Positions 1 to 64,000 of a stretch of 64,000 nt of DNA are shown here, piece by piece. Under the pieces are notes generated by a model. That model did not search any database. It saw only the letters and a program-made list of their open reading frames with translations, and was not told the origin of the DNA. This stretch comes from a virus. The stretch's first letter is position 1, and every line of letters starts with the position of its first letter. Where the stretch lies: IMG/VR virus record IMGVR_UViG_3300036820_000007, positions 1 to 64,000 of that record. The stretch is one strand, 5' to 3'. The position numbers and the translations under genes are program-made.

Positions 1-69
1 ACTGATCCGTTCCCCGCAGCGCACGGCCAAGGGTCGCGCGCCACAGCCAGCGGGCCGGTTCGGGCCGTC

Positions 70-453
70 TTACAGTTCCTGGGGCGTAAGCCCCGCGATG
101 CAGTCGGCGATGAGCGTCTGCGACAGGTAGAGCTTGTCGCCGACGTTACGGATTTCGGTCACTACGTCGCCGCCGGGCTCCACTAGCCCTCCTGCGTGGG
201 ATGGGCCGGGGTGGTCCGACTCTGACCACTGCGCCTCGTCGAACCTGCCGTAGACCAGGGTGCGGCCGTCCGCGTGCTGGCGCACCTCCATCTCGTAGGT
301 GTCCGCCTGGCCCTGCTCGACGGCCTGATCGTGGCGTGCGGGATCGCGGATCTCACAGCTGTCGCCGCTGACCCTCACGATCAGGGGCCACTCGTCCTCG
401 CTGATGCTGACCGGCCGCCGGTCCGTCAGCGGGATAGTGATGCGCTTGCTCAT
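70..453 (-). CDS. hypothetical early protein, 127 aa
   Basis: The open frame continues upstream, but the start MSKRITIPL is chosen because CCGAGAGGAGACCC lies directly before that ATG, the leader used across this arm. The protein is acidic, with no membrane segment or signal peptide. Function is not recognised. It is the last complete gene of the leftward array in the window; bases 1-69 beyond its stop are a non-coding spacer with a GGCCCGAACCGGCCC-type hairpin. Confidence 0.75.
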   Translation of the reverse strand: MSKRITIPLTDRRPVSISEDEWPLIVRVSGDSCEIRDPARHDQAVEQGQADTYEMEVRQHADGRTLVYGRFDEAQWSESDHPGPSHAGGLVEPGGDVVTEIRNVGDKLYLSQTLIADCIAGLTPQEL

Positions 454-547
454 GGGTCTCCTCTCGGGCTGGCCTGGCATCTTCAGCATGCGGCTGGCCA
501 ATTCCGCGCGGACGGCCTTGCGGCCGTTTCGCCTTAGCGGGTCGAAC

Positions 548-802
548 TCAGCGGAAGTGCGCATAGACCCAATCTTCGCCCTGTTCGGCAGTTAGCCTGC
601 CGATCTCAGCGTGGTACTCAGCCTCTCCTTTATCGCTGATAGCTGTGACGTGGGGCCATGCGGGATCGTGCTCCAGCAGCCCGCGATCGTAGAGGTCGTT
701 CGCTATCGCCAGGGCATCTTCCGCCGGCTGGTAATTTTCCCGGTTGCGGTAGGCGGCGTGCAGGACGCTCATTTCGGCAGCCGTTAGGCGTCCGGTCGTC
801 AT
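548..802 (-). CDS. hypothetical early protein, 84 aa
   Basis: Starts MTTGRLTAAEMSV behind AAGAGGAGACCCGC, a one-base variant of the arm's leader. The N-terminal half looks helical, followed by a possible winged-helix-like stretch (ANDLYDRGLLEHD, ISDKGEAEY) that recalls small phage helix-turn-helix proteins. This resemblance is weak. Function unknown. Confidence 0.75.
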   Translation of the reverse strand: MTTGRLTAAEMSVLHAAYRNRENYQPAEDALAIANDLYDRGLLEHDPAWPHVTAISDKGEAEYHAEIGRLTAEQGEDWVYAHFR

Positions 803-818
803 GCGGGTCTCCTCTTGA

Positions 819-1082
819 TTAGATCCACTGCAGGTCGTTGATTGCCCGCAGGTCCTTATCGGCGCAGAGCTTGTTCAGCTCCAGCGTGGTCATGCCGCGC
901 TTCTGGGCGCCCTCCCAGACCAGCCGCGGCGAGAACGCGCCAACCAGGATCGGCATGATGCTCTCGCAGAACCCTGCCATCGCCTGGGCGTCGGTGCAGT
1001 TCGCCGCGCCTGCCTTCTCGCCGTCGATCAGCGCCTGGGCGTAGGCGGTGCCCTCGTCGCACTTACGGATCTCGGTGGCCAT
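819..1082 (-). CDS. hypothetical early protein, 87 aa
   Basis: ATG preceded by TCGAGAGGAGACTGCGA. Predominantly alpha-helical and soluble, with two cysteines but no clear metal-binding pattern. It ends 16 bases before the next gene's start, so it shares that transcript. No family recognised. Confidence 0.75.
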   Translation of the reverse strand: MATEIRKCDEGTAYAQALIDGEKAGAANCTDAQAMAGFCESIMPILVGAFSPRLVWEGAQKRGMTTLELNKLCADKDLRAINDLQWI

Positions 1083-1159
1083 TCGCAGTCTCCTCTCGAT
1101 TCCATCTTGGGCTGATTACCCAGGCGGACGCATCTGCGAGAGATGCGCCCTGGGGGTGG

Positions 1160-1405
1160 TCAGGCCTTCGAGCGCTCGGCATTCTTCAGCCACCGGTCGA
1201 ACACGCCTGCCGTGACGTCCATGTTCTTCAGCCTCGGCAGCTGCTCGACCCATTGCGGGAAGCCGATCGCCGTGTCCCACGGGATGAAATCCAGCAGGGT
1301 GCCGTCGGCCGCGTAAACGGCGTACGCCCAGCGTGGGCGGCCGCTCGGCCGTTGCATTGGGGCGCTCATGTACTGCGCGAGCGCGGGCTCCAGCTTGCCT
1401 GCCAT
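1160..1405 (-). CDS. hypothetical early protein, 81 aa
   Basis: Start MAGKLEPALAQY chosen over an upstream ATG because CCGAGAGGAGACCCTCA precedes it. The centre (WAYAVYAADGTLLDFIPWD) looks like a small beta-hairpin domain and is rich in tryptophan. A hairpin with arms GCATCT/AGATGC lies between this gene and the next. Function unknown. Confidence 0.75.
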   Translation of the reverse strand: MAGKLEPALAQYMSAPMQRPSGRPRWAYAVYAADGTLLDFIPWDTAIGFPQWVEQLPRLKNMDVTAGVFDRWLKNAERSKA

Positions 1406-1422
1406 TGAGGGTCTCCTCTCGG

Positions 1423-1566
1423 TTAGTGGTGGTACCACAGGAACCACGCAATCAGGACCAGCGCGATAACTACGGACGACACATGCCTCCGTCTGTTCAT
1501 CTGCGCTGGCGTGGGCGGTGGCGCGGGGTGGTACTCGATGCCGCGCACGATCATGCGTCCCAGCAT
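1423..1566 (-). CDS. small single-pass membrane protein, 47 aa
   Basis: A short frame with a strong Shine-Dalgarno (AAGAGGAGGC) six bases before ATG. It encodes a proline-rich N-terminus and a C-terminal hydrophobic helix (SSVVIALVLIAWFLWYHH), so a tail-anchored inner-membrane peptide is likely. It sits between the ATPase gene and the next leader without gaps. Function unknown. Confidence 0.65.
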   Translation of the reverse strand: MLGRMIVRGIEYHPAPPPTPAQMNRRRHVSSVVIALVLIAWFLWYHH

Positions 1567-1583
1567 TTTTGCCTCCTCTTTTC

Positions 1584-2972
1584 CTAGTCGACTTCGCCGT
1601 CGGCGCCTGTCTCGGATGTCACGCCCGTCACACCCGTCTCGCCTGTCTCAAAGAAGTCGTCCAGGTCGTCCGCGTCCCCGTCGAACAGGGTCCGCGTGTC
1701 GTCCAGGTCGTCCTCGTCCTCATCTTCCGGCGTGTCGGGCTCCTTCGGCAGCCGCTGGGCAGCGATGCGGTCGATGTCCCTCAGCCAGTAGCCGCGCGCC
1801 TGGTCCGGGCAGATGTGCCGGGGGAGCCGCTCCGGCCGCACGGGCCGCATGGCGTCGGCGATGAAGTCCGCCAGCGCCTTCGGCGACATGCCCTCGTACA
1901 GCGGGCTGCGGAACTCCTGGACCGTCTCCACGATGAGACGCCCGGGTACCGGGTCCGTGCCGATCTTCCACGCGGCCAGCTGGATGTCGCGGATCGCGGT
2001 CTGCTTCGGCGTGAGCACCGGCTGATCTGCCTGGTCGATGGCAAGGTCCAGGAACGCCGAGAGGGCGCGCCGTGGCCAGTTTCCGCCAGCTATAGCGGCA
2101 CAGGCCAGGAGCGGCTCCCAGATCTCACGCCGCCGGCCGGTCAGCTTGGGGTGCAGCCCCTTGGCCCGGAACCGCTCCAGCTCGGCCAGGCGGCCTCGTA
2201 CCCAGCAGGACAGCGCGTCGCGCAGCAGGTCAGTCTGCGGGTCATGCTCGCGCACCGTGTAGTCGCAGCGAGGGTGCCCCACCTGCATCTTGATGACCAG
2301 GCAGCGAGAGCGGATGTCGTCCGGGACTGCCACCCCTCGGCCGGCCATGCCTGCTGCGGTGAAGATGTCGGCCTGCTCCGCTACGCGGTTAACCGAGAAG
2401 CTCTGCGTTGCCTTCTGCTTGTAGCCCTTGCGCAGGACCTTGCCGATCGGCGCGCCAGCCCCGGCGCGGCCCGACTTGCCGAACACATCTGAGATCTCGT
2501 CGATGATGATGGTCGGCTTCATGTCCGGCGGGCAGGCCAGCTTGGAGCGCAGCGCGTCCGGAGTCGCGTCCCCGTCCCACTGGTTGGCCGACAGGCCCCC
2601 GACCCGGGCGAGCGATTCCGACTTGCCCGAGCCCATCTCGCCGGCCAGCAGCAGCCGCGGCGTGGCGGGGAAGGCCTGCAGGCCGTGGGTGTGCGCTGCC
2701 CAAAGTGTCATGACGTCCAGCTGTGCCGCAGTGGCGTCGATGAATTTGGCCAGGAATTCCCGGCACTCATCCAGGACTGCCGCCGGGTCGGGCCCTATTC
2801 CGTCCCGCGTGTTGTCCGCGTCAATCTGGGCTACGGTCGCGTCTGCCAGCGCGGTTGCTGCGCCTGCCTCCGCGACGGCGGAGCGGATGTCGCCGTCGTC
2901 AGCCAGCACGGTCCCGCGCAATGTTCCCCCGAACATGGCGGGCGACGGCCGGTCAGTTGTCATTGTCGTCAT
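1584..2972 (-). CDS. DUF3631-type P-loop ATPase
   Basis: 462 residues. A Walker A (GEMGSGKSE, about residues 111-119) and a Walker B with paired acids (TIIIDEISD, about 153-161) define an AAA+-type ATPase core. The following region with LACAAIAGGNWP resembles the DUF3631 domain found in phage and plasmid primase/helicase-like proteins. The C-terminus is a highly acidic tail (DEDEDDLDD). The ATG follows GGAGGGGAGC, not the arm's usual leader, and a promoter at 3010-3037 serves this gene separately. A role in DNA replication or packaging regulation is inferred from the family only. It is the only large enzyme of the left arm. Confidence 0.8.
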   Translation of the reverse strand: MTTMTTDRPSPAMFGGTLRGTVLADDGDIRSAVAEAGAATALADATVAQIDADNTRDGIGPDPAAVLDECREFLAKFIDATAAQLDVMTLWAAHTHGLQAFPATPRLLLAGEMGSGKSESLARVGGLSANQWDGDATPDALRSKLACPPDMKPTIIIDEISDVFGKSGRAGAGAPIGKVLRKGYKQKATQSFSVNRVAEQADIFTAAGMAGRGVAVPDDIRSRCLVIKMQVGHPRCDYTVREHDPQTDLLRDALSCWVRGRLAELERFRAKGLHPKLTGRRREIWEPLLACAAIAGGNWPRRALSAFLDLAIDQADQPVLTPKQTAIRDIQLAAWKIGTDPVPGRLIVETVQEFRSPLYEGMSPKALADFIADAMRPVRPERLPRHICPDQARGYWLRDIDRIAAQRLPKEPDTPEDEDEDDLDDTRTLFDGDADDLDDFFETGETGVTGVTSETGADGEVD

Positions 2973-3009
2973 GATCTGTGCTCCCCTCCCTCTCTCACGT
3001 TCGTAAATG

Positions 3010-3044
3010 ACTATACCCCCCGTGGCAGCCTAGTCACTTGTGAC
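3010..3044 (-). promoter_or_regulatory. promoter with overlapping dyad operator for the ATPase gene
   Basis: Reading leftward, GTGACT (3037-3032), a 16-base spacer and TATAGT (3015-3010) form a good -35/-10 pair 38 bases before the ATPase start. The -35 overlaps the perfect dyad GTCACAAGTGAC (3033-3044). The block CACAAGTGACTAGGCTGCCAC recurs almost exactly at 23957-23977. Confidence 0.55.
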
Positions 3045-3089
3045 GCGCAAACACATGCCTGATCTCTGCACACCCCGGCAGGTACCAGG

Positions 3090-3119
3090 CATGAGCAGGT
3101 ACCTGCGGGGGTGAACCGG
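3090..3119. terminator. stem-loop between two leftward genes
   Basis: GCAGGTACC and GGTACCTGC form a 9-bp stem around an 11-base loop, immediately after the stop of the 98-residue gene. There is no U-tract, so it may be a processing or stability hairpin rather than a terminator. Confidence 0.4.
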
Positions 3120-3126
3120 GACCGGG

Positions 3127-3423
3127 CTAGCTGGGCGTGGCGTCCTCTTCCGGTGCGCACTGCCCGGAGGCCAGGTACGTAGCCGCGCTGGCTACGGGCG
3201 CCGCGCGGAGCTGGCTCACTGCCGTGTCCAGCGACCGCAGCGCGTCCTGGTAGTAGGCCGCAACTAGATCGATCGCTTCCTTGCGTCCCTCCGGCGTCAG
3301 CCACACCGTGTCGATTGCGCGCTGCGCCATCCGCAGGCGGTTTACTGCCTGGCCTGCGTTCTCAACGGCCAGGACGGCCGCGTCCTCGATCGTGGACAGG
3401 GCCTCCTTCTCAGTGGGTGCCAT
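3127..3423 (-). CDS. hypothetical early protein, 98 aa
   Basis: Start MAPTEKEALS follows TCGAGAGGAGACCAGC. The sequence is almost wholly helical, with long amphipathic heptads over about residues 5-75, suggesting a helical bundle or coiled coil. No catalytic motif. It is the gene immediately before the ATPase promoter. Confidence 0.75.
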   Translation of the reverse strand: MAPTEKEALSTIEDAAVLAVENAGQAVNRLRMAQRAIDTVWLTPEGRKEAIDLVAAYYQDALRSLDTAVSQLRAAPVASAATYLASGQCAPEEDATPS

Positions 3424-3461
3424 GCTGGTCTCCTCTCGACTTGATGAAGCGCTGGTCAGCG

Positions 3462-3851
3462 TCAGTCCCGCGGCGGGGAACCTCGCCACGGCCCGTATTG
3501 CCTGCCGCCCGGATTCACGTCCACGCGCGGGAGCGTGCTCAGGTGAGCTGGCCGGAGTGCCATGCGCACGACGGCCTGGTGCTCGCTCGTAGTGCTGGAG
3601 TAGCGGACATCAGGCAGCCACCATGCATCCACATCGCCCGGCCCCGCCGCGGGAACGTGCCATGCGATTGGCGTCTCGTAGCTGAACACCACGTAATCGG
3701 CGTCCCGCAGGAACCGGTGATACTGCGCGGGCAGGTCACCGCATCCGGTGGCGCCGCCGTCCTCGGTTGGCCGGCCGCTTAGCCAGCGATCCCGGAACTC
3801 CGCACGCGCCGCGATGGCATCGTGCGGGCTAACCCGTTTTGCTGCCGTCAT
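3462..3851 (-). CDS. hypothetical early protein, 129 aa
   Basis: Start MTAAKRVSPHD follows CCGAGAGGAGATCAGC. Mixed alpha/beta with several aromatic residues (YVVFSYETPIAWHV). No cysteine clusters, membrane segments or recognised motifs. Function unknown. Confidence 0.75.
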   Translation of the reverse strand: MTAAKRVSPHDAIAARAEFRDRWLSGRPTEDGGATGCGDLPAQYHRFLRDADYVVFSYETPIAWHVPAAGPGDVDAWWLPDVRYSSTTSEHQAVVRMALRPAHLSTLPRVDVNPGGRQYGPWRGSPPRD

Positions 3852-3928
3852 GCTGATCTCCTCTCGGTTCTGCCTCTTAGCAGGCACGGCGCGGGCACGA
3901 GTCGCGCCCGGCCGAACCGGTTAAGCGG

Positions 3929-4180
3929 TCACTGAGCTGCGGGCTCCATGGAGATCGCGCCGCCCTGGAGAATCTCCCCGTTGTTGCCGTACCACATTGA
4001 GTCGACGCGGATAACCGCGCCCGTCTGCCGATGGGTAAAGACGGCTTCCGCCATTCCCTCGGCTGCCTCGACTTTGCAGGTGTACTGATCGAGCGGCAGG
4101 CCGAAGCCGGTAAGCCAGTCCGCTCTTAGCTGCTGTTCGATGCGCCGGTTAAGCACGGCGCCGCTGAGCGCGCGAGGCAT
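3929..4180 (-). CDS. hypothetical early protein, 83 aa
   Basis: The ATG lies three bases after the stop of the upstream gene, and the ribosome site (GAGAGG) sits inside that gene's last codons, so the two are translationally coupled. The body alternates short strands (VEAAEGMAEAVFTHRQTGAVIRV), a likely small beta-sheet protein. Function unknown. Confidence 0.7.
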   Translation of the reverse strand: MPRALSGAVLNRRIEQQLRADWLTGFGLPLDQYTCKVEAAEGMAEAVFTHRQTGAVIRVDSMWYGNNGEILQGGAISMEPAAQ

Positions 4181-4183
4181 GAC

Positions 4184-4588
4184 CTAGAGCCTCTCGGTGT
4201 GCCAGAGGTAGGCGTCGTACTTGTCACCGAGGAACTGCCGCAACTTGATCGTCTGCGCCTCGGTCTGGTCCCAGACCCTCTCCGGCTTCCGCGAGTCGGT
4301 GTCCCACCCGAATTCGCTGGCCCAGTCCTCGAAGCCGTCCGCGTTCTCGAAGCTGGCGGCCTCGCTGGCCAGGGAGTCCAGAACCTCGGCCGCCTCGGGC
4401 TCGCCCGTGAGTGCTGGCCCCATGCCGTAAGGCACCGTCATCTGCCGGCGTCCCATGCGCAGGGTCACCCGGTACCAGTTGGCCCGCTCGTGCTGGGGCC
4501 GGTCCTGATCCCAGGCGCTCGCTGGCGGGTCGGTCATCACTGACTCTGCCGTGATCTTGTCTCGCTGCACGCGCTCTAGCATGTCCAT
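4184..4588 (-). CDS. hypothetical early protein, 134 aa
   Basis: Start MDMLERVQRDK lies behind CCGAGAGGGGACACGC; the second ATG two codons in is also possible. Acidic and tryptophan-rich, with an N-terminal helical segment and a strand segment (WYRVTLRMGRRQMTV). Coupled to the next gene by a three-base gap. Function unknown. Confidence 0.7.
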   Translation of the reverse strand: MDMLERVQRDKITAESVMTDPPASAWDQDRPQHERANWYRVTLRMGRRQMTVPYGMGPALTGEPEAAEVLDSLASEAASFENADGFEDWASEFGWDTDSRKPERVWDQTEAQTIKLRQFLGDKYDAYLWHTERL

Positions 4589-4687
4589 TGCTTGCGTGTC
4601 CCCTCTCGGCGTCAAGTGCCAGGGCGGCACTTCCGCCGGTCAGGTACAGGATCGACCTGAGCGACGGGCTAGCAGCCCTGGTTAGTG

Positions 4688-4969
4688 CTACTCGCCTTTG
4701 ACCTTGACCACGCGCACCGGTACAGCGTCGATCTGCCAGCCGCCCGGCGCGCTCGGGTCGCGGTGGTGGCCGTGCCAGAGGCCGCCGCGCCCGTCTCCGC
4801 CCCGGCGTTCGTCGTCGGGAATGACGTCAACCCGGGTCATTGGCCGGCCGCGCTCGTCGGTCAGTCCTACGTGGATCTCCACCACGCAGCCGTCTGTTTC
4901 GATGTGCATGACGTTCCCGGAGCGGTTGTGCCCCGCGTAGAACGTTTCCCGCCTCATTGGCGCAGGCAT
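4688..4969 (-). CDS. hypothetical early protein, 93 aa
   Basis: ATG overlaps the previous stop as TAATG, and the leader ACGAGAGGAGACCGC is read as the last codons (TREETA) of the upstream gene. The protein is histidine- and glycine-rich in the middle (DGRGGLWHGHHRDP), suggestive of metal binding but without a defined motif. Confidence 0.7.
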   Translation of the reverse strand: MPAPMRRETFYAGHNRSGNVMHIETDGCVVEIHVGLTDERGRPMTRVDVIPDDERRGGDGRGGLWHGHHRDPSAPGGWQIDAVPVRVVKVKGE

Positions 4970-5166
4970 TATGCGGTCTCCTCTCGTGTTGGGTTACTGT
5001 CCGTTGCTACGGGGATGACCACCCCGAGTTCCCGCAATTCCTCCAGGACCGCCGGGGAACTGACCGCGAGGGCAACCGTCCTCCCGGCCGCATCGGTCCC
5101 CAAAACCAGCACCGGGTCCGGGCCGAGATCACGGGTCATTTCTCTGGTGACCGCATCGATATTCAT
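4969..5166 (-). CDS. hypothetical early protein, 65 aa
   Basis: Start MNIDAVTREM behind AAAGAGGTTTC. A small hydrophobic-core protein (LVLGTDAAGRTVALAV) that may form a short alpha/beta unit. Its 3' end doubles as the ribosome site of the next gene, a one-base stop/start overlap. Function unknown. Confidence 0.65.
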   Translation of the reverse strand: MNIDAVTREMTRDLGPDPVLVLGTDAAGRTVALAVSSPAVLEELRELGVVIPVATDSNPTREETA

Positions 5167-5244
5167 GAAACCTCTTTCCGGTTCTGTGCCTGGCGGCACA
5201 TCCCCGCCTACGGCTTGGTACCGCAGGCGGGAAATGCGCCAGGA

Positions 5245-5514
5245 TCAGGAATAGCGCGCGTTGCGCCGGTCTTCCTTGGCCGCGCTCTCGCTGTAGTCGT
5301 CGTCCTCGTCCTCTTCGGCATCGCTGAACATGGACACCGGGAGCGTTCCGCTGCCGCCGCAGATCGCGCACGGCCCCTCGTAATCCGGTTCGTCGTACGT
5401 ACGGTGCGACTCGCCCCGGTAGGTGCTCTGCCCGCTGCCGTCACAGGTTGTGCAGTAGGTCAGCGGGTTGCCGTCCTGGTCGGTGCCCACGATGGGCAGA
5501 TCGTCAAGCGCCAT
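5245..5514 (-). CDS. small DnaJ-type zinc-finger protein, 89 aa
   Basis: Two CxxCxGxG motifs (CTTCDGSG and CAICGGSG, spaced by about 25 residues) match one half of the cysteine-rich domain of DnaJ chaperones and should hold one zinc. The C-terminal third is strongly acidic (AEEDEDDDYSE). ATG behind GCGAGAGGAGGCGCC. The same motif pair occurs in the prohead protease/scaffold at 36.5 kb. A function in protein or RNA contact is inferred, not shown. Confidence 0.75.
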   Translation of the reverse strand: MALDDLPIVGTDQDGNPLTYCTTCDGSGQSTYRGESHRTYDEPDYEGPCAICGGSGTLPVSMFSDAEEDEDDDYSESAAKEDRRNARYS

Positions 5515-5575
5515 GGCGGCGCCTCCTCTCGCTGATGCTCTTTGAGTCTCGCCCTGCCTGCCGACAGTCAGCGGT

Positions 5576-5920
5576 CTACGTGGTGCCGGTTATGTCGTAC
5601 TCGCCGATAAAGTTGCCATGGACGCCGCGGACCTTGCCCGTGCCGGTGCCTCCCTGCACGGTATTGGCGACCGTACGCAGAATGCCTCCCAGCGCATCTG
5701 GATGCGCGTCCACGCGATTGTCCAGCCTGATCTTGAGGTTGAACTCCGGCCCAGCGGGGGCCTTCGGGCCTGGGGCCTCGCCGCCGTTGAGGTAGTGGAC
5801 GCGCCCGGCGGCCTCTTCGGTACTGCCGTGGTCGCTCTCCGGCTCCCACCTGCCGTCTGGCCCGTAGAAGCCCACCGTCCAGAGCTGAGGCTCGCTGTGG
5901 ATGTAAACCCATGTCGTCAC
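5576..5920 (-). CDS. hypothetical early protein, 114 aa
   Basis: GTG start (MTTWVYIHSEPQLWTVGFY) set by ATGAGAGGAGACAGCA immediately upstream. The N-terminus resembles the short W/Y-rich strand pairs seen in actinobacterial hypothetical proteins of the type WTVGFYGPDGRWEPESDH. The remainder is glycine-rich. Function unknown. Confidence 0.75.
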   Translation of the reverse strand: MTTWVYIHSEPQLWTVGFYGPDGRWEPESDHGSTEEAAGRVHYLNGGEAPGPKAPAGPEFNLKIRLDNRVDAHPDALGGILRTVANTVQGGTGTGKVRGVHGNFIGEYDITGTT

Positions 5921-5996
5921 TGCTGTCTCCTCTCATGTTGGGGTGAACACCCCGGCACGGTGCGGAGACTCGCGCCTCCGCGCCATGCCCGAACGT

Positions 5997-6203
5997 TCAC
6001 GCGCTCAGCGCCTCCGGCCGGGTGGCCTCCGCAAAGTGCTCCCGGTACTTCCGGTGTGCTGCCTGCTGGTTCATGCGCTCCCCGAACGGCTCCCCGCATT
6101 CGCAGATCCCTGCGTACCCCGGGTAGGTGGGGATGGAGAAATACCGGTGACCGGCATTGCGGGGGAGCGGTGGTGCGGCCTGCCCGGCCGCTGGCGCGTT
6201 CAC
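5997..6203 (-). CDS. hypothetical early protein, 68 aa
   Basis: GTG start overlaps the stop of the upstream gene (CCGTGA), so coupling rather than a leader explains initiation. A short CECGEPFGE sequence could contribute metal ligands, and the C-terminus is helical and basic. The C-terminal half is convincing; the exact start is less certain. Confidence 0.6.
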   Translation of the reverse strand: MNAPAAGQAAPPLPRNAGHRYFSIPTYPGYAGICECGEPFGERMNQQAAHRKYREHFAEATRPEALSA

Positions 6204-6376
6204 GGCCTGAACGCGGCGAGGTGGCGAAGGTCGGCCCCGTCCCGCGTGGCTGCCGCTCGCTGTGACCGCTGGCCAGCAGCGAGCCGGATGGCCGCGCGCC
6301 GTACTCGTGGCGGACTTCCCAGAGCGCGCTCGGCTGCTCGGCGCTGTCTGCGCTCGGCTTCCCTCATTGACGGCAT
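6200..6376 (-). CDS. small arginine-rich protein, 58 aa
   Basis: ATG behind TCGAGAGGAGACACC. The product is extremely basic (REAERRQRRAAERALG and later RVRRAAIRL), so nucleic-acid binding is plausible. Without the leader it would look like a GC-driven shadow frame, hence moderate confidence. Confidence 0.55.
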   Translation of the reverse strand: MPSMREAERRQRRAAERALGSPPRVRRAAIRLAAGQRSQRAAATRDGADLRHLAAFRP

Positions 6377-6460
6377 GGTGTCTCCTCTCGAATCGCCCCG
6401 TGCGGGCGGGACGTGGCGACCCCCGGAGGGATCGCCCATCCTGTCGGCACGGTGACCGCT

Positions 6461-6475
6461 CAGTCACAAGTTACC
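6461..6475. promoter_or_regulatory. third copy of the GTCACAAGTGAC-like dyad
   Basis: GTCACAAGTTAC lies about 90 bases before the 6376 start. It matches the operator dyads at 3033 and 23955 in 11 of 12 positions, but no good -10 box follows at the right spacing, so promoter function here is uncertain. Confidence 0.35.
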
Positions 6476-6510
6476 ATAGCGACCCCGCTCGGCTCGTCAG
6501 TTACGATGGG

Positions 6511-6843
6511 TCAAGGTTTCTCGTCCCACCCTTCGCATCCGGGACTGCCGCACGCGAGCACGCAGGCGCACTCCTCGCCCGGCGCTTTGCCCAGGCAGCG
6601 GGGACACGGCTTGCTGGCCTCTAGCCAGGCGTCGCGGTCGCTGGCCGGCTCCCAGTCGGCGCCGGTCCATTCCAGGCGTGCGCCGCTGTCGCCCTCGATT
6701 ACTGGCGCGTGGGCGTAGCGGGTGGCGTGAAACTGCGGGTCAACCGTGGCCAGCTGTCCGCACGTGAGGCACTTCTTAGCCTCCGCCCGGAGCGCGGCCA
6801 GCTGCTCGGCGGTGATCTCGCCGAAGGTGTCATTCCACGACAT
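6511..6843 (-). CDS. zinc-binding hypothetical protein, 110 aa
   Basis: Begins MSWNDTFGEITAEQ after AGGTAGGTGCGCC, an ordinary Shine-Dalgarno. Cysteine pairs CLTC (about residue 26), CPRC and a C-terminal CACVLAC cluster point to two zinc sites. The N-terminal helix (EQLAALRAEAKKC) runs directly into the first pair. Function unknown; nucleic-acid or protein contact is a guess from the fold type. Confidence 0.7.
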   Translation of the reverse strand: MSWNDTFGEITAEQLAALRAEAKKCLTCGQLATVDPQFHATRYAHAPVIEGDSGARLEWTGADWEPASDRDAWLEASKPCPRCLGKAPGEECACVLACGSPGCEGWDEKP

Positions 6844-6850
6844 GGCGCAC

Positions 6851-7153
6851 CTACCTGACGTAGTGGTAAGCCGCCGGGCCGCCGCTCCACATGCGGGCGG
6901 TCCCGTGGTCCAGGTCGGTAAGGTGCGTCCGCTGCCTCCCGTTGCCGTGGCGCCAGGGGATAGCGGACGGGTCGGCCAGGATTTCGGCCAGCGACCACCG
7001 CCGCGTGACGTTGCCGAAGTTGTCGAGCGTGGCCGCGCCGGTGATCTTCCACTTGCCCGATGCCGTGTTGTACGGCGCTGGCAGTGACGGCCGGGCAATC
7101 GTGCCGTCGTCGTAGAGAGTCATGCTCTCCTCGTTATTAACGATCGTTCGCAC
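6851..7153 (-). CDS. hypothetical early protein, 100 aa
   Basis: GTG start behind GCGAGAGGAGACAGCA. An internal ATG (MTLYDDG) also has a GAGGAG nine bases before it, so two products differing by ten residues are possible. Aromatic and strand-rich middle (YNTASGKWKITGAA). No family recognised. Confidence 0.7.
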   Translation of the reverse strand: MRTIVNNEESMTLYDDGTIARPSLPAPYNTASGKWKITGAATLDNFGNVTRRWSLAEILADPSAIPWRHGNGRQRTHLTDLDHGTARMWSGGPAAYHYVR

Positions 7154-7227
7154 TGCTGTCTCCTCTCGCCTGCCCAAGCGGGCAACGGCCAGCACCCCGC
7201 CTCCATGGGGATGCTGCCCGCAACGCG

Positions 7228-7533
7228 CTAGGGTCGCCGCAACGCAGCCGCACGCTTCTCGTAAGCATCCGGGGGAGTGCGGAAGATCACCCGCAGCCGG
7301 TAGTGGTAGGGCGCGCTTTCCAGCTCGCGCCGCAGTGCCGCGTACTCGCCCGGGTTCGCCGGCCTGGTGGTGCCGATCACGTACGCCGGATCGGCCGCGC
7401 CGTGCTGGCCCATGTGCACAAACGACGTGCACTTGGCAGGCTCGCCCACCTCGGCGGGCAGGTACGGGAATAGCGCGATGATCTCGCCGTCCCGGAACTT
7501 GCGGAACATGACCGCCGTGATCTCTTCGGTCAT
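7228..7533 (-). CDS. hypothetical early protein, 101 aa
   Basis: ATG lies three bases after the upstream stop, without a clear ribosome site, so translation is probably coupled. The pattern FPYLPAE...YVIGTTRPANPGEY...LRRELESAPYHYRLRVIFRTPP has the spacing of a compact alpha/beta domain. Function unknown. Confidence 0.7.
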   Translation of the reverse strand: MTEEITAVMFRKFRDGEIIALFPYLPAEVGEPAKCTSFVHMGQHGAADPAYVIGTTRPANPGEYAALRRELESAPYHYRLRVIFRTPPDAYEKRAAALRRP

Positions 7534-7536
7534 CGG

Positions 7537-7728
7537 TCAGCCCACGTCCCGGATGGTGACGTTATAGCGCGGCCCGTCGTCCGGGTCCGCACCGGCCGGT
7601 GTCACGATGAACTCCGCGACCCCGGCGCGCTCGTCTACCTCGAATGCTTCCCCCAGCTCGAAATCCGGGCTGGCATCGATCGCCTGCGCGATCTTCTCGG
7701 CGTCTGTTGATACGTTCGTCCATGCCAT
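7537..7728 (-). CDS. hypothetical early protein, 63 aa
   Basis: Start MAWTNVSTDAEK follows GCGAGAGGAGACAGCAAGC. Acidic, with alternating helix and strand. Upstream lie the two hairpins GCCGGCCGG/CCGGCCGGC and TGCCC-GTAC-GGGCA that typify this arm's leaders. Function unknown. Confidence 0.7.
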   Translation of the reverse strand: MAWTNVSTDAEKIAQAIDASPDFELGEAFEVDERAGVAEFIVTPAGADPDDGPRYNVTIRDVG

Positions 7729-7817
7729 CGCTTGCTGTCTCCTCTCGCTGCCCGTACGGGCAGGACAGCCGGCCGGAACATGCCGGCCGGCATCCTGAAC
7801 GTGCGCGCTGGCATCGG

Positions 7818-7979
7818 TCAGGCCGCCGCGTAAGCGACCTGGCCGTTCCGTACGGTCGCCCGCGCTACTGGCGGGCGCCCATCCTGTACCGGGTGAACGT
7901 GCTGGCCGACGTTGCCCGACCCGCAGGCCGAGCCGTCGCAATCCACGATGCACGCACTAAGCGGCGGGTCGAAAATCAT
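7818..7979 (-). CDS. hypothetical early protein, 53 aa
   Basis: Start MIFDPPLSACIVDCDG with a weaker leader, TCGAGAGAAAGGC, preceded by the TGCCC-GTAC-GGGCA hairpin. Cysteines at CIVDC and ACGSG could bind metal. Short but well placed in the array. Confidence 0.6.
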   Translation of the reverse strand: MIFDPPLSACIVDCDGSACGSGNVGQHVHPVQDGRPPVARATVRNGQVAYAAA

Positions 7980-8059
7980 TGCCGTTGCCTTTCTCTCGAT
8001 TGCCCGTACGGGCATGACTCTCGGCCAGGGGAGCCCTAGCCGAGATCAAACGCGCGCGG

Positions 8060-8395
8060 TCAGCTTGGCGGTATCTCGGTAATGCGCAGGAACACAACGC
8101 GCCCGTGCCCGCGCTCCGCCTCTGCCTTGGTCCCGTACGGAAAGCACATTTCCAGCTGCCCGCGCGTATGCCAGATCATGCAAGGCTCGGTGTCCGCCTC
8201 GTGCCACTGGTAGGCGAACCCCATCCATCCCCAGTGCGTAACCGTGTCGCCCTCCGGCACCTCTTCCACGAGCACGCGGAGGATCGGTCCTTTCAGGCCA
8301 TGCATCCGCACGTAGCGCTCCGAGCCGATCGTGTGAAACCGGCCATCGTCGTACCGGTGGGCGTGCATCTCCCAGGACTGCCCTGGATCGGTCAC
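8060..8395 (-). CDS. hypothetical early protein, 111 aa
   Basis: GTG start overlaps the previous stop (GTGA) and follows GCGAGAGGGGGAAC. Rich in histidine and tryptophan (WGWMGFAYQWHEADTEP), strand-dominated, and likely a soluble beta protein. Function unknown. Confidence 0.7.
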   Translation of the reverse strand: MTDPGQSWEMHAHRYDDGRFHTIGSERYVRMHGLKGPILRVLVEEVPEGDTVTHWGWMGFAYQWHEADTEPCMIWHTRGQLEMCFPYGTKAEAERGHGRVVFLRITEIPPS

Positions 8396-8853
8396 CGTTC
8401 CCCCTCTCGCGTTACCAGGGCCGGCGGATACCCGCCGTCTGGCCTTTGCTCGTCCTCGAAAAACGCGCACAGTCCCACCAGCCATGCCGGGGGATGGCTA
8501 ACCCCCTTGCGGGTGTACGCCCAGACCTGCCCGCCTGGCTTGCCGTCCGGCCGCACGCGAACCGTGGGGGACTCGTAAGGGTCCTCCTCGCGGAACTTGG
8601 TGTTAAGCGCGGCCATGAACAGGTCGTGATGCACGCCGGGCCCGATCTCCAGCACCCATCCCGTTACCGGCCGGATCTCGTAGCTGTACTTGCGGCTGAT
8701 GTGCTCCTCGCGCCATTTGACGCTGGCCTCGGCTTCGGGGCGGGTGAACGTGTCGCCCCACGGGTCGGTTGCCATGTTGTCCAGTCGCCTTGTCGCCCCG
8801 GTGTTGTTGTCGCGCTCGATGACTAGGCAGCGCTCCTCGCCGTGCTCGGTCAA
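8392..8853 (-). CDS. hypothetical early protein, 153 aa
   Basis: TTG start (LTEHGEERCLVIERDN) fixed by CCGAGAGGAGAACGCT; a longer frame upstream crosses the leader and hairpin and is rejected. One of the larger unknowns of the arm, with mixed alpha/beta content and no catalytic pattern. The leader carries hairpins GGCGCTCGT/ACGAGCGCC and GATGCC/GGCATC. Confidence 0.7.
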   Translation of the reverse strand: MTEHGEERCLVIERDNNTGATRRLDNMATDPWGDTFTRPEAEASVKWREEHISRKYSYEIRPVTGWVLEIGPGVHHDLFMAALNTKFREEDPYESPTVRVRPDGKPGGQVWAYTRKGVSHPPAWLVGLCAFFEDEQRPDGGYPPALVTREGER

Positions 8854-8948
8854 AGCGTTCTCCTCTCGGTTGGGATGCCTAGGCGGCATCTCTCCGGCGC
8901 TCGTATCCGCAGACACGAGCGCCAGAGGCTAGCGGCCTGGGCGTACGG

Positions 8949-9125
8949 TCAGTAGCTCAGCGAGCCGTCGCCGATGCCTTTTGCGACCTGGTCATAGTCG
9001 GGAAGCTCGGCGCCGTCCCGGCTCTTCTTCAGGCGCATGAGTTCGGCAGCCTCCACCTTGCGCGCGCCGGCCGCCTCGAAGAAGTCCCGGAACTCCCCGA
9101 TCGAGCACTTGCCGTTGCTGTCCAC
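8949..9125 (-). CDS. hypothetical early protein, 58 aa
   Basis: GTG start behind ACGAGAGGAGACACAGG. The product (MDSNGKCSIGEFRDFFEAAG...) reads like a small helical domain with a helix-turn-helix-like EFRDFFEAAGARKVEAAEL segment. Too short to assign. The full leader with a GATGCC/GGCATC hairpin supports it. Confidence 0.65.
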   Translation of the reverse strand: MDSNGKCSIGEFRDFFEAAGARKVEAAELMRLKKSRDGAELPDYDQVAKGIGDGSLSY

Positions 9126-9205
9126 CCTGTGTCTCCTCTCGTTAGATGCCGAGGTGGCATCCCCGCGAGGCTCGCACCACAGCGGGCGCGAGCATCACGG
9201 GCTAG

Positions 9206-9295
9206 CTACCTAGGTCTGCGCGCTAGCGCCCGTTCCGCGAATGCCACGACAAGCGCGGCGAGGATGTTGTCGGCATGCCAGATGATCCGGCGCAC
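9206..9295 (-). CDS. possible 29-residue peptide
   Basis: GTG start just after the stop of the neighbouring gene, with a hydrophobic helix (DNILAALVVAFAERALA). No array leader, only GAAGGC upstream. It fills an otherwise non-coding gap, but chance cannot be excluded. Confidence 0.3.
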   Translation of the reverse strand: MRRIIWHADNILAALVVAFAERALARRPR

Positions 9296-9298
9296 GGG

Positions 9299-9508
9299 CT
9301 AGCCTTCGGCCGTGATCTCGGCGATCTGCTCGTCCGTGGCACCCGTCGCCTTGGCCAGCCGGACGGCCAGATCGTGCGGCAGGTCACCGCGCCAGATAGC
9401 GTCCTCCGGCTGCGGGTAGGTTCCCGCCTCCAGCTCTTTGATCACGCTGTCGAGCTGCGGCCCCGAACAGACGATCGCCGGATGCGGCATTGCAAACTTG
9501 CGCTTCAT
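9299..9508 (-). CDS. hypothetical early protein, 69 aa
   Basis: Two ATGs follow TCGAGAGGAGAC. The second (MKRKFAMPHPAIV) has the better eight-base spacing; the first is two codons earlier, at 9514. The C-terminus (HDLAVRLAKATGATDEQIAEITAEG) looks like a three-helix unit. Function unknown. Confidence 0.7.
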   Translation of the reverse strand: MKRKFAMPHPAIVCSGPQLDSVIKELEAGTYPQPEDAIWRGDLPHDLAVRLAKATGATDEQIAEITAEG

Positions 9509-9514
9509 GCTCAT

Positions 9515-9586
9515 GTCTCCTCTCGAATTGCCCTAGCAGGGCATGGCGCCCCATCGTGCGAGACGATGGGGGCCAAACGCCGCTAG
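9515..9586 (-). promoter_or_regulatory. representative twin-hairpin leader
   Basis: Clearest copy of the arm's leader. Reading leftward after the upstream stop: stem CCCCATCGT/ACGATGGGG with a five-base loop, then stem TGCCC/GGGCA with loop TGCTA, then ATTCGAGAGGAGAC and the start codon. Other copies differ in stem sequence but keep order and spacing. Confidence 0.7.
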
Positions 9587-9910
9587 CTACCTCCCGAGCC
9601 GCGCGTCGCGCTGCGCGTCGTTCTCCACCTGGAGGATGTAGCCGCTCTTGTCGTGCATGGGGACGCGGTAGACGCGCTTGCCCACGTCGCCCGGCAGAAC
9701 GCGGCCCATGAAGTTGGCCACGGGCCAGACTTGCCCGAAGGCGCCGATGGTGGCGCGCCCCACGTCGCGGGGTCCGATCTCGAAAAAACGGCCCGCAGGA
9801 ACCGGGCACAGCTCCACCTCGGTGCCATCGACCGACCGGCCGACGAGCGTGCGGCCCGCTTGAAGGCTGCGCAGCTCTTCCGTGGTTACTTCAATTACGA
9901 TCCTTGCCAT
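9587..9910 (-). CDS. hypothetical early protein, 107 aa
   Basis: Start MARIVIEVTTEELRSL follows CCGAGAGGAGCCGATC. Short alternating strands and loops throughout (GTEVELCPVPAGRFFEIG), suggesting a small beta-barrel. The C-terminus is charged. No family recognised. Confidence 0.75.
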   Translation of the reverse strand: MARIVIEVTTEELRSLQAGRTLVGRSVDGTEVELCPVPAGRFFEIGPRDVGRATIGAFGQVWPVANFMGRVLPGDVGKRVYRVPMHDKSGYILQVENDAQRDARLGR

Positions 9911-9980
9911 GATCGGCTCCTCTCGGTGCCCCTAGCGGGCAGTGAGCCGTACCGGTTGCCCGATACGGCCGGACAGCTCG

Positions 9981-10160
9981 CTAGCCGCCGTACTTGAGAT
10001 GATGCGCCGGCTTGTCGCCCTCGACTACCGGCAGAATCGCCGCGTCGATCTCGGCGCGGTTGGCGCGGATGAAAGCGCGCTTGGACTGGCGCGAGCGGCG
10101 CCACCAGTCGTAAAGGCCCTCGTCGTTGTCAATCCACTGCTCGCGCTCGGTGTCGTTCAT
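9981..10160 (-). CDS. hypothetical early protein, 59 aa
   Basis: ATG overlaps the upstream stop (ATGA), with GAGGTGATC as ribosome site. A strongly helical, charged protein (EREQWIDNDEGLYDWWRRSRQSKRAFIRANRAEIDAA pattern with heptads). Function unknown. Confidence 0.65.
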   Translation of the reverse strand: MNDTEREQWIDNDEGLYDWWRRSRQSKRAFIRANRAEIDAAILPVVEGDKPAHHLKYGG

Positions 10161-10294
10161 ACCGCGATCACCTCGATATCCTTGTATCCCTGGCTGGCCA
10201 GGTGATCGGCCAGCGAATCGGCTTCCCGCTTCGGCCAGGTCTCTTTGCCATCGCCGTCTACCCACGCGATGCCATCCACGATGACCTGATACAT
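10157..10294 (-). CDS. hypothetical early protein, 45 aa
   Basis: Starts MYQVIVDGIAWVDG behind GCGAGAGGAGACAGC. It has a compact beta-alpha-beta-like pattern (VIVDGIAW, EADSLADHLASQGY, DIEVIAV). Overlaps its downstream partner by four bases, so the pair is probably co-expressed at fixed ratio. Confidence 0.65.
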   Translation of the reverse strand: MYQVIVDGIAWVDGDGKETWPKREADSLADHLASQGYKDIEVIAV

Positions 10295-10331
10295 GCTGTC
10301 TCCTCTCGCACGGCCGGACGTCTGGATTCCG

Positions 10332-10514
10332 CTAGTTGCGAGCCGGCGTGTTCTCGGCAGTCTCCAGCTCGCATGAAATGAACTTTGGCGCCTCCGCTGT
10401 GCCTTGCATCAGGTAGGCAAGGCGCCAGATAGCGCTATCCCGATCCGCGGCCCGTACCTGGTTAGCGCGCTTGCCGCCCGCCATGTCTTCCCAGGTCACG
10501 ACGTAGGACTCCAT
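10332..10514 (-). CDS. hypothetical early protein, 60 aa
   Basis: Start MESYVVTWEDMAGG follows GCGAGAGGAGACAGGCT. The sequence VTWEDMAGGKRANQVRAADRDSAIWRLAYL resembles the strand-helix unit of small proteins that mark signal-modification domains, but the resemblance is too weak to name. Leader hairpin CGCTGGCC/GCCAGCG upstream. Confidence 0.65.
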   Translation of the reverse strand: MESYVVTWEDMAGGKRANQVRAADRDSAIWRLAYLMQGTAEAPKFISCELETAENTPARN

Positions 10515-10602
10515 AGCCTGTCTCCTCTCGCGTACCCCGTACGGGCACCCTCCGCAACCGCTGGCACCCTGGCCAGCGATCACGGGCAGCGTCCGGTCGT
10601 GC

Positions 10603-10779
10603 TCACACTGCCGCTAGAATGCGCTCCGCTGCGGCAGGTACAGTCTCGATCGCCGCAGCCTGCCTGCCGTGGCGGTAGCCGTAGCTGTAGCTTGATCCGG
10701 GCGCCCCGTCATTCGGCCATGGCCTGCCTGCCATGCCATCCGCGTAGCCGTCCCTCTTCCCTGCCTGGTAAGGGGTCAT
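10603..10779 (-). CDS. hypothetical early protein, 58 aa
   Basis: Start MTPYQAGKRDGYAD follows GCGAGAGGAGACAGCA. Glycine- and tyrosine-rich first half with the spacing GKRDGYADGMAG and YGYRHGRQAA, a pattern of glycine-anchored helices seen in small actinophage proteins. Function unknown. Confidence 0.65.
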   Translation of the reverse strand: MTPYQAGKRDGYADGMAGRPWPNDGAPGSSYSYGYRHGRQAAAIETVPAAAERILAAV

Positions 10780-10869
10780 TGCTGTCTCCTCTCGCGCGTG
10801 CCTGCCATCGGGCACACTCCGCGCGGCCTGGTCCATTGCTGAGCCAGGCATCACGGGCAGCGTCCGCGG

Positions 10870-11265
10870 CTACTTGCCCTTGAGTGCCCCGCTGATCAGC
10901 TTGCCGAGCTTTTCCAGCTGGCCGCGTACCTCGCTGATCATGTCGGGCACTGGGTGAGTGTTCACGATCTCATCCATGCCGACGTGCCAGCCGGAATGCT
11001 GGCCTCCGCGGAACGGCTCCGTCTCCGCCGGCATGTCGCCGAACTCGACGGACCAGAGCGAATCCTCCGCACCGTCGATTTCCTGGCCATCGATCACCGG
11101 CCGCACAATGACTCCCACGTACTGCCAGTCGCCGCGCTTGAATGCCGCCTTGTCCGACGCGCTGTAGCAGTCCGCGTCATCGGGGGATGAGTCGCAGTCG
11201 GGCGAGATCATCACGCGGTAGCTGATGCCATCGCGCGTGATCGTGCGCTCCTCTATCAGGTCCAA
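10870..11265 (-). CDS. hypothetical early protein, 131 aa
   Basis: TTG start (LDLIEERTITRDG) fixed by CCGAGAGGAGCACCAA. Acidic, probably beta-rich in the first 90 residues, with a helical C-terminus (SEVRGQLEKLGKLISGALKGK). No motif recognised. Confidence 0.7.
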   Translation of the reverse strand: MDLIEERTITRDGISYRVMISPDCDSSPDDADCYSASDKAAFKRGDWQYVGVIVRPVIDGQEIDGAEDSLWSVEFGDMPAETEPFRGGQHSGWHVGMDEIVNTHPVPDMISEVRGQLEKLGKLISGALKGK

Positions 11266-11356
11266 TTGGTGCTCCTCTCGGTGCGCCTTCTGTCGGGCAC
11301 GCTCCGCAGCGTTCATCCCCCCAATCCGGGGGAGTGAGCGCCACGGGCAGTGTCCG

Positions 11357-11641
11357 CTAGCGCCGGTAGGTGCCGATCAGCTGGAAACGCCAGTTGATCG
11401 ATCCGCCGATGTCCGGCAGCGCGGCCGGCGGTTCGGCTGTCTCCAGCTGCGCGGCCGGGGAGCCGTAGGACACGATTCGCAGTTCGCCCGCATTGCGGCT
11501 TGACAGATCGTGGTTTTCGTACATCGCCGCGCCGTCCCCGCGTGCCAGCCATCGGCCAACTATGGCCATGACTTCGGGCGCCTGGTCCTCGTAACGCTCG
11601 CTCACCCATGCGCCGAACGTCTCATCTGTGAACGTGATCAC
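11357..11641 (-). CDS. hypothetical early protein, 94 aa
   Basis: GTG start (MITFTDETFGAWVSERY) behind CCGAGAGGAGGCACGCAA. Mixed alpha/beta. The helical N-terminal half (EVMAIVGRWLARGD) is followed by strands. Function unknown. Confidence 0.7.
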   Translation of the reverse strand: MITFTDETFGAWVSERYEDQAPEVMAIVGRWLARGDGAAMYENHDLSSRNAGELRIVSYGSPAAQLETAEPPAALPDIGGSINWRFQLIGTYRR

Positions 11642-11733
11642 TTGCGTGCCTCCTCTCGGTTAGTCCCCGTACGCGGGAACATGGCAGCCTGCCGGACTAG
11701 CCCAGCAAGCGCCATGAACTAGCGTGCGCCTGG

Positions 11734-12042
11734 TTACTCGGCCGTCGGGAAGCGTTCCGAACCCTCGTCAGCGCTCCCGTTGTGGTCGCCCCTGTAGATG
11801 CACTGCGTGTAGCCGGCTGTGCAGTTACAGCGTGACTCGCACGCAGGGCAGTCGTACAGCCTGCCTGGCTCGTGCGGGTAGTCGGCATGCGGCGGCCCGT
11901 CCAGCTCCCCACGGTCGGCAGCGTCAAGAATCGCGCCGATGGCCGGCGCGCTTGCCGTGAGTTCCGCCTGGAACTTGTCCAGGGCGCGTTCGGTAGCCGC
12001 GCGCCGCTCCTCTGGCGTCATGTCGCCTAGCGTCTTGCCCAT
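11734..12042 (-). CDS. zinc-ribbon-like early protein, 102 aa
   Basis: Start MGKTLGDMTPEERRA follows GGGAGGAGATGCGGCC. The N-terminal half is helical. The C-terminal half carries CPACESRCNC and a further cysteine near TQCIYRG, a plausible four-ligand zinc knuckle. Role unknown; nucleic-acid contact is one possibility. Confidence 0.7.
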   Translation of the reverse strand: MGKTLGDMTPEERRAATERALDKFQAELTASAPAIGAILDAADRGELDGPPHADYPHEPGRLYDCPACESRCNCTAGYTQCIYRGDHNGSADEGSERFPTAE

Positions 12043-12130
12043 GGCCGCATCTCCTCCCGGTGCAGATTTTCTGCACACTCCTGCGTGCTCACACCCCAGA
12101 GCATGAGCACGCAGGGCAGTGCAGACTGCG

Positions 12131-12460
12131 CTACAGCGCGGCCAGGCAGTTGCCGCACTGGCCAGGCATCTCGCCGCCAACGGGCCAGTTGTACGTCTGG
12201 CATGCCGGGCATTCCCGGCCGCGCTCACGGTGCCAGGCGATCCAGGCCGGCCAGTTGGGTGATTCGCGGAAGTCCCGCGGCAGCGTTCCCCCAGCCGCGA
12301 ACCATGCGTCAAGCGCGTCGTGGTAGCTCGTGGCGCTCTCCAGCATCGCTGCCGCAGTGTCCGCGTATCCCAATTCCAGCATTGCGCGAATGTCGCAATG
12401 GCTGTCGTTGCACGGGTGATCCGTCTCGACTGCCGTTGCCAGGTCATCCATGGTTGGCAT
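12131..12460 (-). CDS. zinc-ribbon-like early protein, 109 aa
   Basis: Start MPTMDDLATAVETD behind ATGAGAGGAGACAGCA. Cysteine pairs CPAC and CGNC near the C-terminus (about residues 84-105) form a classic ribbon. A tryptophan-rich segment (ESPNWPAWIAWHRERG) precedes them. Function unknown. Confidence 0.7.
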   Translation of the reverse strand: MPTMDDLATAVETDHPCNDSHCDIRAMLELGYADTAAAMLESATSYHDALDAWFAAGGTLPRDFRESPNWPAWIAWHRERGRECPACQTYNWPVGGEMPGQCGNCLAAL

Positions 12461-12544
12461 TGCTGTCTCCTCTCATGTGTGCATGTTCCGCACACTCCAC
12501 AGTGCCCGCACCTAGCGGGCACCATGGGCAGTGCGGACTGCGCG

Positions 12545-12652
12545 TTACCGGCGTCCTAGAACGTGGTAACGAAACCCGCGACCGCGGCACCGGCAGGCAG
12601 CCCGGTGCAGCTTCCGGTTGTGCAGGTAACTGCGGTAATGGCGCAAGTTCAC
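12545..12652 (-). CDS. small basic peptide, 35 aa
   Basis: GTG start behind GTGAGAGGAGATAGCACG, so the array leader supports it despite its length. Very rich in arginine and histidine (NLRHYRSYLHNRKLHRAACRC), likely to bind nucleic acid. No family recognised. Confidence 0.55.
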   Translation of the reverse strand: MNLRHYRSYLHNRKLHRAACRCRGRGFRYHVLGRR

Positions 12653-12743
12653 CGTGCTATCTCCTCTCACCATGCCTACCGAACGTAAGCACGTGGCCAG
12701 CAACGGGGGAGTGCTCCCCGCTCCTGGCCATGCGCCGGCGTCC

Positions 12744-13271
12744 CTACCGATCTTCCGCGAACAGTGCCAGCCGGTCGGCAGCCGTGGCGATGATCGCGGT
12801 TGCGTCTGTGTCACAGCCGCGCGTCGGCAGGAAACCCGCTAGCTCGCGTGCCATCTGAGCGTGCGTCCTGGGTGCGCCCGACGCGAGGTCATCGCCGTTG
12901 GTGATCTCGGTTCCGTCCGCGTACACCGCGTAGTCCCACCCGTTGTGAGCGTAGGACTGGCCAACCGTCCCCCCGCCATGCGCCGAGATTGCGATGATGA
13001 GTGTTGGCTCATCGCTCGGCGCGCGGTTCATTGCGGGAACCGTGACCTTGTATTCATGCTGTGCCAGCGTGTAGCCGTACAGCGTGTGATCATCCATGGC
13101 GCGTAACTCCCCGTCGTTTCCCTGCAGAGACTGAGGCCACGGGCACGGCGCTATCCCTTTTGCGATCAGCTCGGCATCATGATTACGCAGGTAGTCTGCG
13201 TAATCCTTGCCGAACATCTGCCCGGCCTTCCGGTAGCCCCTTTCGCACTCGGGGCGTTCCGTTACCGCCAT
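12744..13271 (-). CDS. hypothetical early protein, 175 aa
   Basis: Start MAVTERPECERGYRK follows ATGAGAGGAGACAGCGGA. The second-largest product of the arm. The N-terminal helical part is followed by a strand-rich core (PTLIIAISAHGGGTVGQSYAH) and a helical C-terminus. The isolated histidine and glycine turns do not form a recognised active site. Confidence 0.75.
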   Translation of the reverse strand: MAVTERPECERGYRKAGQMFGKDYADYLRNHDAELIAKGIAPCPWPQSLQGNDGELRAMDDHTLYGYTLAQHEYKVTVPAMNRAPSDEPTLIIAISAHGGGTVGQSYAHNGWDYAVYADGTEITNGDDLASGAPRTHAQMARELAGFLPTRGCDTDATAIIATAADRLALFAEDR

Positions 13272-13367
13272 TCCGCTGTCTCCTCTCATTGCCGGCCGGT
13301 CTAGGCCGAGTGAGCACGCAGGCTAGCTACAGGCTGCGTGCTCAACTGCCGACCGGATAGCCGCTCA

Positions 13368-13526
13368 TCATCCCTCGTGCCCCTCCTCCTCGGTATGAGT
13401 GCAGCGATGCTCGCACGTTCTCTCGTGATGCTCGCAACCGCAGCACTCGCAATGGTCGGACCTGCCCTCGGTGGCGCCACAGTGACACCACCATTGACCC
13501 TCGCGCTGTTCCATACGCCCCGTCAT
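13368..13526 (-). CDS. cysteine/histidine-rich mini-protein, 52 aa
   Basis: ATG behind GCGAGAGGAGACGGCG. Eight cysteines and seven histidines are packed into 52 residues (WWCHCG, HCECCGCEHH, CEHRCTH), followed by an acidic tail. At least two metal ions are likely. Function unknown; candidate regulator or metal chelator. Confidence 0.65.
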   Translation of the reverse strand: MTGRMEQREGQWWCHCGATEGRSDHCECCGCEHHERTCEHRCTHTEEEGHEG

Positions 13527-13553
13527 CGCCGTCTCCTCTCGCTAGCGTGTCCG

Positions 13554-13703
13554 TTATGCATTAAGCCTGACCAGGTACACCGTGCTTTTGCTTCCGCAGA
13601 CGGTCCAGGCCGCCTGCCTCCCTGGTACAGATTCGGCGAATACTCCCATCACCGCTGGATTCTCGCCTTTGCCGGTTTCGCCCGGCACGGTCGGCGCATG
13701 CAC
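13554..13703 (-). CDS. possible 49-residue protein without array leader
   Basis: GTG frame directly after a CCGCC/GGCGG hairpin but lacking GAGAGGAG. The C-terminal half (RQAAWTVCGSKSTVYLVRLNA) reads like real protein. This may be a gene whose leader has decayed. Confidence 0.4.
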   Translation of the reverse strand: MHAPTVPGETGKGENPAVMGVFAESVPGRQAAWTVCGSKSTVYLVRLNA

Positions 13704-13910
13704 TAACCGCCCACTTAGGCGGCACGATGGTCACGCGCCGGCGTTGTGCGCGCTTGCCCTGTTGCCAGGGGCGCGCGTTTCTCCCTCATCCCGCATTGGC
13801 CAGGTTCGAACCATCACGCCGATCGGCAGTTATCGCCTAGCGGTCTGCCAGGGCCGTAGCGCTGGCCTGCCTAACACTGCCTGGCTTGCGGGACCTGGCG
13901 GGCCCCCCTC
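13704..13910. other. non-coding stretch with one strong hairpin
   Basis: No convincing gene on either strand. 13748-13776 folds as GCGCGC/GCGCGC with an inner CCCTG/CAGGG stem and loop TTGC. A GGTTCGAACC palindrome at 13802 looks like a tRNA T-loop, but no tRNA fold forms around it. Confidence 0.4.
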
Positions 13911-14120
13911 TCAGAAAGATATGTCGCCCCACGCTGACCAGTCCTGTACCAGCGTGGCCATGTGATCCTGGAACGCCTGCCAGTCGGCCGCGGTCCAGTC
14001 CTTACGAGGCTTGGTCTGCCAGTCCATGGCGTCCCCCTCTCGCTCGCGCAGTTGCAGCTCGTTCGTGATTTCGTAAAGCGCTTCGTGCAACTCGTCCGTC
14101 GTCATCTTGCCGACGTTCAT
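13911..14120 (-). CDS. hypothetical early protein with internal second start, 69 aa
   Basis: Start MNVGKMTTDELHEAL follows CCGAGAGGAGGCGGCTGCA. Half-way through, the codons for REREGDAM are themselves GCGAGAGGGGGACGCCATG, an array-type leader and start, so a 38-residue C-terminal product (MDWQTKPRKDWT...) could also be made. This may be two ancestral genes fused in frame. Function unknown. Confidence 0.65.
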   Translation of the reverse strand: MNVGKMTTDELHEALYEITNELQLREREGDAMDWQTKPRKDWTAADWQAFQDHMATLVQDWSAWGDISF

Positions 14121-14207
14121 TGCAGCCGCCTCCTCTCGGTGCCCACAGAGCGTAAGCACGTGGCCCGGCCAGCGAACCTGAGCACGCTGGCCGGCCATGT
14201 ACCGGCG

Positions 14208-14561
14208 CTACGGTCCTTCCGTTGCTACCAGCCCGGTACGCGTCCACAGGATCTGATCCCGCGTTCCGGTGTACCAGAAGCATCCCCGCACGCTGAATAC
14301 TTGCTCGCATGCGACTTCCGGTGCTCGCTGAACACACACGTAGGTGTGCCTGTCGATCCCCATGGACGCGCCGCGCTTGCACGCTGCCATGATCTGCCGG
14401 CGCGTGGCGTGGTGAACCGTCGCCGCGTGAGCGCCGCTCAGCCCGTAGCCAGCCAGGCCGCCGGCGATGGCAACCGCAACTGCGGCCGTCCTGACGATTC
14501 GCCGCGACCGGCTAGCCGGTGCAGCATGGCGCCTGGTGACCTTACGGTGATTCCCCCGCAT
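14208..14561 (-). CDS. secreted or surface-exposed small protein, 117 aa
   Basis: Start behind CCGAGAGGAGACAGCA. A basic N-terminus, hydrophobic core (IVRTAAVAVAIAGGLAGYGL) and AHA-A site near residue 46 form a good Sec signal peptide. The mature part has four cysteines that could pair in the periplasm or outside. An early-expressed exported phage protein may act in superinfection exclusion, but that is inference. Confidence 0.7.
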   Translation of the reverse strand: MRGNHRKVTRRHAAPASRSRRIVRTAAVAVAIAGGLAGYGLSGAHAATVHHATRRQIMAACKRGASMGIDRHTYVCVQRAPEVACEQVFSVRGCFWYTGTRDQILWTRTGLVATEGP

Positions 14562-14793
14562 TGCTGTCTCCTCTCGGTTAGCGCTGATCAGCGCTGCACG
14601 GCGCGCAATCTCGCCGGCCTGGTGGCCGGTGCCTAGGGTGCTTTACCTCCTCCCCGTAGCGGCCTGGAGTGCCTAGGATCGCTCTCCAGGGATTGCGTGC
14701 CATGCCGAACGTGACCAGTGTTCCGATCCGGCCCGGTCAAGGCCGAGTGGGCGCACGTACATGACGCGTGCGCTCAACTGCCGGCCGGACTTG
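14562..14793. other. spacer without convincing gene
   Basis: Contains the palindrome AGCGCTGATCAGCGCT, a GCCGGCC hairpin and, on the minus strand, an isolated perfect Shine-Dalgarno GGGGAGGAGG near 14655 with no start codon at usable distance. A 29-codon minus frame (14673-14762) has no ribosome site and is not called. Confidence 0.4.
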
Positions 14794-15069
14794 CTACAGC
14801 GTCTCGCCCCGCCCGTGGAAAGCCAGGCTGTTCCACGGCATCGTTGCCGTTGTTCCGCCGTCAAACTCCACGGTGACGAAACCGGGCTGCTGCGCGTGCT
14901 GATCGATGACTGTTCCCTCGTCGCCGCTCTTGCGCAGCGTGACGCGCGTCCCGTTCGGGATGAGGGCCGGCCGTTCCCCGCGCGGCCCGCGTGGGCCGGC
15001 GTGAAAGAAATGGCACACCGCGCAGTTGCCCGGATCGGTGCCGTCATCGGTGAACTCGTGAAGCCCCAC
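14794..15069 (-). CDS. hypothetical early protein, 91 aa
   Basis: GTG start (MGLHEFTDDGTDPGNC) behind GCGAGAGGAGTACAGCT. An N-terminal CAVCHFFH segment could bind metal, and the second half is strand-rich (GTRVTLRKSGDEGTVIDQH), KOW- or SH3-like in rhythm. Function unknown. Confidence 0.7.
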   Translation of the reverse strand: MGLHEFTDDGTDPGNCAVCHFFHAGPRGPRGERPALIPNGTRVTLRKSGDEGTVIDQHAQQPGFVTVEFDGGTTATMPWNSLAFHGRGETL

Positions 15070-15148
15070 AGCTGTACTCCTCTCGCTTGCCCTAGCGGGC
15101 AAGGAAACGGCCAGCACCGGTCAGGGTGCTGGCCCTTCGGCCAACTCG

Positions 15149-15382
15149 CTAGGTCAGGCCGTCGCCGTTGGCGTCCGCGAGCATGATCAGCAGCTCAGCG
15201 ACGGTTGTCACGTCTGTGTAGCGGGTCACGGCGATGCCCGTGCGGTCCGCCAGGACACGCCGCAAGCCGGCCACGGTGTGACCGCCGAGCGACTGATCGA
15301 TCGCGGCGAAAACTGCGCTGGTCACTGCAAAGTGACCGTGAGCATTGGTCAGGCGCAAGATGCCGCGCTGCCTGTCGTTCAT
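15149..15382 (-). CDS. hypothetical early protein, first gene of the leader array, 77 aa
   Basis: Start MNDRQRGILRLTN follows TCGAGAGGAGAACG; upstream ATGs lie inside the leader and are rejected. Helical with one valine-rich strand (VTRYTDVTTVAELLIML). The leader folds elaborately: GAGCACTGAGC/GCTCAGTGCTC (15419-15429 with 15518-15528) and GGGC/GCCC next to the ribosome site. Confidence 0.7.
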   Translation of the reverse strand: MNDRQRGILRLTNAHGHFAVTSAVFAAIDQSLGGHTVAGLRRVLADRTGIAVTRYTDVTTVAELLIMLADANGDGLT

Positions 15383-15597
15383 CGTTCTCCTCTCGATACC
15401 GGGCATGATCGCCCGTGAGAGCACTGAGCGGCGGTATCCGGAAGGCGATCCCCGGCCGCGCGCCTGCGAGTTAGCCCCTAGGCGATTCGCCTAGGCTCGG
15501 TGCGCCTCATGCCGCATGCTCAGTGCTCACACGGGAGCACCGGAACCGCAGGCACGTGCAAGTAGCTGCTTTCGCGCTCGCGGTTCCGGTGTCCCAG

Positions 15598-15750
15598 TTA
15601 GAGGAGTGCCGGCCATGTCAGGGTGCTGAGCATCGGGCGCTTTCGCGCCGGGAACTGCTCAGGATGCCGATGTGCTGACTCGCGCTTACCTTCCGGGATC
15701 GGTGTGCTGATCCTCGCGGTTTCCCCTATGCGGAAGGTCTTGCCTGACAT
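15598..15750 (-). CDS. possible 50-residue protein inside a folded leader
   Basis: ATG frame beginning MSGKTFRIGETARIST, with GGTGAGATC upstream. It coincides almost exactly with the span closed by the 15-bp inverted repeat, so it may be a gene, a structured RNA, or both. The plausible amino-acid usage favours coding only slightly. Confidence 0.35.
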   Translation of the reverse strand: MSGKTFRIGETARISTPIPEGKRESAHRHPEQFPARKRPMLSTLTWPALL

Positions 15751-16188
15751 GGCCGGCTGATCTCACCCGTACCGCTTACCGAGGCGGTACACCCGTCTCA
15801 GCAGTGCGGGCGAGAAGTCTTGTCTTGCTATGTCCCCGGAACGCCGGGGGTTCGGATACTTGCGGCTAGCCGGGACCGGGACACCCGCCAGGCTCTTAAC
15901 CCCTGGCGTCTCACCTTGTCGGCCCTTGCGGGGCGAATCCAGCTGGCGCGTGCTTCAGTTCTCTTGCCCAACCGTGACCCCTTGCGGGGCGGGGCGCCGG
16001 TGCCTGTCACTGCGTGTCCGGCCGATCGATAGCTACTTTACCCGGGGGTGGCCGAAGTGCAACCCGTTTTCGCGAAGTTTCTCTGAATCCCTTACGGCAT
16101 AGGGGTTTCTTGGCGTGGCGCCGGGCGTGTCGCTGCGGAGGTGTCTGGCTTGAGGTCAGATCGGCGCGATTTCGCGCGGGTGTGGGTG

Positions 16189-16228
16189 GGTGCTGAGCTC
16201 GCGTCTGCGCACGGTGGAGCTCAGCACC
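16189..16228. repeat. 12-bp inverted repeat hairpin
   Basis: GGTGCTGAGCTC and GAGCTCAGCACC pair perfectly around a 16-base loop. It lies within the divergent region, downstream of likely leftward promoters, and could act as terminator, attenuator or protein site. Confidence 0.5.
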
Positions 16229-16489
16229 GTACCCAGCCATCGTGACCGGCATGAATGACCACCCGCCCGTCGGCAGGGTAGTCACATCTGACGTCAAGCG
16301 TTAACTTATGAGAATGAACCTTATCCGTAGTGCACGCGGGTGTCGGTGGGCAGCTACGGGGGATTGTCCGTTAGTATCACCCTATAGCCACTTTAAATAC
16401 CGCATAACCCCCCAAATTTACCCTCCGCGACCCTCAAAAATTTCGCGCATGGTGTTTTCCGCGCGCATATAGCCCCCCGGGAGCAAGGT

Positions 16490-16738
16490 GTGGACTTGGG
16501 CGGCATGACCCTGGTCCTTCCATTCGATTCCGATGAGGCCGAATTCCGCCGTGGTGTCGAAGTTGGCATGCTCTGGACCATGGTGCGTGAGCGCGAGCCT
16601 GCGCCGGCGGCCATGATGATCCACTCCGATAACGCGGAGATGGTGATCCGGATCGCGGAGGCATGCGAGCTTCCGTTCACAGCGGCCCCGGCCAGCGAGG
16701 ACTGGCTTTACATCACGATCGGCCCGAAGGCACCCTGA
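16490..16738 (+). CDS. hypothetical protein, 82 aa
   Basis: First rightward gene, starting GTG after GGGAGCAAG. It has the pattern MTLVLPFDSDEAEFRRG, a central helix and a C-terminal strand pair ending WLYITIGPKAP. Possibly a small regulatory or capsid-linked protein; no family recognised. A GAGGC/GCCTC hairpin at 16796-16811 separates it from the convergent gene. Confidence 0.65.
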   Translation: MDLGGMTLVLPFDSDEAEFRRGVEVGMLWTMVREREPAPAAMMIHSDNAEMVIRIAEACELPFTAAPASEDWLYITIGPKAP

Positions 16739-16821
16739 CCACTTCAGCAGGCCCGTGCGTGCATGTAGCGTTCTCAGGTCACGATGGCCCCAGCGGAGGC
16801 CTAATAGCCTCTGGGCTATCG

Positions 16822-17109
16822 CTAGATGCTGCCGTGCATGCCCGTGAACACGATCAGTGGCCAGGGCCCCGGCTCTCGCCATGATCCGTCGGCCATGAAG
16901 CCCCACGCCCAGTTCTGGATGTAGCCGCAGCCGCAGTGCCAGCCATCTTCGGCGGCCTGCAGTACCTCGCGCCCGGCGAGATGATCCGGCCCCCTGCAGT
17001 CTTCATTGCCGCAAGTGAACGGATGCCCAGCGCCGGAGTGCTGGTAGCCGTTCAGGCTCTCCACCTGGGCGGCTGTGAACGGGGCCAGCGCCCGGATGCC
17101 AGTGCTCAT
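16822..17109 (-). CDS. zinc-binding hypothetical protein, 95 aa
   Basis: Start MSTGIRALAPFTAAQ behind GGGAAGATGGGGAGC. CGNEDC and CGCGY elements with a histidine between them suggest one zinc site. The opening (FTAAQVESLNGYQHSGAGHPFTC) resembles a short domain common in actinobacterial phages. Divergent from the small-terminase-like gene. Confidence 0.65.
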   Translation of the reverse strand: MSTGIRALAPFTAAQVESLNGYQHSGAGHPFTCGNEDCRGPDHLAGREVLQAAEDGWHCGCGYIQNWAWGFMADGSWREPGPWPLIVFTGMHGSI

Positions 17110-17147
17110 GCTCCCCATCTTCCCTGATGACAGCCGGGGGTGCGCCC

Positions 17148-17774
17148 ATGCCCCGTCGCCGCACCATGTCCGGCCGCAAGGTGGAGCAGGCCCAGATCGA
17201 CGCGAAGGCCGCCGAGCTCGCGGTCCAGGGCCTGACGATGACGCAGATCTCCCAGCGGATGGGCTGGGCAAGCCCGTCTACGGCGAGCACGGCGATCAAC
17301 CGGCACCTGGCCCGGTCGGCTGAACCGGTCAACGAGGCTCTGAGACGCCTGTGGGGCCACCGGATCGAGGAGAGCGTGAAAGTGGTCTGGGAGGCCATGC
17401 ACGCGGAGAACCTGGTGGTCAGCCAGGGCAAGGTGGTCAGCGATCCGAGGACCGACGAACCGCTGATCGACCGGGACCCGAATGTGCGGGCCGCGGACAC
17501 GATGATGCGGCTGGGGGAGCGGGCGTCGAGGCTGTTCGGGCTGGACGCGCCGAAGAAGACGGTCACCCTGACGGTCGACATGATGCGCTCCGAGCTCATG
17601 GAGCTGGGCGGCAAGCTCGGGTTCGACGATCCCCTCAGCGTGGCGAACGCCCTCGCGGAAGCTTCGGCGCTGCAGATCGCGGAGGCGGGCGGGGGAGCGG
17701 TCCCAGAGCCTGCGGACGTCGTCGAGGGCGAGATCGTGGAAGACAGGCCACAGGGCGTGCAGGGAGACGGATGA
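17148..17774 (+). CDS. probable terminase small subunit
   Basis: Start MPRRRTMSGRKVEQ chosen because GGGGGTGCGCCC precedes it. Residues about 12-55 form a DNA-binding helix-turn-helix unit (LTMTQISQRMGWASPSTASTAINRH). A long helical middle follows, and the C-terminus is acidic. Location upstream of the large terminase and this architecture fit a small subunit that recognises packaging DNA. The intervening cargo genes make the pairing less direct than usual. Confidence 0.6.
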   Translation: MPRRRTMSGRKVEQAQIDAKAAELAVQGLTMTQISQRMGWASPSTASTAINRHLARSAEPVNEALRRLWGHRIEESVKVVWEAMHAENLVVSQGKVVSDPRTDEPLIDRDPNVRAADTMMRLGERASRLFGLDAPKKTVTLTVDMMRSELMELGGKLGFDDPLSVANALAEASALQIAEAGGGAVPEPADVVEGEIVEDRPQGVQGDG

Positions 17775-18037
17775 CCGAACTGGTACATATCGCAGGCACT
17801 CAGGTCCAGGCTGGCTCGCGACTCCGCCAGCGATGCTCATGGTGCGGCACGATGCTCTGCGATTATGACCTTGAGCGCGTCGCGGTACCCGCCGGCCAGG
17901 ATCCGCGACCGGCGTTGTGGGAAACAGGCACGCTGGTTGCAGTGAACGGGAACGTCTCCTGGGTGGTCGAGCACGAGGACGGTGACGAGATCCCGGGCAG
18001 CGCCTGCGCGCGGCTCGACGATGCAGTGACGGCTTAG
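17771..18037 (+). CDS. hypothetical protein with CxxC motif, 88 aa
   Basis: ATGA overlap with the small-terminase-like gene and an AGGGAGACGG ribosome site. CSWCGTMLCDYD near residue 22 and a late cysteine suggest zinc. The pattern CSWCGTML...VAVNGNVSWVVEHEDGDEIPGSAC is a small domain seen repeatedly in actinobacteria; function unknown. Confidence 0.65.
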   Translation: MTELVHIAGTQVQAGSRLRQRCSWCGTMLCDYDLERVAVPAGQDPRPALWETGTLVAVNGNVSWVVEHEDGDEIPGSACARLDDAVTA

Positions 18038-18165
18038 GGTGGCCCGGGCGGTACCCACTCCTCCTGGTAGCCGGGCCGGCGCCGGTATCCCGAGGCGAGC
18101 AGGCGTACGGTCCGGCAATAGCCGTAGCCTTTGACGCCGCCCTGGCCGTAGCAGTGGCAGGTCAC
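18034..18165 (-). CDS. small cysteine-containing protein, 43 aa
   Basis: GTG start with a weak AGGA site. It begins MTCHCYGQGGVKGYGYC and overlaps the convergent neighbour by four bases. The N-terminal cysteine/histidine cluster looks selected rather than random. Function unknown. Confidence 0.45.
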   Translation of the reverse strand: MTCHCYGQGGVKGYGYCRTVRLLASGYRRRPGYQEEWVPPGPP

Positions 18166-18177
18166 GCATCCATGATC

Positions 18178-18823
18178 CTAGTTTGCGCCGCCGATGGAGA
18201 CGACGGAATAGCCCCCGTACGCCTCGCTCGCGCCGTGGCGCCAGAGGATGTAGTGGATGTAGTGGATGTAGTGCTCATCCAGGATGGCCAGTTTGATGAC
18301 AACTGGATGAACAGCCCGTCTTGAGGTCAGGGCGGTCTTCGACCCCAGGGTGATTCCCCAGGCGAAATCGCGTCGGGTCCGCGTCTTCAAGCGCCTGGCT
18401 TATATCGAACATGCTGTAGCCGTGAAGACCTTCGATCCTGCTCTTGACGTCGTCGCTCAGGTTGCCGTAAGCCCACACGCTGTCGACAAAGGCGGCAGGA
18501 GGGGAGGTCGGGGAGACTTCGAGGGCATACAGGCATGTCCCCGGGGCGACGCTCTTGCCGTACGCGCCGTCAGCGTGAAACAGCAGACGGCGGGTACCAG
18601 CAAAGCTCGGATTGTCGGGGATGGCGTTGGACATGTACTCCACCGTTCCGCCCCACGGGAAAGTATGCAGCTCACCCAGTGCTTGCGTGCCAGCGGACTG
18701 AGCCACCGCAGGCTGACAGCGGTGGCTCCCTGACCGAACCGCACACTTGCCTGGGCTGGGGTCTGGGCGATAACCACCGCCTGACAGCGCACCAGCGCTA
18801 TCTGCAAGCCCCCTGAGCAGCAC
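18178..18823 (-). pseudogene. remnant of a TauD/TfdA-type 2-oxoglutarate dioxygenase
   Basis: The frame 18275-18823 contains LHTFPWGG...LLFHADGAYGKS (HxD iron ligands) followed by CLYALEV and FVDSVWAYGNLSDDVK, the order seen in TauD-family enzymes. The frame then ends early. The next block, RAVHPVV, resembles the family's continuation but lies in another frame (18178-18390). The second iron histidine and substrate arginine are not found. A 9-bp tandem repeat (GGATGTAGT, three copies, 18248-18274) sits in the broken part. Cargo unrelated to virion assembly, now non-functional. Confidence 0.5.
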
Positions 18824-19073
18824 GAAACCCGTCCGCCACGCCAGGAAAGAGATCCAGGGCCCATGGAACCCCGTCCACCTGGCCCGCCAACGGGGCTGGT
18901 GTCATACCCTGGCCCTAAAGTCGGGCCCGGCCCGGGGTCCGCCCGCCATCTAGCGCCAGCCTTCAGCACCCGGGAAGTTCAGAGCTAGTATGGCTGCGCT
19001 CAGCTGGCCAGAAGGTCACCATGCACGGCGTATACTGCGTGGGCCCACGGGCTCGAACTAATCGGGAGTGCTT
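18824..19073. other. spacer upstream of the synthetase gene
   Basis: No gene seen. A TATACT string at 19031 could be a -10 box for the synthetase, but its -35 is poor. I looked for a T-box (conserved AGGGTGGNACCGCG) and a tRNA and found neither. Confidence 0.4.
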
Positions 19074-20954
19074 GTGCGATTGCTGATGATTCACGCCGAC
19101 CGCTTCTCCTTCGAGATTACCGGAAGAAGCAAGGCTACAGAATTAGCGAGCGCGCTTGCCCCTACTGAGGAGTCCGCGCAGGTCAAAGAGGTGCTCGTAA
19201 CTTTCGTCAGCGCTGAGAAAACGGATGAAGCCGCCCCCCGCGATGTCGCCGTCGAGGCCGCAAGCCGCATTCGTGAGACGGCTGGCAAGGTGGGAACGAA
19301 CCGCCTCATGGTCTACCCCTACGCGCACCTTTCGAGCAGTCTTGCCCGGCCAAGAATTGCCTCCGAGATCATTGATACACTCGTTGGCCAACTGCGGGCG
19401 GACCACAACTTTGAAACACACAGAGCACCGTTCGGCTTCTACAAGTCTTTCGATATAGCCGGTAAGGGGCATCCGCTCTCGGAACTGGCTATGACGATCG
19501 TTCCTCCTGAGACCGGGGAAGCGTCGGAGGACCCGTCCGTTACGGAGTCGCGCGCCCTCGCGGCTGAGAAGACTCTTGAATCTGAGTGGCGCATCTACCA
19601 GGCCGATGGCTCATTCGTTCTGGCCGACGAGTTCAACTTCCGCACGGACCAAGGGCTACGCGACCTCTACGCCTATGAGCGTGAGGGCACCCGCATCGCA
19701 GAGGACGCGCCACCTCACATCAGACTCATGCGCGAGCATGAACTCGTCGACTACGAGCCAGCCTCGGACGCAGGGAATCTCCGCTGGTATCCCAAAGGAT
19801 TGCTCGTCAAGCGCCTCCTAGAGCAACACATAACGCGGATGGTTCTCGACTACGGCGCCATGGAAGTCGAGACGCCGATCATGTATGACTACAATTACCC
19901 GGCGCTCCGCAAGTACCTGCAGCGCTTCCCGGCCCGGCAGTATGTCGTCAAGAGTGACGACAAGGACCTCTTCCTACGGTTCGCTGCCTGCTTCGGGCAA
20001 TACATGATCCAACATGACATGGTCACATCGCATCACGACCTCCCGGTTAGGCTATATGAGCTCACACATTTCTCCTTCAGGCGGGAGCAGGGGGGCGAAA
20101 TCGCGGGGTTGCGCCGTCTGCGGGCTTTCACCATGCCGGATATGCACAGTCTCGTGAGCGACATGGAGATGGCCAAGGAGGAATTTCTCAAGCAGGTCCA
20201 ACTGTGCTTGCGATGGCTGGATGATCTGGACCTGTCGTGTGTCCCCGCGATCCGCTTCGTGCGTTCCTTCCTAGGCGAGCACCCGGGGTTTGTAGAGGAT
20301 CTGATGCGGGCCCTTGGCCGTCCCGCCCTCATCGAGGTGTGGGACGACCGCTTCTTTTACTTCGTCGCCAAGTTTGAGATGAATTTCATCGACGCCGCGA
20401 AGAAGGCCGCCTGCCTGTCCACCGTGCAGATCGACGTCGAGAATACCGACCGGTTCGACATCAATTACGTGGCCGAGGATGGCCAGAAGCGGCACCCGCT
20501 CCTCATGCACACCTCGGTCTCCGGATCTCTCGACCGGAACGTCTATGCGATCCTGGAAACCCAGGCGATGCGCATGTCGCGCGGTGAGAAGGGCGCCTGG
20601 CCGGTGTGGATGGCACCGATCCAAGTCCGTCTGGTGCCCGTCACTGACAATCACATCCAAGGTGCCCTGCGCTTGGCGGAGGAAATTCCCTTCCGGGTTG
20701 ACGTTGACGACAGAGACGTCAAGCTGGGGAAGAAAATTCGTGACGCGGAGAAGGAGTGGATTCCGTACACGCTTGTGGTGGGCGAGAAAGAACTCTCTGG
20801 GGGCACCCTGACGGTCCGGCCACGCCTAGGCGCGCAGGAGGAGATGCCGGTCGCCTCCTTTATCGAGAGGCTAGCGACTGAGACGGTCGGGCGGCCGGAG
20901 CGGCCGGCCAACACGCCGCGCCTACTATCGCGGCGCCCCATCTTCGTCGGCTGA
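19074..20954 (+). CDS. thrS: archaeal-type threonyl-tRNA synthetase
   Basis: About 626 residues and apparently complete. The N-terminus (MRLLMIHADRFSFEITG) matches the archaeal editing domain rather than the bacterial TGS/editing pair. Class II motifs follow: motif 1 near METPIMYDYN, motif 2 (FSFRREQGGEIAGLRRLRAF) and motif 3 (MHTSVSGSLDRNVYAI). The C-terminal anticodon-binding domain includes RVDVDDRDVKLGKKIRDAE. GTG at 19074 is preferred (GGGAG five bases upstream); the alternative is 19068. The enzyme charges tRNA-Thr. Codon use is less GC-extreme than in neighbours, suggesting recent transfer. Its presence between terminase genes is unusual; it may provide an inhibitor-resistant copy or support translation late in infection. 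Both ideas are inference. Confidence 0.85.
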   Translation: MRLLMIHADRFSFEITGRSKATELASALAPTEESAQVKEVLVTFVSAEKTDEAAPRDVAVEAASRIRETAGKVGTNRLMVYPYAHLSSSLARPRIASEIIDTLVGQLRADHNFETHRAPFGFYKSFDIAGKGHPLSELAMTIVPPETGEASEDPSVTESRALAAEKTLESEWRIYQADGSFVLADEFNFRTDQGLRDLYAYEREGTRIAEDAPPHIRLMREHELVDYEPASDAGNLRWYPKGLLVKRLLEQHITRMVLDYGAMEVETPIMYDYNYPALRKYLQRFPARQYVVKSDDKDLFLRFAACFGQYMIQHDMVTSHHDLPVRLYELTHFSFRREQGGEIAGLRRLRAFTMPDMHSLVSDMEMAKEEFLKQVQLCLRWLDDLDLSCVPAIRFVRSFLGEHPGFVEDLMRALGRPALIEVWDDRFFYFVAKFEMNFIDAAKKAACLSTVQIDVENTDRFDINYVAEDGQKRHPLLMHTSVSGSLDRNVYAILETQAMRMSRGEKGAWPVWMAPIQVRLVPVTDNHIQGALRLAEEIPFRVDVDDRDVKLGKKIRDAEKEWIPYTLVVGEKELSGGTLTVRPRLGAQEEMPVASFIERLATETVGRPERPANTPRLLSRRPIFVG

Positions 20955-21087
20955 TCGACCCTTAACCATCTTTGGTCGCGAGAATTGTGGACGTTTGCGT
21001 CAAGTTTCATGCGGCGGAAGAGATTCGCGCGCTCTGAACCCTTGGGCTCTTGATTCTCTATTAGCGCAGGTTGCTGTCTGCCTGCGG
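20955..21087. other. short spacer after the synthetase
   Basis: No gene, terminator or RNA recognised. Composition is more AT-rich than its surroundings and continues that of the synthetase, consistent with one acquired segment. Confidence 0.35.
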
Positions 21088-21411
21088 CTAAGGGATCGCG
21101 ACTGCCGCCGCGTTCGGTCCCAGCGTTCGGTCCCAGCGGCAGTGACCAGCACCGAACCATCCAGTAGCCGACGGTTCCGCTTCGCACCGGGCCAGGGCTG
21201 AGAGCGGCTCATTCTGGGCTATGTGCGCTGCAGCGTAACCGCCGACGCACACGGCGACCGGCCTGCTGCCCCCGTCGCGGATGCCGGTGCCCCACGCCCA
21301 GTCCTCATCATCGACATGCCAGGCGCCGCCCTCGCGGAGGACCTTCGGGCCCGCGGCCCGCTTGCCGGTTTCGATCTGTTCCCGCAGCCACGTCGCCAGT
21401 GCGTCGCTCAC
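21088..21411 (-). CDS. DUF6221-like small protein, probably altered at its C-terminus
   Basis: GTG start (MSDALATWLREQIETGK) after GATGGAGGGC. The order WLREQIETGKR, a variable middle, then HIAQNEPLSALARCEAE matches the small actinobacterial DUF6221 family. After RCEAE the expected basic helix is missing. Just downstream is a direct 13-bp duplication (CGTTCGGTCCCAG twice, 21111-21136) that changes the frame, so the tail may be a recent mutation. Function of the family is unknown. Confidence 0.6.
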   Translation of the reverse strand: MSDALATWLREQIETGKRAAGPKVLREGGAWHVDDEDWAWGTGIRDGGSRPVAVCVGGYAAAHIAQNEPLSALARCEAEPSATGWFGAGHCRWDRTLGPNAAAVAIP

Positions 21412-21437
21412 GCCCTCCATCCTGCCAGGAGGTGAGC

Positions 21438-23054
21438 GTGAGCGAGCCGCCTGCCGACCCGCTGGCTCTCGAACGGTTCCGGATCCTGGCGCAGCTGTAC
21501 GCGGCCCGCCAGCGCTCCGAGCAGGTGTCCAGCACCCTGGCGGGGTATCTGGACGACCCGCTCGCCTTCATCGACAACTGCGTGGTGTTCCGCCCGGGTG
21601 GCGGCCTGACGGCTTACCAGCGGGAGATCATCGAAAGCCTGGTGACGAAGAAACGGGTCGCCGTCCGGGGACCGCACGGCCTTGGGAAGACTACGACCAG
21701 CGCACTGATCATCTTGTGGTTCAGCCTGACCCGGGAAGCAGCTGGCAGGGACTGGAAGTGCGTGGCCACGGCGGGCGGCTGGCGGCAGCTCGAGCACTAC
21801 CTGTTCCCGGAGATCCGCAAGTGGGCTAAACGGCTGAACTGGGAGGCCCTGGAGCGCCCGCCGCTGGATGAGCGCAGCGAGATGATGCGGCTGAACCTGA
21901 AGCTCCGGCACGGGGAAGCCTTCGCCGCGGCCTCGGATAAGCCCGAACTGATCGAGGGCGCGCACGCCGACTCGATCCTGTACGTCTTCGACGAGTCAAA
22001 AGCGATCATCGCCGACACGTTCGACGCGGCAGAGGGCGCGTTCTCGGGCCAGGAGGCCGACGAAGGGCTCGAGGCCTATGCGCTGGCCATGTCGACCCCC
22101 GGCGAGCCGTCGGGGCGGTTTTACGAGATCCACCGGCATGCTCCGGGCCTGGAGGACTGGCACACCCGGCATGTGACGCTCGAGGAAGCGATCGCCGCCC
22201 GGCGGGTGTCCAGGAAGTGGGCTGAGCAGCGTGCAAGACAGTGGGGGACCACTACCGCCGTCTATAACAACCGCGTCCTCGGGGAATTCTGGAGCTCGGA
22301 TGAGGACGCGCTCGTACCGCTGTCGTGGATAGAGGCCGCGCAGGAGCGCTGGCAGGCCTGGGTGGACGACGGTCGGCCGGAGCAGCCCGCGCCGCACATG
22401 ATCGGCGTGGACGTAGCCAGACAAGGTGTAGACAAAACGGTCTTCGCCATCCGCGAGGGGTTCATCATCCGGGAACTGCGCACCAGCGTGCGCGAGGACA
22501 CGATGGCGACCACCGGGCGCGTCAAGGGGCTGCTCGAGGCCGACCAGGATGCTACGGCCATTGTCGACGTGATCGGGATTGGTGCTGGAGTAGTCGACCG
22601 CCTGCGCGAGATGAACATGCGGGTGGAGCCGTTCACTGCCTCGGCAGGGACCAAGCGCCGGGACGCATCGGGCGAACTGGGATTTTCCAACCTCCGAAGT
22701 GCGGCCGCGTGGAACGCCAGGGAACTGCTTGACCCGGCGCGTAATGCCAAACTGGCCCTTCCTCCCGATGATGAACTGCTTGGCGACCTGACGTCAATTC
22801 ACTGGAAGCCGATGTCGGGCGGCAAAATTCAGATCGAGAGCAAGGATGATATCCGCAAGCGCATCGGCCGTTCAACCGACCGGGCCGACGCGGTTATGTA
22901 TGCCCTGTGGGGAACAGGCGTTTCATGGCTGGATGCATATAACGTAATGGTGTGCGAACATTGCGACCGTGGCTTTGTGCGCAAGCCGGACCGCAATAAG
23001 TGCCCGCACTGCAAAAAGATTATTGACAATGACCTCGAAATCGAAAGCGCTTAG
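21438..23054 (+). CDS. terminase large subunit with C-terminal zinc ribbon
   Basis: 538 residues; GTG start fixed by AGGAGGTGAGC. ATPase: Walker A GPHGLGKTT (about 78-86), Walker B ILYVFDES (about 180-187). RNase H-like nuclease: GVDVARQG (Asp near 324), AIVDVIG, and DRADAVMYA near 483 provide the acidic cluster. It drives DNA packaging at the portal and cuts the concatemer. The last 35 residues hold CEHC and CPHC pairs, an added zinc ribbon that standard large terminases lack and that might contact DNA or the portal. It lies 8 kb from the portal with accessory genes between. Confidence 0.9.
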   Translation: MSEPPADPLALERFRILAQLYAARQRSEQVSSTLAGYLDDPLAFIDNCVVFRPGGGLTAYQREIIESLVTKKRVAVRGPHGLGKTTTSALIILWFSLTREAAGRDWKCVATAGGWRQLEHYLFPEIRKWAKRLNWEALERPPLDERSEMMRLNLKLRHGEAFAAASDKPELIEGAHADSILYVFDESKAIIADTFDAAEGAFSGQEADEGLEAYALAMSTPGEPSGRFYEIHRHAPGLEDWHTRHVTLEEAIAARRVSRKWAEQRARQWGTTTAVYNNRVLGEFWSSDEDALVPLSWIEAAQERWQAWVDDGRPEQPAPHMIGVDVARQGVDKTVFAIREGFIIRELRTSVREDTMATTGRVKGLLEADQDATAIVDVIGIGAGVVDRLREMNMRVEPFTASAGTKRRDASGELGFSNLRSAAAWNARELLDPARNAKLALPPDDELLGDLTSIHWKPMSGGKIQIESKDDIRKRIGRSTDRADAVMYALWGTGVSWLDAYNVMVCEHCDRGFVRKPDRNKCPHCKKIIDNDLEIESA

Positions 23055-23347
23055 CGGCGCGGCGGTGATGCTAGCGAATGCACCGGGCAGCCACCTCTGT
23101 AGCTGCCGCGGGCGACAAGATCAGGCGGGCAGATGCATACCGCTTCCCTGAAAAGATCAGCGAGGGAAGCCGCAAGCGACGCCGTCTCGTCCTCGGGCAG
23201 TTCGCCGGCCTCGGCACGCAGTGCATGCAGCGCGAGGTCAACGGTGGGAATGGCTTCGGAGTTGCTCTGCGCCTCGTCGAGCGCCTGCTGGAGCAGCTTC
23301 TCGATCCAGTCGCTCCACGGGCTGCCTGCATCGTCGGCGGCGCTCAT
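23051..23347 (-). CDS. hypothetical helical protein, 98 aa
   Basis: ATG overlaps the upstream stop (ATGA) with AAGGGGG as ribosome site, and it overlaps the convergent terminase by four bases. An N-terminal amphipathic helix (WIEKLLQQALDEAQ) is followed by further helices and a C-terminal CICPPD...CPVH element. Function unknown. Confidence 0.65.
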   Translation of the reverse strand: MSAADDAGSPWSDWIEKLLQQALDEAQSNSEAIPTVDLALHALRAEAGELPEDETASLAASLADLFREAVCICPPDLVARGSYRGGCPVHSLASPPRR

Positions 23348-23943
23348 GCTGCAGCCCCCTTGCGTTCGGTGACGAGCAGGCTGCCCGCCCGCATCCTGGT
23401 GCCGTAGCCGAGCCCTTCCAGGACTTCGGCGCAGCGGGCTAGCGTCTCCCGCTCGCCGCGGACCGCAGTGCCGCCATCTGCTGCCTTCGCGGCGAAGCCG
23501 GGGCCATCCTTGCCGCGGGCGCGCTGCAGGCCTGCGCTAGCCAGCAAGTGGGAGATGGCATTGGGCTGCACCGCCGCGTCCCCACCGCGCTTCCGGGCGT
23601 AGTAGTCGCGCGATTTTTGCTGGCTGCCGCACCGGGCCGAGCAGAACCTGGCTGCTGAGGCGCCGCTGCCGGCTCCCCAGAACGTTTTGCGGCAGGTGGA
23701 GTTCGCGCACACCTTCTCCGTCGTCCCGGTCGGCCGCAACGCTATGTCGATCTCCACGCCGCCGGTCCTGACCCGCACGCAGCCGGGGGGCGCGTCGTTG
23801 CAGAACGAGACCGCCTTGCTGCGCCCGGCGAGCATCTTCCCGATGCGGGTGCGGATCTGCTCCATTGCGGTCCTGCATTCCGGGGTGCTGGCGGCGGCGG
23901 GATCAGGCTCGATCCACCACGGCCTGCCTGGGTTTGAGTTCAT
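23344..23943 (-). CDS. zinc-finger protein, 199 aa
   Basis: Starts MNSNPGRPWWIEPD. Residues about 85-110 (CANSTCRKTFWGAG...RFCSARC) form a treble-clef finger of the type also repeated in the intein endonuclease at 34 kb. An acidic-to-basic helical segment precedes it, and a long glycine/alanine-rich tail follows. Probably nucleic-acid binding. The start is only 11 bases from the operator dyad at 23955, so the repressor of that site may be relevant to it. Confidence 0.65.
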   Translation of the reverse strand: MNSNPGRPWWIEPDPAAASTPECRTAMEQIRTRIGKMLAGRSKAVSFCNDAPPGCVRVRTGGVEIDIALRPTGTTEKVCANSTCRKTFWGAGSGASAARFCSARCGSQQKSRDYYARKRGGDAAVQPNAISHLLASAGLQRARGKDGPGFAAKAADGGTAVRGERETLARCAEVLEGLGYGTRMRAGSLLVTERKGAAA

Positions 23944-23954
23944 GCGGCCAGCGT

Positions 23955-23991
23955 ATCACAAGTGACCAGGCTGCCACTGGGCGGCTAGTAA
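23955..23991 (+). promoter_or_regulatory. second copy of the operator/promoter element
   Basis: ATCACAAGTGAC (23955-23966) followed by CAGGCTGCCAC repeats the ATPase promoter block. GTGACC (23962-23967), an 18-base spacer and TAGTAA (23986-23991) could form a rightward promoter for the next gene with a very short leader. The dyad may equally control the leftward gene at 23943. Confidence 0.5.
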
Positions 23992-24008
23992 CATGTAAGG
24001 AGAGTCTG

Positions 24009-24287
24009 TTGGACGAGCGTCAGGCCGCGAGCCTTCGCGCCTACCTGGCCCAGCGCGGCATCAGCGTCCCCGGCACCGGGGGATTCACCCCTGACCAGAT
24101 GGCCGCGCTGATGCAGATGCTGACCCAGCCCGTACCGCCGTCCGAGGACGCCGCCACGGCCACGCCGATGTTCGCCGCCGCCGTCGGCGTGCACGAGCTG
24201 TTCAAGGTGCTCACTGCGGCAGGGTTCACCGAGGACCAGGCGCTGAAGTACCTGGCCTACGCCGCTACGTCCGGCTCCGGCGGATGA
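24009..24287 (+). CDS. hypothetical helical protein, 92 aa
   Basis: TTG start with AAGGAGAG six bases upstream. Two paired-helix units (LRAYLAQRGISV...DQMAALMQML and VHELFKVLTAAGFTEDQALKYLAYAA) give a UBA-like rhythm. Function unknown. Confidence 0.65.
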   Translation: MDERQAASLRAYLAQRGISVPGTGGFTPDQMAALMQMLTQPVPPSEDAATATPMFAAAVGVHELFKVLTAAGFTEDQALKYLAYAATSGSGG

Positions 24288-24413
24288 TGCCGCCGGGCCG
24301 GGCGTCAACGCCGCCTGCCCGCAGGGGCACCAGCGCGCGCATGCAGCGAAGGCGGGGGGAGGCGCCTGCTTCCTCTCGGGTGCCGTCGACCGCCGCCTGC
24401 GCCCGGCCCGGCA

Positions 24414-24653
24414 TCACCGGCAGCGGCAGCCAGGCCTGACGTGCACCATGTTCCCGCCGGGCAGCGAGTAGCAGGCCGAGTCTCGCGCTGGGGCGTAGCC
24501 ACGCGTCCTGCCCGGCCAGATGAACACCGGCCGCGGGTCGGCATCCGCGCACGTCTGGCAGCCGCCGACTGCGCTCAGGTGACGATGCGGCCCGGGGGTG
24601 CCGCATTCGGGACAAGTCTCAGCGAGAAAGCGCGCCAGCTCGCCGCTGCCCAT
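24414..24653 (-). CDS. zinc-binding hypothetical protein, 79 aa
   Basis: ATG at 24653 (MGSGELARFLAETC); a longer start at 24698 would overlap the divergent gene. CPECGTPGPHRH and CQTC form a zinc site of the actinophage type. The C-terminus has two more cysteines. No clear ribosome site, so the start is uncertain. Confidence 0.5.
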   Translation of the reverse strand: MGSGELARFLAETCPECGTPGPHRHLSAVGGCQTCADADPRPVFIWPGRTRGYAPARDSACYSLPGGNMVHVRPGCRCR

Positions 24654-24696
24654 GTCGTCATTGTTCCACGTCACCGCACCGGGCCGGGGTGAGTCC

Positions 24697-24960
24697 ATGA
24701 TCAGTCAGCACGAGCGTCCGGCCAGCCACGTCCGGATCGCCACGCGCGGCAACGCGGCAACAGTCGAGATCGACGGCCACGAGATCCGCGCCGTGAGCAA
24801 GGTGTCGCTTACCCTGGACGACGACGGCCCCCCGGTACTGAAGCTGGCGCTGCTTGCCGTCAGCGGGCTGGACGTGGACACCGAAGCCATGATCGTGCTC
24901 GACAAAGCCACCCGAAAAGCCCTGGAAGCCATGGGCTGGACGCCGCCGGGTGCCACATGA
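24697..24960 (+). CDS. hypothetical beta-rich protein, 87 aa
   Basis: ATG (MISQHERPASHVRIA) behind GGGGTGAGTCC. Strand pattern VEIDGHEIRAVSKVSLTLDDDGPPVLKLALLAVSGLDVD is typical of a small beta-sandwich. Its 3' end overlaps the next start (ATGA). Function unknown. Confidence 0.7.
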   Translation: MISQHERPASHVRIATRGNAATVEIDGHEIRAVSKVSLTLDDDGPPVLKLALLAVSGLDVDTEAMIVLDKATRKALEAMGWTPPGAT

Positions 24961-25268
24961 GCAAACTTGCCGAGTCGTTCTCGGTTGCAGCCACCGCGCT
25001 GCATGACTTCGCCGTCGCCATGCTTTGCTGCGGCGTGACCGGTGGCGCCCACCCCGAAGGCGCCCCTCCGGCTGAGTACATCTGGACTCACGACCTGCCA
25101 CGCTGGTTTCCCGACGGCCTCGAGACCCCACTTTGCGCGGCGTGCTGCGCCCAATGGCGCACCGATGCAGAAGCGCGCCCGGAACTGACGCCGTTGCGCA
25201 TCCGGTCCATCCCCAAGCCGGTTACAGACTGCGCTGATCCGGTCGCATGGCGTTACGGCAACCGTTAG
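24957..25268 (+). CDS. hypothetical protein, 103 aa
   Basis: Overlaps its upstream neighbour by four bases, implying coupled translation. Cysteine pairs (MLCCG and LCAACCAQW) flank a tryptophan-containing middle, a probable zinc or disulphide unit. No family recognised. Confidence 0.65.
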   Translation: MSKLAESFSVAATALHDFAVAMLCCGVTGGAHPEGAPPAEYIWTHDLPRWFPDGLETPLCAACCAQWRTDAEARPELTPLRIRSIPKPVTDCADPVAWRYGNR

Positions 25269-25453
25269 CATGAGGAATCCGGGAAGAGCGGGATGAGGGC
25301 GGCGCCCCCGGGACCGCCCAGCCCCGCCTGCCGGAACTGGGGCGCGCCGGGAAGCGCGAGAGGCCGGATATGGCAGGGGGGGCTCTGTCTGGCCCGTGCT
25401 TCCCAGCGCACCCCTCCAGTTATGACCGGCAGTAACTAAGAGGAGTCTCCCCG
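25269..25453. other. spacer with weak coding potential
   Basis: A 48-codon plus-strand frame from the ATG near 25293, behind GGGAAGAGCGGG, is possible, but its composition (proline, arginine, glycine) is that of random GC-rich sequence. Otherwise nothing recognised. Confidence 0.3.
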
Positions 25454-25768
25454 ATGCCGAACGCAAGTATCACCGTCCTGCGCGAGCGTGCCGACGAACT
25501 GACCGATGCCGAAATCGCCGAACTCCTCACCGCAGGACTCGGGATCATCCATACCCTGCACCAGGACCACGGCGACATCCGCAAGATCTGGGATCCCGAA
25601 GAGGACGACGACGTGGCCGATGCCCGGCGCTCGTTCAAGGACCTCACCTCGAAGGGCTACCGGATCTACCGGGCTGAAGGCAAGAAGGGCGACCGTGGCG
25701 AGATCATGCGCGAGTTTGAGCCCGCAGCCGGCCGCCTGATCGCAGTGAAGCAGAACGTAGGCGGCTAA
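25454..25768 (+). CDS. hypothetical protein, 104 aa
   Basis: Strong site AAGAGGAGTCTCCCCG before ATG. Helical first half, then DIRKIWDPEEDDDVADARRSF and a segment FKDLTSKGYRIYRAEGKKG...EFEPAAGRLIAV that resembles small phage proteins carrying a single beta-hairpin tail. Function unknown. Confidence 0.75.
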   Translation: MPNASITVLRERADELTDAEIAELLTAGLGIIHTLHQDHGDIRKIWDPEEDDDVADARRSFKDLTSKGYRIYRAEGKKGDRGEIMREFEPAAGRLIAVKQNVGG

Positions 25769-25770
25769 CT

Positions 25771-26409
25771 GTGGCCGATGTCTGGCCGTACTGGGTGTCG
25801 ACCGCTACCACTGTCCCGCTGATGGTCACATCCAGCACTGCCACCACTACCTGGGTTTCGTGGAACACGACCGCTACCACGGGAACCGTCGGCGTCTGGG
25901 GCAACTGGAATCAGACGTACGTGGTCACGCAGCCCATCATCCTGCAGCCAGGCGAAGTCTGGGGCGCATGGAATATCCAGTGCCAGCCCGTCCAGGTCCA
26001 GCCTGAAACTGCCGAGCAGCGGGCGGCTCGCGAGGAGCATGCGCGCCGGCGGAACGCGGATCAGGCACACAGGCGCCAGGTCCGCGAGCGGGCCCGGGAC
26101 AAGGCGCTGGCCTTGCTGATGTCTTTCCTGGACGACGATCAGCAGCGCACCTACCGCGACCAGGGCTACTTCGACATCGCAGGCTCTCGCGGCCGACGCT
26201 GGCGGATCGAGGACCGCGGGCAGTCCGGGAACGTGCTGCTCCTGCCATCGGACGGGGAGGTGGCTGAGTCGTTCTGCTGCCATCCGCCGGGCGGACTGCC
26301 GGACGCTGATGCTCACCTGGCCCAGATGCTGCACCTGGTCACCGACGAGGACGATTTCGAGCGCACGGCCAACCGGTCCGGCAGGCGGCACCTGACGGCA
26401 GTGGCATAA
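25771..26409 (+). CDS. hypothetical protein with conserved C-terminal domain, 212 aa
   Basis: GTG start two bases after the previous gene. Residues 1-75 are threonine/tryptophan-rich low complexity. A basic helical linker (ARRRNADQAHRRQVRERARDK) follows. The C-terminal half (YRDQGYFDIAGSRGRRWRI...CCHPPGGLPDADAHLAQ) matches a small domain I recognise from many actinobacterial phage hypothetical proteins. Function not known. Confidence 0.65.
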   Translation: MADVWPYWVSTATTVPLMVTSSTATTTWVSWNTTATTGTVGVWGNWNQTYVVTQPIILQPGEVWGAWNIQCQPVQVQPETAEQRAAREEHARRRNADQAHRRQVRERARDKALALLMSFLDDDQQRTYRDQGYFDIAGSRGRRWRIEDRGQSGNVLLLPSDGEVAESFCCHPPGGLPDADAHLAQMLHLVTDEDDFERTANRSGRRHLTAVA

Positions 26410-26411
26410 CG

Positions 26412-26792
26412 ATGCGCTCGCCGATCGTCCGCCGCCCCGTGTTCGACCAGGTGGTGGGTGCCGTGGTGCGCCTGGAGGCCCAGCTCGAGGGTGCGCGGCG
26501 CGAAGTCATCGTCGCCCGGGAAGAGCTCGCGAAAACGCAGCTGGCCGAGCCGCCGCTGTCGCCTGAAGAGGCCGCCGAGCTGTGGCGGCAATTCCGCGGG
26601 CGGCTCTGCCAGCACTGTCTGGGCGCGCACGCCCGGGCATGCCCGCGGGTGCGGGAGCTGTCGTTCCACCCGGACGCGAAGCTGAGCCGGGTCAGGTTCT
26701 GGCGCGATGGCGAATGGTCCGATGACGGAGTGCTGTGGCCCGAAGACCTGCCGCCGGAGCCGGGCACTGAGATATCGCAGGAGGCAGCATGA
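26412..26792 (+). CDS. hypothetical coiled-coil zinc protein, 126 aa
   Basis: Starts two bases after the previous stop. An N-terminal coiled coil (VVRLEAQLEGARREVIVAREELAK) leads into CQHCLGAHARACPR, a probable zinc site, and a tryptophan-rich strand region. It overlaps the VWA gene by four bases. Possibly an adaptor for that protein. Confidence 0.65.
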   Translation: MRSPIVRRPVFDQVVGAVVRLEAQLEGARREVIVAREELAKTQLAEPPLSPEEAAELWRQFRGRLCQHCLGAHARACPRVRELSFHPDAKLSRVRFWRDGEWSDDGVLWPEDLPPEPGTEISQEAA

Positions 26793-27436
26793 CGGATGCG
26801 GGGTACCGGCACCTGGTCCTGGTCGTCGACCGGTCCGGATCGATGACGAGCGTCGCCGGCGACATGAACGGCGGCATCCGGAACTTCGTCAGCGAGCAGG
26901 CCGCCGTGCCGAAGCGCACCACGATGTCGCTGTACCAGTTCGACACCGAGCACGACGAGGTGCGCACGTTCGTGCCGCTGACGGCGAATGCCCTTGGGGA
27001 CTGGCAGCTGGTCCCCCGAGGTGCGACGGCCCTGCTCGATGCGGTCGGCACGGCCATCCAGCGCACCGGGGAGTCGCTGGCCGGAAAGCCTGAGGCTGAG
27101 CGCCCAGGCGAAGTGGTCGTCATGATCGTCACCGACGGTTTCGAGAACTCCAGCCGCGAGTACGGGCTGACGCAGGTCAAGGAGATGATCACACGCCAGC
27201 GCGAGCAGTACGGCTGGGTGTTCATGTTCCTCGGCGCTGATCAGGACGCATTCGACGCGGGCTCATCGATGGGGGTGCCCGCCATGAACACGGTCAGCTA
27301 CCGCTCGGCGAACACGGCGGCGGCGTGGACGACCCTGTCCGCCTCGGCGACACGAGGCGCGGCCGGCCAGGGCATGGGATACGGCTTCACTCCGGATGAG
27401 ACGGCTGTGCTGGATGCCGAGCCGTCCCAGCCATGA
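26789..27436 (+). CDS. VWA-domain protein
   Basis: 215 residues, essentially one von Willebrand A domain: the MIDAS motif DRSGSM at residue 14, the conserved threonine region near PRGATALLDAVG and TDGFENSS as the third metal-binding loop. The domain binds Mg/Mn and partner proteins. No AAA+ MoxR partner is adjacent, only small coupled genes. In phages such proteins occur with unknown role. Start by ATGA overlap with the upstream gene. Confidence 0.8.
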   Translation: MTDAGYRHLVLVVDRSGSMTSVAGDMNGGIRNFVSEQAAVPKRTTMSLYQFDTEHDEVRTFVPLTANALGDWQLVPRGATALLDAVGTAIQRTGESLAGKPEAERPGEVVVMIVTDGFENSSREYGLTQVKEMITRQREQYGWVFMFLGADQDAFDAGSSMGVPAMNTVSYRSANTAAAWTTLSASATRGAAGQGMGYGFTPDETAVLDAEPSQP

Positions 27437-27645
27437 CCGCCACCGTTACCTCGACCCCGGCATCCGCACTGCCCGGCCAGGTGGTCGGCAAGCCGATCCG
27501 GCTTCCCCACGTCATGCTGTGCACCCAGGGCGAAAGCTTCTGCGGGTGGGTGCGCACCGCGAACACGCGTCTCGAGCTCGCCGAGCTCATGGCCGAGCGC
27601 CGCAAGCACGAAGAAAATTGCCTCGGCGGCCTGATAGTGCCGTGA
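27433..27645 (+). CDS. hypothetical protein, 70 aa
   Basis: Four-base overlaps at both ends place it firmly in the VWA operon. Three cysteines (LCTQGESFCGW...ENCLGG) and an arginine-rich helix (LELAELMAERRKHEE). Function unknown. Confidence 0.65.
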   Translation: MTATVTSTPASALPGQVVGKPIRLPHVMLCTQGESFCGWVRTANTRLELAELMAERRKHEENCLGGLIVP

Positions 27646-27914
27646 TCGCCGAAGACGACGTTCGCCGCAAGATTGCCGCCGACCTGCTGACCGCCAACGC
27701 AGACATGCAGCGCGCGCTCGCAGACGACCTGCGCGACTGCGTTGACTACGCCCGGCGTTCGGGCCTGAGCTGGCGGGCCATCGGCAAGGTCCTCGGCATG
27801 CCCTGGACCACCCTGTTCGGCTACATGAAGGCCGGGTCGCCGGTCCCCGTCGTGCGCGGATATCACACACCGAATAGCCGTAACGCTGAGTTATCCAGCG
27901 ACAACAGGGTGTGA
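27642..27914 (+). CDS. helix-turn-helix protein, 90 aa
   Basis: GTG start overlapping the previous stop. The N-terminal helices (DDVRRKIAADLLTANADMQ) are followed by RSGLSWRAIGKVLGMPWTTLFGYMK, a convincing helix-turn-helix with recognition helix, then a flexible tail. A small DNA-binding regulator is likely; target unknown. Confidence 0.7.
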   Translation: MIAEDDVRRKIAADLLTANADMQRALADDLRDCVDYARRSGLSWRAIGKVLGMPWTTLFGYMKAGSPVPVVRGYHTPNSRNAELSSDNRV

Positions 27915-27930
27915 CCAATACACTCCCGGC

Positions 27931-28329
27931 ATGGCAGCTATTGTCGCCGCGCTGATCACGGTGGCCGGGACGGTCCTCTCGGCCCTGATCGCCGCCCGCC
28001 ACCGCGATATCCAGCCCGTTCCCCGCAACGGCGGCTCCTGGGAACCGCCCGTACGCGGCCCGTACTCGGTGGTGAGCACCGAGCCGGGCACCAGGCGCCT
28101 GAGCCGCAGCGTGTGGTTCGGTACGGCCAGCCTGATCGCCTGGTTCCTCCCGCTCATCGGGATACCGCTGGCACTGGCCGGGATCGGCATCGGCGTGTCG
28201 GACATCTCCGCCGCGGCCCGGCGGGCATATGCGCGGACCGGGGTCTACCTGGCCGTGATCGGGCTGATGGCCGCGGTGGCCAACTCGGCGATCGGGGCGT
28301 ACCTGGGGGCGCAGGCGGGGCTGCGGTGA
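27931..28329 (+). CDS. membrane protein with three transmembrane helices, 132 aa
   Basis: Hydrophobic segments at about residues 3-21, 66-90 and 103-125, with a polar loop of about 40 residues between the first two. The GLGIGVSD-like glycine turns resemble small DUF4190-type actinobacterial membrane proteins. It precedes another membrane gene with a one-base stop/start overlap. Superinfection or lysis roles are possible but unproven. Confidence 0.65.
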   Translation: MAAIVAALITVAGTVLSALIAARHRDIQPVPRNGGSWEPPVRGPYSVVSTEPGTRRLSRSVWFGTASLIAWFLPLIGIPLALAGIGIGVSDISAAARRAYARTGVYLAVIGLMAAVANSAIGAYLGAQAGLR

Positions 28330-28850
28330 TGGCGCTCGCGCTGCTCGGCGGTTATGCGGCGGCATGGGCCGTCACCGCGAGGACGCTGTTCACGCGCTGG
28401 CGGCCAGGACGCGTTCCGGTCAGATGCGATGACGCATGCTGTGCCGACAGTGGCCAGCGCCACGTCGTCCCGTGCTACCGCCAGATGCGCAAAGACCTGA
28501 CCCGGGTGGTCATCGACTACGACCGCGATGCCATTACGTGGGCAATGCTGGCCGCTGTGGTGTGGCCGGTGCTCGCACTGGCCGTCGCCGTCGCATTCCG
28601 CCCGCGGGAACTTGACGCGGAGCGCAAGGCCCGGGAGAAGCGCGAGTGCGAAGAGGCCGAGTCGCGCAAGGCGCGGCTGCAGGCGGAAATCAGCGTCCTC
28701 GAGAAGGAGGCGGATGAGCAGCGGGATCCCGTCCGGATCACAATCGCCCGGCGAGACGGTGGAGTCCCGGATCAGCCAGGACGTGGCGCTGCGCCTGCGG
28801 GCGCTGCAGGCCCTGCTGGCAGACCCGGAGGGGGAGGAGCCGGGGGATGA
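28329..28850 (+). CDS. membrane-anchored coiled-coil protein, 173 aa
   Basis: ATG at 28329 (GTG at 28326 overlaps the upstream stop). Two hydrophobic helices (about 1-17 and 62-85) flank a cysteine-containing loop (CDDACCADSGQRH). A long charged coiled coil (AERKAREKRECEEAESRKA) ends in a low-complexity glycine/proline tail that overlaps the next gene by 137 bases. Confidence 0.6.
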   Translation: MALALLGGYAAAWAVTARTLFTRWRPGRVPVRCDDACCADSGQRHVVPCYRQMRKDLTRVVIDYDRDAITWAMLAAVVWPVLALAVAVAFRPRELDAERKAREKRECEEAESRKARLQAEISVLEKEADEQRDPVRITIARRDGGVPDQPGRGAAPAGAAGPAGRPGGGGAGG

Positions 28851-28929
28851 TCAAATGCGAGATGGCACGAGGCCGGCCACGCGCAGGCCAGAGGGTACAG
28901 CGGGCACCAGAGCCGGCACAGGTCCGTGA
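28714..28929 (+). CDS. hypothetical protein in a long overlap, 71 aa
   Basis: The excellent site AAGGAGGCGG precedes ATG, although the gene overlaps the tail of the membrane protein in another frame. The helical segment RISQDVALRLRALQALLADPEGEEPG looks selected; the rest is low complexity. One of the two overlapping ends may be dispensable. Confidence 0.55.
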   Translation: MSSGIPSGSQSPGETVESRISQDVALRLRALQALLADPEGEEPGDDQMRDGTRPATRRPEGTAGTRAGTGP

Positions 28930-28967
28930 CTACGTCCATGAATTCACGGTAAGCACCGGTACCGACA

Positions 28968-29189
28968 ATGCCGACGACCTCTAACCAGATCCGCTCGCGC
29001 TGGCGTGAGCGAAGCCCGGAGGCCGTGGCGACGGCGCTCGAAGTCAAATGCCCCCCGCCCGAGGGGTGTGGCTCCCCGCCTGGATCCGAATGCGTCTCGT
29101 CGTCAGGCAAGCCCACCAGGGCGCACATCGCCCGCTTCGAGGCGCGAGCCGCCCAGTTGCGTAACTGGACGGCCATCCGCTGGGCCTGA
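28968..29189 (+). CDS. small zinc-finger protein, 73 aa
   Basis: CPPPEGCGSPPGSEC...RAHIARF has the spacing CxxxxC-x-x-PGxxC-Hxx(R/F) of a short actinophage zinc finger often found next to portal genes. No strong ribosome site. Role unknown. Confidence 0.6.
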   Translation: MPTTSNQIRSRWRERSPEAVATALEVKCPPPEGCGSPPGSECVSSSGKPTRAHIARFEARAAQLRNWTAIRWA

Positions 29190-29240
29190 TCGCCTGACTC
29201 TTTTCTGATATCTGAATAGATGCACCTGTGGGGGTGAGCT

Positions 29241-32200
29241 ATGCCGGCCAGCCCCCGCACAATCATGCGCGCGCTCAAGGCGACCGCGCCGACGCCAGCG
29301 CAAGGCGGCTACAGCAGCAGTGCCGGGCCTTTTCTGAGCGGGGGGCCGTCGCCACTGGTCGCCTCGTATTCGGAGTGGGCCTCAGGGCATGCCTACGGGC
29401 AGTCCAACGCCTTGCCGCGGGACTGGCAGTCGTTCCTGTCGGGCATGTTCGGGCCCGGCGTGCCGGTGCGGCCAGTCCCGATCGATGTCCCGAAGCCCGG
29501 GGATGAGCGCCCGGAACCGCGTCGCTGGCAGTATCCCATCTCCTGGGACCTCAATCTAGGACAACCCGGTACAGAAGGTATCGGCAAACTAGCTGATTTC
29601 AATACACTTCGGACGCTGGCGGACATGTATTCGGTCGCCCGCAGCTGCATCCAGCTGCGGAAGTCCGAACTCCGCGGCGTGGGCTGGGACATCGCGCCGA
29701 CCAAGGACGCCAGCAAGGCGATGCGGGGCGACCACAAGGGCATGACCGAGTTCGCCAAGCGCCGGGCAGAGGCCGTGCGCTTTTTCAGGAGGCCGGACGA
29801 GAACTTTGCGGACTTCACCTCATGGTTTGACGCCATGCTTGAGGAGATCTTCGTCACTGACGCGCTCGCGCTTTATGTCCACCCATCGCGCCTGCCGGGC
29901 AAAGGGCTCTTTGGCTCGAACGTGGGGGCTCTCGACCTGATCGATGGGTCCCTTATTAAGCCTTTGGTCGATGTGCGCGGTTCGCGTCCTTCGCCACCGC
30001 AAGTGGCGTATCAGCAGTATTCATACGGCGTGCCCCGTGTGGACCTTATGTCCCTGATTCTGGACCGCGAAGACATGGGCGCCCCCGAAGCCGAATACCG
30101 CGGCGACCAGCTGATGTACCTGCCGCTATGCCAGCGTACGTGGTCGCCTTATGGGGAGTCGCCCGTCGAGAGGGCGATTATCCCGATCATGGCAGGGCTG
30201 CGTAAGCAGCAGTTTGTCCTAAATTACTTCGATGAGCGAAGTATTCCCGGGTGCTTCGTGTCCCCTGGTGACCCGAATATGACACCAAGTCAGATTCGTG
30301 AGCTTCAAGATGCTTTGAACAGCATTGCGGGCGACCAGACCTGGCAGCAGAAGATCATCGTCCTGCCGGGCGGCTCGAAAGTGGACCCGCAGAAGCCGAT
30401 CACGTTGGCGGACGCTTTCGACAACGTTGTCATGATTCAGGTATGTATGGCCTTCGACGTGATGCCGTTCGAGCTCGGCATCATGCCCGAGGTCTCCACG
30501 ACCGTGGCCTCCGGCGCGGCCCGGCAGATGGCGACCGCTGCCCAGGACATCCAGGAGCGCAAAGGCACCGTCCCGTTGCTGCTCTTCCTGAAGATGGCGA
30601 TCTTCGACCGCATCATCCAAGATGTATGTGGTATGTCCGACATGGAGTGGCAATGGGAGGGTTTGGAAGAGGACGAAGACGAACAAATCCTGACAGAACT
30701 CCTAGTCGCCCAGGTTGGCTCCGGCATGTGCTCGATCGACGAGGCCCGCCAGGAGCTCAACCGCGAGCCCTGGGGCCTGCCGATCACCTCCGACCCGGGC
30801 TGGGCCACCCAGTGGGGCGGCTTCGTCCCGCTCACCGGACTGGCGGGCGCGACCGCCCAGCAGCAGGGCGGCTCGCCAGCTCCGGGCAACCCGCAAGGCA
30901 AGCCGAACGCCCAGCCAGGCACTGTGCAGGGAAAGCCCGCCGACCTGACGCTGCCATCCGAAGTCGAGCACCGCGGCGCGCCCTCACCGGTGTCGGCAAC
31001 CGTCCCTGCCACGCGGCCACGTAACCAGCAGTCACGTGGCCAGCGCCGCCAGGTTGCGGCAACCGTCAGCGATCGCCAGCGGCGCACCGGGGCCACCACC
31101 CCCGCTCACGCAGCGGCAATGGCCACCGGTGGCCGCGGACCGAAATCCGGAGCGTCATCCAAGGGAGATGCTACCCGCGAGCTCGGCCTGCTGAAGGCAC
31201 ATCTGCGCCGCGGTGGCAGGGTCACCGACTGGGAGCCGCGTGACATCCCCGGCCACGCCATGGCCACTATCAGCGAGGACCTGGCCAAGGGCCTGACCGC
31301 TGATCAGGCATGCGACATAGTCCGCGACTTGATCACCAAGGACGGCAAGTCGATCACCTTGTCCTCGCCACTCGGCACCGGGTTCGTCCCGTACGACCTG
31401 GTCGGCCAGCGCCGCCCGTCGGCCGAAAGCCCGGCAGCGGCGGGCCTGGCCGTCCTCGCCGCGGACACGGGCCGCGTGCTCATGCTGCAGCGCGCTGCGA
31501 GCGATGACGATCCGGCTTCGGGGTGCTGGGAGTTCCCCGGCGGCTGCCTCGAGGATGGCGAGGACCCGGCGATGGGCGCAATGCGCGAATGGGCTGAGGA
31601 GGTCGGAGCATACTGCCCTGCTGGCGAGCCCGCAGGCGGCTGGACCTCGGCGGACGGTGTGTACGCAGGCCACATCCTGGTCGTCCCGTCCGAGGCGGCA
31701 GTACCCGTGCATGGCGATCGCGACGAGGTGTCCAATCCGGACGACCCGGACGGGGATGCAATCGAGGCAATCGCCTGGTTCGACCCTGCGCAGATCCCCG
31801 GCAACCCCGCGGTCCGCGACGAGCTCCGCGCCGATGCTCTCGCGGTGCTGCGCGCCCTGGCCGCCGCCCTGCCTGGTGGCGTAATCAAGAACGCGGCCGA
31901 TCTCTCGGACCCGAATCCCGTCGAGTCCGAGCACGTGAAGAATCAAATGCGCCGAAATTATCCAGAAAAGGCGCTCGGGTGGATCGACGGTGCCCGGTGG
32001 CTCGGCCCGGTCCGGATCCCGCAGGACCGCATCGACTACGACGACATGGACAAGTGGGCCGCTTCCCACCAGAAGGCCCGCGTTAAGCATTTCGCCCGCC
32101 AGATCGAGGACGACGAGTCTCACCTGCACCCCGTTGTCGCCGTCCAGGAGCCAGGCGAAAACAAGATCAAGGTGATCGATGGCCACCACCGCACCCTTGC

Positions 32201-32390
32201 CTACCGCAAGCTCGGCCAGCCTGTGAAGGCCTACGTCGGCTTCGTCGACCACGACGGCGGCGAGTGGGATGAGACCCACGCCTTCCAGTTCCACCAGGGC
32301 GAGGACCCGGCCAACAAGGGCGGTGGTGCCGGCCCAAAAGTTCGAGCAAGCGGGCCATCTGGCCCGGGCAGTGGCGGGACGAGCAGCTAG
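29241..32390 (+). CDS. portal protein fused to Nudix and ParB-like domains
   Basis: 1049 residues; ATG behind GGGGGTGAGCT. Residues about 1-530 are an SPP1/HK97-type portal, the dodecameric DNA channel (CRTWSPYGESPVERAI, TVASGAARQMATAAQDI). A linker (540-640) leads to a helical segment and SITLSSPLGTGFVPYDLV, also found in the major capsid protein. Residues about 725-870 are a Nudix hydrolase with an intact box: GCLEDGE, seven residues, REWAEEVGA. Residues about 925-1010 resemble a ParB/sulfiredoxin-like fold (KVIDGHHRTLAYRKLG). The frame stops at 32390, but a -1 frameshift at 32333 would extend it into the MuF protein. Catalytic activity of the extra domains is inferred from intact motifs only. 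Confidence 0.9.
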   Translation: MPASPRTIMRALKATAPTPAQGGYSSSAGPFLSGGPSPLVASYSEWASGHAYGQSNALPRDWQSFLSGMFGPGVPVRPVPIDVPKPGDERPEPRRWQYPISWDLNLGQPGTEGIGKLADFNTLRTLADMYSVARSCIQLRKSELRGVGWDIAPTKDASKAMRGDHKGMTEFAKRRAEAVRFFRRPDENFADFTSWFDAMLEEIFVTDALALYVHPSRLPGKGLFGSNVGALDLIDGSLIKPLVDVRGSRPSPPQVAYQQYSYGVPRVDLMSLILDREDMGAPEAEYRGDQLMYLPLCQRTWSPYGESPVERAIIPIMAGLRKQQFVLNYFDERSIPGCFVSPGDPNMTPSQIRELQDALNSIAGDQTWQQKIIVLPGGSKVDPQKPITLADAFDNVVMIQVCMAFDVMPFELGIMPEVSTTVASGAARQMATAAQDIQERKGTVPLLLFLKMAIFDRIIQDVCGMSDMEWQWEGLEEDEDEQILTELLVAQVGSGMCSIDEARQELNREPWGLPITSDPGWATQWGGFVPLTGLAGATAQQQGGSPAPGNPQGKPNAQPGTVQGKPADLTLPSEVEHRGAPSPVSATVPATRPRNQQSRGQRRQVAATVSDRQRRTGATTPAHAAAMATGGRGPKSGASSKGDATRELGLLKAHLRRGGRVTDWEPRDIPGHAMATISEDLAKGLTADQACDIVRDLITKDGKSITLSSPLGTGFVPYDLVGQRRPSAESPAAAGLAVLAADTGRVLMLQRAASDDDPASGCWEFPGGCLEDGEDPAMGAMREWAEEVGAYCPAGEPAGGWTSADGVYAGHILVVPSEAAVPVHGDRDEVSNPDDPDGDAIEAIAWFDPAQIPGNPAVRDELRADALAVLRALAAALPGGVIKNAADLSDPNPVESEHVKNQMRRNYPEKALGWIDGARWLGPVRIPQDRIDYDDMDKWAASHQKARVKHFARQIEDDESHLHPVVAVQEPGENKIKVIDGHHRTLAYRKLGQPVKAYVGFVDHDGGEWDETHAFQFHQGEDPANKGGGAGPKVRASGPSGPGSGGTSS
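32333..32366 (+). promoter_or_regulatory. -1 programmed frameshift signal, portal to MuF
   Basis: Slippery heptamer C CCA AAA in portal frame (32333-32339), 11-base spacer, then the stem CGGGCC/GGCCCG with loop ATCT (32351-32366). The -1 frame is open from 32273, has no start codon before a late GTG, and continues as the MuF protein. The decamer GGCCCAAAAG recurs at the tail chaperone frameshift. Confidence 0.75.
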
Positions 32391-34294
32391 CTGACGAGTA
32401 CGCCCAGGACTTCTCCCGCCAGCTGGCCGCCGCGGTCAACGCGGAACTGATCGCTCAGGGCTGGCTGGACGAATGCCAGGCCGCCGAAAAGGCCAGCAGG
32501 CCGCAGCAGAGCCAGAGTCAGCAGCAACGGCAGCAGCAGCAAGCCCGCCAGCAGCAGGCCCGGAGGTACCTGGCGGCGGCCGGGGTCACCGGCGCGATCG
32601 CCTCGGTGATCGGTGGCATCCTCGCCCTTCTCTGGCGCGCTGCGTTCGCGCTCGGCTGGGCCGCGGCCATCCAGATCCTCGGCGTGGGCGGCCTGGTCGG
32701 CGACGAGGCCGCGCTGGGAGACCTGCTCTCGCAGTCCGGGCCGCGGCTGGACGGCATCGTCGAGACACGCATCAAGCGTCTCGAGCAGGCCCTGGCCGCC
32801 GCAGCGGACTCGGGCGTCTCGGCCGGTGAGCTTGCCCAGCAGATCACGGCGATCCTTGGCGGCCGAGCTCCGGCCCGGCTGGTGACCCAGACGGAAACGT
32901 CGTGGGGTGCCGGTCACGCGCAGGTGGCCGCTTACCGAGCAGCCGGAGTGGCGCAAGTTATCTGGCAGACGATGAACGACTCCGAAGTGTGTTTCCCTGC
33001 CGGAACGCCGGTGGCGACGCCCTCAGGCGATGTCCTGATCGAATCCCTGAGGCCCGGTGATCTCGTCCTCACCCCACAGGGGCAGCGTGCCGTCCGTGAT
33101 ACCGGTAGTCGGCTTTACGCGGGCTGCGTCACGGTGCTTGAGGCGGAAGGGGCGACGGTCGCTGCGACGGACGATCATCCGTTCTGGACCGCCGCTGGCT
33201 GGCGGAAGGCGGGACAGCTCGAGCCCGGGGACCTCCTGCAGACGTCCGAGAACCAGTTCGCAGAGGTCGGCCGCGTTGTTCACGTCCGATTCGGCAAGCC
33301 GGACGACGTGCCAGCCCATCTGCCGGAGCGCCCTGTCCTTGATGGCGTCGCTCTCGGGACGCAATTGGTGCCAGTACTCCCCATCGGCCTCAAGGGCGAT
33401 CCATGCTTCCGTGAGAGCGAAGTCGATCGTCCAGTTTTTGACTTGCAGTTCCTGAACGAAGCTGATCCCGAGAGCCGCGAGCGCTTGCCTGACGCGAAAC
33501 TCGAGCATGGTTTCACCCGTGAACTTGCGATAACAGCTGCGGGAGCAAAATCGTCGACCGTTAGCCGGAGCGGAGGGGACGATCCGGAAGCAGTTGCCGC
33601 AGTTGGCGCAGTCCATGTAGACGGGCGGCCGACGGCACTCTTCGGAGCAGTGGTGCCGAGGGTATCGCTTGTCGGCCAGGAACCGGTTGCCGCACCGTTC
33701 GCAGTTGAGGTACTCGGTGTCGGCTGTGGTGCACGCCCTGGAGCAGGTGTTGTACCTGTCAGCGGTGGACTGGCTGACGCTGAATTCCTTCCCGCAGACG
33801 GTGCAGTGCTTAGTGACGCGCCGACTGGAACCCATGCATTCGCGCGAGCAGTAGGCCCGGTCCTGGCGCCCGGTCGTGCAGCCGGGCGCAGGCTGGCGGG
33901 GGTCGAATTGCTTACCGCAGCCGAGGCACTCCCGGGTGGGATAGACGATAGTGTCGGCATGGTAGCAGTCCCTGGAGCAATAGACATGCTCCTTCTTGGT
34001 TCGGCTGCGACGCTGGAAACCTTTGCCACAATGGTCGCAGATGTATGGGAAAGGCATCCTAATGCTCGCGTCCTCGATCTAGGGGAAATCAATGCGCCAT
34101 TGACAGTTTACAATATTGAAGTAGAAGTTGAGCACGTATTTTATGCGTGTCGCTTCCTTGTGCACAATTGCGGTCGATGCCATGGCAATCAAGCAGCAGG
34201 CCCGTGGCCACTGGGCAGCCCATTCCCGAGTGGGGCGCTCAGTCCGCCACAACATCCCAGATGTCGTTGCTTTTTGCGACCTTCCGGACATTAG
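32339..34294 (+). CDS. MuF-type head morphogenesis protein, intein-containing
   Basis: Frame read after the -1 shift. It begins SSSKRAIWPGQWRDEQLADE, then a glutamine-rich coiled coil and a helical MuF core (EVETRIKRLEQALAA-like, QTETSWGAGHAQ, WQTMNDSEV). The intein interrupts it exactly at the conserved cysteine, and the C-extein CGRCHGNQ...PPQHPRCRCFLRP completes the CxxC...HPxCRC metal site typical of MuF. GTG at 32606 is the only in-frame start and would truncate the conserved N-terminal part, so it is probably not used. The predicted fused precursor is 1684 residues, 1291 after splicing. MuF proteins sit inside the capsid at the portal vertex. Confidence 0.8.
   Translation, partial: SSSKRAIWPGQWRDEQLADEYAQDFSRQLAAAVNAELIAQGWLDECQAAEKASRPQQSQSQQQRQQQQARQQQARRYLAAAGVTGAIASVIGGILALLWRAAFALGWAAAIQILGVGGLVGDEAALGDLLSQSGPRLDGIVETRIKRLEQALAAAADSGVSAGELAQQITAILGGRAPARLVTQTETSWGAGHAQVAAYRAAGVAQVIWQTMNDSEVCFPAGTPVATPSGDVLIESLRPGDLVLTPQGQRAVRDTGSRLYAGCVTVLEAEGATVAATDDHPFWTAAGWRKAGQLEPGDLLQTSENQFAEVGRVVHVRFGKPDDVPAHLPERPVLDGVALGTQLVPVLPIGLKGDPCFRESEVDRPVFDLQFLNEADPESRERLPDAKLEHGFTRELAITAAGAKSSTVSRSGGDDPEAVAAVGAVHVDGRPTALFGAVVPRVSLVGQEPVAAPFAVEVLGVGCGARPGAGVVPVSGGLADAEFLPADGAVLSDAPTGTHAFARAVGPVLAPGRAAGRRLAGVELLTAAEALPGGIDDSVGMVAVPGAIDMLLLGSAATLETFATMVADVWERHPNARVLDLGEINAPLTVYNIEVEVEHVFYACRFLVHNCGRCHGNQAAGPWPLGSPFPSGALSPPQHPRCRCFLRPSGH
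33023..34057 (-). CDS. antisense homing-type endonuclease inside the intein
   Basis: 344 residues, wholly within the intein but on the opposite strand and in register with its codons. Residues 1-180 hold five treble-clef-like fingers (CDHCGKGF...YCSRDC, CLGCGKQF...YCSREC, CTVCGKEF, CERCGNRF, CANCGNCF). Residues about 185-280 are a Vsr/DUF559-like nuclease (MLEFRVRQALAALG, WTIDFAL, IALEADGEYWH, GWHVVRLAE) with E, D and ExDG catalytic positions intact. The last 65 residues mirror Hint-coding DNA and may be read-through. ATG at 34057 has only a weak TTAGG site; a candidate promoter lies at 34138-34167. It is expected to cut intein-free alleles of the MuF gene. Confidence 0.85.
   Translation of the reverse strand: MPFPYICDHCGKGFQRRSRTKKEHVYCSRDCYHADTIVYPTRECLGCGKQFDPRQPAPGCTTGRQDRAYCSRECMGSSRRVTKHCTVCGKEFSVSQSTADRYNTCSRACTTADTEYLNCERCGNRFLADKRYPRHHCSEECRRPPVYMDCANCGNCFRIVPSAPANGRRFCSRSCYRKFTGETMLEFRVRQALAALGISFVQELQVKNWTIDFALTEAWIALEADGEYWHQLRPESDAIKDRALRQMGWHVVRLAESDVNNAADLCELVLGRLQEVPGLELSRLPPASGGPERMIVRRSDRRPFRLKHRDAARVKPTTGITDGTLPLWGEDEITGPQGFDQDIA
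34138..34167 (-). promoter_or_regulatory. candidate antisense promoter for the endonuclease
   Basis: Reading leftward: TTGTGC (34167-34162), 18-base spacer, TAAAAT (34143-34138), about 80 bases before the endonuclease ATG. Both boxes lie in the AT-rich codons of the intein's C-terminal splicing blocks. Confidence 0.45.
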
Positions 34295-34376
34295 TTGCGC
34301 AGGCTTGCCTGCACCGGCTTGCTGTTTCGCCGATTCGCCGACCGCAGGCGCAAGCGGCGTCTGCCATGATGGGTAC

Positions 34377-34766
34377 ATGAGCGATGCACTGCGCCTGCGC
34401 GGTACTGCGGCTCGCGCGGGGGAGCCGGACCAGTCGATCGGCCTGGGCGTAACGGTGCCCGAGGAAGTATCGGTGACGATCGAGTTCAGCCGGGATCATA
34501 CTGTCGGTACGGCTGCGCTCTGGAGAGATGAAGCTGGCGACATTCAGGCCGACGTCATGGTGTTCCTGGACAGCGATCCGCTCTTGCGTAAAGGGATGCA
34601 AGGCCGGAGGTTGTGGCCCTACTTCGCGCTAAGCATCGGCCAGACGGTTGTCAGCAAGGACGACGCGCACCCGATGGGCGTCATCAGCTCCGGCGTGGTA
34701 CGTGAACTGGCGCTCGTCACCCGCAACTCTGACCCTGACCTGCCGCCGTACGAGATCGTCCAGTAG
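34377..34766 (+). CDS. hypothetical head-cluster protein, 129 aa
   Basis: Start MSDALRLRGTAARAG. A compact beta-rich domain (VSVTIEFSRDHTVGTAALW, ADVMVFLDSDPLL) ends GVVRELALVTRNSDPDLPPYEIV. The FALSIGQTV...ELALV rhythm recalls the core of prohead proteases, but no catalytic His/Ser pair is seen. Placement between MuF and protease suggests a head accessory role. Confidence 0.65.
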   Translation: MSDALRLRGTAARAGEPDQSIGLGVTVPEEVSVTIEFSRDHTVGTAALWRDEAGDIQADVMVFLDSDPLLRKGMQGRRLWPYFALSIGQTVVSKDDAHPMGVISSGVVRELALVTRNSDPDLPPYEIVQ

Positions 34767-35158
34767 GGCCCGAGTTACCCTGCTCCGGCGTGTCATCCCA
34801 GGTTGGGGTGACAACGCCCGTATGTGACGTGTACCCTAGGCGTCAGTCGAAGGAGTATGCCCCGAGTTCGGCGTCACGCCAAGTCAGGGGCCTTTTTCAT
34901 GCCCGGGGCCAGCGGCAGGGACTCCCGATTCTCCACCCTGCATACCGGGGCCGCCGGTGTTGCCCCCGGCGCGGGTTCTCGCGAACGCCCGGCGTCCTGA
35001 ATTTGTGGATCGTATCTATTAGACGACGCTGGCCAGCCTGGAGCCTAGCGCAGCCCGTTCCCCCGCGGGCAGGCTAACCCGTTCGCACACTCGCACACTC
35101 GCACATTCGCACGCCCGCCTCCCGGCCGGGCGTTTTTTCTTTGCCGGGGGGAGCAATC
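34767..35158. other. spacer with two terminators and short tandem repeats
   Basis: Hairpin GTCATCCC/GGGGTGAC near 34793. A terminator GCCCC...GGGGC with T5 at 34860-34899. Four 8-bp tandem copies of TCGCACAC-type repeat (35083-35114). A second terminator CGCCCG/CGGGCG with T6 ends at 35138. No gene recognised. Confidence 0.5.
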
Positions 35159-38134
35159 GTGGCGCACACCACTGCCGATGCCCTGACGTACGTCTCGTTT
35201 CCTATCGAGAAATTCGAGGAGGACGACGAGGGCAACCTGATCGTCGTCGGCAAGGCGACGGACGGCAGCGTCGACAGCGACCGCCAGATCGTCGACCCGG
35301 GCTGGAGCGCGAAGGCTCTGGGGGACTGGCACGACACGGGTGGCAACGTGCGTGTGATGCACAATCCGGGCCTCTACCCGGCCGGCCGCAGCCTGAAGGT
35401 GGAGACCTCGGCGGACGGCCACACGGTGAAGGCCCTCGTCGTCGAGGACACGGCGAAGAAGCTGGTCAAGAACCGCGTCCTGCGCGCCTACTCGGTCGGC
35501 ATCGCCGAGCCCGTGATCGAGCGCGACATGACCGGCAAGGCGGTCGGTGGCCGCATCACAGGTGGCCGCATCGTCGAATTGTCCCTAGTTGACCGACCTG
35601 CCAACAAAAATTGCGGTTTGACCCTCGCCAAGGCAGAAGGCCATGACGCGGCCTGGTCATACGGCGACCTGGACGCCCTGCTCGAGAAGGCTGAGAAGGC
35701 CGAGGAGCAGCCCGGCGAGGCAGCCCACGACCCGGCCGATCCGAACGCGCCCAGCGACGGCGAGGAAGTCGACCAGTCGGACGTGGTCAAGGCCGACGGC
35801 GGCGGCGACTCGGGTGGCGAGGGCGGCGGCAGCGAAGGTGCACAGGGAGACTCCGCGTCAGCCGACCAGGCCGACGGCGACGGCGACGATGATGGCGGCG
35901 AGGCCGTGAAGATGGCCGGCGACGCTTACCGGGCCGCGCGCAAGGAGTGGCTTGGCCGCGAGCCGGGCACCAAGGGGATCACCGGCGGCACGGAGTACTT
36001 GGCCAAGCGCGCTGACTGGCACCGGTGGAACGCCGAAGGCGAAGCGGAAGGCCTGGACGGCACCCGCGAAGGCGCTGAGCGCTGGCTGGCGAAGCAGGCG
36101 GCAGAAGCTCCCGCCGCAGACGCAGACAAGCGCGACTTCTCGGCCTCCGAGCGCCGGTCCGCTGCCAGCAGCGGGGCCGCTATGAGCGACGGCAGCTTCC
36201 CGATCAAGACGAAGGAAGACCTCAAAAACGCGATCCATCTGGCCGGCCACGCCAAGGACCCGGGCAAGGCCCGCGCACACATCAAGGCCCGCGCGGCCGC
36301 GATCGGCGCCTCGGACATGATCCCGGACTCGTGGAAGATCGACACCGCTGAGATCCCGGCTGACGTCACGCTGGCCAAGCTCGAGAGCGACGGCGAGGTG
36401 AGCACGGAGATCGCCAAGGCCATGCTCGGTGACGAGCAGTACGGCGTGCTCACCAAGGCGGACTCCACCGCAGCGGCGCCAGGGAAGACGAAGTGCGGCA
36501 CCTGCAGCGGCAGCGGCTCGATCAAAGACGGCAACGTGACCTGCCCGGACTGCAAGGGCAAGGGCAAGATGAAGCCGAAGAAGGCAGCCAAGGCCGCGGC
36601 CCTCGCGGCCGTTGCTGAGATGGTGGCCAAGTCGGTCACCGCCGGGCTGATCTCCGAGAAGGCCGCCCAGGACATCCTGCACCAGGTGCAGCCCGAAGGC
36701 GGATTCCTGCACCAGTCCGGCAAGCGCCCCCTTCCCGCCGACGTGGCTGCGGTAGCGCACCACCGCGAGCCGGACGGCTCCAGCGGCGTCGAGCAGTTCG
36801 AGCACGACTCGGGCCTGCCCACCCAGGCCGACGCGGTCGCCGACAAGGTCCCGTCCTCGGTAGATGCCCTGCAGATGAAGTCTGACGCCCCTTACGCGGT
36901 GGCGCGGATGCACGACGCGTTCTGTGCCGCCTGGAGCGGTGACGCCGTGCTCGGCGAGTACCCGTCCCTGAAGAGCGCCGCCGATGCCGCGGACCCGGCG
37001 TGGTTCACCGCGCAGGCCCAGAAGGCAGTCGATGCTGGCTATGCCAGTGATGCGATAGAGCTGCTCACGCTGGCCAAGGAAGCCGCCGCGGTGAAGTCGG
37101 CGGATGCTGCAGTCATCGCTGACGGGCGCGCGGAACTGCACAAGGCGTTCTCCGACATGTACCCGTCGGAGCGGATCCGGCCGGGCGACCCTCGCAAGCC
37201 AGGCTCGTTCCAGCGGCCCTACCTGTCCGCCGGTCACGCCACTGAGCACGCAGGCGGCAGCACGAACGTCCCGCCGTCCACGGACACGCCCGCGCCGGAC
37301 CAGTTCCACCGCGGCTACCTCAGCGAAGGCCACGCGGACCCATCCCCGGCCGACAACGGGCCGAACAACCGGGCCGCGCCGACGACCGGGTCCGCCAGGA
37401 CCTACTACACGACCTCGGCCAAGGAGCAGGCGCGCGTCGCGATGCAGGCCATGCACGACCACATCGCGGCCAGCCACCCCGAACTCTGCCCGATGGCCCC
37501 GTCCAAGAGCGTCATGCCGCCGGACCTGGGCGCGCGCAACGTGCCGCAGCCGAAGGCCCCGATGGCCATGGGCGGCGTCGCCGGAGTGGGCAAGGCCGCG
37601 GATGCCTCGGCGAACGGCGCGCTGGAGACCCAGAACGAGCAGGCCTTCGGCCAGGCTAAGCCGCCGAAGAACCGCAAGAAGAAGAAGCTCTCCAAGGGCG
37701 AGTTCTTCAGCTACGCACAGCGGCACGGCCTCACCGTCGTGCCCGCCAGCGAAGGCCCGGTTCCGGTGCCGCAGCCAGCTCCCGACCCGGTGGCCGTCAA
37801 GGCCCTGGTCGCCGAGCAGCTGACCCCGCTCACCGAGCACTACGAGAAGCAGATTTCCGAGCTCCGCCTCCAGGTGGACAAGCTCGGGGCACAGCCCGAT
37901 CCGGCCATGGCCCCCGTGCGCGGCCCGATGGCACGGCCCGGTGCGACCGGCGCAGCTCCCGTGGAGAAGCGCAGCCTGGTCGATGAAGCACGCGAGCGCG
38001 CCGACCACATGGCGGCCGCAGAGCGGCGCGACTTCATGGCGTATGTGGAAATGCAGAGCCGCTCACCTGACCCGAAAGTCCGCGAGAAGGCAATGGCCAT
38101 CATCGAGAAGATGGACGCCACCGTTCCCGCCTGA
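35159..38134 (+). CDS. prohead protease with long scaffold-like extension
   Basis: 991 residues; GTG behind GGGGGAGCAATC. Residues 1-165 are an HK97-type serine protease: VMHNPG gives His near 68, RAYSVGI gives Ser near 112, and ELSLVDRPANKNC is the family signature. It should process the capsid shell. A long acidic linker follows, then FPIKTKEDLKNAIHLAGHAK, a DUF6582-type helical unit, then CGTCSGSG and CPDCKGKG (about 445-472), a DnaJ-like zinc half-site. The C-terminal 250 residues end in coiled coil (LTEHYEKQISELRLQVDKLG), the scaffold part. Fusion of protease and scaffold is common; the zinc element is not. Long minus-strand frames opposite it are shadows. Confidence 0.85.
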   Translation: MAHTTADALTYVSFPIEKFEEDDEGNLIVVGKATDGSVDSDRQIVDPGWSAKALGDWHDTGGNVRVMHNPGLYPAGRSLKVETSADGHTVKALVVEDTAKKLVKNRVLRAYSVGIAEPVIERDMTGKAVGGRITGGRIVELSLVDRPANKNCGLTLAKAEGHDAAWSYGDLDALLEKAEKAEEQPGEAAHDPADPNAPSDGEEVDQSDVVKADGGGDSGGEGGGSEGAQGDSASADQADGDGDDDGGEAVKMAGDAYRAARKEWLGREPGTKGITGGTEYLAKRADWHRWNAEGEAEGLDGTREGAERWLAKQAAEAPAADADKRDFSASERRSAASSGAAMSDGSFPIKTKEDLKNAIHLAGHAKDPGKARAHIKARAAAIGASDMIPDSWKIDTAEIPADVTLAKLESDGEVSTEIAKAMLGDEQYGVLTKADSTAAAPGKTKCGTCSGSGSIKDGNVTCPDCKGKGKMKPKKAAKAAALAAVAEMVAKSVTAGLISEKAAQDILHQVQPEGGFLHQSGKRPLPADVAAVAHHREPDGSSGVEQFEHDSGLPTQADAVADKVPSSVDALQMKSDAPYAVARMHDAFCAAWSGDAVLGEYPSLKSAADAADPAWFTAQAQKAVDAGYASDAIELLTLAKEAAAVKSADAAVIADGRAELHKAFSDMYPSERIRPGDPRKPGSFQRPYLSAGHATEHAGGSTNVPPSTDTPAPDQFHRGYLSEGHADPSPADNGPNNRAAPTTGSARTYYTTSAKEQARVAMQAMHDHIAASHPELCPMAPSKSVMPPDLGARNVPQPKAPMAMGGVAGVGKAADASANGALETQNEQAFGQAKPPKNRKKKKLSKGEFFSYAQRHGLTVVPASEGPVPVPQPAPDPVAVKALVAEQLTPLTEHYEKQISELRLQVDKLGAQPDPAMAPVRGPMARPGATGAAPVEKRSLVDEARERADHMAAAERRDFMAYVEMQSRSPDPKVREKAMAIIEKMDATVPA

Positions 38135-38149
38135 TTCCAAGCGCACGTA

Positions 38150-38178
38150 TTCGAGGCCCCGCGCAGGGGCCTTTTGCA
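38150..38178 (+). terminator. terminator between protease/scaffold and capsid genes
   Basis: GGCCCC-GCGCA-GGGGCC followed by TTTT, ending 18 bases before the capsid start. Partial read-through would set capsid expression. Confidence 0.6.
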
Positions 38179-38195
38179 TGCCAGGGAGCATGTTT

Positions 38196-40091
38196 ATGAA
38201 CGACGCAAGTAACGCGGCCGGCACTGCGGTGCTGCCGTACGGGTCTGCCGCCTCGGCAGCCCTTGAGCGCGCGGGCTCCGACGACCGCTGGTATGCGGAC
38301 GCCGACTCGAACGCGTACCGCTCTCCGGACCTGATGCTGAGCGACAAGATGCCGACGCTCGTCAAGGGCGCAGGCTATGCGCGGGTCGGCGGCAACATGC
38401 CGCTGTCCGACGACGAGCAGATCTTCCGCCGGTCGATGAAAGCCGAGCACGCTTTCCGCAAGGCAATTAAGCGGGGCATCGAGGAGCCAGCCGAGGTCGT
38501 CAAGGGCATGAGTCCTGACTTCGCCGGCCAGTTCGGCGCTTTCATGAACGCCTCGCCGCAGAATCAGGCTCTCCAGAACCTGGTTGGCCAGCTGAACAAC
38601 CAGCTGTCCGATGCTCTCGGCAAGTCGATCACGCTGACGTCGCCGCTCAACACGGGCTTCGTCCCGTTTGACCTGGTTGCGCCCAGTTCCCTTATCTATC
38701 CGGTATATAGCCCGATTCGCAACAAATTGCCCCGTGTGCCTGGGCAGGGCGTGAACCGGCAGCGCAAGGTGATCACCGGCGTCAGCGGTTCACAGACCGG
38801 CCCGTCGGGCGGCAAGTTCGTCCGCCTGGCGATCCCTGAGCTCGTGCAGTCCGGCGGTTCGGTCAGCGGCGCCAGCGGTTCAGTCAACTGGCCGCTGAAC
38901 CTGCCGGGGACCGGCGCACAGGACAGCGTCGACCTGACGATTCCTTACAGGTTCTGGGGACTTTCCGAAAACCTGTCCTGGCTTGCGCAGTTCGCCGGCC
39001 AAGGGTTCGAAGACATTTCCGCACTGGCGAATCTCTTGCTGCTCCAGGAGTTCATGCTCAACGAGGAAGCGGCCCACCTGGGCGCCACCTCGCTGGCCCT
39101 GTCGGCTCCCGGCGCGCCGACGCTGACCGCCCGTGCGGCCAACTCGGGCGAAGCGGCCATTACGGGTCCAACCAGCGGAAATAATGTATATGTGGAGGTA
39201 GTGGCCAATACCTTCTTCGGGGGTACGGCTGCCGGCTCTTCGCAGAGCACCGTCTGGACCACCGGCCAGGTCGTCGACGTACAGATCGCTCCCGTCGCGG
39301 GCGCTCTGTACTACTCGCTCTACATCACCTACGGTGCCTCCGCGGGCACCTACTACCTGCAGGCCACCAACATCGGCGGCCTGTACTTCACGCTCCAGGG
39401 CGCCCTGGTGTCCACGGGCACGGCCGCTCCGTCCTCGGACACCGGCTCGTACTCGGCGAATGACCAGGAAGGCCTGATCGCCGTCCTGTCCGGCCACTCG
39501 GCCACCGGCGGATCCAAGGTGTACCCGGCGAACTGGCAGGCTGGCTACTTCAACCAGTCAGTGGGAGACACGCTCCGTACTTCGGTGCTGAACAACGCGC
39601 TCCAGAACCTCTGGGACGGGACGGGCAACACCTACGGGGCTTACCGCGCGGACCCCGCGGAGATCATCGCCGAAGGTGGCGATGTCATGCGCCTGAGCAA
39701 CGACATCGTCCAGCAGGGCACCGCGACCAACTACCAGCTGTTCGTCCAGCAGTCCGAGGTTCCGGGCGTCAGGCTCGGTGCTGCGGTCTCCGAGTTCCAG
39801 AACCCGATCACACGCAGCGTCGTGAGGGTCGTGGTTCACCCCTGGCTGCCGCAGGGCAACGTCCTGCTGATGTCCTACACGATGCCGTTCGCATGGTCCA
39901 ACGTGTCGAACGTGGTCGAGTTTGTGGCGGTTCAGGACTATTTGTCCATTTCGTGGCCGGTGATAGATGCCTCGTTTAGGTACTCTATGTTCCTTTTCGG
40001 GGCACTTGTTGTAAACGCACCTTTCTACTGCGGACTCCTACAAGGTATCCAAAAGTCGGACAGGTCGGGCACAACGGGCACCTGGTCCTAG
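38196..40091 (+). CDS. major capsid protein with inserted beta domain
   Basis: 631 residues, large for an HK97-fold shell protein. The second ATG (MNDASNAAGTAVLP) is used with AGGGAG at good spacing. The N-terminal helical arm precedes SITLTSPLNTGFVPFDLVAPS and VYSPIRNKLPRVPG, where the fold begins. Residues about 300-425 (APGAPTLTARAANSG to STGTAAPSSDTGS) look like an inserted Ig/fibronectin-like domain that would project from the shell. The remainder (LFVQQSEVPG to VNAPFYCGLLQG) returns to the fold. Position after the protease supports the assignment. Confidence 0.85.
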   Translation: MNDASNAAGTAVLPYGSAASAALERAGSDDRWYADADSNAYRSPDLMLSDKMPTLVKGAGYARVGGNMPLSDDEQIFRRSMKAEHAFRKAIKRGIEEPAEVVKGMSPDFAGQFGAFMNASPQNQALQNLVGQLNNQLSDALGKSITLTSPLNTGFVPFDLVAPSSLIYPVYSPIRNKLPRVPGQGVNRQRKVITGVSGSQTGPSGGKFVRLAIPELVQSGGSVSGASGSVNWPLNLPGTGAQDSVDLTIPYRFWGLSENLSWLAQFAGQGFEDISALANLLLLQEFMLNEEAAHLGATSLALSAPGAPTLTARAANSGEAAITGPTSGNNVYVEVVANTFFGGTAAGSSQSTVWTTGQVVDVQIAPVAGALYYSLYITYGASAGTYYLQATNIGGLYFTLQGALVSTGTAAPSSDTGSYSANDQEGLIAVLSGHSATGGSKVYPANWQAGYFNQSVGDTLRTSVLNNALQNLWDGTGNTYGAYRADPAEIIAEGGDVMRLSNDIVQQGTATNYQLFVQQSEVPGVRLGAAVSEFQNPITRSVVRVVVHPWLPQGNVLLMSYTMPFAWSNVSNVVEFVAVQDYLSISWPVIDASFRYSMFLFGALVVNAPFYCGLLQGIQKSDRSGTTGTWS

Positions 40092-40103
40092 TCAGTCAGA
40101 AAA

Positions 40104-40140
40104 CCCCAGGGCCCGGGAAGCGTGTTCCCGGGCCCTGGGG
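40104..40140. terminator. 16-bp perfect hairpin after the capsid gene
   Basis: CCCCAGGGCCCGGGAA pairs exactly with its complement around loop GCGTG. No U-tract, flanked by TCAG/CTGA. It may stop transcription from both sides or protect the abundant capsid mRNA. Confidence 0.6.
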
Positions 40141-40164
40141 CCTGACTCTGGCCGGCTAGGACTA

Positions 40165-40401
40165 TCAGCCGGATTCGGGCTTGCGGTAGAAGCCGTAGTC
40201 GTCAGCTACCGGGCCATCCAGGACGTAGCCCTGGTCATGCAAGCTCTGCAGGAAGTCCGCGAAGTCGCGGGCCTTCTGCGCCGCCTCAGCGAGCGTCGCG
40301 GCCCCGTCGATGGTCCACTTCGCCCGGACGGTCTCAGTGCCGTCCCCGGCCTCGTCCGCGTCATCCTCAAGATCCGCAACCTCTGGCCTGATACCGCTCA
40401 C
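40165..40401 (-). CDS. left-arm-type gene inside the head cluster, 78 aa
   Basis: Minus-strand gene among rightward structural genes. GTG start (MSGIRPEVADLEDDAD) follows CCGAGAGGAGATCGGCA, the left-arm leader. Acidic N-terminus, then a strand-helix unit (ETVRAKWTIDGAATLAEAAQKARDF) resembling a small dsRBD- or DUF-type fold. Probably a transposed early gene with its own expression. Function unknown. Confidence 0.7.
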   Translation of the reverse strand: MSGIRPEVADLEDDADEAGDGTETVRAKWTIDGAATLAEAAQKARDFADFLQSLHDQGYVLDGPVADDYGFYRKPESG

Positions 40402-40505
40402 TGCCGATCTCCTCTCGGTTGGGTCGTGCTTCCCAAGCCTGCCAGAAGCCACTGACAACGCGCCGGGGCGACACCGCGCGGCCTTGAAATAAAGGAGCAC
40501 CGAAC

Positions 40506-40847
40506 ATGACGTTCCCGACGCCGCCGGGTGACCAGATCCTGGCATCGCCGACGATCTTCGCCTACCCGCCGCAGATGCCCGGCGTGAACACTTCGACGTT
40601 CCCTGCGGTCACTGCGCCGACTTTCCCGGCCACGACTGTCGCCGTGTCCAACACGACAGGCGTGGACGTGGTGGCCTATGTCACCAACGGCGCTGGCGCG
40701 ATGACCGCCATCAAGGTCAGCGGTACGAACACGGGGCTGGGAGCCGCTGCCTCCACCGGTTTCGCCACGGTGTACATCCCGGCCGGCGCGACGTTCTCCT
40801 GCACCTACGGGTCAGGGACGCCGACCTGGGTGTGGGTCGCGGTCTGA
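40506..40847 (+). CDS. possible capsid decoration protein, 113 aa
   Basis: AAAGGAGCACCGAAC precedes ATG. A proline-rich N-terminus (TFPAVTAPTFPATTV) leads to a strand-rich domain (VAVSNTTGVDVVAYVTN...YIPAGATFSCTYG). Such beta-barrels next to the capsid gene often decorate the shell. Assignment rests on position and fold type only. Confidence 0.55.
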   Translation: MTFPTPPGDQILASPTIFAYPPQMPGVNTSTFPAVTAPTFPATTVAVSNTTGVDVVAYVTNGAGAMTAIKVSGTNTGLGAAASTGFATVYIPAGATFSCTYGSGTPTWVWVAV

Positions 40848-40850
40848 CCC

Positions 40851-41141
40851 GTGGCCGGGTCCCAGCAGTTCAGCGTCACCTCCGCCACGGCTGTTCCGGT
40901 TGCGTCAGCGCCGGGCAGCGGCGTGCCGCAGGCAACCATCCCCGGTCCCGTTGGCTGGTTTTACCTGGCCAACAGCAGTTCCGGTGCCATCTACATCGGC
41001 GGGGCGAACGTGAGCAGCAGCAACGGCGCCCTGGTCGCGGCCAGCGGCACGTTCAGCGGATTCCTGTTCTCCGGCGACACCATCTACGCGATCGCCTCGT
41101 CGACGACCAGCACAGTGTCTGTGCTCCAGACGGGAGCGTGA
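40851..41141 (+). CDS. small beta-rich virion protein, 96 aa
   Basis: GTG start three bases after the previous gene. It shares the serine/glycine strand pattern of its neighbour (WFYLANSSSGAIYIGG, GFLFSGDTIYAIAS) and may be another decoration or head protein. No name supported. Confidence 0.6.
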   Translation: MAGSQQFSVTSATAVPVASAPGSGVPQATIPGPVGWFYLANSSSGAIYIGGANVSSSNGALVAASGTFSGFLFSGDTIYAIASSTTSTVSVLQTGA

Positions 41142-41144
41142 CCG

Positions 41145-41420
41145 ATGACCCAAGTGCGCCTTCCCGACGGCTGCGGCGGCCTGAAGCTCGAGGACGGCAC
41201 GAAGTACAAGGCCCCGAAGCGCGGCGGCGTCGTCGATGTCGAGCCTGCACACGCCCGTGCGATCACGAAGCAGTACGGGTCGCTGGGGATCATGACCGGC
41301 GGCATGACCTTCCGCATCGGCACCAAGCGCGGCCGCGTTTGCGCGCCGTGCGGCCGGACGTGGAACGCCTGGAACGACTTTTGCCCGCGCTGTAGTGCGG
41401 AAACCGAAGAGGAGCAGTAG
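41145..41420 (+). CDS. zinc-ribbon protein, 91 aa
   Basis: The N-terminal half (LPDGCGGLKLEDGTKYKAPKRGG) is strand-rich and resembles small head-fibre-cluster proteins. The C-terminus holds CAPCGRTWNAWNDFCPRC, a clear zinc ribbon. It is followed without gap by the next gene. Confidence 0.65.
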   Translation: MTQVRLPDGCGGLKLEDGTKYKAPKRGGVVDVEPAHARAITKQYGSLGIMTGGMTFRIGTKRGRVCAPCGRTWNAWNDFCPRCSAETEEEQ

Positions 41421-41921
41421 ATGACCGGAGCCATCGCGTATGCGATGAGTGATTACGCCCCGTCGCATGACGGCCAGGTAGGCCCGGGCTCGGTGTCCCT
41501 GCCGGCGCATGCTGGCGGGTGCGGCAAGATGCACACCGCGCAGCTGGACGAGGACGGCCACCCCTACGTCGAGTGCGAGCAGTGCGCGCCAGTGTTCATC
41601 GCCAAGCACGCCTCGTTCGCTGGTACCCCAGGTGGTGTGCCGCTGACGCCGGACGAGCTGGGGGAGCGCGAGCTCGCCGAGCGGGACGCCAAGGCCACCG
41701 AGCGCGTGATCCTGCGGTCGGTCACCGATCACCTGGTCGGGGAGATCACCGCGGGCAAGCAGGCAAAGAAGGCGCCGACGCTGATGGAGCAGATCGGCGC
41801 GCTGTCCGCGGCCGACCGGGCCGAGCTGGCGAAGATGCTGGCCGGGGAGCCCGCGGAAGAGTCCGAAGAGCCGAAGGCCGAGGCAAAGCGCGGTCCCGGC
41901 CGGCCCCGTACCGCCCGCTGA
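41421..41921 (+). CDS. hypothetical head-cluster protein, 166 aa
   Basis: Begins immediately after the previous stop. CGKMHTAQLDEDGHPYVECEQC suggests a zinc site in the first third. The middle is helical (RDAKATERVILRSVTDHLV) and the tail is lysine/proline-rich (PKAEAKRGPGRPRTAR), AT-hook-like, so DNA contact is plausible. Confidence 0.65.
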   Translation: MTGAIAYAMSDYAPSHDGQVGPGSVSLPAHAGGCGKMHTAQLDEDGHPYVECEQCAPVFIAKHASFAGTPGGVPLTPDELGERELAERDAKATERVILRSVTDHLVGEITAGKQAKKAPTLMEQIGALSAADRAELAKMLAGEPAEESEEPKAEAKRGPGRPRTAR

Positions 41922-41952
41922 CCGCATCGCAGTACCGGCGCGGGGGTGAGCG

Positions 41953-42903
41953 GTGCCTGAGCTTAACCCTGCCGGTATTCCGGCGAAGTCCGGTACGCCC
42001 TATGTGACCCCAGAAGTGCTGAAGTCGGCCCCTACGGGGATTTTGTGGGACTCCCTGGCGACGCTGGAGCGGCCGGACCCGCAGAAGCTGTTCGCCGAGA
42101 TGCTGAACCTGTGCGCGCGGGCGACAGCGCAGGTCGACGGCTACTGCAACCAGCCACTGCGGGCGACGATCGACACCGAGACCCTTTACGGGCCCGGCGA
42201 TTTCCGCTTCCAGATGCGCCCCAACGGCGTGGCCCGGCTGCTGCTGTCCCGCAGCCCGGTCACCTCGGTCATCTCCGGCCAGGTGTCCCCGGCCTACGCC
42301 TTCCCCGAGCAGTGGGTGTCCATCCCCGGCACCGGGTTCAAGGTGGAACGCCCGCTGATCGGGGTGTACGGCACCACCTCGCCGGGCGGTTCCGGCGACG
42401 GCGGCCAGTCGGTGCTGCTCGGACCCGGGTACGTCTCCTGGTGGGGCGGCCAGTCCGAGGTCCAGGTGACCTACATCAACGGCTGGCCACATGCATCCCT
42501 GCAAGCCGCTGTGGCAGCCGGTGCTACGACGGTCAGTGTGGACGACTGCACTGGCTGGGGACCTCCCACCGGGATGACGTCAGGTGCCGCGGCCACGCTG
42601 TATGACCTGGGACGCCAGGAATCGTTTACGGTGACCGCCGCGAGTGCCGCGTCCGGTCCCGGGACCCTGACCCTGGCCTCGCCGCTGGCGTACCCGCATG
42701 AGGTGGGCGTGATTGCCACCACGCTGCCAGGCACGGTAATGCAGGCGTCCATTCTGTTCGCCACCGCGCTGGCTCTTGTCGGCGGAGCGACGGCGGTCAC
42801 GCAGGAAGCGATTCCCGGCGTGGAGGCGACCGGCGGCAAGGCAGCCGAGAACTACGCCGCGGAAGCCGAGCTGCTGATCCACCCGTATAAGAGAGTTATA
42901 TAG
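41953..42903 (+). CDS. head-tail connector (adaptor) protein
   Basis: 316 residues; GTG with GGGGGTGAGCG. The helical start (LFAEMLNLCARATAQVDGYCNQPLRATIDTETLYG) is characteristic of gp6/gp15-like adaptors that ring the portal. A beta-rich insertion follows (SVDDCTGW..., QESFTVTAASAASGPG), and the C-terminus returns to helix. Order capsid-adaptor-stopper supports it. Confidence 0.65.
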   Translation: MPELNPAGIPAKSGTPYVTPEVLKSAPTGILWDSLATLERPDPQKLFAEMLNLCARATAQVDGYCNQPLRATIDTETLYGPGDFRFQMRPNGVARLLLSRSPVTSVISGQVSPAYAFPEQWVSIPGTGFKVERPLIGVYGTTSPGGSGDGGQSVLLGPGYVSWWGGQSEVQVTYINGWPHASLQAAVAAGATTVSVDDCTGWGPPTGMTSGAAATLYDLGRQESFTVTAASAASGPGTLTLASPLAYPHEVGVIATTLPGTVMQASILFATALALVGGATAVTQEAIPGVEATGGKAAENYAAEAELLIHPYKRVI

Positions 42904-42916
42904 CCGGGGGTGCCCG

Positions 42917-43837
42917 GTGAAGAAGCGGGGCATCGTCAATCCCGGTGGCACTGTAAAGGTTGCCACCAGCCACCACGTCGCTCACAAGAAGCCACGCAAG
43001 AAGATGATGCCGGCGAAGCAGTACGCCGAGTACATCAAGTACCTGAACAAGCACCACTGGACCAAGCATCAGCGCGCCGAGTTCGACAAGAAGAAGCGCG
43101 AGCGCCAGAAGAAAAAGCGCGCCGAGGAGCGGAAGCGGCGCGCGGTCCAGCTGGCCGGAGGCGATCTGGTGGCGAAAAGGCGCGGCATCAGCACGGTCCG
43201 GATCGGGCCGCCGACCCCTCCGTATACCATGTCGCCCACGCAGTACGGCGGGTACCTGAAGCACCTGAATTCGGTCCAGTACACCCACGCGCAGCGCGCT
43301 GCCTACAACAGGAAAAAGGACGCAGGCCAGCGCCCGCAGCCGACAAGGCGCACCGTGGCCCTGGCCGCACCGCCCCTCCCCGGCGACTGGATTCTCGGCG
43401 GCAACGACCGCTACTCCGACTGCGCTGCCGCAGCGGTGGCCAACAGCCTGCTTGCCTGCACAGGCTTGCGGGCCAGCGACGCGGACATCCTGCGGCTGCA
43501 CCTGGCCGCCGCCGGTGACCCGGATGCGGGCGCCAGCATCGCCGGGATCCTGCGCGCTATCGCGGACCTGGGGCTGGCCGATGCCGGGCCCGCGTCATGC
43601 GAGCTGCTGGACGAAGACGAGCCGCTGGCCGACGCCGGGCTGATTCTGGACCTGGACCTCTCCGAGGCGCAAATGCTCGAGGGTGCCTGGGACTGGGAGC
43701 CAGACCCGGACTGGGGAATGCACGCCGCCGTCCTCGCCGACGGCTGCGTCATCACCTGGGGTGGCGTGATCCCGGTTACCGCCGAGTTCCTGGAGTACCA
43801 GGTGGCCGCAGCGTGGCGGGTGACCTGGGAGGCCTGA
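42917..43837 (+). CDS. basic protein with papain/C39-like cysteine peptidase domain
   Basis: 306 residues. The N-terminal 130 are strongly basic, with two copies of a motif around QYAEYIKYLNKHHWTKHQRAEF and QYGGYLKHLNSVQYTHAQRAAY. The C-terminal half has NDRYSDCAAAAVANSLL (Cys near 171), DAGASIAGILRAIADLG and WGMHAAVLADGCVITWGG (His near 267), the layout of papain-like bacteriocin-processing or C39-like peptidases found in some actinophages. Whether it cleaves a virion protein is unknown. Confidence 0.6.
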   Translation: MKKRGIVNPGGTVKVATSHHVAHKKPRKKMMPAKQYAEYIKYLNKHHWTKHQRAEFDKKKRERQKKKRAEERKRRAVQLAGGDLVAKRRGISTVRIGPPTPPYTMSPTQYGGYLKHLNSVQYTHAQRAAYNRKKDAGQRPQPTRRTVALAAPPLPGDWILGGNDRYSDCAAAAVANSLLACTGLRASDADILRLHLAAAGDPDAGASIAGILRAIADLGLADAGPASCELLDEDEPLADAGLILDLDLSEAQMLEGAWDWEPDPDWGMHAAVLADGCVITWGGVIPVTAEFLEYQVAAAWRVTWEA

Positions 43838-44184
43838 TGCTCCCTCTCGCCAACACCAAGGTCAGCATCCTGCGCGGCACCGGCAACGATGCCTACGGCG
43901 ACGAGATCGACACGATGACGCCGTTCGAGACGGACGTGCCCGCCTTGCTGACCGAAGAGGCGCAGACGGTTTTCGATCCCGCGACGCAGGAACCGCGGAC
44001 CGTGCGCACGGCCATGTGCTATGTGCCCCCCTGGCTGGATGTTTTGAACACCGACCAGGTGTATGACCAGCTGACCGGTGACACCTTCATGGTCATCGAT
44101 ATTGTCGCCCAGCCGTGGCTTGCGCCCGGCGGGTCACGGCTCACCACGCTCAAACTCCGCCGCGTATCTGCGGCCGCCCCGTAG
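43837..44184 (+). CDS. probable head-tail stopper, 115 aa
   Basis: TGATG overlap with GGAGG upstream. The pattern TKVSILRGTGNDAYGDEID...VPALLTEEAQ...RTVRTAMCYVPPWLDVLNTDQVYDQLTGDTFMVI fits SPP1 gp16-like stopper barrels. It would close the head after packaging. Position between adaptor and gp10-like protein agrees. Confidence 0.65.
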   Translation: MLPLANTKVSILRGTGNDAYGDEIDTMTPFETDVPALLTEEAQTVFDPATQEPRTVRTAMCYVPPWLDVLNTDQVYDQLTGDTFMVIDIVAQPWLAPGGSRLTTLKLRRVSAAAP

Positions 44185-44281
44185 CCGCAGAGGCCGGGTT
44201 CTCTTCCGCACCCACAGCGATTCCGCCCGCGCAGCCGTAGAGGCCGCGGGCTTTCTTCGCATGCCCGGGGTCAGGCTTTCG

Positions 44282-44530
44282 TCAGTCGATCGCGTCACAG
44301 CAATTCATCCACGAACAGGCTTCGCCACCGTCGAGCACGAGGCCGTCGCCGCCGGGCCGGACCTCGACGACGATACGGGCTTCGCCGTGGGCGAGGACCC
44401 GGTCGCCGGCCTTCGGGCGCTTGCGCCACTTCCGCGCGTCGTAGTACCAAGTGCGCGGGTACCGGATGACCCACACCAGGCGCCAGAAGCGGCGCTCCCA
44501 AGCCAGTGGGACGATCTTGTTCCTGTCCAT
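44282..44530 (-). CDS. hypothetical minus-strand protein, 82 aa
   Basis: Start MDRNKIVPLAWERRF with AGGGCGGAG touching the ATG. Aromatic/basic N-terminus (WRLVWVIRYPRTWYYDARKW), then GDRVLAHGEARIVVEVRPGGDGLVLDGGEACSWMNCC, a small SH3-like barrel with a C-terminal CSWMNCC. The sequence is too structured to be a shadow. Isolated leftward gene among connectors; function unknown. Confidence 0.6.
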   Translation of the reverse strand: MDRNKIVPLAWERRFWRLVWVIRYPRTWYYDARKWRKRPKAGDRVLAHGEARIVVEVRPGGDGLVLDGGEACSWMNCCDAID

Positions 44531-44564
44531 CTCCGCCCTGAGCTTAGCCGCGTGGAGGTGCCCG

Positions 44565-44969
44565 GTGGCAGACGTCGTCATGGACCCGGACTTCCTCGCC
44601 AAGGTGGAGGCGGCCGGGCTGACGTTCATGGACGAGCGGCTGGGCCCGTCGATCGCCACCGATGCCCGTACCTACGCCCCGATCGGGGTCAGCACGCCGC
44701 CAACGCGCCGCGTTCCCCCGCACGAAGCCGGCGAGCTGAAGGCGAGCATCGAGCACCACATGAGCGGCACCGAACTGATCGTTGAGGCGCATGCCCCTTA
44801 TGCCGCTTATGTCGAGCTTGGAACCTTCCCGCACGGAATCAGCGCCCAGGGTGACTGGAACCTGCACAACGCGGTGACCAACCAGTACTTCGGGCGGCAT
44901 GTGCACCACCCCGGTAACACCCCACGCCCGTACCTCCGGCCGGCGCTTTACCGGTACCGGACCGAATAG
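44565..44969 (+). CDS. HK97 gp10-like tail completion protein, 134 aa
   Basis: GTG behind GGAGGTGCCCG. The helical N-terminus, SIEHHMSGTELIVEAHAPYAAYVELGTF and PRPYLRPALYRY are the hallmark elements of the gp10 family, which joins head connector to tail. Good agreement in length and position. Confidence 0.7.
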   Translation: MADVVMDPDFLAKVEAAGLTFMDERLGPSIATDARTYAPIGVSTPPTRRVPPHEAGELKASIEHHMSGTELIVEAHAPYAAYVELGTFPHGISAQGDWNLHNAVTNQYFGRHVHHPGNTPRPYLRPALYRYRTE

Positions 44970-44981
44970 AGGGATGCGCTC

Positions 44982-45344
44982 GTGATCAAGACTGCTGTAG
45001 CCGCTGACGACGGTGACGAAGAGGCTCGCCGCAAGGAGGTCCTCGGCCAGATCCGGGACCTGTTCGGTCAGCTTGGCGAAGCATCCCCGGAAGACGAGCT
45101 CCGCGGCGAAGTCGCCGCTCTTCGTGCCGAGATCAGGGCGCTGCGTGAGTCGCCAGGCGTCCACACTCATCACAACTGCTGCGGCTACCACTGCTGCGGT
45201 TATGTGCACTACTACCCGTATAGCTACGCGCTGGGCACCACCACGTACAACCTGACCGGCGTGCCCACCGGGACTGGCAACTACTCGGTCAGCAACGCCG
45301 CCGCCGGCGGCTCGACAACCATGACCTACCAGATCGACGTCTGA
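44982..45344 (+). CDS. coiled-coil protein with Cys/His cluster, 120 aa
   Basis: Residues 1-58 form a charged coiled coil (RKEVLGQIRDLFGQLGE, ELRGEVAALRAEIRALRE). Residues 60-78 are HTHHNCCGYHCCGYVHYY, an unusual dense metal-binding run. A glycine/threonine beta tail follows. It resembles a small fibre: stalk, metal-pinned knot, tip. No family recognised. Confidence 0.65.
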   Translation: MIKTAVAADDGDEEARRKEVLGQIRDLFGQLGEASPEDELRGEVAALRAEIRALRESPGVHTHHNCCGYHCCGYVHYYPYSYALGTTTYNLTGVPTGTGNYSVSNAAAGGSTTMTYQIDV

Positions 45345-45374
45345 GCTGGGCGACGCTCGCGGGGAGGGGTCCTC

Positions 45375-45848
45375 GTGACCGTCGTCCTGCTGCCGACCAA
45401 CGAACTCGTTGGCGTTTCCTGGTTGTCCTCGATCGTCGGCCTGGAAGTGGACGGGATCGCCACCCAGCTGCCCTCAGTGGAAGCCGGCTGGAAGAAGTAC
45501 GGCTTCGTTACCGTCGCCGTGGTCGGCGGCAGCCCGGAGAACAACACCTCCATCCGGCGGCCGGTCTACCAGATCGACTGCTGGGCCAATAACAAGAGCA
45601 GCGACAAGCCGCCGTGGTGGCGGGCCAACGTGCTCGCCGAGCAGATCCGGGCCGCGACATTCGACCGGCAGCATTCCCACCGGGGCTGCGCGATCGCCGC
45701 TGGCGGAGCGTCCTACCCCAACGTGATTGTCCTCGCGGCCACGATGATGACCGAGCCGCGGCGTGGTTACGGCGATCCAGCGGACTACGCGCGCTATCAA
45801 TTTGATCTTCAAATGTGGTGGACCCAGGTCCCCGAATATGACCCCTGA
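45375..45848 (+). CDS. probable tail terminator protein, 157 aa
   Basis: GTG behind GGGGAGGGGTCCTC. Length, position after the gp10-like gene, and the pattern of N-terminal helix with later strand pairs (IRRPVYQIDCWANNKSSDKPPW, RYQFDLQMWW) fit tail-terminator (gpU-like) proteins that cap tail polymerisation. Confidence 0.6.
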   Translation: MTVVLLPTNELVGVSWLSSIVGLEVDGIATQLPSVEAGWKKYGFVTVAVVGGSPENNTSIRRPVYQIDCWANNKSSDKPPWWRANVLAEQIRAATFDRQHSHRGCAIAAGGASYPNVIVLAATMMTEPRRGYGDPADYARYQFDLQMWWTQVPEYDP

Positions 45849-45960
45849 CGGGCCGACCCGCCGGTAAGGGCGCGTGCCGGTTGCAACCCGGCTTAAAGGG
45901 TTTGACCAGCAGACAGGCCGGGTGGTCCCGCGCGCCGCCCGTTCACCGGGGAGGTGCTTC

Positions 45961-47118
45961 ATGGCACTTCCCGGTGACCTGAACACGGTCACGGTGACCG
46001 GGTCGTTCCTGGACGCCTCGGGTACGGCCCTGACCGGTAGCGTCACGTTCACGCCGGTCGCGGTCCTGGCGGCAGGGTCGCCTGCGGTGCCGGTGACGGT
46101 GACCGACTCGACCGGGCATGTGGTCATCGCCGCCGTGGGCGTGACCCGGCTGGTCGGGCCCATTCCGCCCGCTGTCGGCAGGGTGCCGCAGACGCCGCCG
46201 CTGACCTACCCGCCGTCGTGGCCGGCGCAGCCGCTGTCAGTGATCCTGGCGGCCACAGACAACGCTGACCTGTCCCCGCAGAACTGGGCCTACCAGGCGT
46301 CGGTGGTTATCGGCGATGCGCCCGTGGAAACCTTCACCACGCTGCTGCCGCACTCGCCGCCGACGATCGATTTCAGCGACCTGGTCCCGGCTACGCTGGC
46401 CGTGTCGCTGTCGGCGGCGCTGCCGATCACCGGCGGCGTCCTGTCCGGCACGCTCGAGCTCGGCGGCTCGCCACCGCTGCAGATCCCGGCCGGAGCCGCG
46501 GCGGGCGACGTCCTGGTCTCGGATGCTGACGGCAACGCGGCCTGGGACACGCTGAGCGCGGCTGGTCTTGCAACAACGACCGCGCTTGCGGCAGAGACAT
46601 CGCGGGCCGAAGCGGCAGAGGCTCTTAAGGCCCCGCTGGCGTCTCCCGCGCTGACCGGGGTGCCGACCGCTCCGACCGCATCGGCGCTAACCGACAGCAC
46701 GCAACTCGCCACAACCGCCTATGCGGACAGCGCGGTTGCCGTAGAAACCTCTCGGGCTGAGACCGCGGAAGCGCTCAAGGCCCCGCTGGCCAGCCCGGCG
46801 CTAACCGGGACTCCCACCGCGCCGACGAAGACCGCGCTGACGAATAACACCGACATCGCCACGACCGCGTACACCGACTCCGCCGTGGCCGTAGAGACCT
46901 CCCGGGCCGAGACTGCCGAGGCGCTGAAACTGCCCCTCGCGGGCGGCACGATGTCCGGCGCGATCGCCATGGGGTCCAGCAAGATCACGGGGCTGGCGGA
47001 TGGCAGCAACCCTCAGGACGCCGTGGCGTTCAGCCAGCTTCCCTCATCCGCCTCGCCGCTCCTGGTGAGCGAGGGCGGTACCGGGAGCAGCACCGGAATC
47101 GACGGCGGCAATGCCTAA
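45961..47118 (+). CDS. fibre or appendage protein with tandem repeats, 385 aa
   Basis: Start MALPGDLNTVTVTG behind GGGGAGGTGCTTC; longer starts lack a site. The N-terminal beta domain (VTVTGSFLDASG...) is followed by repeats of about 50 residues (SPALTGTPTAPT, TTAYTDSAVAVETSRAETAEALK) typical of tail-fibre shafts. It ends in a short GGTMSGAIAMGSSKITGLADG module and IDGGNA, a tail shared with the next gene. It sits before the major tail gene, which is unusual for fibres. Confidence 0.7.
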   Translation: MALPGDLNTVTVTGSFLDASGTALTGSVTFTPVAVLAAGSPAVPVTVTDSTGHVVIAAVGVTRLVGPIPPAVGRVPQTPPLTYPPSWPAQPLSVILAATDNADLSPQNWAYQASVVIGDAPVETFTTLLPHSPPTIDFSDLVPATLAVSLSAALPITGGVLSGTLELGGSPPLQIPAGAAAGDVLVSDADGNAAWDTLSAAGLATTTALAAETSRAEAAEALKAPLASPALTGVPTAPTASALTDSTQLATTAYADSAVAVETSRAETAEALKAPLASPALTGTPTAPTKTALTNNTDIATTAYTDSAVAVETSRAETAEALKLPLAGGTMSGAIAMGSSKITGLADGSNPQDAVAFSQLPSSASPLLVSEGGTGSSTGIDGGNA

Positions 47119-47127
47119 GGCGGCGGC

Positions 47128-47493
47128 GTGACCTACAACTACGTGACTGTCACCGGGTCGTTCCCCGGCCAGACGGGCACCATCACGTTCACCCCGTCGT
47201 CGGCGGTCACTGACCTGACCGGCACGATCCCCGTTCTCGGCCCGGGCTCGTTCGCCTGCCCTCTCCCCGGTGGCTCGCTCACGTCCCCGCCTCTGCTGGC
47301 CACCGACAATCCGAGCCTGCTGCCCGCTGGGTGGACCTGGGAAGTCCGGGTTCAGCTGCAGGGCAGCACCCCCTACGGCTACCCGATCCTCGTCCCGTCC
47401 TCGCCCTCCTCGGCGAGCCTGATCACGCTGCCGGTTTCCCCGGGCACGGCGGTCACGGCGGAGACCGGCTCGATCGACGGGGGGAACGCCTGA
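47128..47493 (+). CDS. paralogue of the preceding fibre's N-terminal domain, 121 aa
   Basis: GTG start. VTVTGSFPGQTGTITFTP repeats the opening of the upstream gene, and the protein also ends SIDGGNA, suggesting a tandem duplication in which the shaft was lost or never gained. Likely an attachment or adaptor piece of the same appendage. Confidence 0.65.
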   Translation: MTYNYVTVTGSFPGQTGTITFTPSSAVTDLTGTIPVLGPGSFACPLPGGSLTSPPLLATDNPSLLPAGWTWEVRVQLQGSTPYGYPILVPSSPSSASLITLPVSPGTAVTAETGSIDGGNA

Positions 47494-49596
47494 ATGGCTG
47501 TCACGATTCAGGTCCGCCGGGATACGTCAGCCAACTGGGTGTCGGTCAACCCCGTCCTGCACCAGGGCGAGCCAGGCGTCGAAACCGACACCGGCAGATT
47601 CAAGTACGGCGACGGATCGACTACCTGGACATCGCTCGGGTACGCGGCACAGCAGCTCACTCCCACCACGCAGGCCGCGACCTACACCGCCAGCCCAGGT
47701 GACTACGTCAAGGCGAACATCTCGTCAGCCTCCTGGACGATGAAGCTGCCGCAGGCCCCGCCGCCGAACACCATCGTCGGCGCCAAGGTCATCGCCAACG
47801 CTACCGGGAACGCGAATACCCTCACCGTCGCCTGCCAGGGCAGCGACGTCTTCGAGCAGTCCGGCGGCGGCACCTCGGTCACGATGTCGATTCCGCTGCA
47901 GGCTGCGGGCTGGCAGTACAACGGCGGGTACTGGACGCGCCTGTCCGATGACCTGCCGCTCGGCCAGCTGGACGGGCGCTACACCCGCGTCTATTCGCCC
48001 ATGGCGTTCGGCGCGGCCGGGAACGGGACGACGGACGACACGAACGCGGCCAAGGCGGCGTTCACCGCCGCCACCAGCTCGGGCGGCGGCGGCACTGTCG
48101 ATCTCGGCAATTACAACTTTCTGACCTCCTCGCCCATTGACCTCCAGTCGAACGTGATGGTCCGCGGGTCGGTGCCGCTCGCTGCGCCTGGCGTCAGCGC
48201 AGGGCAGCTCGGGGCGATCATCAACAACACCGGCGACATCTTCCAGATGCCGTCTGGCGCCGTGAGCCACGTCGTCTTCGGGAACTGCGCCCTGGTCGCC
48301 TCGGCCGGGCACGTCTTCAACGCCCAGGGTGTGGCATGTTCCAGCTGGAACATCACCAACGTCTACATCAGCCAGACCAGCAACTCCCATGCGATCTGGT
48401 ATCAGCCGAACTCGACAAACGTGGACAGCCAGGCGTACTCGAACATGCTGGTCGGCGACGGCTGCTACTTCCTGGCCATGGGCGGCACTGCCACCATCCC
48501 GGCCTGGCAGGTAGTCACGCTGGACAACATCAACTCCAACACCTGGCGCCGCATGGTCGTCTCCATGGGGAACTCGGAAGCCGAGCCGTTCTTCTACCTG
48601 GAAAACATCGGCACCAACGGCAGCCAGCTGGCCTCCGACGACGTCTTCGAGGACATCACGGCCGAGGAGTGCCAGGGCGGCATCCTGCAGGCCCTGTCGG
48701 TTGACGCGATGACGCTGCGCAACGTCCAGGGCTGGGACGCCGCTTATTACAAGAGCCTCTTCATCATCGGCACGAGCACGACCGGCCTGCAGTCTTCCAA
48801 CGGCATCGTGGCCATCAACTGCGGGCGCCGCGGCGGCACCCTGGAGGGCGCTTATGACTTCCAGGCGTCCTCGGACACGCTGAACCTGGTGCTGATCAAC
48901 TGCATCCCGCAACTGGGCCAGGACGAGACCCCGAGCCTGTCGGTGCCGCAGTCCACGACCATCATTCCCGCGCAGGCATACACCCCGGCGGCCTACGAGA
49001 ACTCGGCCGCCGGGGGCACCAGCGGCACGACGGTGACGACGAGCAACTCGGGGAGCGCTTCCGGCAAGGCATGGAGCGCCGTCGGCGGGACGGTCACGTT
49101 CGACAACAGCGAGATCCTGGCCGCTGGCTCGTCCACCCTGGCCTACAAGCTCGTCGGCTCGGCATCGACGGCCTACCTTGAGTGGTCGGTGCCCAACACC
49201 GTCTTCCCTGCGCCAGTCCAGTACTCGCGGGTGTACTTCTACCTGTCCGGCACCGGCTTCAGCTGCGACCTCCTGACTGGCCCTGGCCTTAACTACCGCG
49301 TGACGTACAGCTCGGGCGCCACCCTTTACGCGGACGCCGGAGGCTCCGCGTCCCTTGGCATCACCACCCTCGCGGCCACTACGTGGTATCGGCTCGAGAC
49401 CGCGGTCAACCAGGCAGCCGGGACGATCACGGCCCGGCTTTTCAACGTCAACGGTGTGCGGCTGGAGACCATGACCGCCACGGGCGGCACGTACCTGTCC
49501 AACGCCACCGCGTACTACGGCTCACAGGACAATTTCACCGGCACCGTATGGCTGGCCTACCCGGCATGGTCCAACGCGGGCTGGATCGGGCCCTAG
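47494..49596 (+). CDS. tail spike/fibre with pectate-lyase-like beta-helix, 700 aa
   Basis: Residues 1-45 (IQVRRDTSANWVSVNPVLHQGEPGVETDTG) are the common N-terminal attachment domain of phage receptor-binding proteins. SPMAFGAAGNGTTDDTNAAKAAFTAA (from about 170) opens a right-handed beta-helix of the pectate-lyase-3 type reaching about residue 480. The C-terminal 200 residues form a lectin-like beta-sandwich (WSAVGGTVTFDNSEIL...). It probably binds or degrades a surface glycan. Confidence 0.75.
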   Translation: MAVTIQVRRDTSANWVSVNPVLHQGEPGVETDTGRFKYGDGSTTWTSLGYAAQQLTPTTQAATYTASPGDYVKANISSASWTMKLPQAPPPNTIVGAKVIANATGNANTLTVACQGSDVFEQSGGGTSVTMSIPLQAAGWQYNGGYWTRLSDDLPLGQLDGRYTRVYSPMAFGAAGNGTTDDTNAAKAAFTAATSSGGGGTVDLGNYNFLTSSPIDLQSNVMVRGSVPLAAPGVSAGQLGAIINNTGDIFQMPSGAVSHVVFGNCALVASAGHVFNAQGVACSSWNITNVYISQTSNSHAIWYQPNSTNVDSQAYSNMLVGDGCYFLAMGGTATIPAWQVVTLDNINSNTWRRMVVSMGNSEAEPFFYLENIGTNGSQLASDDVFEDITAEECQGGILQALSVDAMTLRNVQGWDAAYYKSLFIIGTSTTGLQSSNGIVAINCGRRGGTLEGAYDFQASSDTLNLVLINCIPQLGQDETPSLSVPQSTTIIPAQAYTPAAYENSAAGGTSGTTVTTSNSGSASGKAWSAVGGTVTFDNSEILAAGSSTLAYKLVGSASTAYLEWSVPNTVFPAPVQYSRVYFYLSGTGFSCDLLTGPGLNYRVTYSSGATLYADAGGSASLGITTLAATTWYRLETAVNQAAGTITARLFNVNGVRLETMTATGGTYLSNATAYYGSQDNFTGTVWLAYPAWSNAGWIGP

Positions 49597-49605
49597 CGCC
49601 TGGCT

Positions 49606-50094
49606 GTGAGCAACCTCACGTCCGCGGGCGCAGCGGCCACCGGAACGCCGCACGCGGTGAACCAGGGCGGCACCATCCAGAACGCCACCTCGGACCTGCG
49701 GGCTCCGGGCTGTCGAACGCCTACCTGGGGCTGTACAGCGTCGGGTCCACCTGCAGCCTGCTGGCGCAGTGCACCACCGACCAGAGCACGAACATGACCA
49801 CCGGGAGCGGCGGCGTCTACTCGGCCACCCTGAGTTCCTCCTGCGGGCTGGCTGCGAACACCCTGTACCGCGTCGGGCTGGTCCTCGGCACGGTGTCCAC
49901 GACGTTCCCCACCTTCCAGTCGTTCGGCACCGCCTCGGGCGGCCTGTACACCCAACTGGTCCTCGGTTGCCGGGATCACCCAGGAGTATTACGCCGGCGG
50001 GTACATCTCCGGGACGAACACGTCACTGCCGTCGTCGTTCTCGTCCAGCAGCATGTCGGCTTACCCCGGCTCCCCGGTGTTCGTGATCTCCTGA
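49606..50094 (+). pseudogene. fibre-tip gene with two compensating frame changes
   Basis: It begins in one frame (NLTSAGAAATGTPHAVNQGG) and continues near 49700 in the -1 frame (LSNAYLGLYSVGSTCSLLAQ to SFGTASGGLYT). Near 49955 it returns to the first frame (NWSSVAGITQEYYAGGYISG) and stops at 50092. The three pieces read together as one fibre C-terminal domain of about 160 residues. Either two small indels inactivated it or the assembly has errors here. Confidence 0.6.
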
Positions 50095-50144
50095 CCAGCG
50101 TGAATCACCTGCCGTCATCAAAGAGCGCCCGTAGTATCCACGGC

Positions 50145-51683
50145 ATGACGCGCCAACCCGCTCTGCCCGTGCGCCCAGTTGCTGCCGCGGTACTCGCCGC
50201 TGCCGCTGCCGTCCTGCTCGCAGTTGCGCTGTCAGCCCCTCTGCCCGCTCAGGCTGCGGACTGGGGGGCGGTGGCGCTCGCGGCATGGTGCGGGGCGCTC
50301 CTGGCGGCATGCGCGGCGCTCAGCCACCGCAGCGGCGCCGGCCTGGCGCAGTGGAAACTTGGCTGCTGGTTCCTGCTGTGGTGCGCCCTGACGAGCGGCA
50401 TTACGACCCTCACGCCGCTGACCGGGCTGGCGGCGCAGATCGGGCCGTCCAGCATCACCCGCGCCGAGTGGCTGACCGCCGTGGCAGCAGCAGCGATGGC
50501 GGCAGGCTACTGCGCCGTGCCCCGCCGGGGCGCCGTCGCGAAGGGTGGCCAGTTCATGCGGCGCATGGGTACCCGGCGCCCCGGCGTCATCGCCGGCCCG
50601 CTGGCCCCGTGGCTGCTGTACGGTGCCGGGACCACGGCGAGGCTGGCTGCCGCCGTGCTGACCGGGCGCCTCGGTGACGCCGGCGACCCCGCCACGGCTG
50701 TCGTGTCCGCGGCCTGGTACCAGCAGGCCCTCGCCGACGCCGCTTACGCCTGCCCGCTCGCCGTCGCCGTCGCCGGGTTACGCGCGTTCCGCCAGCAGGC
50801 ACCCGGCGCGAAGGCCGCACTCGCCGTCCTGCTCGCCGCCGAATGCGCGTTCTCCGCCGTGTCCGGCTCCAAGGGCGGCATCGTCACCGCCGCGGTGGCC
50901 GTAGCTATCTCCTATGCTTCAGCGGGCCGCAGGATGCCAGCGAGGCTCGTCCTTGGCGCAGTGGCGTTCTTCCTGGTCATCGTGATTCCGTTCACCGCCG
51001 CCTACCGTTCCGGGATCCATGGCGGCACGGCAGCCGCGGACGGGCAGCCTGCCGTGTCCCTCAGCCCGGCGCAGGCGGCCGCGCAGGCGCCCGCCATCGC
51101 CGGGAACGCACTCGCGGCAGCATCGCTGTCCACCCTCGGCGCGTCGGCAGGCTACCTCGGGCAGCGGCTCCAGGAGATCGACGCCCCCGCGATCGTCGTT
51201 CAGGAAACCCCGTCCCAGATCCCTTACACCAGCGCCGCCCAGCTGCCCGAAGCCCTCGCCGCCGACGTCATCCCCCGCGCCCTGTGGCCCGGCAAGCCCA
51301 TCATCGACCCGGGGTACCAGTTCACCGTCGCCTACTACGGCGACGACCACCTCACCTACTCGGCGATCACGCCGCAGGCCGACCTGTGGCGCTACGGCGG
51401 CTGGGTTCCCGTCATCGCCGGCATGGCGCTGCTCGGATGGCTGATGCGCGTCCTGGACGACGTGCTCGACATCCGGCGTTATCCGCAGGCCGCACTGCTG
51501 GTGCTCCTGCTGTGGCCCATGCTGGCCGCACCGGAGGGGCCGTTCACTACCACACTGGCCGTACTGCCTGGCCTGGTGCTGACATGGCTCGTGGCCTGCG
51601 CCGCAGTGTTCCGCCGGGCACCCGTCTTCACGGCCCGCCTCGCAGGAGCAGCAGCCACAGAGAACCTGCAGCCCACGCCGTAA
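50145..51683 (+). CDS. polytopic membrane protein, O-antigen-polymerase-like, 512 aa
   Basis: About ten to twelve hydrophobic helices, a short N-terminal cytoplasmic stretch (MTRQPALPVRPVAAA) and a large polar loop at about residues 290-380 (SLSPAQAAAQAPAIAGN, IVVQETPSQIPYTSAAQLPEALA, DVIPRALWPGKPII). The PRALWPGKP...Y element and topology resemble Wzy-type polysaccharide polymerases and exopolysaccharide membrane proteins. No ribosome site is obvious; a TAGTAT box lies 14-8 bases upstream, so it may be leaderless. An odd gene between fibre and tail genes. It may alter host surface polymer after infection or in the lysogen. Confidence 0.65.
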   Translation: MTRQPALPVRPVAAAVLAAAAAVLLAVALSAPLPAQAADWGAVALAAWCGALLAACAALSHRSGAGLAQWKLGCWFLLWCALTSGITTLTPLTGLAAQIGPSSITRAEWLTAVAAAAMAAGYCAVPRRGAVAKGGQFMRRMGTRRPGVIAGPLAPWLLYGAGTTARLAAAVLTGRLGDAGDPATAVVSAAWYQQALADAAYACPLAVAVAGLRAFRQQAPGAKAALAVLLAAECAFSAVSGSKGGIVTAAVAVAISYASAGRRMPARLVLGAVAFFLVIVIPFTAAYRSGIHGGTAAADGQPAVSLSPAQAAAQAPAIAGNALAAASLSTLGASAGYLGQRLQEIDAPAIVVQETPSQIPYTSAAQLPEALAADVIPRALWPGKPIIDPGYQFTVAYYGDDHLTYSAITPQADLWRYGGWVPVIAGMALLGWLMRVLDDVLDIRRYPQAALLVLLLWPMLAAPEGPFTTTLAVLPGLVLTWLVACAAVFRRAPVFTARLAGAAATENLQPTP

Positions 51684-51973
51684 GGGCGCCCCAGAACAGC
51701 ATCACCCACACGCATAAGCGGCTGCGGCCCTGACCCTCTAACCGCTCAGCCCACGCCACTGGCAGGCCTCCCTGTAAGCGCATGCCCGCTGACGCTACCG
51801 GTCACCACTCCGTCACGTCCGGTGACCACTGCAACACGGCCCCTCTGGAGAAAGACGCGAACCCTGGCGGGGCCCCTGGCTTCGTGGTCAGGTTCCCTGA
51901 GCGCGCCCTGTAGCAGCGTCCTTCCGGCCCGCCTCGCGCGGGCTTTTTTCTTGCCCCAGCCACAGGAGGTCGC
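51684..51973. other. spacer with a possible small gene and a terminator
   Basis: 51782-51913 can encode MPADATGHHSVTSGDH... (43 residues) without a good ribosome site. Its stop is followed by a strong terminator, which gives the frame some support. The first 95 bases hold nothing recognisable. Confidence 0.35.
51927..51949 (+). terminator. rho-independent terminator
   Basis: GCCCGC-CTCGC-GCGGGC with six T, then CTTGCCC. First of three near-identical copies in this block. Confidence 0.7.
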
Positions 51974-52237
51974 ATGCCCACGGTGCACACCGTCTTCGGT
52001 GACCAGGAAGTCCCCGAGGGCGAGGCGGCCGCGCTGAAAGCGCAGGGCCTGGCCCTTGATGCCGCACCCGCGTCCGAGCCACCGCCGGAGGACGTCGAGG
52101 TGCTCACCGTCTTCAGCGAGCTCCCCATGAAGATGCCAGCCGCTGAGGCGAAGGCCCTCGACGCCCAGGGACTCCTCGTGCACGACGACCCGCCAGCCAA
52201 GTCACGCCGGGACGCCGGCAAGAAGGAGCAGGAGTAA
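51974..52237 (+). CDS. small virion-cluster protein with internal duplication, 87 aa
   Basis: ACAGGAGGTCGC before ATG. The two halves are related: TVFGDQEVPEGEAAALKAQGLALD and LTVFSELPMKMPAAEAKALDAQGLLV. A short positively charged tail follows. Two copies of a mini-domain of about 30 residues suggest binding to two equivalent partners. Function unknown. Confidence 0.7.
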   Translation: MPTVHTVFGDQEVPEGEAAALKAQGLALDAAPASEPPPEDVEVLTVFSELPMKMPAAEAKALDAQGLLVHDDPPAKSRRDAGKKEQE

Positions 52238-52855
52238 ATGGCCGCCCAGACGCTGACCTCGACGACGCTGGCCACCGACGGGACGGGTACCAACCTGACG
52301 GCCCTGCTGGCCGCTCCCACCGCCACGGCGGTGAGCTTCCAGAACACCCTGAACACCATCCTGGTCGTTTCCGCAGGTGCGGCGATCACCACCACCGTCG
52401 CCTCTGGCTCCACCACCGGGGAGATCAGCACCATCGCGTCCTGGTCGTTCCCGTCGGCGGGCGTCCTGGACGTGGCCAGCAGTGCCAGCTTCCCGGCCTC
52501 AGGCACTGTGATCGTCACGACGTCCACCACTCCGGCCACGGTCACCTATACCGGGACGGGCTCGGGGACGCTGACCGGCTGCGCATACGTCAGCGGCTCG
52601 GCCGCCGGGACCGTGACCACGACGACATCCACGGTCACCCTGGTGTCGGAAACGGTGACCGTGAACATCGAGGCCTTGATCGAGGGGCAGAGCGTGACGG
52701 CTTTCCCAGCGGTCACGCTCACCGCGTCAGATGTCTACACCTTCGGTCCGTTCCACTCCGTCCTGGATGCCCCCGGCGGGAACACCATGCAGGTCTCCTT
52801 GTCGTCGATCTCGAACGTCACGCTCGGGCTGATCACCATCCCCGGTGTCTATTAA
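52238..52855 (+). CDS. virion protein with inserted domain, 205 aa
   Basis: Paralogue of the next gene: both begin AQTLTSTTLATDGTGTNLTALL-like, share TVNIEALIEGQSV, FGPFHSVLDAPGGNTMQV and end TIPGVY. This copy carries about 85 extra residues (TTVASGSTTGEISTIASWSF to GTVTTTTSTVTLV) in the middle, a threonine-rich beta domain. Probably a tail or decoration subunit in two forms. Confidence 0.7.
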   Translation: MAAQTLTSTTLATDGTGTNLTALLAAPTATAVSFQNTLNTILVVSAGAAITTTVASGSTTGEISTIASWSFPSAGVLDVASSASFPASGTVIVTTSTTPATVTYTGTGSGTLTGCAYVSGSAAGTVTTTTSTVTLVSETVTVNIEALIEGQSVTAFPAVTLTASDVYTFGPFHSVLDAPGGNTMQVSLSSISNVTLGLITIPGVY

Positions 52856-52874
52856 CCCGGCTCATTTCGCACTG

Positions 52875-52896
52875 GCCCGTAAAGCGGGCTTTTTTC
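52875..52896 (+). terminator. rho-independent terminator
   Basis: GCCCG-TAAAG-CGGGC followed by seven T, then CTTGCCC, lying between the two paralogues. Confidence 0.7.
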
Positions 52897-52924
52897 TTGC
52901 CCGGACCACGAAGGAGCTGGCCCC

Positions 52925-53284
52925 ATGACCGCTGCCCAGACGCTGACCGCTACGGCGCTCGCGACCGATGGCACTGGCACCAACCTCACCGCCCTGCTCT
53001 CGGCCCCGACGAGCACGACGCTGAGCTTCCAGAACACTTTGAACACGGTGCTGCTGGTCCAGCCGGCCGCCTCGGCGGAGACGGTAACGGTGAACATCGA
53101 GGCCCTGATCGAGGGTCAGTCGGTGTCGAGCTTTCCGGCCGAGACGCTGACCAGCACGGACCTGTACAGCTTCGGCCCGTTCCACTCGGTGCTCGACGCC
53201 CCCGGCGGCAACACGATGCAGGTCACGCTGTCGACGACCACGAACATCACCGTCGGCCTGGTCACGATTCCCGGCGTCTACTAA
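52925..53284 (+). CDS. short paralogue of the upstream virion protein, 119 aa
   Basis: AAGGAGCTGGCCCC before ATG. Same core as the 205-residue neighbour without its middle insertion. Each copy is flanked by its own terminator, so the two could be made in different amounts. Likely beta-sandwich subunit. Confidence 0.7.
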   Translation: MTAAQTLTATALATDGTGTNLTALLSAPTSTTLSFQNTLNTVLLVQPAASAETVTVNIEALIEGQSVSSFPAETLTSTDLYSFGPFHSVLDAPGGNTMQVTLSTTTNITVGLVTIPGVY

Positions 53285-53299
53285 ACCCCTTTGGCCTTG

Positions 53300-53320
53300 G
53301 CCCGCGCTGCGGGCTTTTTT
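53300..53320 (+). terminator. rho-independent terminator before the major tail gene
   Basis: GCCCGC-GCT-GCGGGC with six T, then CATGCCC, the third copy of the family. Confidence 0.7.
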
Positions 53321-53349
53321 CATGCCCGTAAACGGACATTAGATAGGAG

Positions 53350-53940
53350 ATGGTTAAAATCGCCATCACTCCCTTCAATATATGCCAAGGCCCCGCAACC
53401 CTCTATTGGGGCGCATTTGGGACAACTGAGCCACTGGACTCGGCTGTCACCTCAACGCCCGGCGCGGGATGGACTGACGTCGGCGGCACCGCGGACGACA
53501 CGCCCGTGGTGCTCGAGGTGGACCTGACCTACACGGACCAGGCTGTGGACCAGCTGGTCGACCCGGTGGGCGGCCGCCTCACCAAGCGCATGGTTCAGAT
53601 CACTGCGTCCATGGAAGAGGCGACGCTCAACAACCTGACGGTGGCCACCAACCAGCTGACGTCGCAGACCACTCAGGCGACCTATTCGACGCTGGATCCG
53701 CTGACCACGTCGTCCGCCACGCAGCCGTCGTATACGGCCTTCATCATCGACGGCTGGGCGCCCACGCTGAACACGGGCGCGGCGGCCAAGCGGCGCATCA
53801 TCGTGCGCAAGTGCCTGACCTCCAGCAAGATCGCGCTGTCGTACGAAAAGAGCAAGCCTGTCCTTTTTGCGACAACTTGGACCGCCTATTATGTTTCGGC
53901 CAGTATACCACTGTATCACATAATTGACGCCACTGCGTAG
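53350..53940 (+). CDS. major tail protein
   Basis: 196 residues; ATAGGAG before ATG. Immediately upstream of the G/GT chaperones, as expected for the tube protein. GWTDVGGTADDTPVVLEVDLTYTD and the later RRIIVRKCLTSSKIALSYEK with alternating strands fit siphovirus tube subunits. The last 25 codons are AT-rich, unlike the rest. Confidence 0.75.
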   Translation: MVKIAITPFNICQGPATLYWGAFGTTEPLDSAVTSTPGAGWTDVGGTADDTPVVLEVDLTYTDQAVDQLVDPVGGRLTKRMVQITASMEEATLNNLTVATNQLTSQTTQATYSTLDPLTTSSATQPSYTAFIIDGWAPTLNTGAAAKRRIIVRKCLTSSKIALSYEKSKPVLFATTWTAYYVSASIPLYHIIDATA

Positions 53941-53986
53941 GTATGTCCGTTTTTGACATCCACGCTTCTCTTCCTGCTCTATCCAC

Positions 53987-54019
53987 CGCCTGCCGCAGCC
54001 TACGCCGCTGCGGCAGGCG
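53987..54019 (+). terminator. hairpin between major tail and chaperone genes
   Basis: CGCCTGCCGCAG and CTGCGGCAGGCG form a 12-bp stem around nine bases, followed by GTTCTGCTT. Likely partial terminator lowering chaperone expression. Confidence 0.6.
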
Positions 54020-54081
54020 TTCTGCTTACCGCCGTTCTCGCCGAGCTGCTTTCCGGGGCCTGGCGATCTGAGAGGAACCCC

Positions 54082-54495
54082 ATGACCGCCGAAGTGCGCG
54101 CTATGCCGCGCCCCGGTCCAGAGGAAGAGCCGGCCGACGCGCCGCAGATCCTGCGGCTGAAGACCGCCCCGAAAGGGGCCAAGCGCAAGCGCGAGACCCT
54201 CTTCTACATCGACGACGTTGAGTACAGCGTCGAAGTCCACCCCTCGCCGGCGCGATCGCTGAAGTACCTGAAGCTGATGCGCGACGAAGGCGCTGACATC
54301 GCCACCCAGTACATGCTCGAGAACTTGCTCGGCACCGAGGGCTACCAGGCGCTCATGGAGTACGAGGACCTGACCGACGAGCAGTTCGAGCAGGTGGTCA
54401 CCGCCGCCAGCAAGATCATGCTGGGATCGTTCGAAGGCCCAAAAGAGCAGCAGAAGAGGCCGCAGCGCCGGTCGCGTGGGTCCTCTCGTACCTAG
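54082..54495 (+). CDS. tail assembly chaperone G
   Basis: 137 residues; ATG (MTAEVRAMPRPGPEEE) behind GAGAGGAACCCC, preferred over a longer frame crossing the hairpin. The helical second half (SLKYLKLMRDEGADIATQYMLENLLG) is typical of the family. It is made alone or, after the frameshift at 54438, as a G-T fusion. It wraps the tape measure during tail assembly. Confidence 0.8.
   Translation: MTAEVRAMPRPGPEEEPADAPQILRLKTAPKGAKRKRETLFYIDDVEYSVEVHPSPARSLKYLKLMRDEGADIATQYMLENLLGTEGYQALMEYEDLTDEQFEQVVTAASKIMLGSFEGPKEQQKRPQRRSRGSSRT
54438..54444 (+). promoter_or_regulatory. -1 frameshift heptamer of the tail chaperones
   Basis: C CCA AAA in the G frame within GGCCCAAAAG. The -1 frame is open, lacks an early start codon, and continues as the T segment to 54860. 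Confidence 0.8.
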
Positions 54496-54860
54496 ACGAC
54501 GTCTGCTCAGACCTGAGCGTCTTCCACGGCATCCGTGACGCAGGCGAAGAACTCGACGGGCCCACCTTTTTTGCCCTGGCCATCCGGCTGCCCGCCTATC
54601 AGGGGGCCATGGCCGCCCGGCTGGCGAACGAAATCGCCGAAGAAGAGCAGGCAAGCCCATCCGTGCGCGCGGCCGTGCCGAGGTCTTCGCCGGGCGCGCC
54701 CAGCGGCAGCGGGGGAGACGCGGCCGCCCGGTTCCGGGCCCAGGCGAGCGCGCCCATCGCCACTGCGGCAGAACTCGCGTCCATGTCCGCGCCGGTGGGC
54801 AGTATGCCGGCCCTCGGGGACGTAGTTCAGGTGAAGGCGCCCGGGGCCGGCTCCCCGTAA
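54444..54860 (+). CDS. tail assembly chaperone T segment (expressed by -1 frameshift)
   Basis: Read after the slip as RAAEEAAAPVAWVLSYLDD..., then FFALAIRLPAYQGAMAARLANE, the conserved T-segment pattern. The G-T product would be about 259 residues. The later part is proline/alanine-rich. The only internal ATG (54609) would lose the conserved part. The arrangement matches other siphoviruses. Confidence 0.8.
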   Translation, partial: RAAEEAAAPVAWVLSYLDDVCSDLSVFHGIRDAGEELDGPTFFALAIRLPAYQGAMAARLANEIAEEEQASPSVRAAVPRSSPGAPSGSGGDAAARFRAQASAPIATAAELASMSAPVGSMPALGDVVQVKAPGAGSP

Positions 54861-54866
54861 GAGGGG

Positions 54867-57800
54867 GTGCTTGCGATCCCGGACGGATTTCGCATCGCTA
54901 GCGCGTACGTAGATGTCAGCCTTAATCAGGACGAACTGCTGCGCCAGCTCGGCGAAGTCGAAGCCGAACTCGACGACCTGACGGCAACGGTCAAGTTCGA
55001 CATCGACCAGAGCAGCCTGGCGGACGCGATCGAGAAAGCCAAGCAGGAGTTTGCGTCCCAGGCTGCCGGGATGCCTGTCGGGTTCGACATCTCCGCGGCG
55101 AGTGTCGCCAAGGCCATCGAGGACGCGAAGGAACTCTTCAGGGCCGCGGGCGTGGCCATGCCGGTCACATTCAATGTGATGCAGCGCAGCATGGGCGCTG
55201 CAGTTTCTGCGGCAAAGGCGTACTTCAGGGCGAACCCGGCGATTATGCCGGTCACATTCAGCGTGACGCAGCGCAGCATGCAAGCTGCCCGCTCTGCCGC
55301 GAATGCGTACTTCAGGGCGAACCCAGTGTCGGTTCCGCTGACGTTCGATGTCAGCCTCGCCAGCCTGGCGAGGGCCACCTTCGGGATATCCCGGTTCGTC
55401 AACGGGCTCTCGGTTCTCACCGGAAGGGCCTACGACGCCACCGGCGCCCTGGTGGTGCTGGACGCAGAACTGGATCGCAAGCAGGCCGCGCTTGCGGGGA
55501 CCGCTTTCGACGCGGGCGCCCTCGGTGCCGTTATCGCCGCCCTGAAGGTCAGAACGGACGGCGCTACCGCAGCAGCCGCGCGCGGCGCGCGCGGCTGGAC
55601 CATCTGGGGCCAGAACGCGGCCACTGTCATCCACTGGATCATCAGCGGATCGGCCGAACTGCTGGCGGTTCTGGTCCCGGCCACGGTCGCCGCTGGGGCG
55701 TGGGCATTCGCCTGGGTTCAGGGTGCGACCAACGTTTACCAGCACCTGAATGCCCTGTTTACCGCTACCGAAGCGCTTGGCCAGGCGTCTGGGCAGACGT
55801 ATGGCGAAATGCTGGGCCTCAAAGGCGTCTGGCAGCAGATTCAGAACGAGGCTAACCCGGACGTCTACCAGGCGCTCGGGGGTGCCCTGAACGTCATTAA
55901 AGAGCAGTTTGGCGGTCTTGCTGAGACGGGCCTGCAGGTCGGCCAGGTATTCGACACGTTCATGGCCAAGCTGGTCTACGACTTCTCGGCCGCAGGGGGC
56001 GCTGGCCAGACCACGGACAAGATCCTGCAGAACATGATTCCTGACCTTACCCGGGTCGGGCAAGTGTTCGGGAACCTAGGGCATTTCATTGCCTCCGCCG
56101 CCTCCCAGATGCCCGGGCTGGCCGAACTCCTCTTGCGCATCCTGGCGGATGGCATCGGTCTCGCATCGGCCCTTGCGCAACTGGCGGCCAGGTTCCAGGT
56201 CGCCGGCATTTCGATCCTCACCTTGGTCATGGGCCTGGAGGAATTCAACCGCTGGGGCTCCCTTATCGTGACCGTGCTGGGCAAGATGGGCCTCGCCACT
56301 GCCGAGCTCAGCGGCGGAACGGGCAGCTACTTCCTTGTCGGCGACCGGTTCCTCGGCATTCTCAAAAACATTTACGGCATCGTGCCAAACCTGGCATTCG
56401 GGATCGCCAGCTTGGCCAGCAGAATCCCCTTGTTTGGTGCCGCAGTCGTGGGTGCCACGGATGACGTTGAGGCCGCAAGGGCCGCATTCATTGGCTGGAT
56501 CGACGACCTGAGCGCTCTGCAGACGCTCGGGATTCTCGTGGTCGCCGTCGGCCTGGGCATCCTGATCGACAAGTGGGTTACGGCCACTTCGGCCGCTCAG
56601 AACTTCACGGCCGCGATCAACAAGCAGGTCGAGGCAGCCCGGGGGCTGAACACCCTCCCCGCCCTCGGTAATGCCCTGGACGATCTTACCCAGAGGCTGA
56701 ATCAGTCGCAGCATTCTGTCGCGGCGCTCCAGGCGTCGATGCCAGCGCTGGCGTCATCGACCACCAGGGCCGGGGTGGCTGCATACGGTTACCGGGCCGG
56801 GCTGGCAGCACAGGCCAGTGGCCTGGACACGGCCAGGGCGGCAAGCCAAACCTACCTGAAGTCGCTGGACCAGCAGGCCCAGAACGTGGGGCTCGCCACG
56901 CACAACGCCCAGATGCTGGCGAACACCTATCACATCTCGGTGCCAGCGGCGATGGCCCTGGCGGGTGCGGCGAACGTGTCGCTGGTCGGCCAGCTGAAGA
57001 CCCAGAGCGGTGCATGGACTGCTGCGGGAGAGCAGATCCGCGACTACGTCACCGGCCTGGGTGCGATGGGCACCGCGTCCGGGATGGTCGGTAACGACAT
57101 GCTGGCCCTGGCGATCCAGGAGGGCGAGCAGGGGACAAAGGTTGAGCAGCTCAACCAGGCCTGGGACTCGTTCATGCAGAACCTGACCGGCGGCACCTCG
57201 GACCTTGGCTCCTTTATCCAGGCCATGGGCAATCTGACCAATATCACCAACACCACGAAGTTCACCCTTTCGCAGTCGACCGAGGGAATGTCGCTGTCGG
57301 TATCACAGTTCGCCAAGGCGCTGACCGGCACCAGCCAGACGTCCGCCCAGGCATGGCAGAACTTCGACCAAGTCCTCGGGTCGACGATGCCGCAGCTTAC
57401 GGACTGGTTCCGCATTGCCCAGGCGGAAGGGGCCGCTACCGGACCCCAGGTTTCCAAGTCCGTCCTGGACATGGCCGCGTCCCTGGTGAAGTACGCGGCC
57501 GACAGTAAGCCCGCGCAGGCTGAACTTCTCGGATTCGTCAATGCCGCTGGCATGAACATCCAGACCTTCCCTCAGCTGGAGAAGGCCATCAAAGCCACGG
57601 GTGCCAGTACCGGGAATCTGTCGAAGAATGTCGATCAGGCCACGATCAAGATGGGCGACATGGCGCAGATCGCCCAGAATCTTGGCGACGTTATGAACTC
57701 GCAGGTTACCAGTTCGATTTCCAATGCCTCGCTGAAAGCTTCTGGGTACTACAACGATGTAAAGAATCTGACCGAAGCCCTGCACGACAACGGCACGGTC

Positions 57801-59108
57801 GGCGGCCACGATGCTGCGTACTGGGCGAACCAGACTGCCATTGCTTATCAGAATGCGCAGACTATCGCAGATGAGGCGACCGGCTCGATCGGCAGGAACT
57901 CGGCCGCGATGCAGCACAATGCTGCCGTCACCGCCGCCAGCCAGTCGATTCGCGAAAAGCTCGCTGACGACCTGGAGAAAGTCAAGACCAATTCGCAGGG
58001 CGCAGAAAGCCTTCTGGAGGCCTACACCCGCGCCGTGCTGCTGAACGGCTCCAACACTGACGCCACGAAGAGCCAGCGGGCGCAGCTGATCAAGGACCTT
58101 GAGCAGACAGGGCTGACCGCCAAGCAGGCCACGGCGCTGGTCAACAACCTGACCAGCTCCATCAAGCACCTCCCGCCATCCGGCGCCTGGGAACTGCTGA
58201 TGACCGGCAAGGGTACCTACACGATCGCCCAGGCGGCTCAGGCCTACACCCATCCCTCGGGCTATCAGGGCACCGGGCCGCCCGTGCCAAACGCCAAGGG
58301 CGGCATGATCGCCGGGCCGGGTGGCCCGACCGACGACAAGGTGCCCGCATGGCTGTCCGCGGGGGAGTACGTCGTCCGGGCGGCCAGCGTCGACAAGTAC
58401 GGCAAGGAGCTCTTCGACGCGCTGAACACCGGCCACTATGCCGCCGGCGGCCTGGTCGAGCAGGGCACCAACGTGCTGACCGGCCAGTACATCAGCACGA
58501 TGCAGGGCGCGATGAAGACGACGGTCCAGAACGCGCTGGTAGGCGCCATGCTGGCGGCTCTGCACTCATCCGAGAAAGCCGCGGCATCGAGCGGCGGCGG
58601 GGGGTACGCCGGGCCGGGTGGCGGCAGCGCGTCCGCCAACGAGGCCCTGGCGCGATCGCTGTTCCCGTTCGGGTCCTCCCAGTGGCAGGACTTCGTCAAC
58701 ATTGCGATGCGCGAGTCCGGTTTCAGCAATACGGCCATGAACCCTTCGGGTGCCTACGGGATCGCGCAGGCGCTGCCGTCGAGCAAGTACCCGCTGGCCG
58801 GCCGCCCGCCGAGCGAGGGAGGCTCGTCCAACCCGACCGCTCAGATCACCTGGATGTTCGATTATATCCGTGGTCGGTATGGTACGCCCGCAAATGCGTG
58901 GGCTCACGAGCAAAGTGCCGGATGGTACGATAAGGGCGGTTTGCTCATGCCCGGCGTCACCACGGCGGTGAACACGACGGGGCGGCCGGAGACGGTGCTG
59001 CCGAACAGCGGCGGCATCAACGTCAACTTTTACGGCACGCAATTCCCCGGGCCCGAGCAGATCCAGGCTTTCACCATGGCCCTCACAAGCGCTATTGCTC
59101 ACGCCTGA
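54867..59108 (+). CDS. tape measure protein with lytic transglycosylase domain
   Basis: 1413 residues, which sets a long tail. GTG six bases after the chaperone frame. The N-terminus holds repeats of about 40 residues (MPVTFNVMQRSMGAAVSAAKAYFRANP, twice). Hydrophobic segments at about 255-290, 440-470 and 545-575 could enter the host membrane. A GGMIAGPGGPTDDKVPAWLSAGEYVVRA-type module is at about 1150. Residues about 1255-1350 (VNIAMRESGFSNTAMNPSGAYGIAQ, Glu near 1282) are an SLT-type transglycosylase that would open peptidoglycan during injection. Confidence 0.85.
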   Translation: MLAIPDGFRIASAYVDVSLNQDELLRQLGEVEAELDDLTATVKFDIDQSSLADAIEKAKQEFASQAAGMPVGFDISAASVAKAIEDAKELFRAAGVAMPVTFNVMQRSMGAAVSAAKAYFRANPAIMPVTFSVTQRSMQAARSAANAYFRANPVSVPLTFDVSLASLARATFGISRFVNGLSVLTGRAYDATGALVVLDAELDRKQAALAGTAFDAGALGAVIAALKVRTDGATAAAARGARGWTIWGQNAATVIHWIISGSAELLAVLVPATVAAGAWAFAWVQGATNVYQHLNALFTATEALGQASGQTYGEMLGLKGVWQQIQNEANPDVYQALGGALNVIKEQFGGLAETGLQVGQVFDTFMAKLVYDFSAAGGAGQTTDKILQNMIPDLTRVGQVFGNLGHFIASAASQMPGLAELLLRILADGIGLASALAQLAARFQVAGISILTLVMGLEEFNRWGSLIVTVLGKMGLATAELSGGTGSYFLVGDRFLGILKNIYGIVPNLAFGIASLASRIPLFGAAVVGATDDVEAARAAFIGWIDDLSALQTLGILVVAVGLGILIDKWVTATSAAQNFTAAINKQVEAARGLNTLPALGNALDDLTQRLNQSQHSVAALQASMPALASSTTRAGVAAYGYRAGLAAQASGLDTARAASQTYLKSLDQQAQNVGLATHNAQMLANTYHISVPAAMALAGAANVSLVGQLKTQSGAWTAAGEQIRDYVTGLGAMGTASGMVGNDMLALAIQEGEQGTKVEQLNQAWDSFMQNLTGGTSDLGSFIQAMGNLTNITNTTKFTLSQSTEGMSLSVSQFAKALTGTSQTSAQAWQNFDQVLGSTMPQLTDWFRIAQAEGAATGPQVSKSVLDMAASLVKYAADSKPAQAELLGFVNAAGMNIQTFPQLEKAIKATGASTGNLSKNVDQATIKMGDMAQIAQNLGDVMNSQVTSSISNASLKASGYYNDVKNLTEALHDNGTVGGHDAAYWANQTAIAYQNAQTIADEATGSIGRNSAAMQHNAAVTAASQSIREKLADDLEKVKTNSQGAESLLEAYTRAVLLNGSNTDATKSQRAQLIKDLEQTGLTAKQATALVNNLTSSIKHLPPSGAWELLMTGKGTYTIAQAAQAYTHPSGYQGTGPPVPNAKGGMIAGPGGPTDDKVPAWLSAGEYVVRAASVDKYGKELFDALNTGHYAAGGLVEQGTNVLTGQYISTMQGAMKTTVQNALVGAMLAALHSSEKAAASSGGGGYAGPGGGSASANEALARSLFPFGSSQWQDFVNIAMRESGFSNTAMNPSGAYGIAQALPSSKYPLAGRPPSEGGSSNPTAQITWMFDYIRGRYGTPANAWAHEQSAGWYDKGGLLMPGVTTAVNTTGRPETVLPNSGGINVNFYGTQFPGPEQIQAFTMALTSAIAHA

Positions 59109-59128
59109 GCGGTCCCAGGAGGCGCTGA

Positions 59129-60397
59129 GTGTCGACGCCGCTGCCACCTTCGCCGCCGACCCCGGCAACACCCGGCGAGGACTACGTCCTGGATTTCAGC
59201 TTCGCTGATTACCAGACGGGCAGCGCGGTCGACCCGAGTCAGGTCGAGCTCGACATCACTTACGGCGAGGCGGTCGGCCTCACCACGGACGTGACCGGGC
59301 CGTTCACCTGGACGGGCGCTACCGCGGCGGCACCAGGGACGCTGTGGCGTACCGGGGTGGGCCAGTACTCGTTCTGGTGGGCCATCCCGGCCAGCGCGCT
59401 GCCAGGCGTCTACGTCGCCAACTGGACCAGCACCTACGGCCCGGCCGGCGACACATTCCTGGCCTTCGAGAACTTCCCGGTCATCGGCGGCGCCCCGTTC
59501 GTCACCCCACCGCCGGGCGACGTCGGGTTCTGGACCGGAAGCCTCACCTACTCGCCAAGCTGGGCCACCTCGCCGATCGTCATCCCGTTCGGGTCGGTCG
59601 ACGCCAACGGCATCTGCTGGCAGTGGCAGTCCATCCAGGGCTGGGACTCGCCGCCGACCGCTGGGCAGGGCGTCATTCAGCGCTCGGCCGACCAGGGCGG
59701 CTGGGCGGCCCCGCAATTTTACGGCCCCAGGATCATCACGCTGACGATCATGGCCAGCGCGCCCACCCAGGCAATGCGCGACTACGCGCGGGCTCTGCTG
59801 CAGCAGGCAGTCCCGGTCAATGATCTGGCCGTCCTGCTGTTCAATGAGCCCATACCAAAGGTGGCATACGTCCGCCGCAACGCCACGGCGTCGGTGACCG
59901 AGTCCTGCCCGACCCTGACCGACGTGATCTTCACCATCCCCATGGTCGCGCCGGATCCGCGCAAATACGCCGTGCCTGCGCAGTCGGCGGGCCTGGTCAT
60001 CGGGCCGCCGCCGGCGGGCAACCTGGCGCTGCCGTTCTCGCTGCCGGTGTCGTTCCCCGGCAACATCCCGCCGTCGGCGACGTCGATCACCGCCTACAAC
60101 ACCGGGACGTTTGAGACCCGGCCGAATCTGGCGATCGGCGGCCCGATTACCAGTCCGGCCGTCGTCAACGCGAACACCGCGGAGACGGTCAGCTTCACCG
60201 GCCTGACGCTCGGCCCCACCGACCAGCTCGTCCTGGACATGGACAACCGGCAGCCTCTATTGAACGGCACGTTCTACCCGGCGGACGTTTCGTCCGCTTG
60301 GTGGGTATTGGAGCCGGGTGCAACCCAGATATACCTAAATGGGATCACCACCGGGGGAGCTAGCTTGACCGTTTCGTACAATCCCGCCTACATCTAG
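59129..60397 (+). CDS. distal tail/minor tail protein, 422 aa
   Basis: GTG behind CCCAGGAGGCGCTGA. Position right after the tape measure and the segment WQWQSIQGWDSPPTAGQGVIQRSADQGGWAAP-GPRIITLTIMA match Dit-like siphovirus baseplate hubs. An N-terminal Ig-like part (EDYVLDFSFADYQTGSAVDPS) precedes it, and a C-terminal beta domain follows. Confidence 0.7.
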   Translation: MSTPLPPSPPTPATPGEDYVLDFSFADYQTGSAVDPSQVELDITYGEAVGLTTDVTGPFTWTGATAAAPGTLWRTGVGQYSFWWAIPASALPGVYVANWTSTYGPAGDTFLAFENFPVIGGAPFVTPPPGDVGFWTGSLTYSPSWATSPIVIPFGSVDANGICWQWQSIQGWDSPPTAGQGVIQRSADQGGWAAPQFYGPRIITLTIMASAPTQAMRDYARALLQQAVPVNDLAVLLFNEPIPKVAYVRRNATASVTESCPTLTDVIFTIPMVAPDPRKYAVPAQSAGLVIGPPPAGNLALPFSLPVSFPGNIPPSATSITAYNTGTFETRPNLAIGGPITSPAVVNANTAETVSFTGLTLGPTDQLVLDMDNRQPLLNGTFYPADVSSAWWVLEPGATQIYLNGITTGGASLTVSYNPAYI

Positions 60398-60405
60398 GAG
60401 GGATT

Positions 60406-61479
60406 GTGGCGACAAGCGCGAATTGTGGTATTCCGCTATGGGTTGATGACCCCACGATGGACGCCTCGGCGCCATTTCGCAACTACGAAATCGGGACAAA
60501 GGTATATAACGGCGGCACGACGTCGGCCAACCAGATTCCCGGCGGAGTTTTCCCCGGCATGGGCGCCATGGCCGTCAACGCCGCTGGCGGCATGAATGTC
60601 TCTGTTAATGCGGGTTATTGCTGCTGCCCGAACTCAAGCTCGGCCCTCCAGGGCGCCTATGTGTTCGGCTTGATGAATGCCCAGACATTCGCCCTGAACA
60701 CCGCCAGCGCCACGTTCCCGCGGATCGACACCATCGTCGCCAACGTGGCTGACCTGGGCACCGACGCCTCTGCGGCCTACGTCCAGGTAGTCACCGGCGC
60801 CCCGGCTGCCGCGCCCACGCCTCCCGCGTCCCCTGCCAACTCGATCACGCTGGCGCAGATCCTCGTCGGCGCCGGGGTCACCAGCGTCACGGCCGCGAAC
60901 GTGACCGACGCGCGCAGCTATGTGGTCGCTCCCGGCGGCATTCTGCCCATCCCCAATGAGGCTGCCGCCCCCGCAGTGCCGGCCACGCAATTTCTTTACA
61001 ACATCGCCACCAATCAGCTGGTCACCGGCAGCGGGACCGCGGGCTCAGTGGTCCTGCCGTCGATCCTGCCCTGGGCACCGCAGGTCGCCGTCGGCACCGC
61101 CAACGTCTTCGCCGCATCGGCGGGTGCCTCAACCGGCGTCTTGTCAGCGTCGGTGACCACCGCCGGCGAAGACATCGAGATGTACATCAAGTGGACTGGT
61201 ATCGAGGGGTCCGCCCAGTACATCGCAATGAACGTGACGGTCGACAGCGCGCTGGCCGGAAGCCTGGACGTGGTCTCACTGGGGACCACCTCGTACGCGA
61301 CCGCGGGCGGGTCGGCCCACTTCTACACCTCATCGGCGCAGGGCAACACGCCTGTCGCGGGCACCCACACGATCGCCTGGAAGTTCCAGGCCGGGGGCAC
61401 GGGCACCTCCGTGCACGACGGGATCATCGCCACGTCCACGTCGCCGTCGATCCTGCGGATCGCACCAGTCACCACCTGA
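60406..61479 (+). CDS. minor tail / receptor-binding protein, 357 aa
   Basis: GTG start shortly after the Dit-like gene. Residues about 60-185 (GGMNVSVNAGYCCCPNSSS... to ANVTDARSYVVAPGGILPI) repeat as a domain in the next gene. The C-terminal domain is a beta-sandwich (SVTTAGEDIEMYIKWTG, GTHTIAWKFQAGGTG). The CCC triplet near residue 73 is unusual. Confidence 0.7.
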   Translation: MATSANCGIPLWVDDPTMDASAPFRNYEIGTKVYNGGTTSANQIPGGVFPGMGAMAVNAAGGMNVSVNAGYCCCPNSSSALQGAYVFGLMNAQTFALNTASATFPRIDTIVANVADLGTDASAAYVQVVTGAPAAAPTPPASPANSITLAQILVGAGVTSVTAANVTDARSYVVAPGGILPIPNEAAAPAVPATQFLYNIATNQLVTGSGTAGSVVLPSILPWAPQVAVGTANVFAASAGASTGVLSASVTTAGEDIEMYIKWTGIEGSAQYIAMNVTVDSALAGSLDVVSLGTTSYATAGGSAHFYTSSAQGNTPVAGTHTIAWKFQAGGTGTSVHDGIIATSTSPSILRIAPVTT

Positions 61480-61515
61480 CATCTTCCTGAACTCGCGAGG
61501 GGCGGTGCGCCCTTC

Positions 61516-63867
61516 GTGTCCTACCCCGTGCCGGGCTATCCGCTTTACGTCGACGGCGCCTACTACACCGCCGCGCAGTGGCGCGAGCTCGACGGCGGCA
61601 CTTCGGTGCAGGACGCGGGCTCCCCGTCCTCGGTGTTCCCGGCCAGCGGCGTCTACCCGGACTCCGGCACCGCCATGCAGGTGCTGCCCGGCGGCGGCAT
61701 GACCGCAACCGTCAACGCGGGCTACTGCTCGATCGCCTCCTCGGCCGGGGTGGGCGCGTACCGGTTTGGCCTGATGCAGCAGGCCACGCTGACCGTGGCA
61801 GCCAACTCGACCGGGTCGACCCGGCTGGATTATGTGATCGCCGGGGTCAGCGACGACGGGTCCGGGTCCACGTCTGCCGTCGAGTACCTGGCCGGCACCA
61901 CCTCACCCCCCGCTCAGCCCGCCAACTCGCTGCTGCTCGCCGAGATCTCGGTCCCCAACGGCGCCTCCTCGGTCACCTCCGGGGACATCACCGACCTGCG
62001 GACGTTCGTGGCCGCGCCCGGGTGCATCGTGCCGGTCATCTCCGCGGCGGACGCGCCGTCGGGCCCGACGGGCCAGCTGTACTACAACGTCGCCAACGGG
62101 CAGCTTCTGTACTCGCCGGTGACTGACGTCGTGGAAGAGCTCACCGGAACCGGCAACTGGACCTGCCCCTCGTACGTGTCCGCAGTGGCCGCCCGGGCAA
62201 TCGGCGGCGGCGGCGGGGGTACAGGGGTCGTCTCAGGCGCCGGCGGATCAGCCACGTTCACCGCCTCGTCCAGCTGGACCGCCCCTACCGGGGTGAGCGC
62301 TGTCACGGTGGAATGCTGGGGCGCGGGCGGCTCGGGCGGAGGCAGCGAGCAATACTACTACGGCTCTGGCGCCGGTGGCGGCGGCGGCGGCGGCGGCTTC
62401 TCGGCCGGGACCGTGCCGGTCACCGCCGGGAGTTCTTACCAGGTCACCGTTGGTGTGGGCGGCAACTCAGCCAGCGGAACCGCTTCCGGTAACAACGGGG
62501 GCCCGTCTTCGTTTACCGGGGATGCGGGATCAGGCGGGGCACCCGCAACGATCACCGCAGGCGGCGGCCAGCGGGGGTTCTCGTCTTCGGCCGGCAACTC
62601 CGGAGAAGGCGGAGCTGGTGGCAGCGGGGACTGGACGGGCGGCACCGGCGGCCAGGGCGGAAGTTACGACGGCGGCGGCGGCGGGGGCGGCGCCGGGGAC
62701 GGGTCGGATGGCGGCTCGGGCGGCCATCCAGCCGCAGGCGCCGGCGGCGCCGGCGGCGGCAGCGGCGGTGCTGGCGGCAATACCGGCGGCGAGTACGGCG
62801 GCAGCGAGGCAGGCGGCGCCAACGGCGGCTCGCCCGGGGGTGGCGGTGGCGGTGGCGGCACGCCGCAAATTCCCGACTCCGGTCCTTCCGCATCCGGCGA
62901 CGGCGCCAGGGGCATGGTCATCTTGTCCTGGACCCCGTTCGGGTCCGGCGGGGGGGGCGGGGGCGGGGGCGAGGAAGCCTACGAGCCCGCGATGGCCGTC
63001 AGTTCCGGCCAGTCATATTCCTACTCGGTAGGAACAGGCGGCGGCGACAGCGCCGACGGGACGGCCACAACATTCACTGCCAGGACAGTGACCCTGGCTG
63101 CCAGCGGCGGCCAGGCCACCGATGAGCTGGCCACCGGAGGAGCCGGCGGTACCGGCAGTTCCAACACTCAGCATTTCGACGGCGGCGCCGCGGGCACTGG
63201 CTCCACGGGATCGGGCCAGGAAGGCTTCGGCGGCGGCGGCGGTGCTTCCGGGTCGACGACCGGCACCGGCGGTGCTGGAGGTAACGCAACCGCTACTGCG
63301 GCGGGGGCCGGGGGAACGGCAGGACCTTACGGGGGCGCCGGGGGCACCGGTGGCGGCGGCAACGGCGCCAACGGGGCCGCGCCTGGCGGCGGCGGGGGAG
63401 GAAGCAGCGGGGAAAGCCTCGGCTACTCCGGCGGCACCGGCGGCGGCGGGTCGCTGACCCTCACTTACACGATCGCGCCGGGGGCCATCCCGTACCAGCT
63501 GGCCAGCACCCGGTCCTGGTACCAGTACGAGCCCGCGGGCTCCCTGTCGTCGGTGAGCCTGTCCATGACCGCCGACGGGATCAGCGACTACGAGATCAGC
63601 GTGTGGGCGGCCAACACTGGCCCCAAGGTGAGCGCCACCCACGGCCAGCTGCAGATCCTCGCCGACGGCAAGCAGCTCGACGCGATCAGCGCCCAGTCCT
63701 CGACGGGCGTAACCAAATCCGGGTACTGGAACGCAGGCTGGACGTTCTATACCTCCGGCGCGCAGGGCACCACCCTGTCCCAGGGTGCCCACACGATCGA
63801 ATTCACTTCGTCGTTCGGCACCCTGGAAGGCCCGGCATACGTCCGCGTCACGCAGGTGCTCGCGTAG
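61516..63867 (+). CDS. large glycine-rich tail fibre, 783 aa
   Basis: GTG start. The N-terminal 200 residues are paralogous to the previous gene (GGGMTATVNAGYCSIASSA to DLRTFVAAPGCIVPV). Two glycine-rich sandwiches of polyglycine-II type occupy about 235-480 and 490-660 (runs such as GSGAGGGGGGGGFSAG). The C-terminus is another beta-sandwich resembling that of its neighbour. Glycine-rich fibre tips bind receptors and vary by recombination. Confidence 0.75.
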   Translation: MSYPVPGYPLYVDGAYYTAAQWRELDGGTSVQDAGSPSSVFPASGVYPDSGTAMQVLPGGGMTATVNAGYCSIASSAGVGAYRFGLMQQATLTVAANSTGSTRLDYVIAGVSDDGSGSTSAVEYLAGTTSPPAQPANSLLLAEISVPNGASSVTSGDITDLRTFVAAPGCIVPVISAADAPSGPTGQLYYNVANGQLLYSPVTDVVEELTGTGNWTCPSYVSAVAARAIGGGGGGTGVVSGAGGSATFTASSSWTAPTGVSAVTVECWGAGGSGGGSEQYYYGSGAGGGGGGGGFSAGTVPVTAGSSYQVTVGVGGNSASGTASGNNGGPSSFTGDAGSGGAPATITAGGGQRGFSSSAGNSGEGGAGGSGDWTGGTGGQGGSYDGGGGGGGAGDGSDGGSGGHPAAGAGGAGGGSGGAGGNTGGEYGGSEAGGANGGSPGGGGGGGGTPQIPDSGPSASGDGARGMVILSWTPFGSGGGGGGGGEEAYEPAMAVSSGQSYSYSVGTGGGDSADGTATTFTARTVTLAASGGQATDELATGGAGGTGSSNTQHFDGGAAGTGSTGSGQEGFGGGGGASGSTTGTGGAGGNATATAAGAGGTAGPYGGAGGTGGGGNGANGAAPGGGGGGSSGESLGYSGGTGGGGSLTLTYTIAPGAIPYQLASTRSWYQYEPAGSLSSVSLSMTADGISDYEISVWAANTGPKVSATHGQLQILADGKQLDAISAQSSTGVTKSGYWNAGWTFYTSGAQGTTLSQGAHTIEFTSSFGTLEGPAYVRVTQVLA

Positions 63868-64000
63868 ATGCCTCTCACTGCGGCCCAGCTGGCCGCGATC
63901 GGCGCCCCTCCGGCAAACCCCACGTCCGAATACAGATACATTGCAACTGATCTTTTGTCGGGCGCCATTCTCGGCGACTGGATCCCGATGGACGGCACCT
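63868..64000 (+). CDS. minor tail protein, truncated by window edge
   Basis: ATG directly after the fibre stop; 44 residues visible (MPLTAAQLAAIGAPPANP, IATDLLSGAILGDWIPMDG). The SEYRYIATDLLSGAILGDWIP sequence resembles the opening of baseplate/minor tail proteins of actinophages. The rest lies outside. Confidence 0.6.
   Translation, partial: MPLTAAQLAAIGAPPANPTSEYRYIATDLLSGAILGDWIPMDGT

Follow-up and report, generated by a model that had tools for sequence, protein, structure and literature searches.

A phage MuF intein with a candidate homing endonuclease gene on its antisense strand

The MuF-type capsid gene in the phage DNA analyzed here (the window, positions 1 to 64,000 of IMG/VR record IMGVR_UViG_3300036820_000007, which is 98,488 bp long) is interrupted by an intein, and the opposite strand of the intein carries a nuclease gene in a codon-aligned frame. 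This is very probably a mobile intein in MuF that shares its DNA with its own homing endonuclease, a separate gene on the antisense strand. The arrangement is recurrent and not confined to the window.

Results and Discussion

The MuF gene and its intein

The plus-strand ORF at bp 32606–34294 encodes a MuF/SPP1-gp7-type capsid protein that is interrupted by a class 1-type intein (bp 32990–34168). Its frame differs from that of the portal gene, is open already from bp 32273 and overlaps the portal gene end; the true start is uncertain. The portal ORF itself (bp 29241–32390) has NUDIX and ParB-like regions at its C-terminus, and in a relative (L096) portal, NUDIX and MuF are fused as a single 1120-amino acid ORF. 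Pfam matches on the plus strand are Hint_2 (1.1e-11) and Phage_Mu_F (1.3e-4, under its curated cut-off).

All of the sequence features of class 1 inteins (N-terminal Cys, TxxH, terminal HN and Cys+1) are present, the splicing residues being Cys1, T60-D-D-H63, H392-N393 and Cys+1. The AlphaFold model of the intein is confident at its two ends (pLDDT ∼90 for amino acids 1–101, and Hint-C at 370–393 also confident), and its Foldseek matches include the BIL domain 2lwy, the gp41-1 intein 6qaz and 6bs8, with probability 1.00. The nearest solved intein is gp41-1 by sequence (6qaz/6riz) and 2lwy together with gp41-1 by fold. Because the best Foldseek match is a bacterial intein-like domain, empty host sites matter for calling this element an intein; the insertion site, D..vC..C, is uninterrupted in six relatives (L012, L014, L019, L094, L096 and L099). 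The gp41-like portal intein of mycobacteriophage ET08/Blubba was considered and is only a distant relative at another insertion site.

Between the Hint halves the intein frame is open, with pLDDT below 50 for amino acids 102–369, which are modeled as unstructured. No endonuclease domain was recognized by Pfam in the plus intein frame, which thus lacks the nested domain of canonical inteins, and the element is not a split intein, as its halves lie on one continuous ORF (bp 32273–34291). A preliminary description, made from the letters of the window and a list of its ORFs, had proposed a complete Hint-type intein (Cys1, TxxH, HN/C) in the MuF protein with a spacer devoid of a sense-strand endonuclease, and both points hold.

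The antisense nuclease gene

The minus-strand ORF (Table 1) begins with five zinc finger-like CxxC...CxxxC modules, at residues 7–31, 44–74, 85–109, 119–142 and 150–175, at whose positions strand and helix elements are modeled. The nuclease domain that follows matches the Pfam families MTES_1575 (1.8e-9, just under cut-off), DUF559 (3.9e-8) and Vsr (8e-4, under cut-off), and its residues E186, D212, E223, D225 and H230 are invariant in 12 sequences. The model has pLDDT ∼90 across most of amino acids 1–280 and below 50 for 305–344. Among solved structures, its closest match is to the catalytic domain of I-Bth0305I (3r3p; profile E 4e-16, Foldseek 1.3e-4, TM 0.77 by target), so that the protein has two marks of an EDxHD homing endonuclease, a catalytic domain homologous to that of I-Bth0305I and a gene inside a predicted self-splicing element.

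The sense and antisense frames are codon-aligned across all 344 codons. Homologs of the nuclease stop near residue 285 (bp 33203), which marks the end of its conserved part; in view of this and of the low pLDDT of residues 305–344, the final ∼59 residues, which lie opposite Hint-N, are probably passive read-through. A tblastn similarity of these 59 residues to L007, L091 and L097 was discounted, as it mirrors conserved Hint sequence on the other strand. In the overlap of conserved nuclease and conserved Hint sequence (bp 33203–33292) the wobble positions of the two frames vary, and the middle position that they have in common is conserved. The preliminary description had recognized the 344-residue protein with five zinc fingers and a Vsr/DUF559-like nuclease, the shared codon register over about 1 kb, and double coding near bp 33220–33290; the first two are confirmed, and the third fits the overlap, with the refinement that the remaining nuclease tail is probably passive. 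Structure prediction of both products, which it had suggested, gave good models of the nuclease and the Hint halves and none of the spacer. Elsewhere in the same virus record, outside the window, there is a sub-threshold HNH_3 match (G000:C1:73426-73500).

Expression signals of the antisense genes differ among relatives. An AGGAG lies 9 nt upstream of the conserved start in the antisense nuclease genes of L007, L009, L018 and L011; a perfect TGNTATAAT lies 29 nt upstream of the start in L007 and L018 (L009 matches it at 7/8 positions) and 45 nt upstream in phages celemicas, E2010 and STP-1, where it falls within the codons for the intein's terminal motif. These ribosome-site and TGNTATAAT occurrences are pattern matches and not evidence of transcription. 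The window's nuclease gene has a weak ribosome site only (AGGA, 13 nt), and no recognizable promoter was found for it by a consensus scan or by an extended -10 search; the latter gave sites solely in lower-G+C members, and the consensus scan found none in L255. In the Salmonella Jerseyviruses celemicas and dunkel, an antisense transcript would begin just downstream of TGTGCTATAAT inside the Hint-C codons.

Table 1 Features of the window's MuF gene and related loci (positions in bp of the window unless a locus is named)
Feature	Position or loci	Strand	Basis or remarks
N-extein of MuF/SPP1-gp7-type protein	32606..32989	+	GTG start per ORF tool
Hint-N half with Cys1 and TDDH block B	32990..33292	+	Pfam, AlphaFold, Foldseek
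Intein spacer, intein frame open	33293..34096	+	Recognizable domain absent, predicted disordered
Hint-C half, ending VHN, followed by Cys+1	34097..34168	+	Sequence, profiles, AlphaFold
C-extein of MuF (CGRC...HPRCRC)	34169..34291	+	Intein-less relatives with the same site
Antisense ORF, 344 amino acids, candidate homing endonuclease	33023..34057	-	ORF, Pfam, homologs
Five CxxC/CxxxC zinc finger-like modules, amino acids 7–175, presumed DNA-binding	33533..34039	-	Sequence, alignment, model
EDxHD/DUF559/Vsr-like nuclease domain, amino acids ∼182–283	33209..33514	-	Pfam, alignment, profile, Foldseek
Tail of antisense ORF, probably passive read-through opposite Hint-N	33023..33202	-	Homolog ends, pLDDT
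Stretch coding conserved protein on both strands (nuclease C-terminus/Hint block after TxxH)	33203..33292	.	Alignment, codon-position test
Antisense nuclease embedded in MuF or MuF-like intein (12 loci)	window, L091, L097, L007, L095, L098, L008, L009, L013, L017/L080, L018, L073		
Antisense nuclease in head-morphogenesis gene intein	L255:2584-4443, L256-L263		Jerseyviruses, GZMU_E2010, Angelicage
Convergent free-standing relatives	L012, L014-L016, L019, L092, L094, L096, L099, L112, L115, L116, L120, L121, L126		

Intein-bearing and intein-free phages

The antisense nuclease L198 matches 66 phage records, and nucleases of its type lie antisense inside the annotated head-morphogenesis/MuF gene of Salmonella Jerseyviruses, E. 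coli phage GZMU_E2010 and Gordonia phage Angelicage. Several of these records name the whole gene "NAD+--asparagine ADP-ribosyltransferase", and that of PK1 lists the antisense ORF as hypothetical. Because it occupies a second MuF site (HPN/CR) and has an HTH-type nuclease, the Jerseyvirus element is a relative of the window's element and not the same one; the strongest population evidence comes from a related HTH-EDxHD intein at a neighboring MuF site and not from the window's zinc-finger clade.

The Jerseyvirus gene exists as intein-plus alleles of 1860 bp and intein-minus alleles of 1044 bp. The celemicas gene has 351 matching records, at least 80% of the intein-plus gene being covered in 58 of them; most other matches listed consist of two pieces that span ∼1044 bp, exactly the 816-bp intein being missing, and SETP3 and TUMS_E19 have the exact empty site HPN/CR. 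Alleles with and without the intein, a search for which the preliminary description had recommended, thus occur both here and, as the six empty-site relatives, at the window's site. Between celemicas and dunkel, identity is 70.5% for the N-extein, 100% for the 816-bp intein and 98.4% for the C-extein, a pattern that shows recent lateral transfer and looks like homing with co-conversion of the 3' flank. Stops are absent from both strands in eight Jerseyvirus alleles, among which spacer pN/pS is 0.20 when read as nuclease but 1.05 when read as intein; for the Hint parts, read in the sense frame, it is 0.04–0.06.

A scheme in which homing is the function and MuF the target would run as follows. 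MuF would be translated from the sense strand together with the intein, whose Hint halves would assemble, excise themselves and ligate the exteins, the ∼270-amino acid spacer being an unstructured linker whose sole job would be to stay free of stops. The zinc-finger EDxHD nuclease, independently expressed from the antisense strand, would bind and cut a MuF allele lacking the intein in a co-infecting phage, and repair from the intein-bearing copy would install intein and nuclease together. The nuclease could instead serve exclusion or defense by cutting competing phages, with the intein merely its hiding place. DUF559/Vsr-like domains do also occur in defense proteins (there is a weak NCBIfam match to ProA), and free-standing copies adjoin MuF, but identical inteins with a near-identical 3' flank in the otherwise diverged celemicas and dunkel genes look like homing, and we consider this explanation improbable as a substitute for it. 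Exclusion and homing are in any case compatible with each other.

The same layout in other loci

Single-protein queries (P0001, portal and intein) found almost nothing in viral contigs. An alignment of three relatives that included two distant phage proteins was needed to recover 72 loci there, and a second search with 12 sequences added further ones. A scan of bacterial genomes found a Streptomyces alboflavus prophage, the sole match among 393 Streptomyces genomes. By Hint-N, Hint-C and nuclease profiles, 12 loci (Table 1), from metagenomic phages and the Streptomyces prophage, have the nuclease gene antisense between Hint halves in an aligned register within a continuous MuF or MuF-like ORF. 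Their homing endonuclease genes (HEGs) are ∼35–60% identical, nuclease G+C spans 0.38 (L018) to 0.67, and the Hint motifs and HN/C are intact in all 12. Between most pairs Hint and HEG are more similar than the exteins (0.65 and 0.58 vs 0.37 for the window and L091); the pair L009/L018 is an exception in that its exteins are more similar than its inteins.

Other variants were seen in these scans. One MuF gene (L008:3870-6836) contains two inteins at two sites with an antisense nuclease in each, one of the zinc-finger type and one of a weak MTES_1575 type. The same nuclease domain lies conventionally in the intein frame in L033, L085, L123 and L125, and in L044 and L045 the intein carries an antisense weak HNH-like gene in a non-aligned register. 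At L011:3495-6833 an antisense nuclease gene is flanked by Hint halves, and the sense frame is broken by 15 in-frame stops; this locus resembles a split intein whose endonuclease gene is antisense.

Selection on the two strands

When the frames are codon-aligned, a stop in the sense frame requires TTA, CTA or TCA in the nuclease gene. None of these codons occurs in the 12 embedded HEGs, whereas for the 11 loci that have a codon-usage background the Leu and Ser usage of each contig predicts a total of ∼37; relatives that are not embedded antisense, free-standing and same-strand, have 1–23 of them (1–13 in the free-standing ones). A copy counted as "embedded" when antisense Hint halves flanked it, whether or not the sense frame was open, and L011 satisfies this definition yet has its 15 sense stops. 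A strict phylogenetic comparison of embedded with other copies yielded no more than 3 supported pairs; each of them points the expected way, but the comparison is underpowered (p = 0.25).

These counts bear on the possibility that a free-standing antisense nuclease gene invaded and wrecked the intein, leaving a broken MuF gene with a sense frame open by accident. L011 has the same nuclease together with its sense stops, and related nucleases do stand free and convergent behind intein-less MuF genes, but the lack of sense stops and the intact Hint motifs and HN/C of the embedded copies argue against it, as does the presumable need for the MuF capsid gene. The intein-plus Jerseyviruses, moreover, are viable isolates with strongly constrained Hint sequences, and we regard a wrecked intein as very unlikely.

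At the border between Hint and spacer, the coding constraint moves from one strand to the other. The most variable position is the sense third codon position within the Hint halves and the HEG third position, which is the sense first position, within the spacer; in a close trio, spacer variability at HEG positions 1, 2 and 3 is 0.318, 0.301 and 0.492. The sense spacers of close relatives share ∼40% of their residues, which might suggest that the spacer also encodes a functional polypeptide over its whole length; however, its sense pN/pS near one among Jerseyviruses, the variability of its sense first position and the absence of a fold in the model indicate that this similarity is a shadow of the nuclease, and a dual function has in our judgment hardly any chance of being correct. 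The minus-strand ORF is not due to chance: high-G+C codon usage often leaves aligned antisense frames open, and the window (G+C 0.67) has other long spurious antisense ORFs nearby, but such a by-product, its probability now negligible, is already refuted by a curated nuclease domain with invariant residues and a confident fold, by the conservation of its homologs, by the same layout at the low G+C of L018 and by selection on the nuclease strand.

The preliminary description's reading, an intein endonuclease encoded on the antisense strand, had been exposed to three possible failures: a minus-strand protein without homologs, one without purifying selection, or related inteins with the same spacer but neither zinc fingers nor nuclease on the minus strand. 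Homologs with the same arrangement exist at the 12 loci, purifying selection is seen in the Jerseyvirus pN/pS and in the wobble switch of the window's own group, and the nuclease is indeed present in related inteins whose spacers are long, so the reading is supported.

Origin and free-standing relatives

In a tree of 60 nucleases, that of the window falls in a supported group of 18. Intein-embedded members of this group interleave with free-standing ones, and the nuclease is antisense to MuF wherever a MuF neighbor was identified. The free-standing genes (Table 1) are convergent and lie directly behind intein-less MuF genes, a few of them touching or overlapping the 3' end. The interleaving and the convergent position suggest that the antisense orientation is old and that an intein may have been gained or lost around the nuclease several times. 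In mycobacteriophages Camster and Seagreen (L004:2596-4885 and L146:2096-4427) an antisense Vsr-type gene splits a DNA methyltransferase gene, and no intein was seen there.

Nested nuclease frames in long phage inteins

A scan by Hint-N similarity alone gave 80 loci. Among distinct inteins longer than 200 amino acids, the spacer is overlapped by a long ORF in a different frame in 47 of 48; of 42 such nested ORFs scanned, 21 match HNH_3 and 19 DUF559, and LAGLIDADG is found in the intein frame in one of 43. The intein frames contain no stops, compared with ∼240 expected under synonymous recoding of the nested genes, and the nested third codon position is the most variable in every class. Ten of the 47 nested ORFs are antisense, all at MuF or MuF-like sites (one, L210, has no recognized nuclease domain), and the remainder lie on the same strand; the same-strand out-of-frame version is thus commoner than the antisense one. 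Among L176-L249, most of the long inteins have a same-strand HNH or DUF559 nuclease in the +1 or +2 frame (e.g., L176:4001-4825, L189:3584-4642 and L212:4001-4996), and the nested frame is constant for each insertion site (+1 at helicase DE/CH, +2 at terminase DD/CDALRY). It seems rather likely that phage inteins commonly carry their HEG as an overlapping gene in another frame, antisense at MuF and same-strand in +1 or +2 in helicases, terminases and others; that this is prevalent and largely unannotated among long phage inteins; and that the antisense form is a distinct class with its own promoter, traceable to antisense free-standing genes beside the same target.

Significance and comparison with known systems

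In such an element splicing and mobility would be uncoupled, each having its own gene, strand and presumably promoter. A single kilobase has to satisfy two proteins whose codons are in register, and it offers a clean example from nature of selected coding on both strands; long inteins without a visible endonuclease may have been misread. The arrangement makes the joining of splicing and endonuclease functions in evolution directly testable, and homing can be tested with cultured, closely related intein-plus and intein-minus Jerseyviruses.

The preliminary description knew of no antisense arrangement of this kind, and none was found for an intein in the published literature searched, a search not extending to a preprint on non-canonical inteins of actinobacteriophages (doi 10.1101/2025.01.02.630785). 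Because antisense HEGs of rDNA introns and hidden same-strand HNH genes are known, and because that preprint stands outside the comparison, the arrangement is not rated as categorically new. Antisense HEGs are found in nuclear rDNA group I introns, for example I-DsqI in Didymium squamulosum Dsq.L2066, where the gene likewise runs antisense to the self-splicing mobile element that contains it and has an inferred or potential promoter of its own (PMC9548176). Unlike the window's intein, Dsq.L2066 is an intron RNA that needs no open frame, in eukaryotic rDNA, and its enzyme is of the His-Cys box type. The ShiLan domain and the Pacc40 insertion are hidden out-of-frame HNH endonucleases in phage methylases (PMC11855218). 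They too have a HEG hidden in another frame, with the host frame kept open and folding poorly, but on the same transcript strand and with no splicing domain detected by the authors (PMC11855218), whereas the window has the opposite strand, an EDxHD domain and a Hint domain. Canonical inteins of the PI-SceI and PI-PfuI type have their endonuclease at a conserved insertion position (PMC6801210) and, in a review, intein endonucleases are translated in fusion with the intein (PMC3943268). They share the Hint fold, Cys1, TxxH and HN/C with the window's intein and differ in that their endonuclease is an in-frame domain (PMC3943268).

I-Bth0305I resembles the window's nuclease in fold and sequence of the catalytic domain; it is intron-borne ("Mobile intron protein" in the PDB) and has another DNA-binding part. 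Split inteins separated by EDxHD/Vsr-like homing endonuclease genes were reportedly described by Dassa et al. in 2009. The split inteins, including gp41-1, have in common with the window's element the nuclease family and the position of the nuclease between the Hint halves, the usual endonuclease position, and gp41-1 is the closest solved intein by sequence. The split inteins are physically split with a free gene between the halves, and L046 (sense) and L011 (antisense) resemble that form, whereas in the window the intein frame is continuous and the nuclease gene lies antisense inside it.
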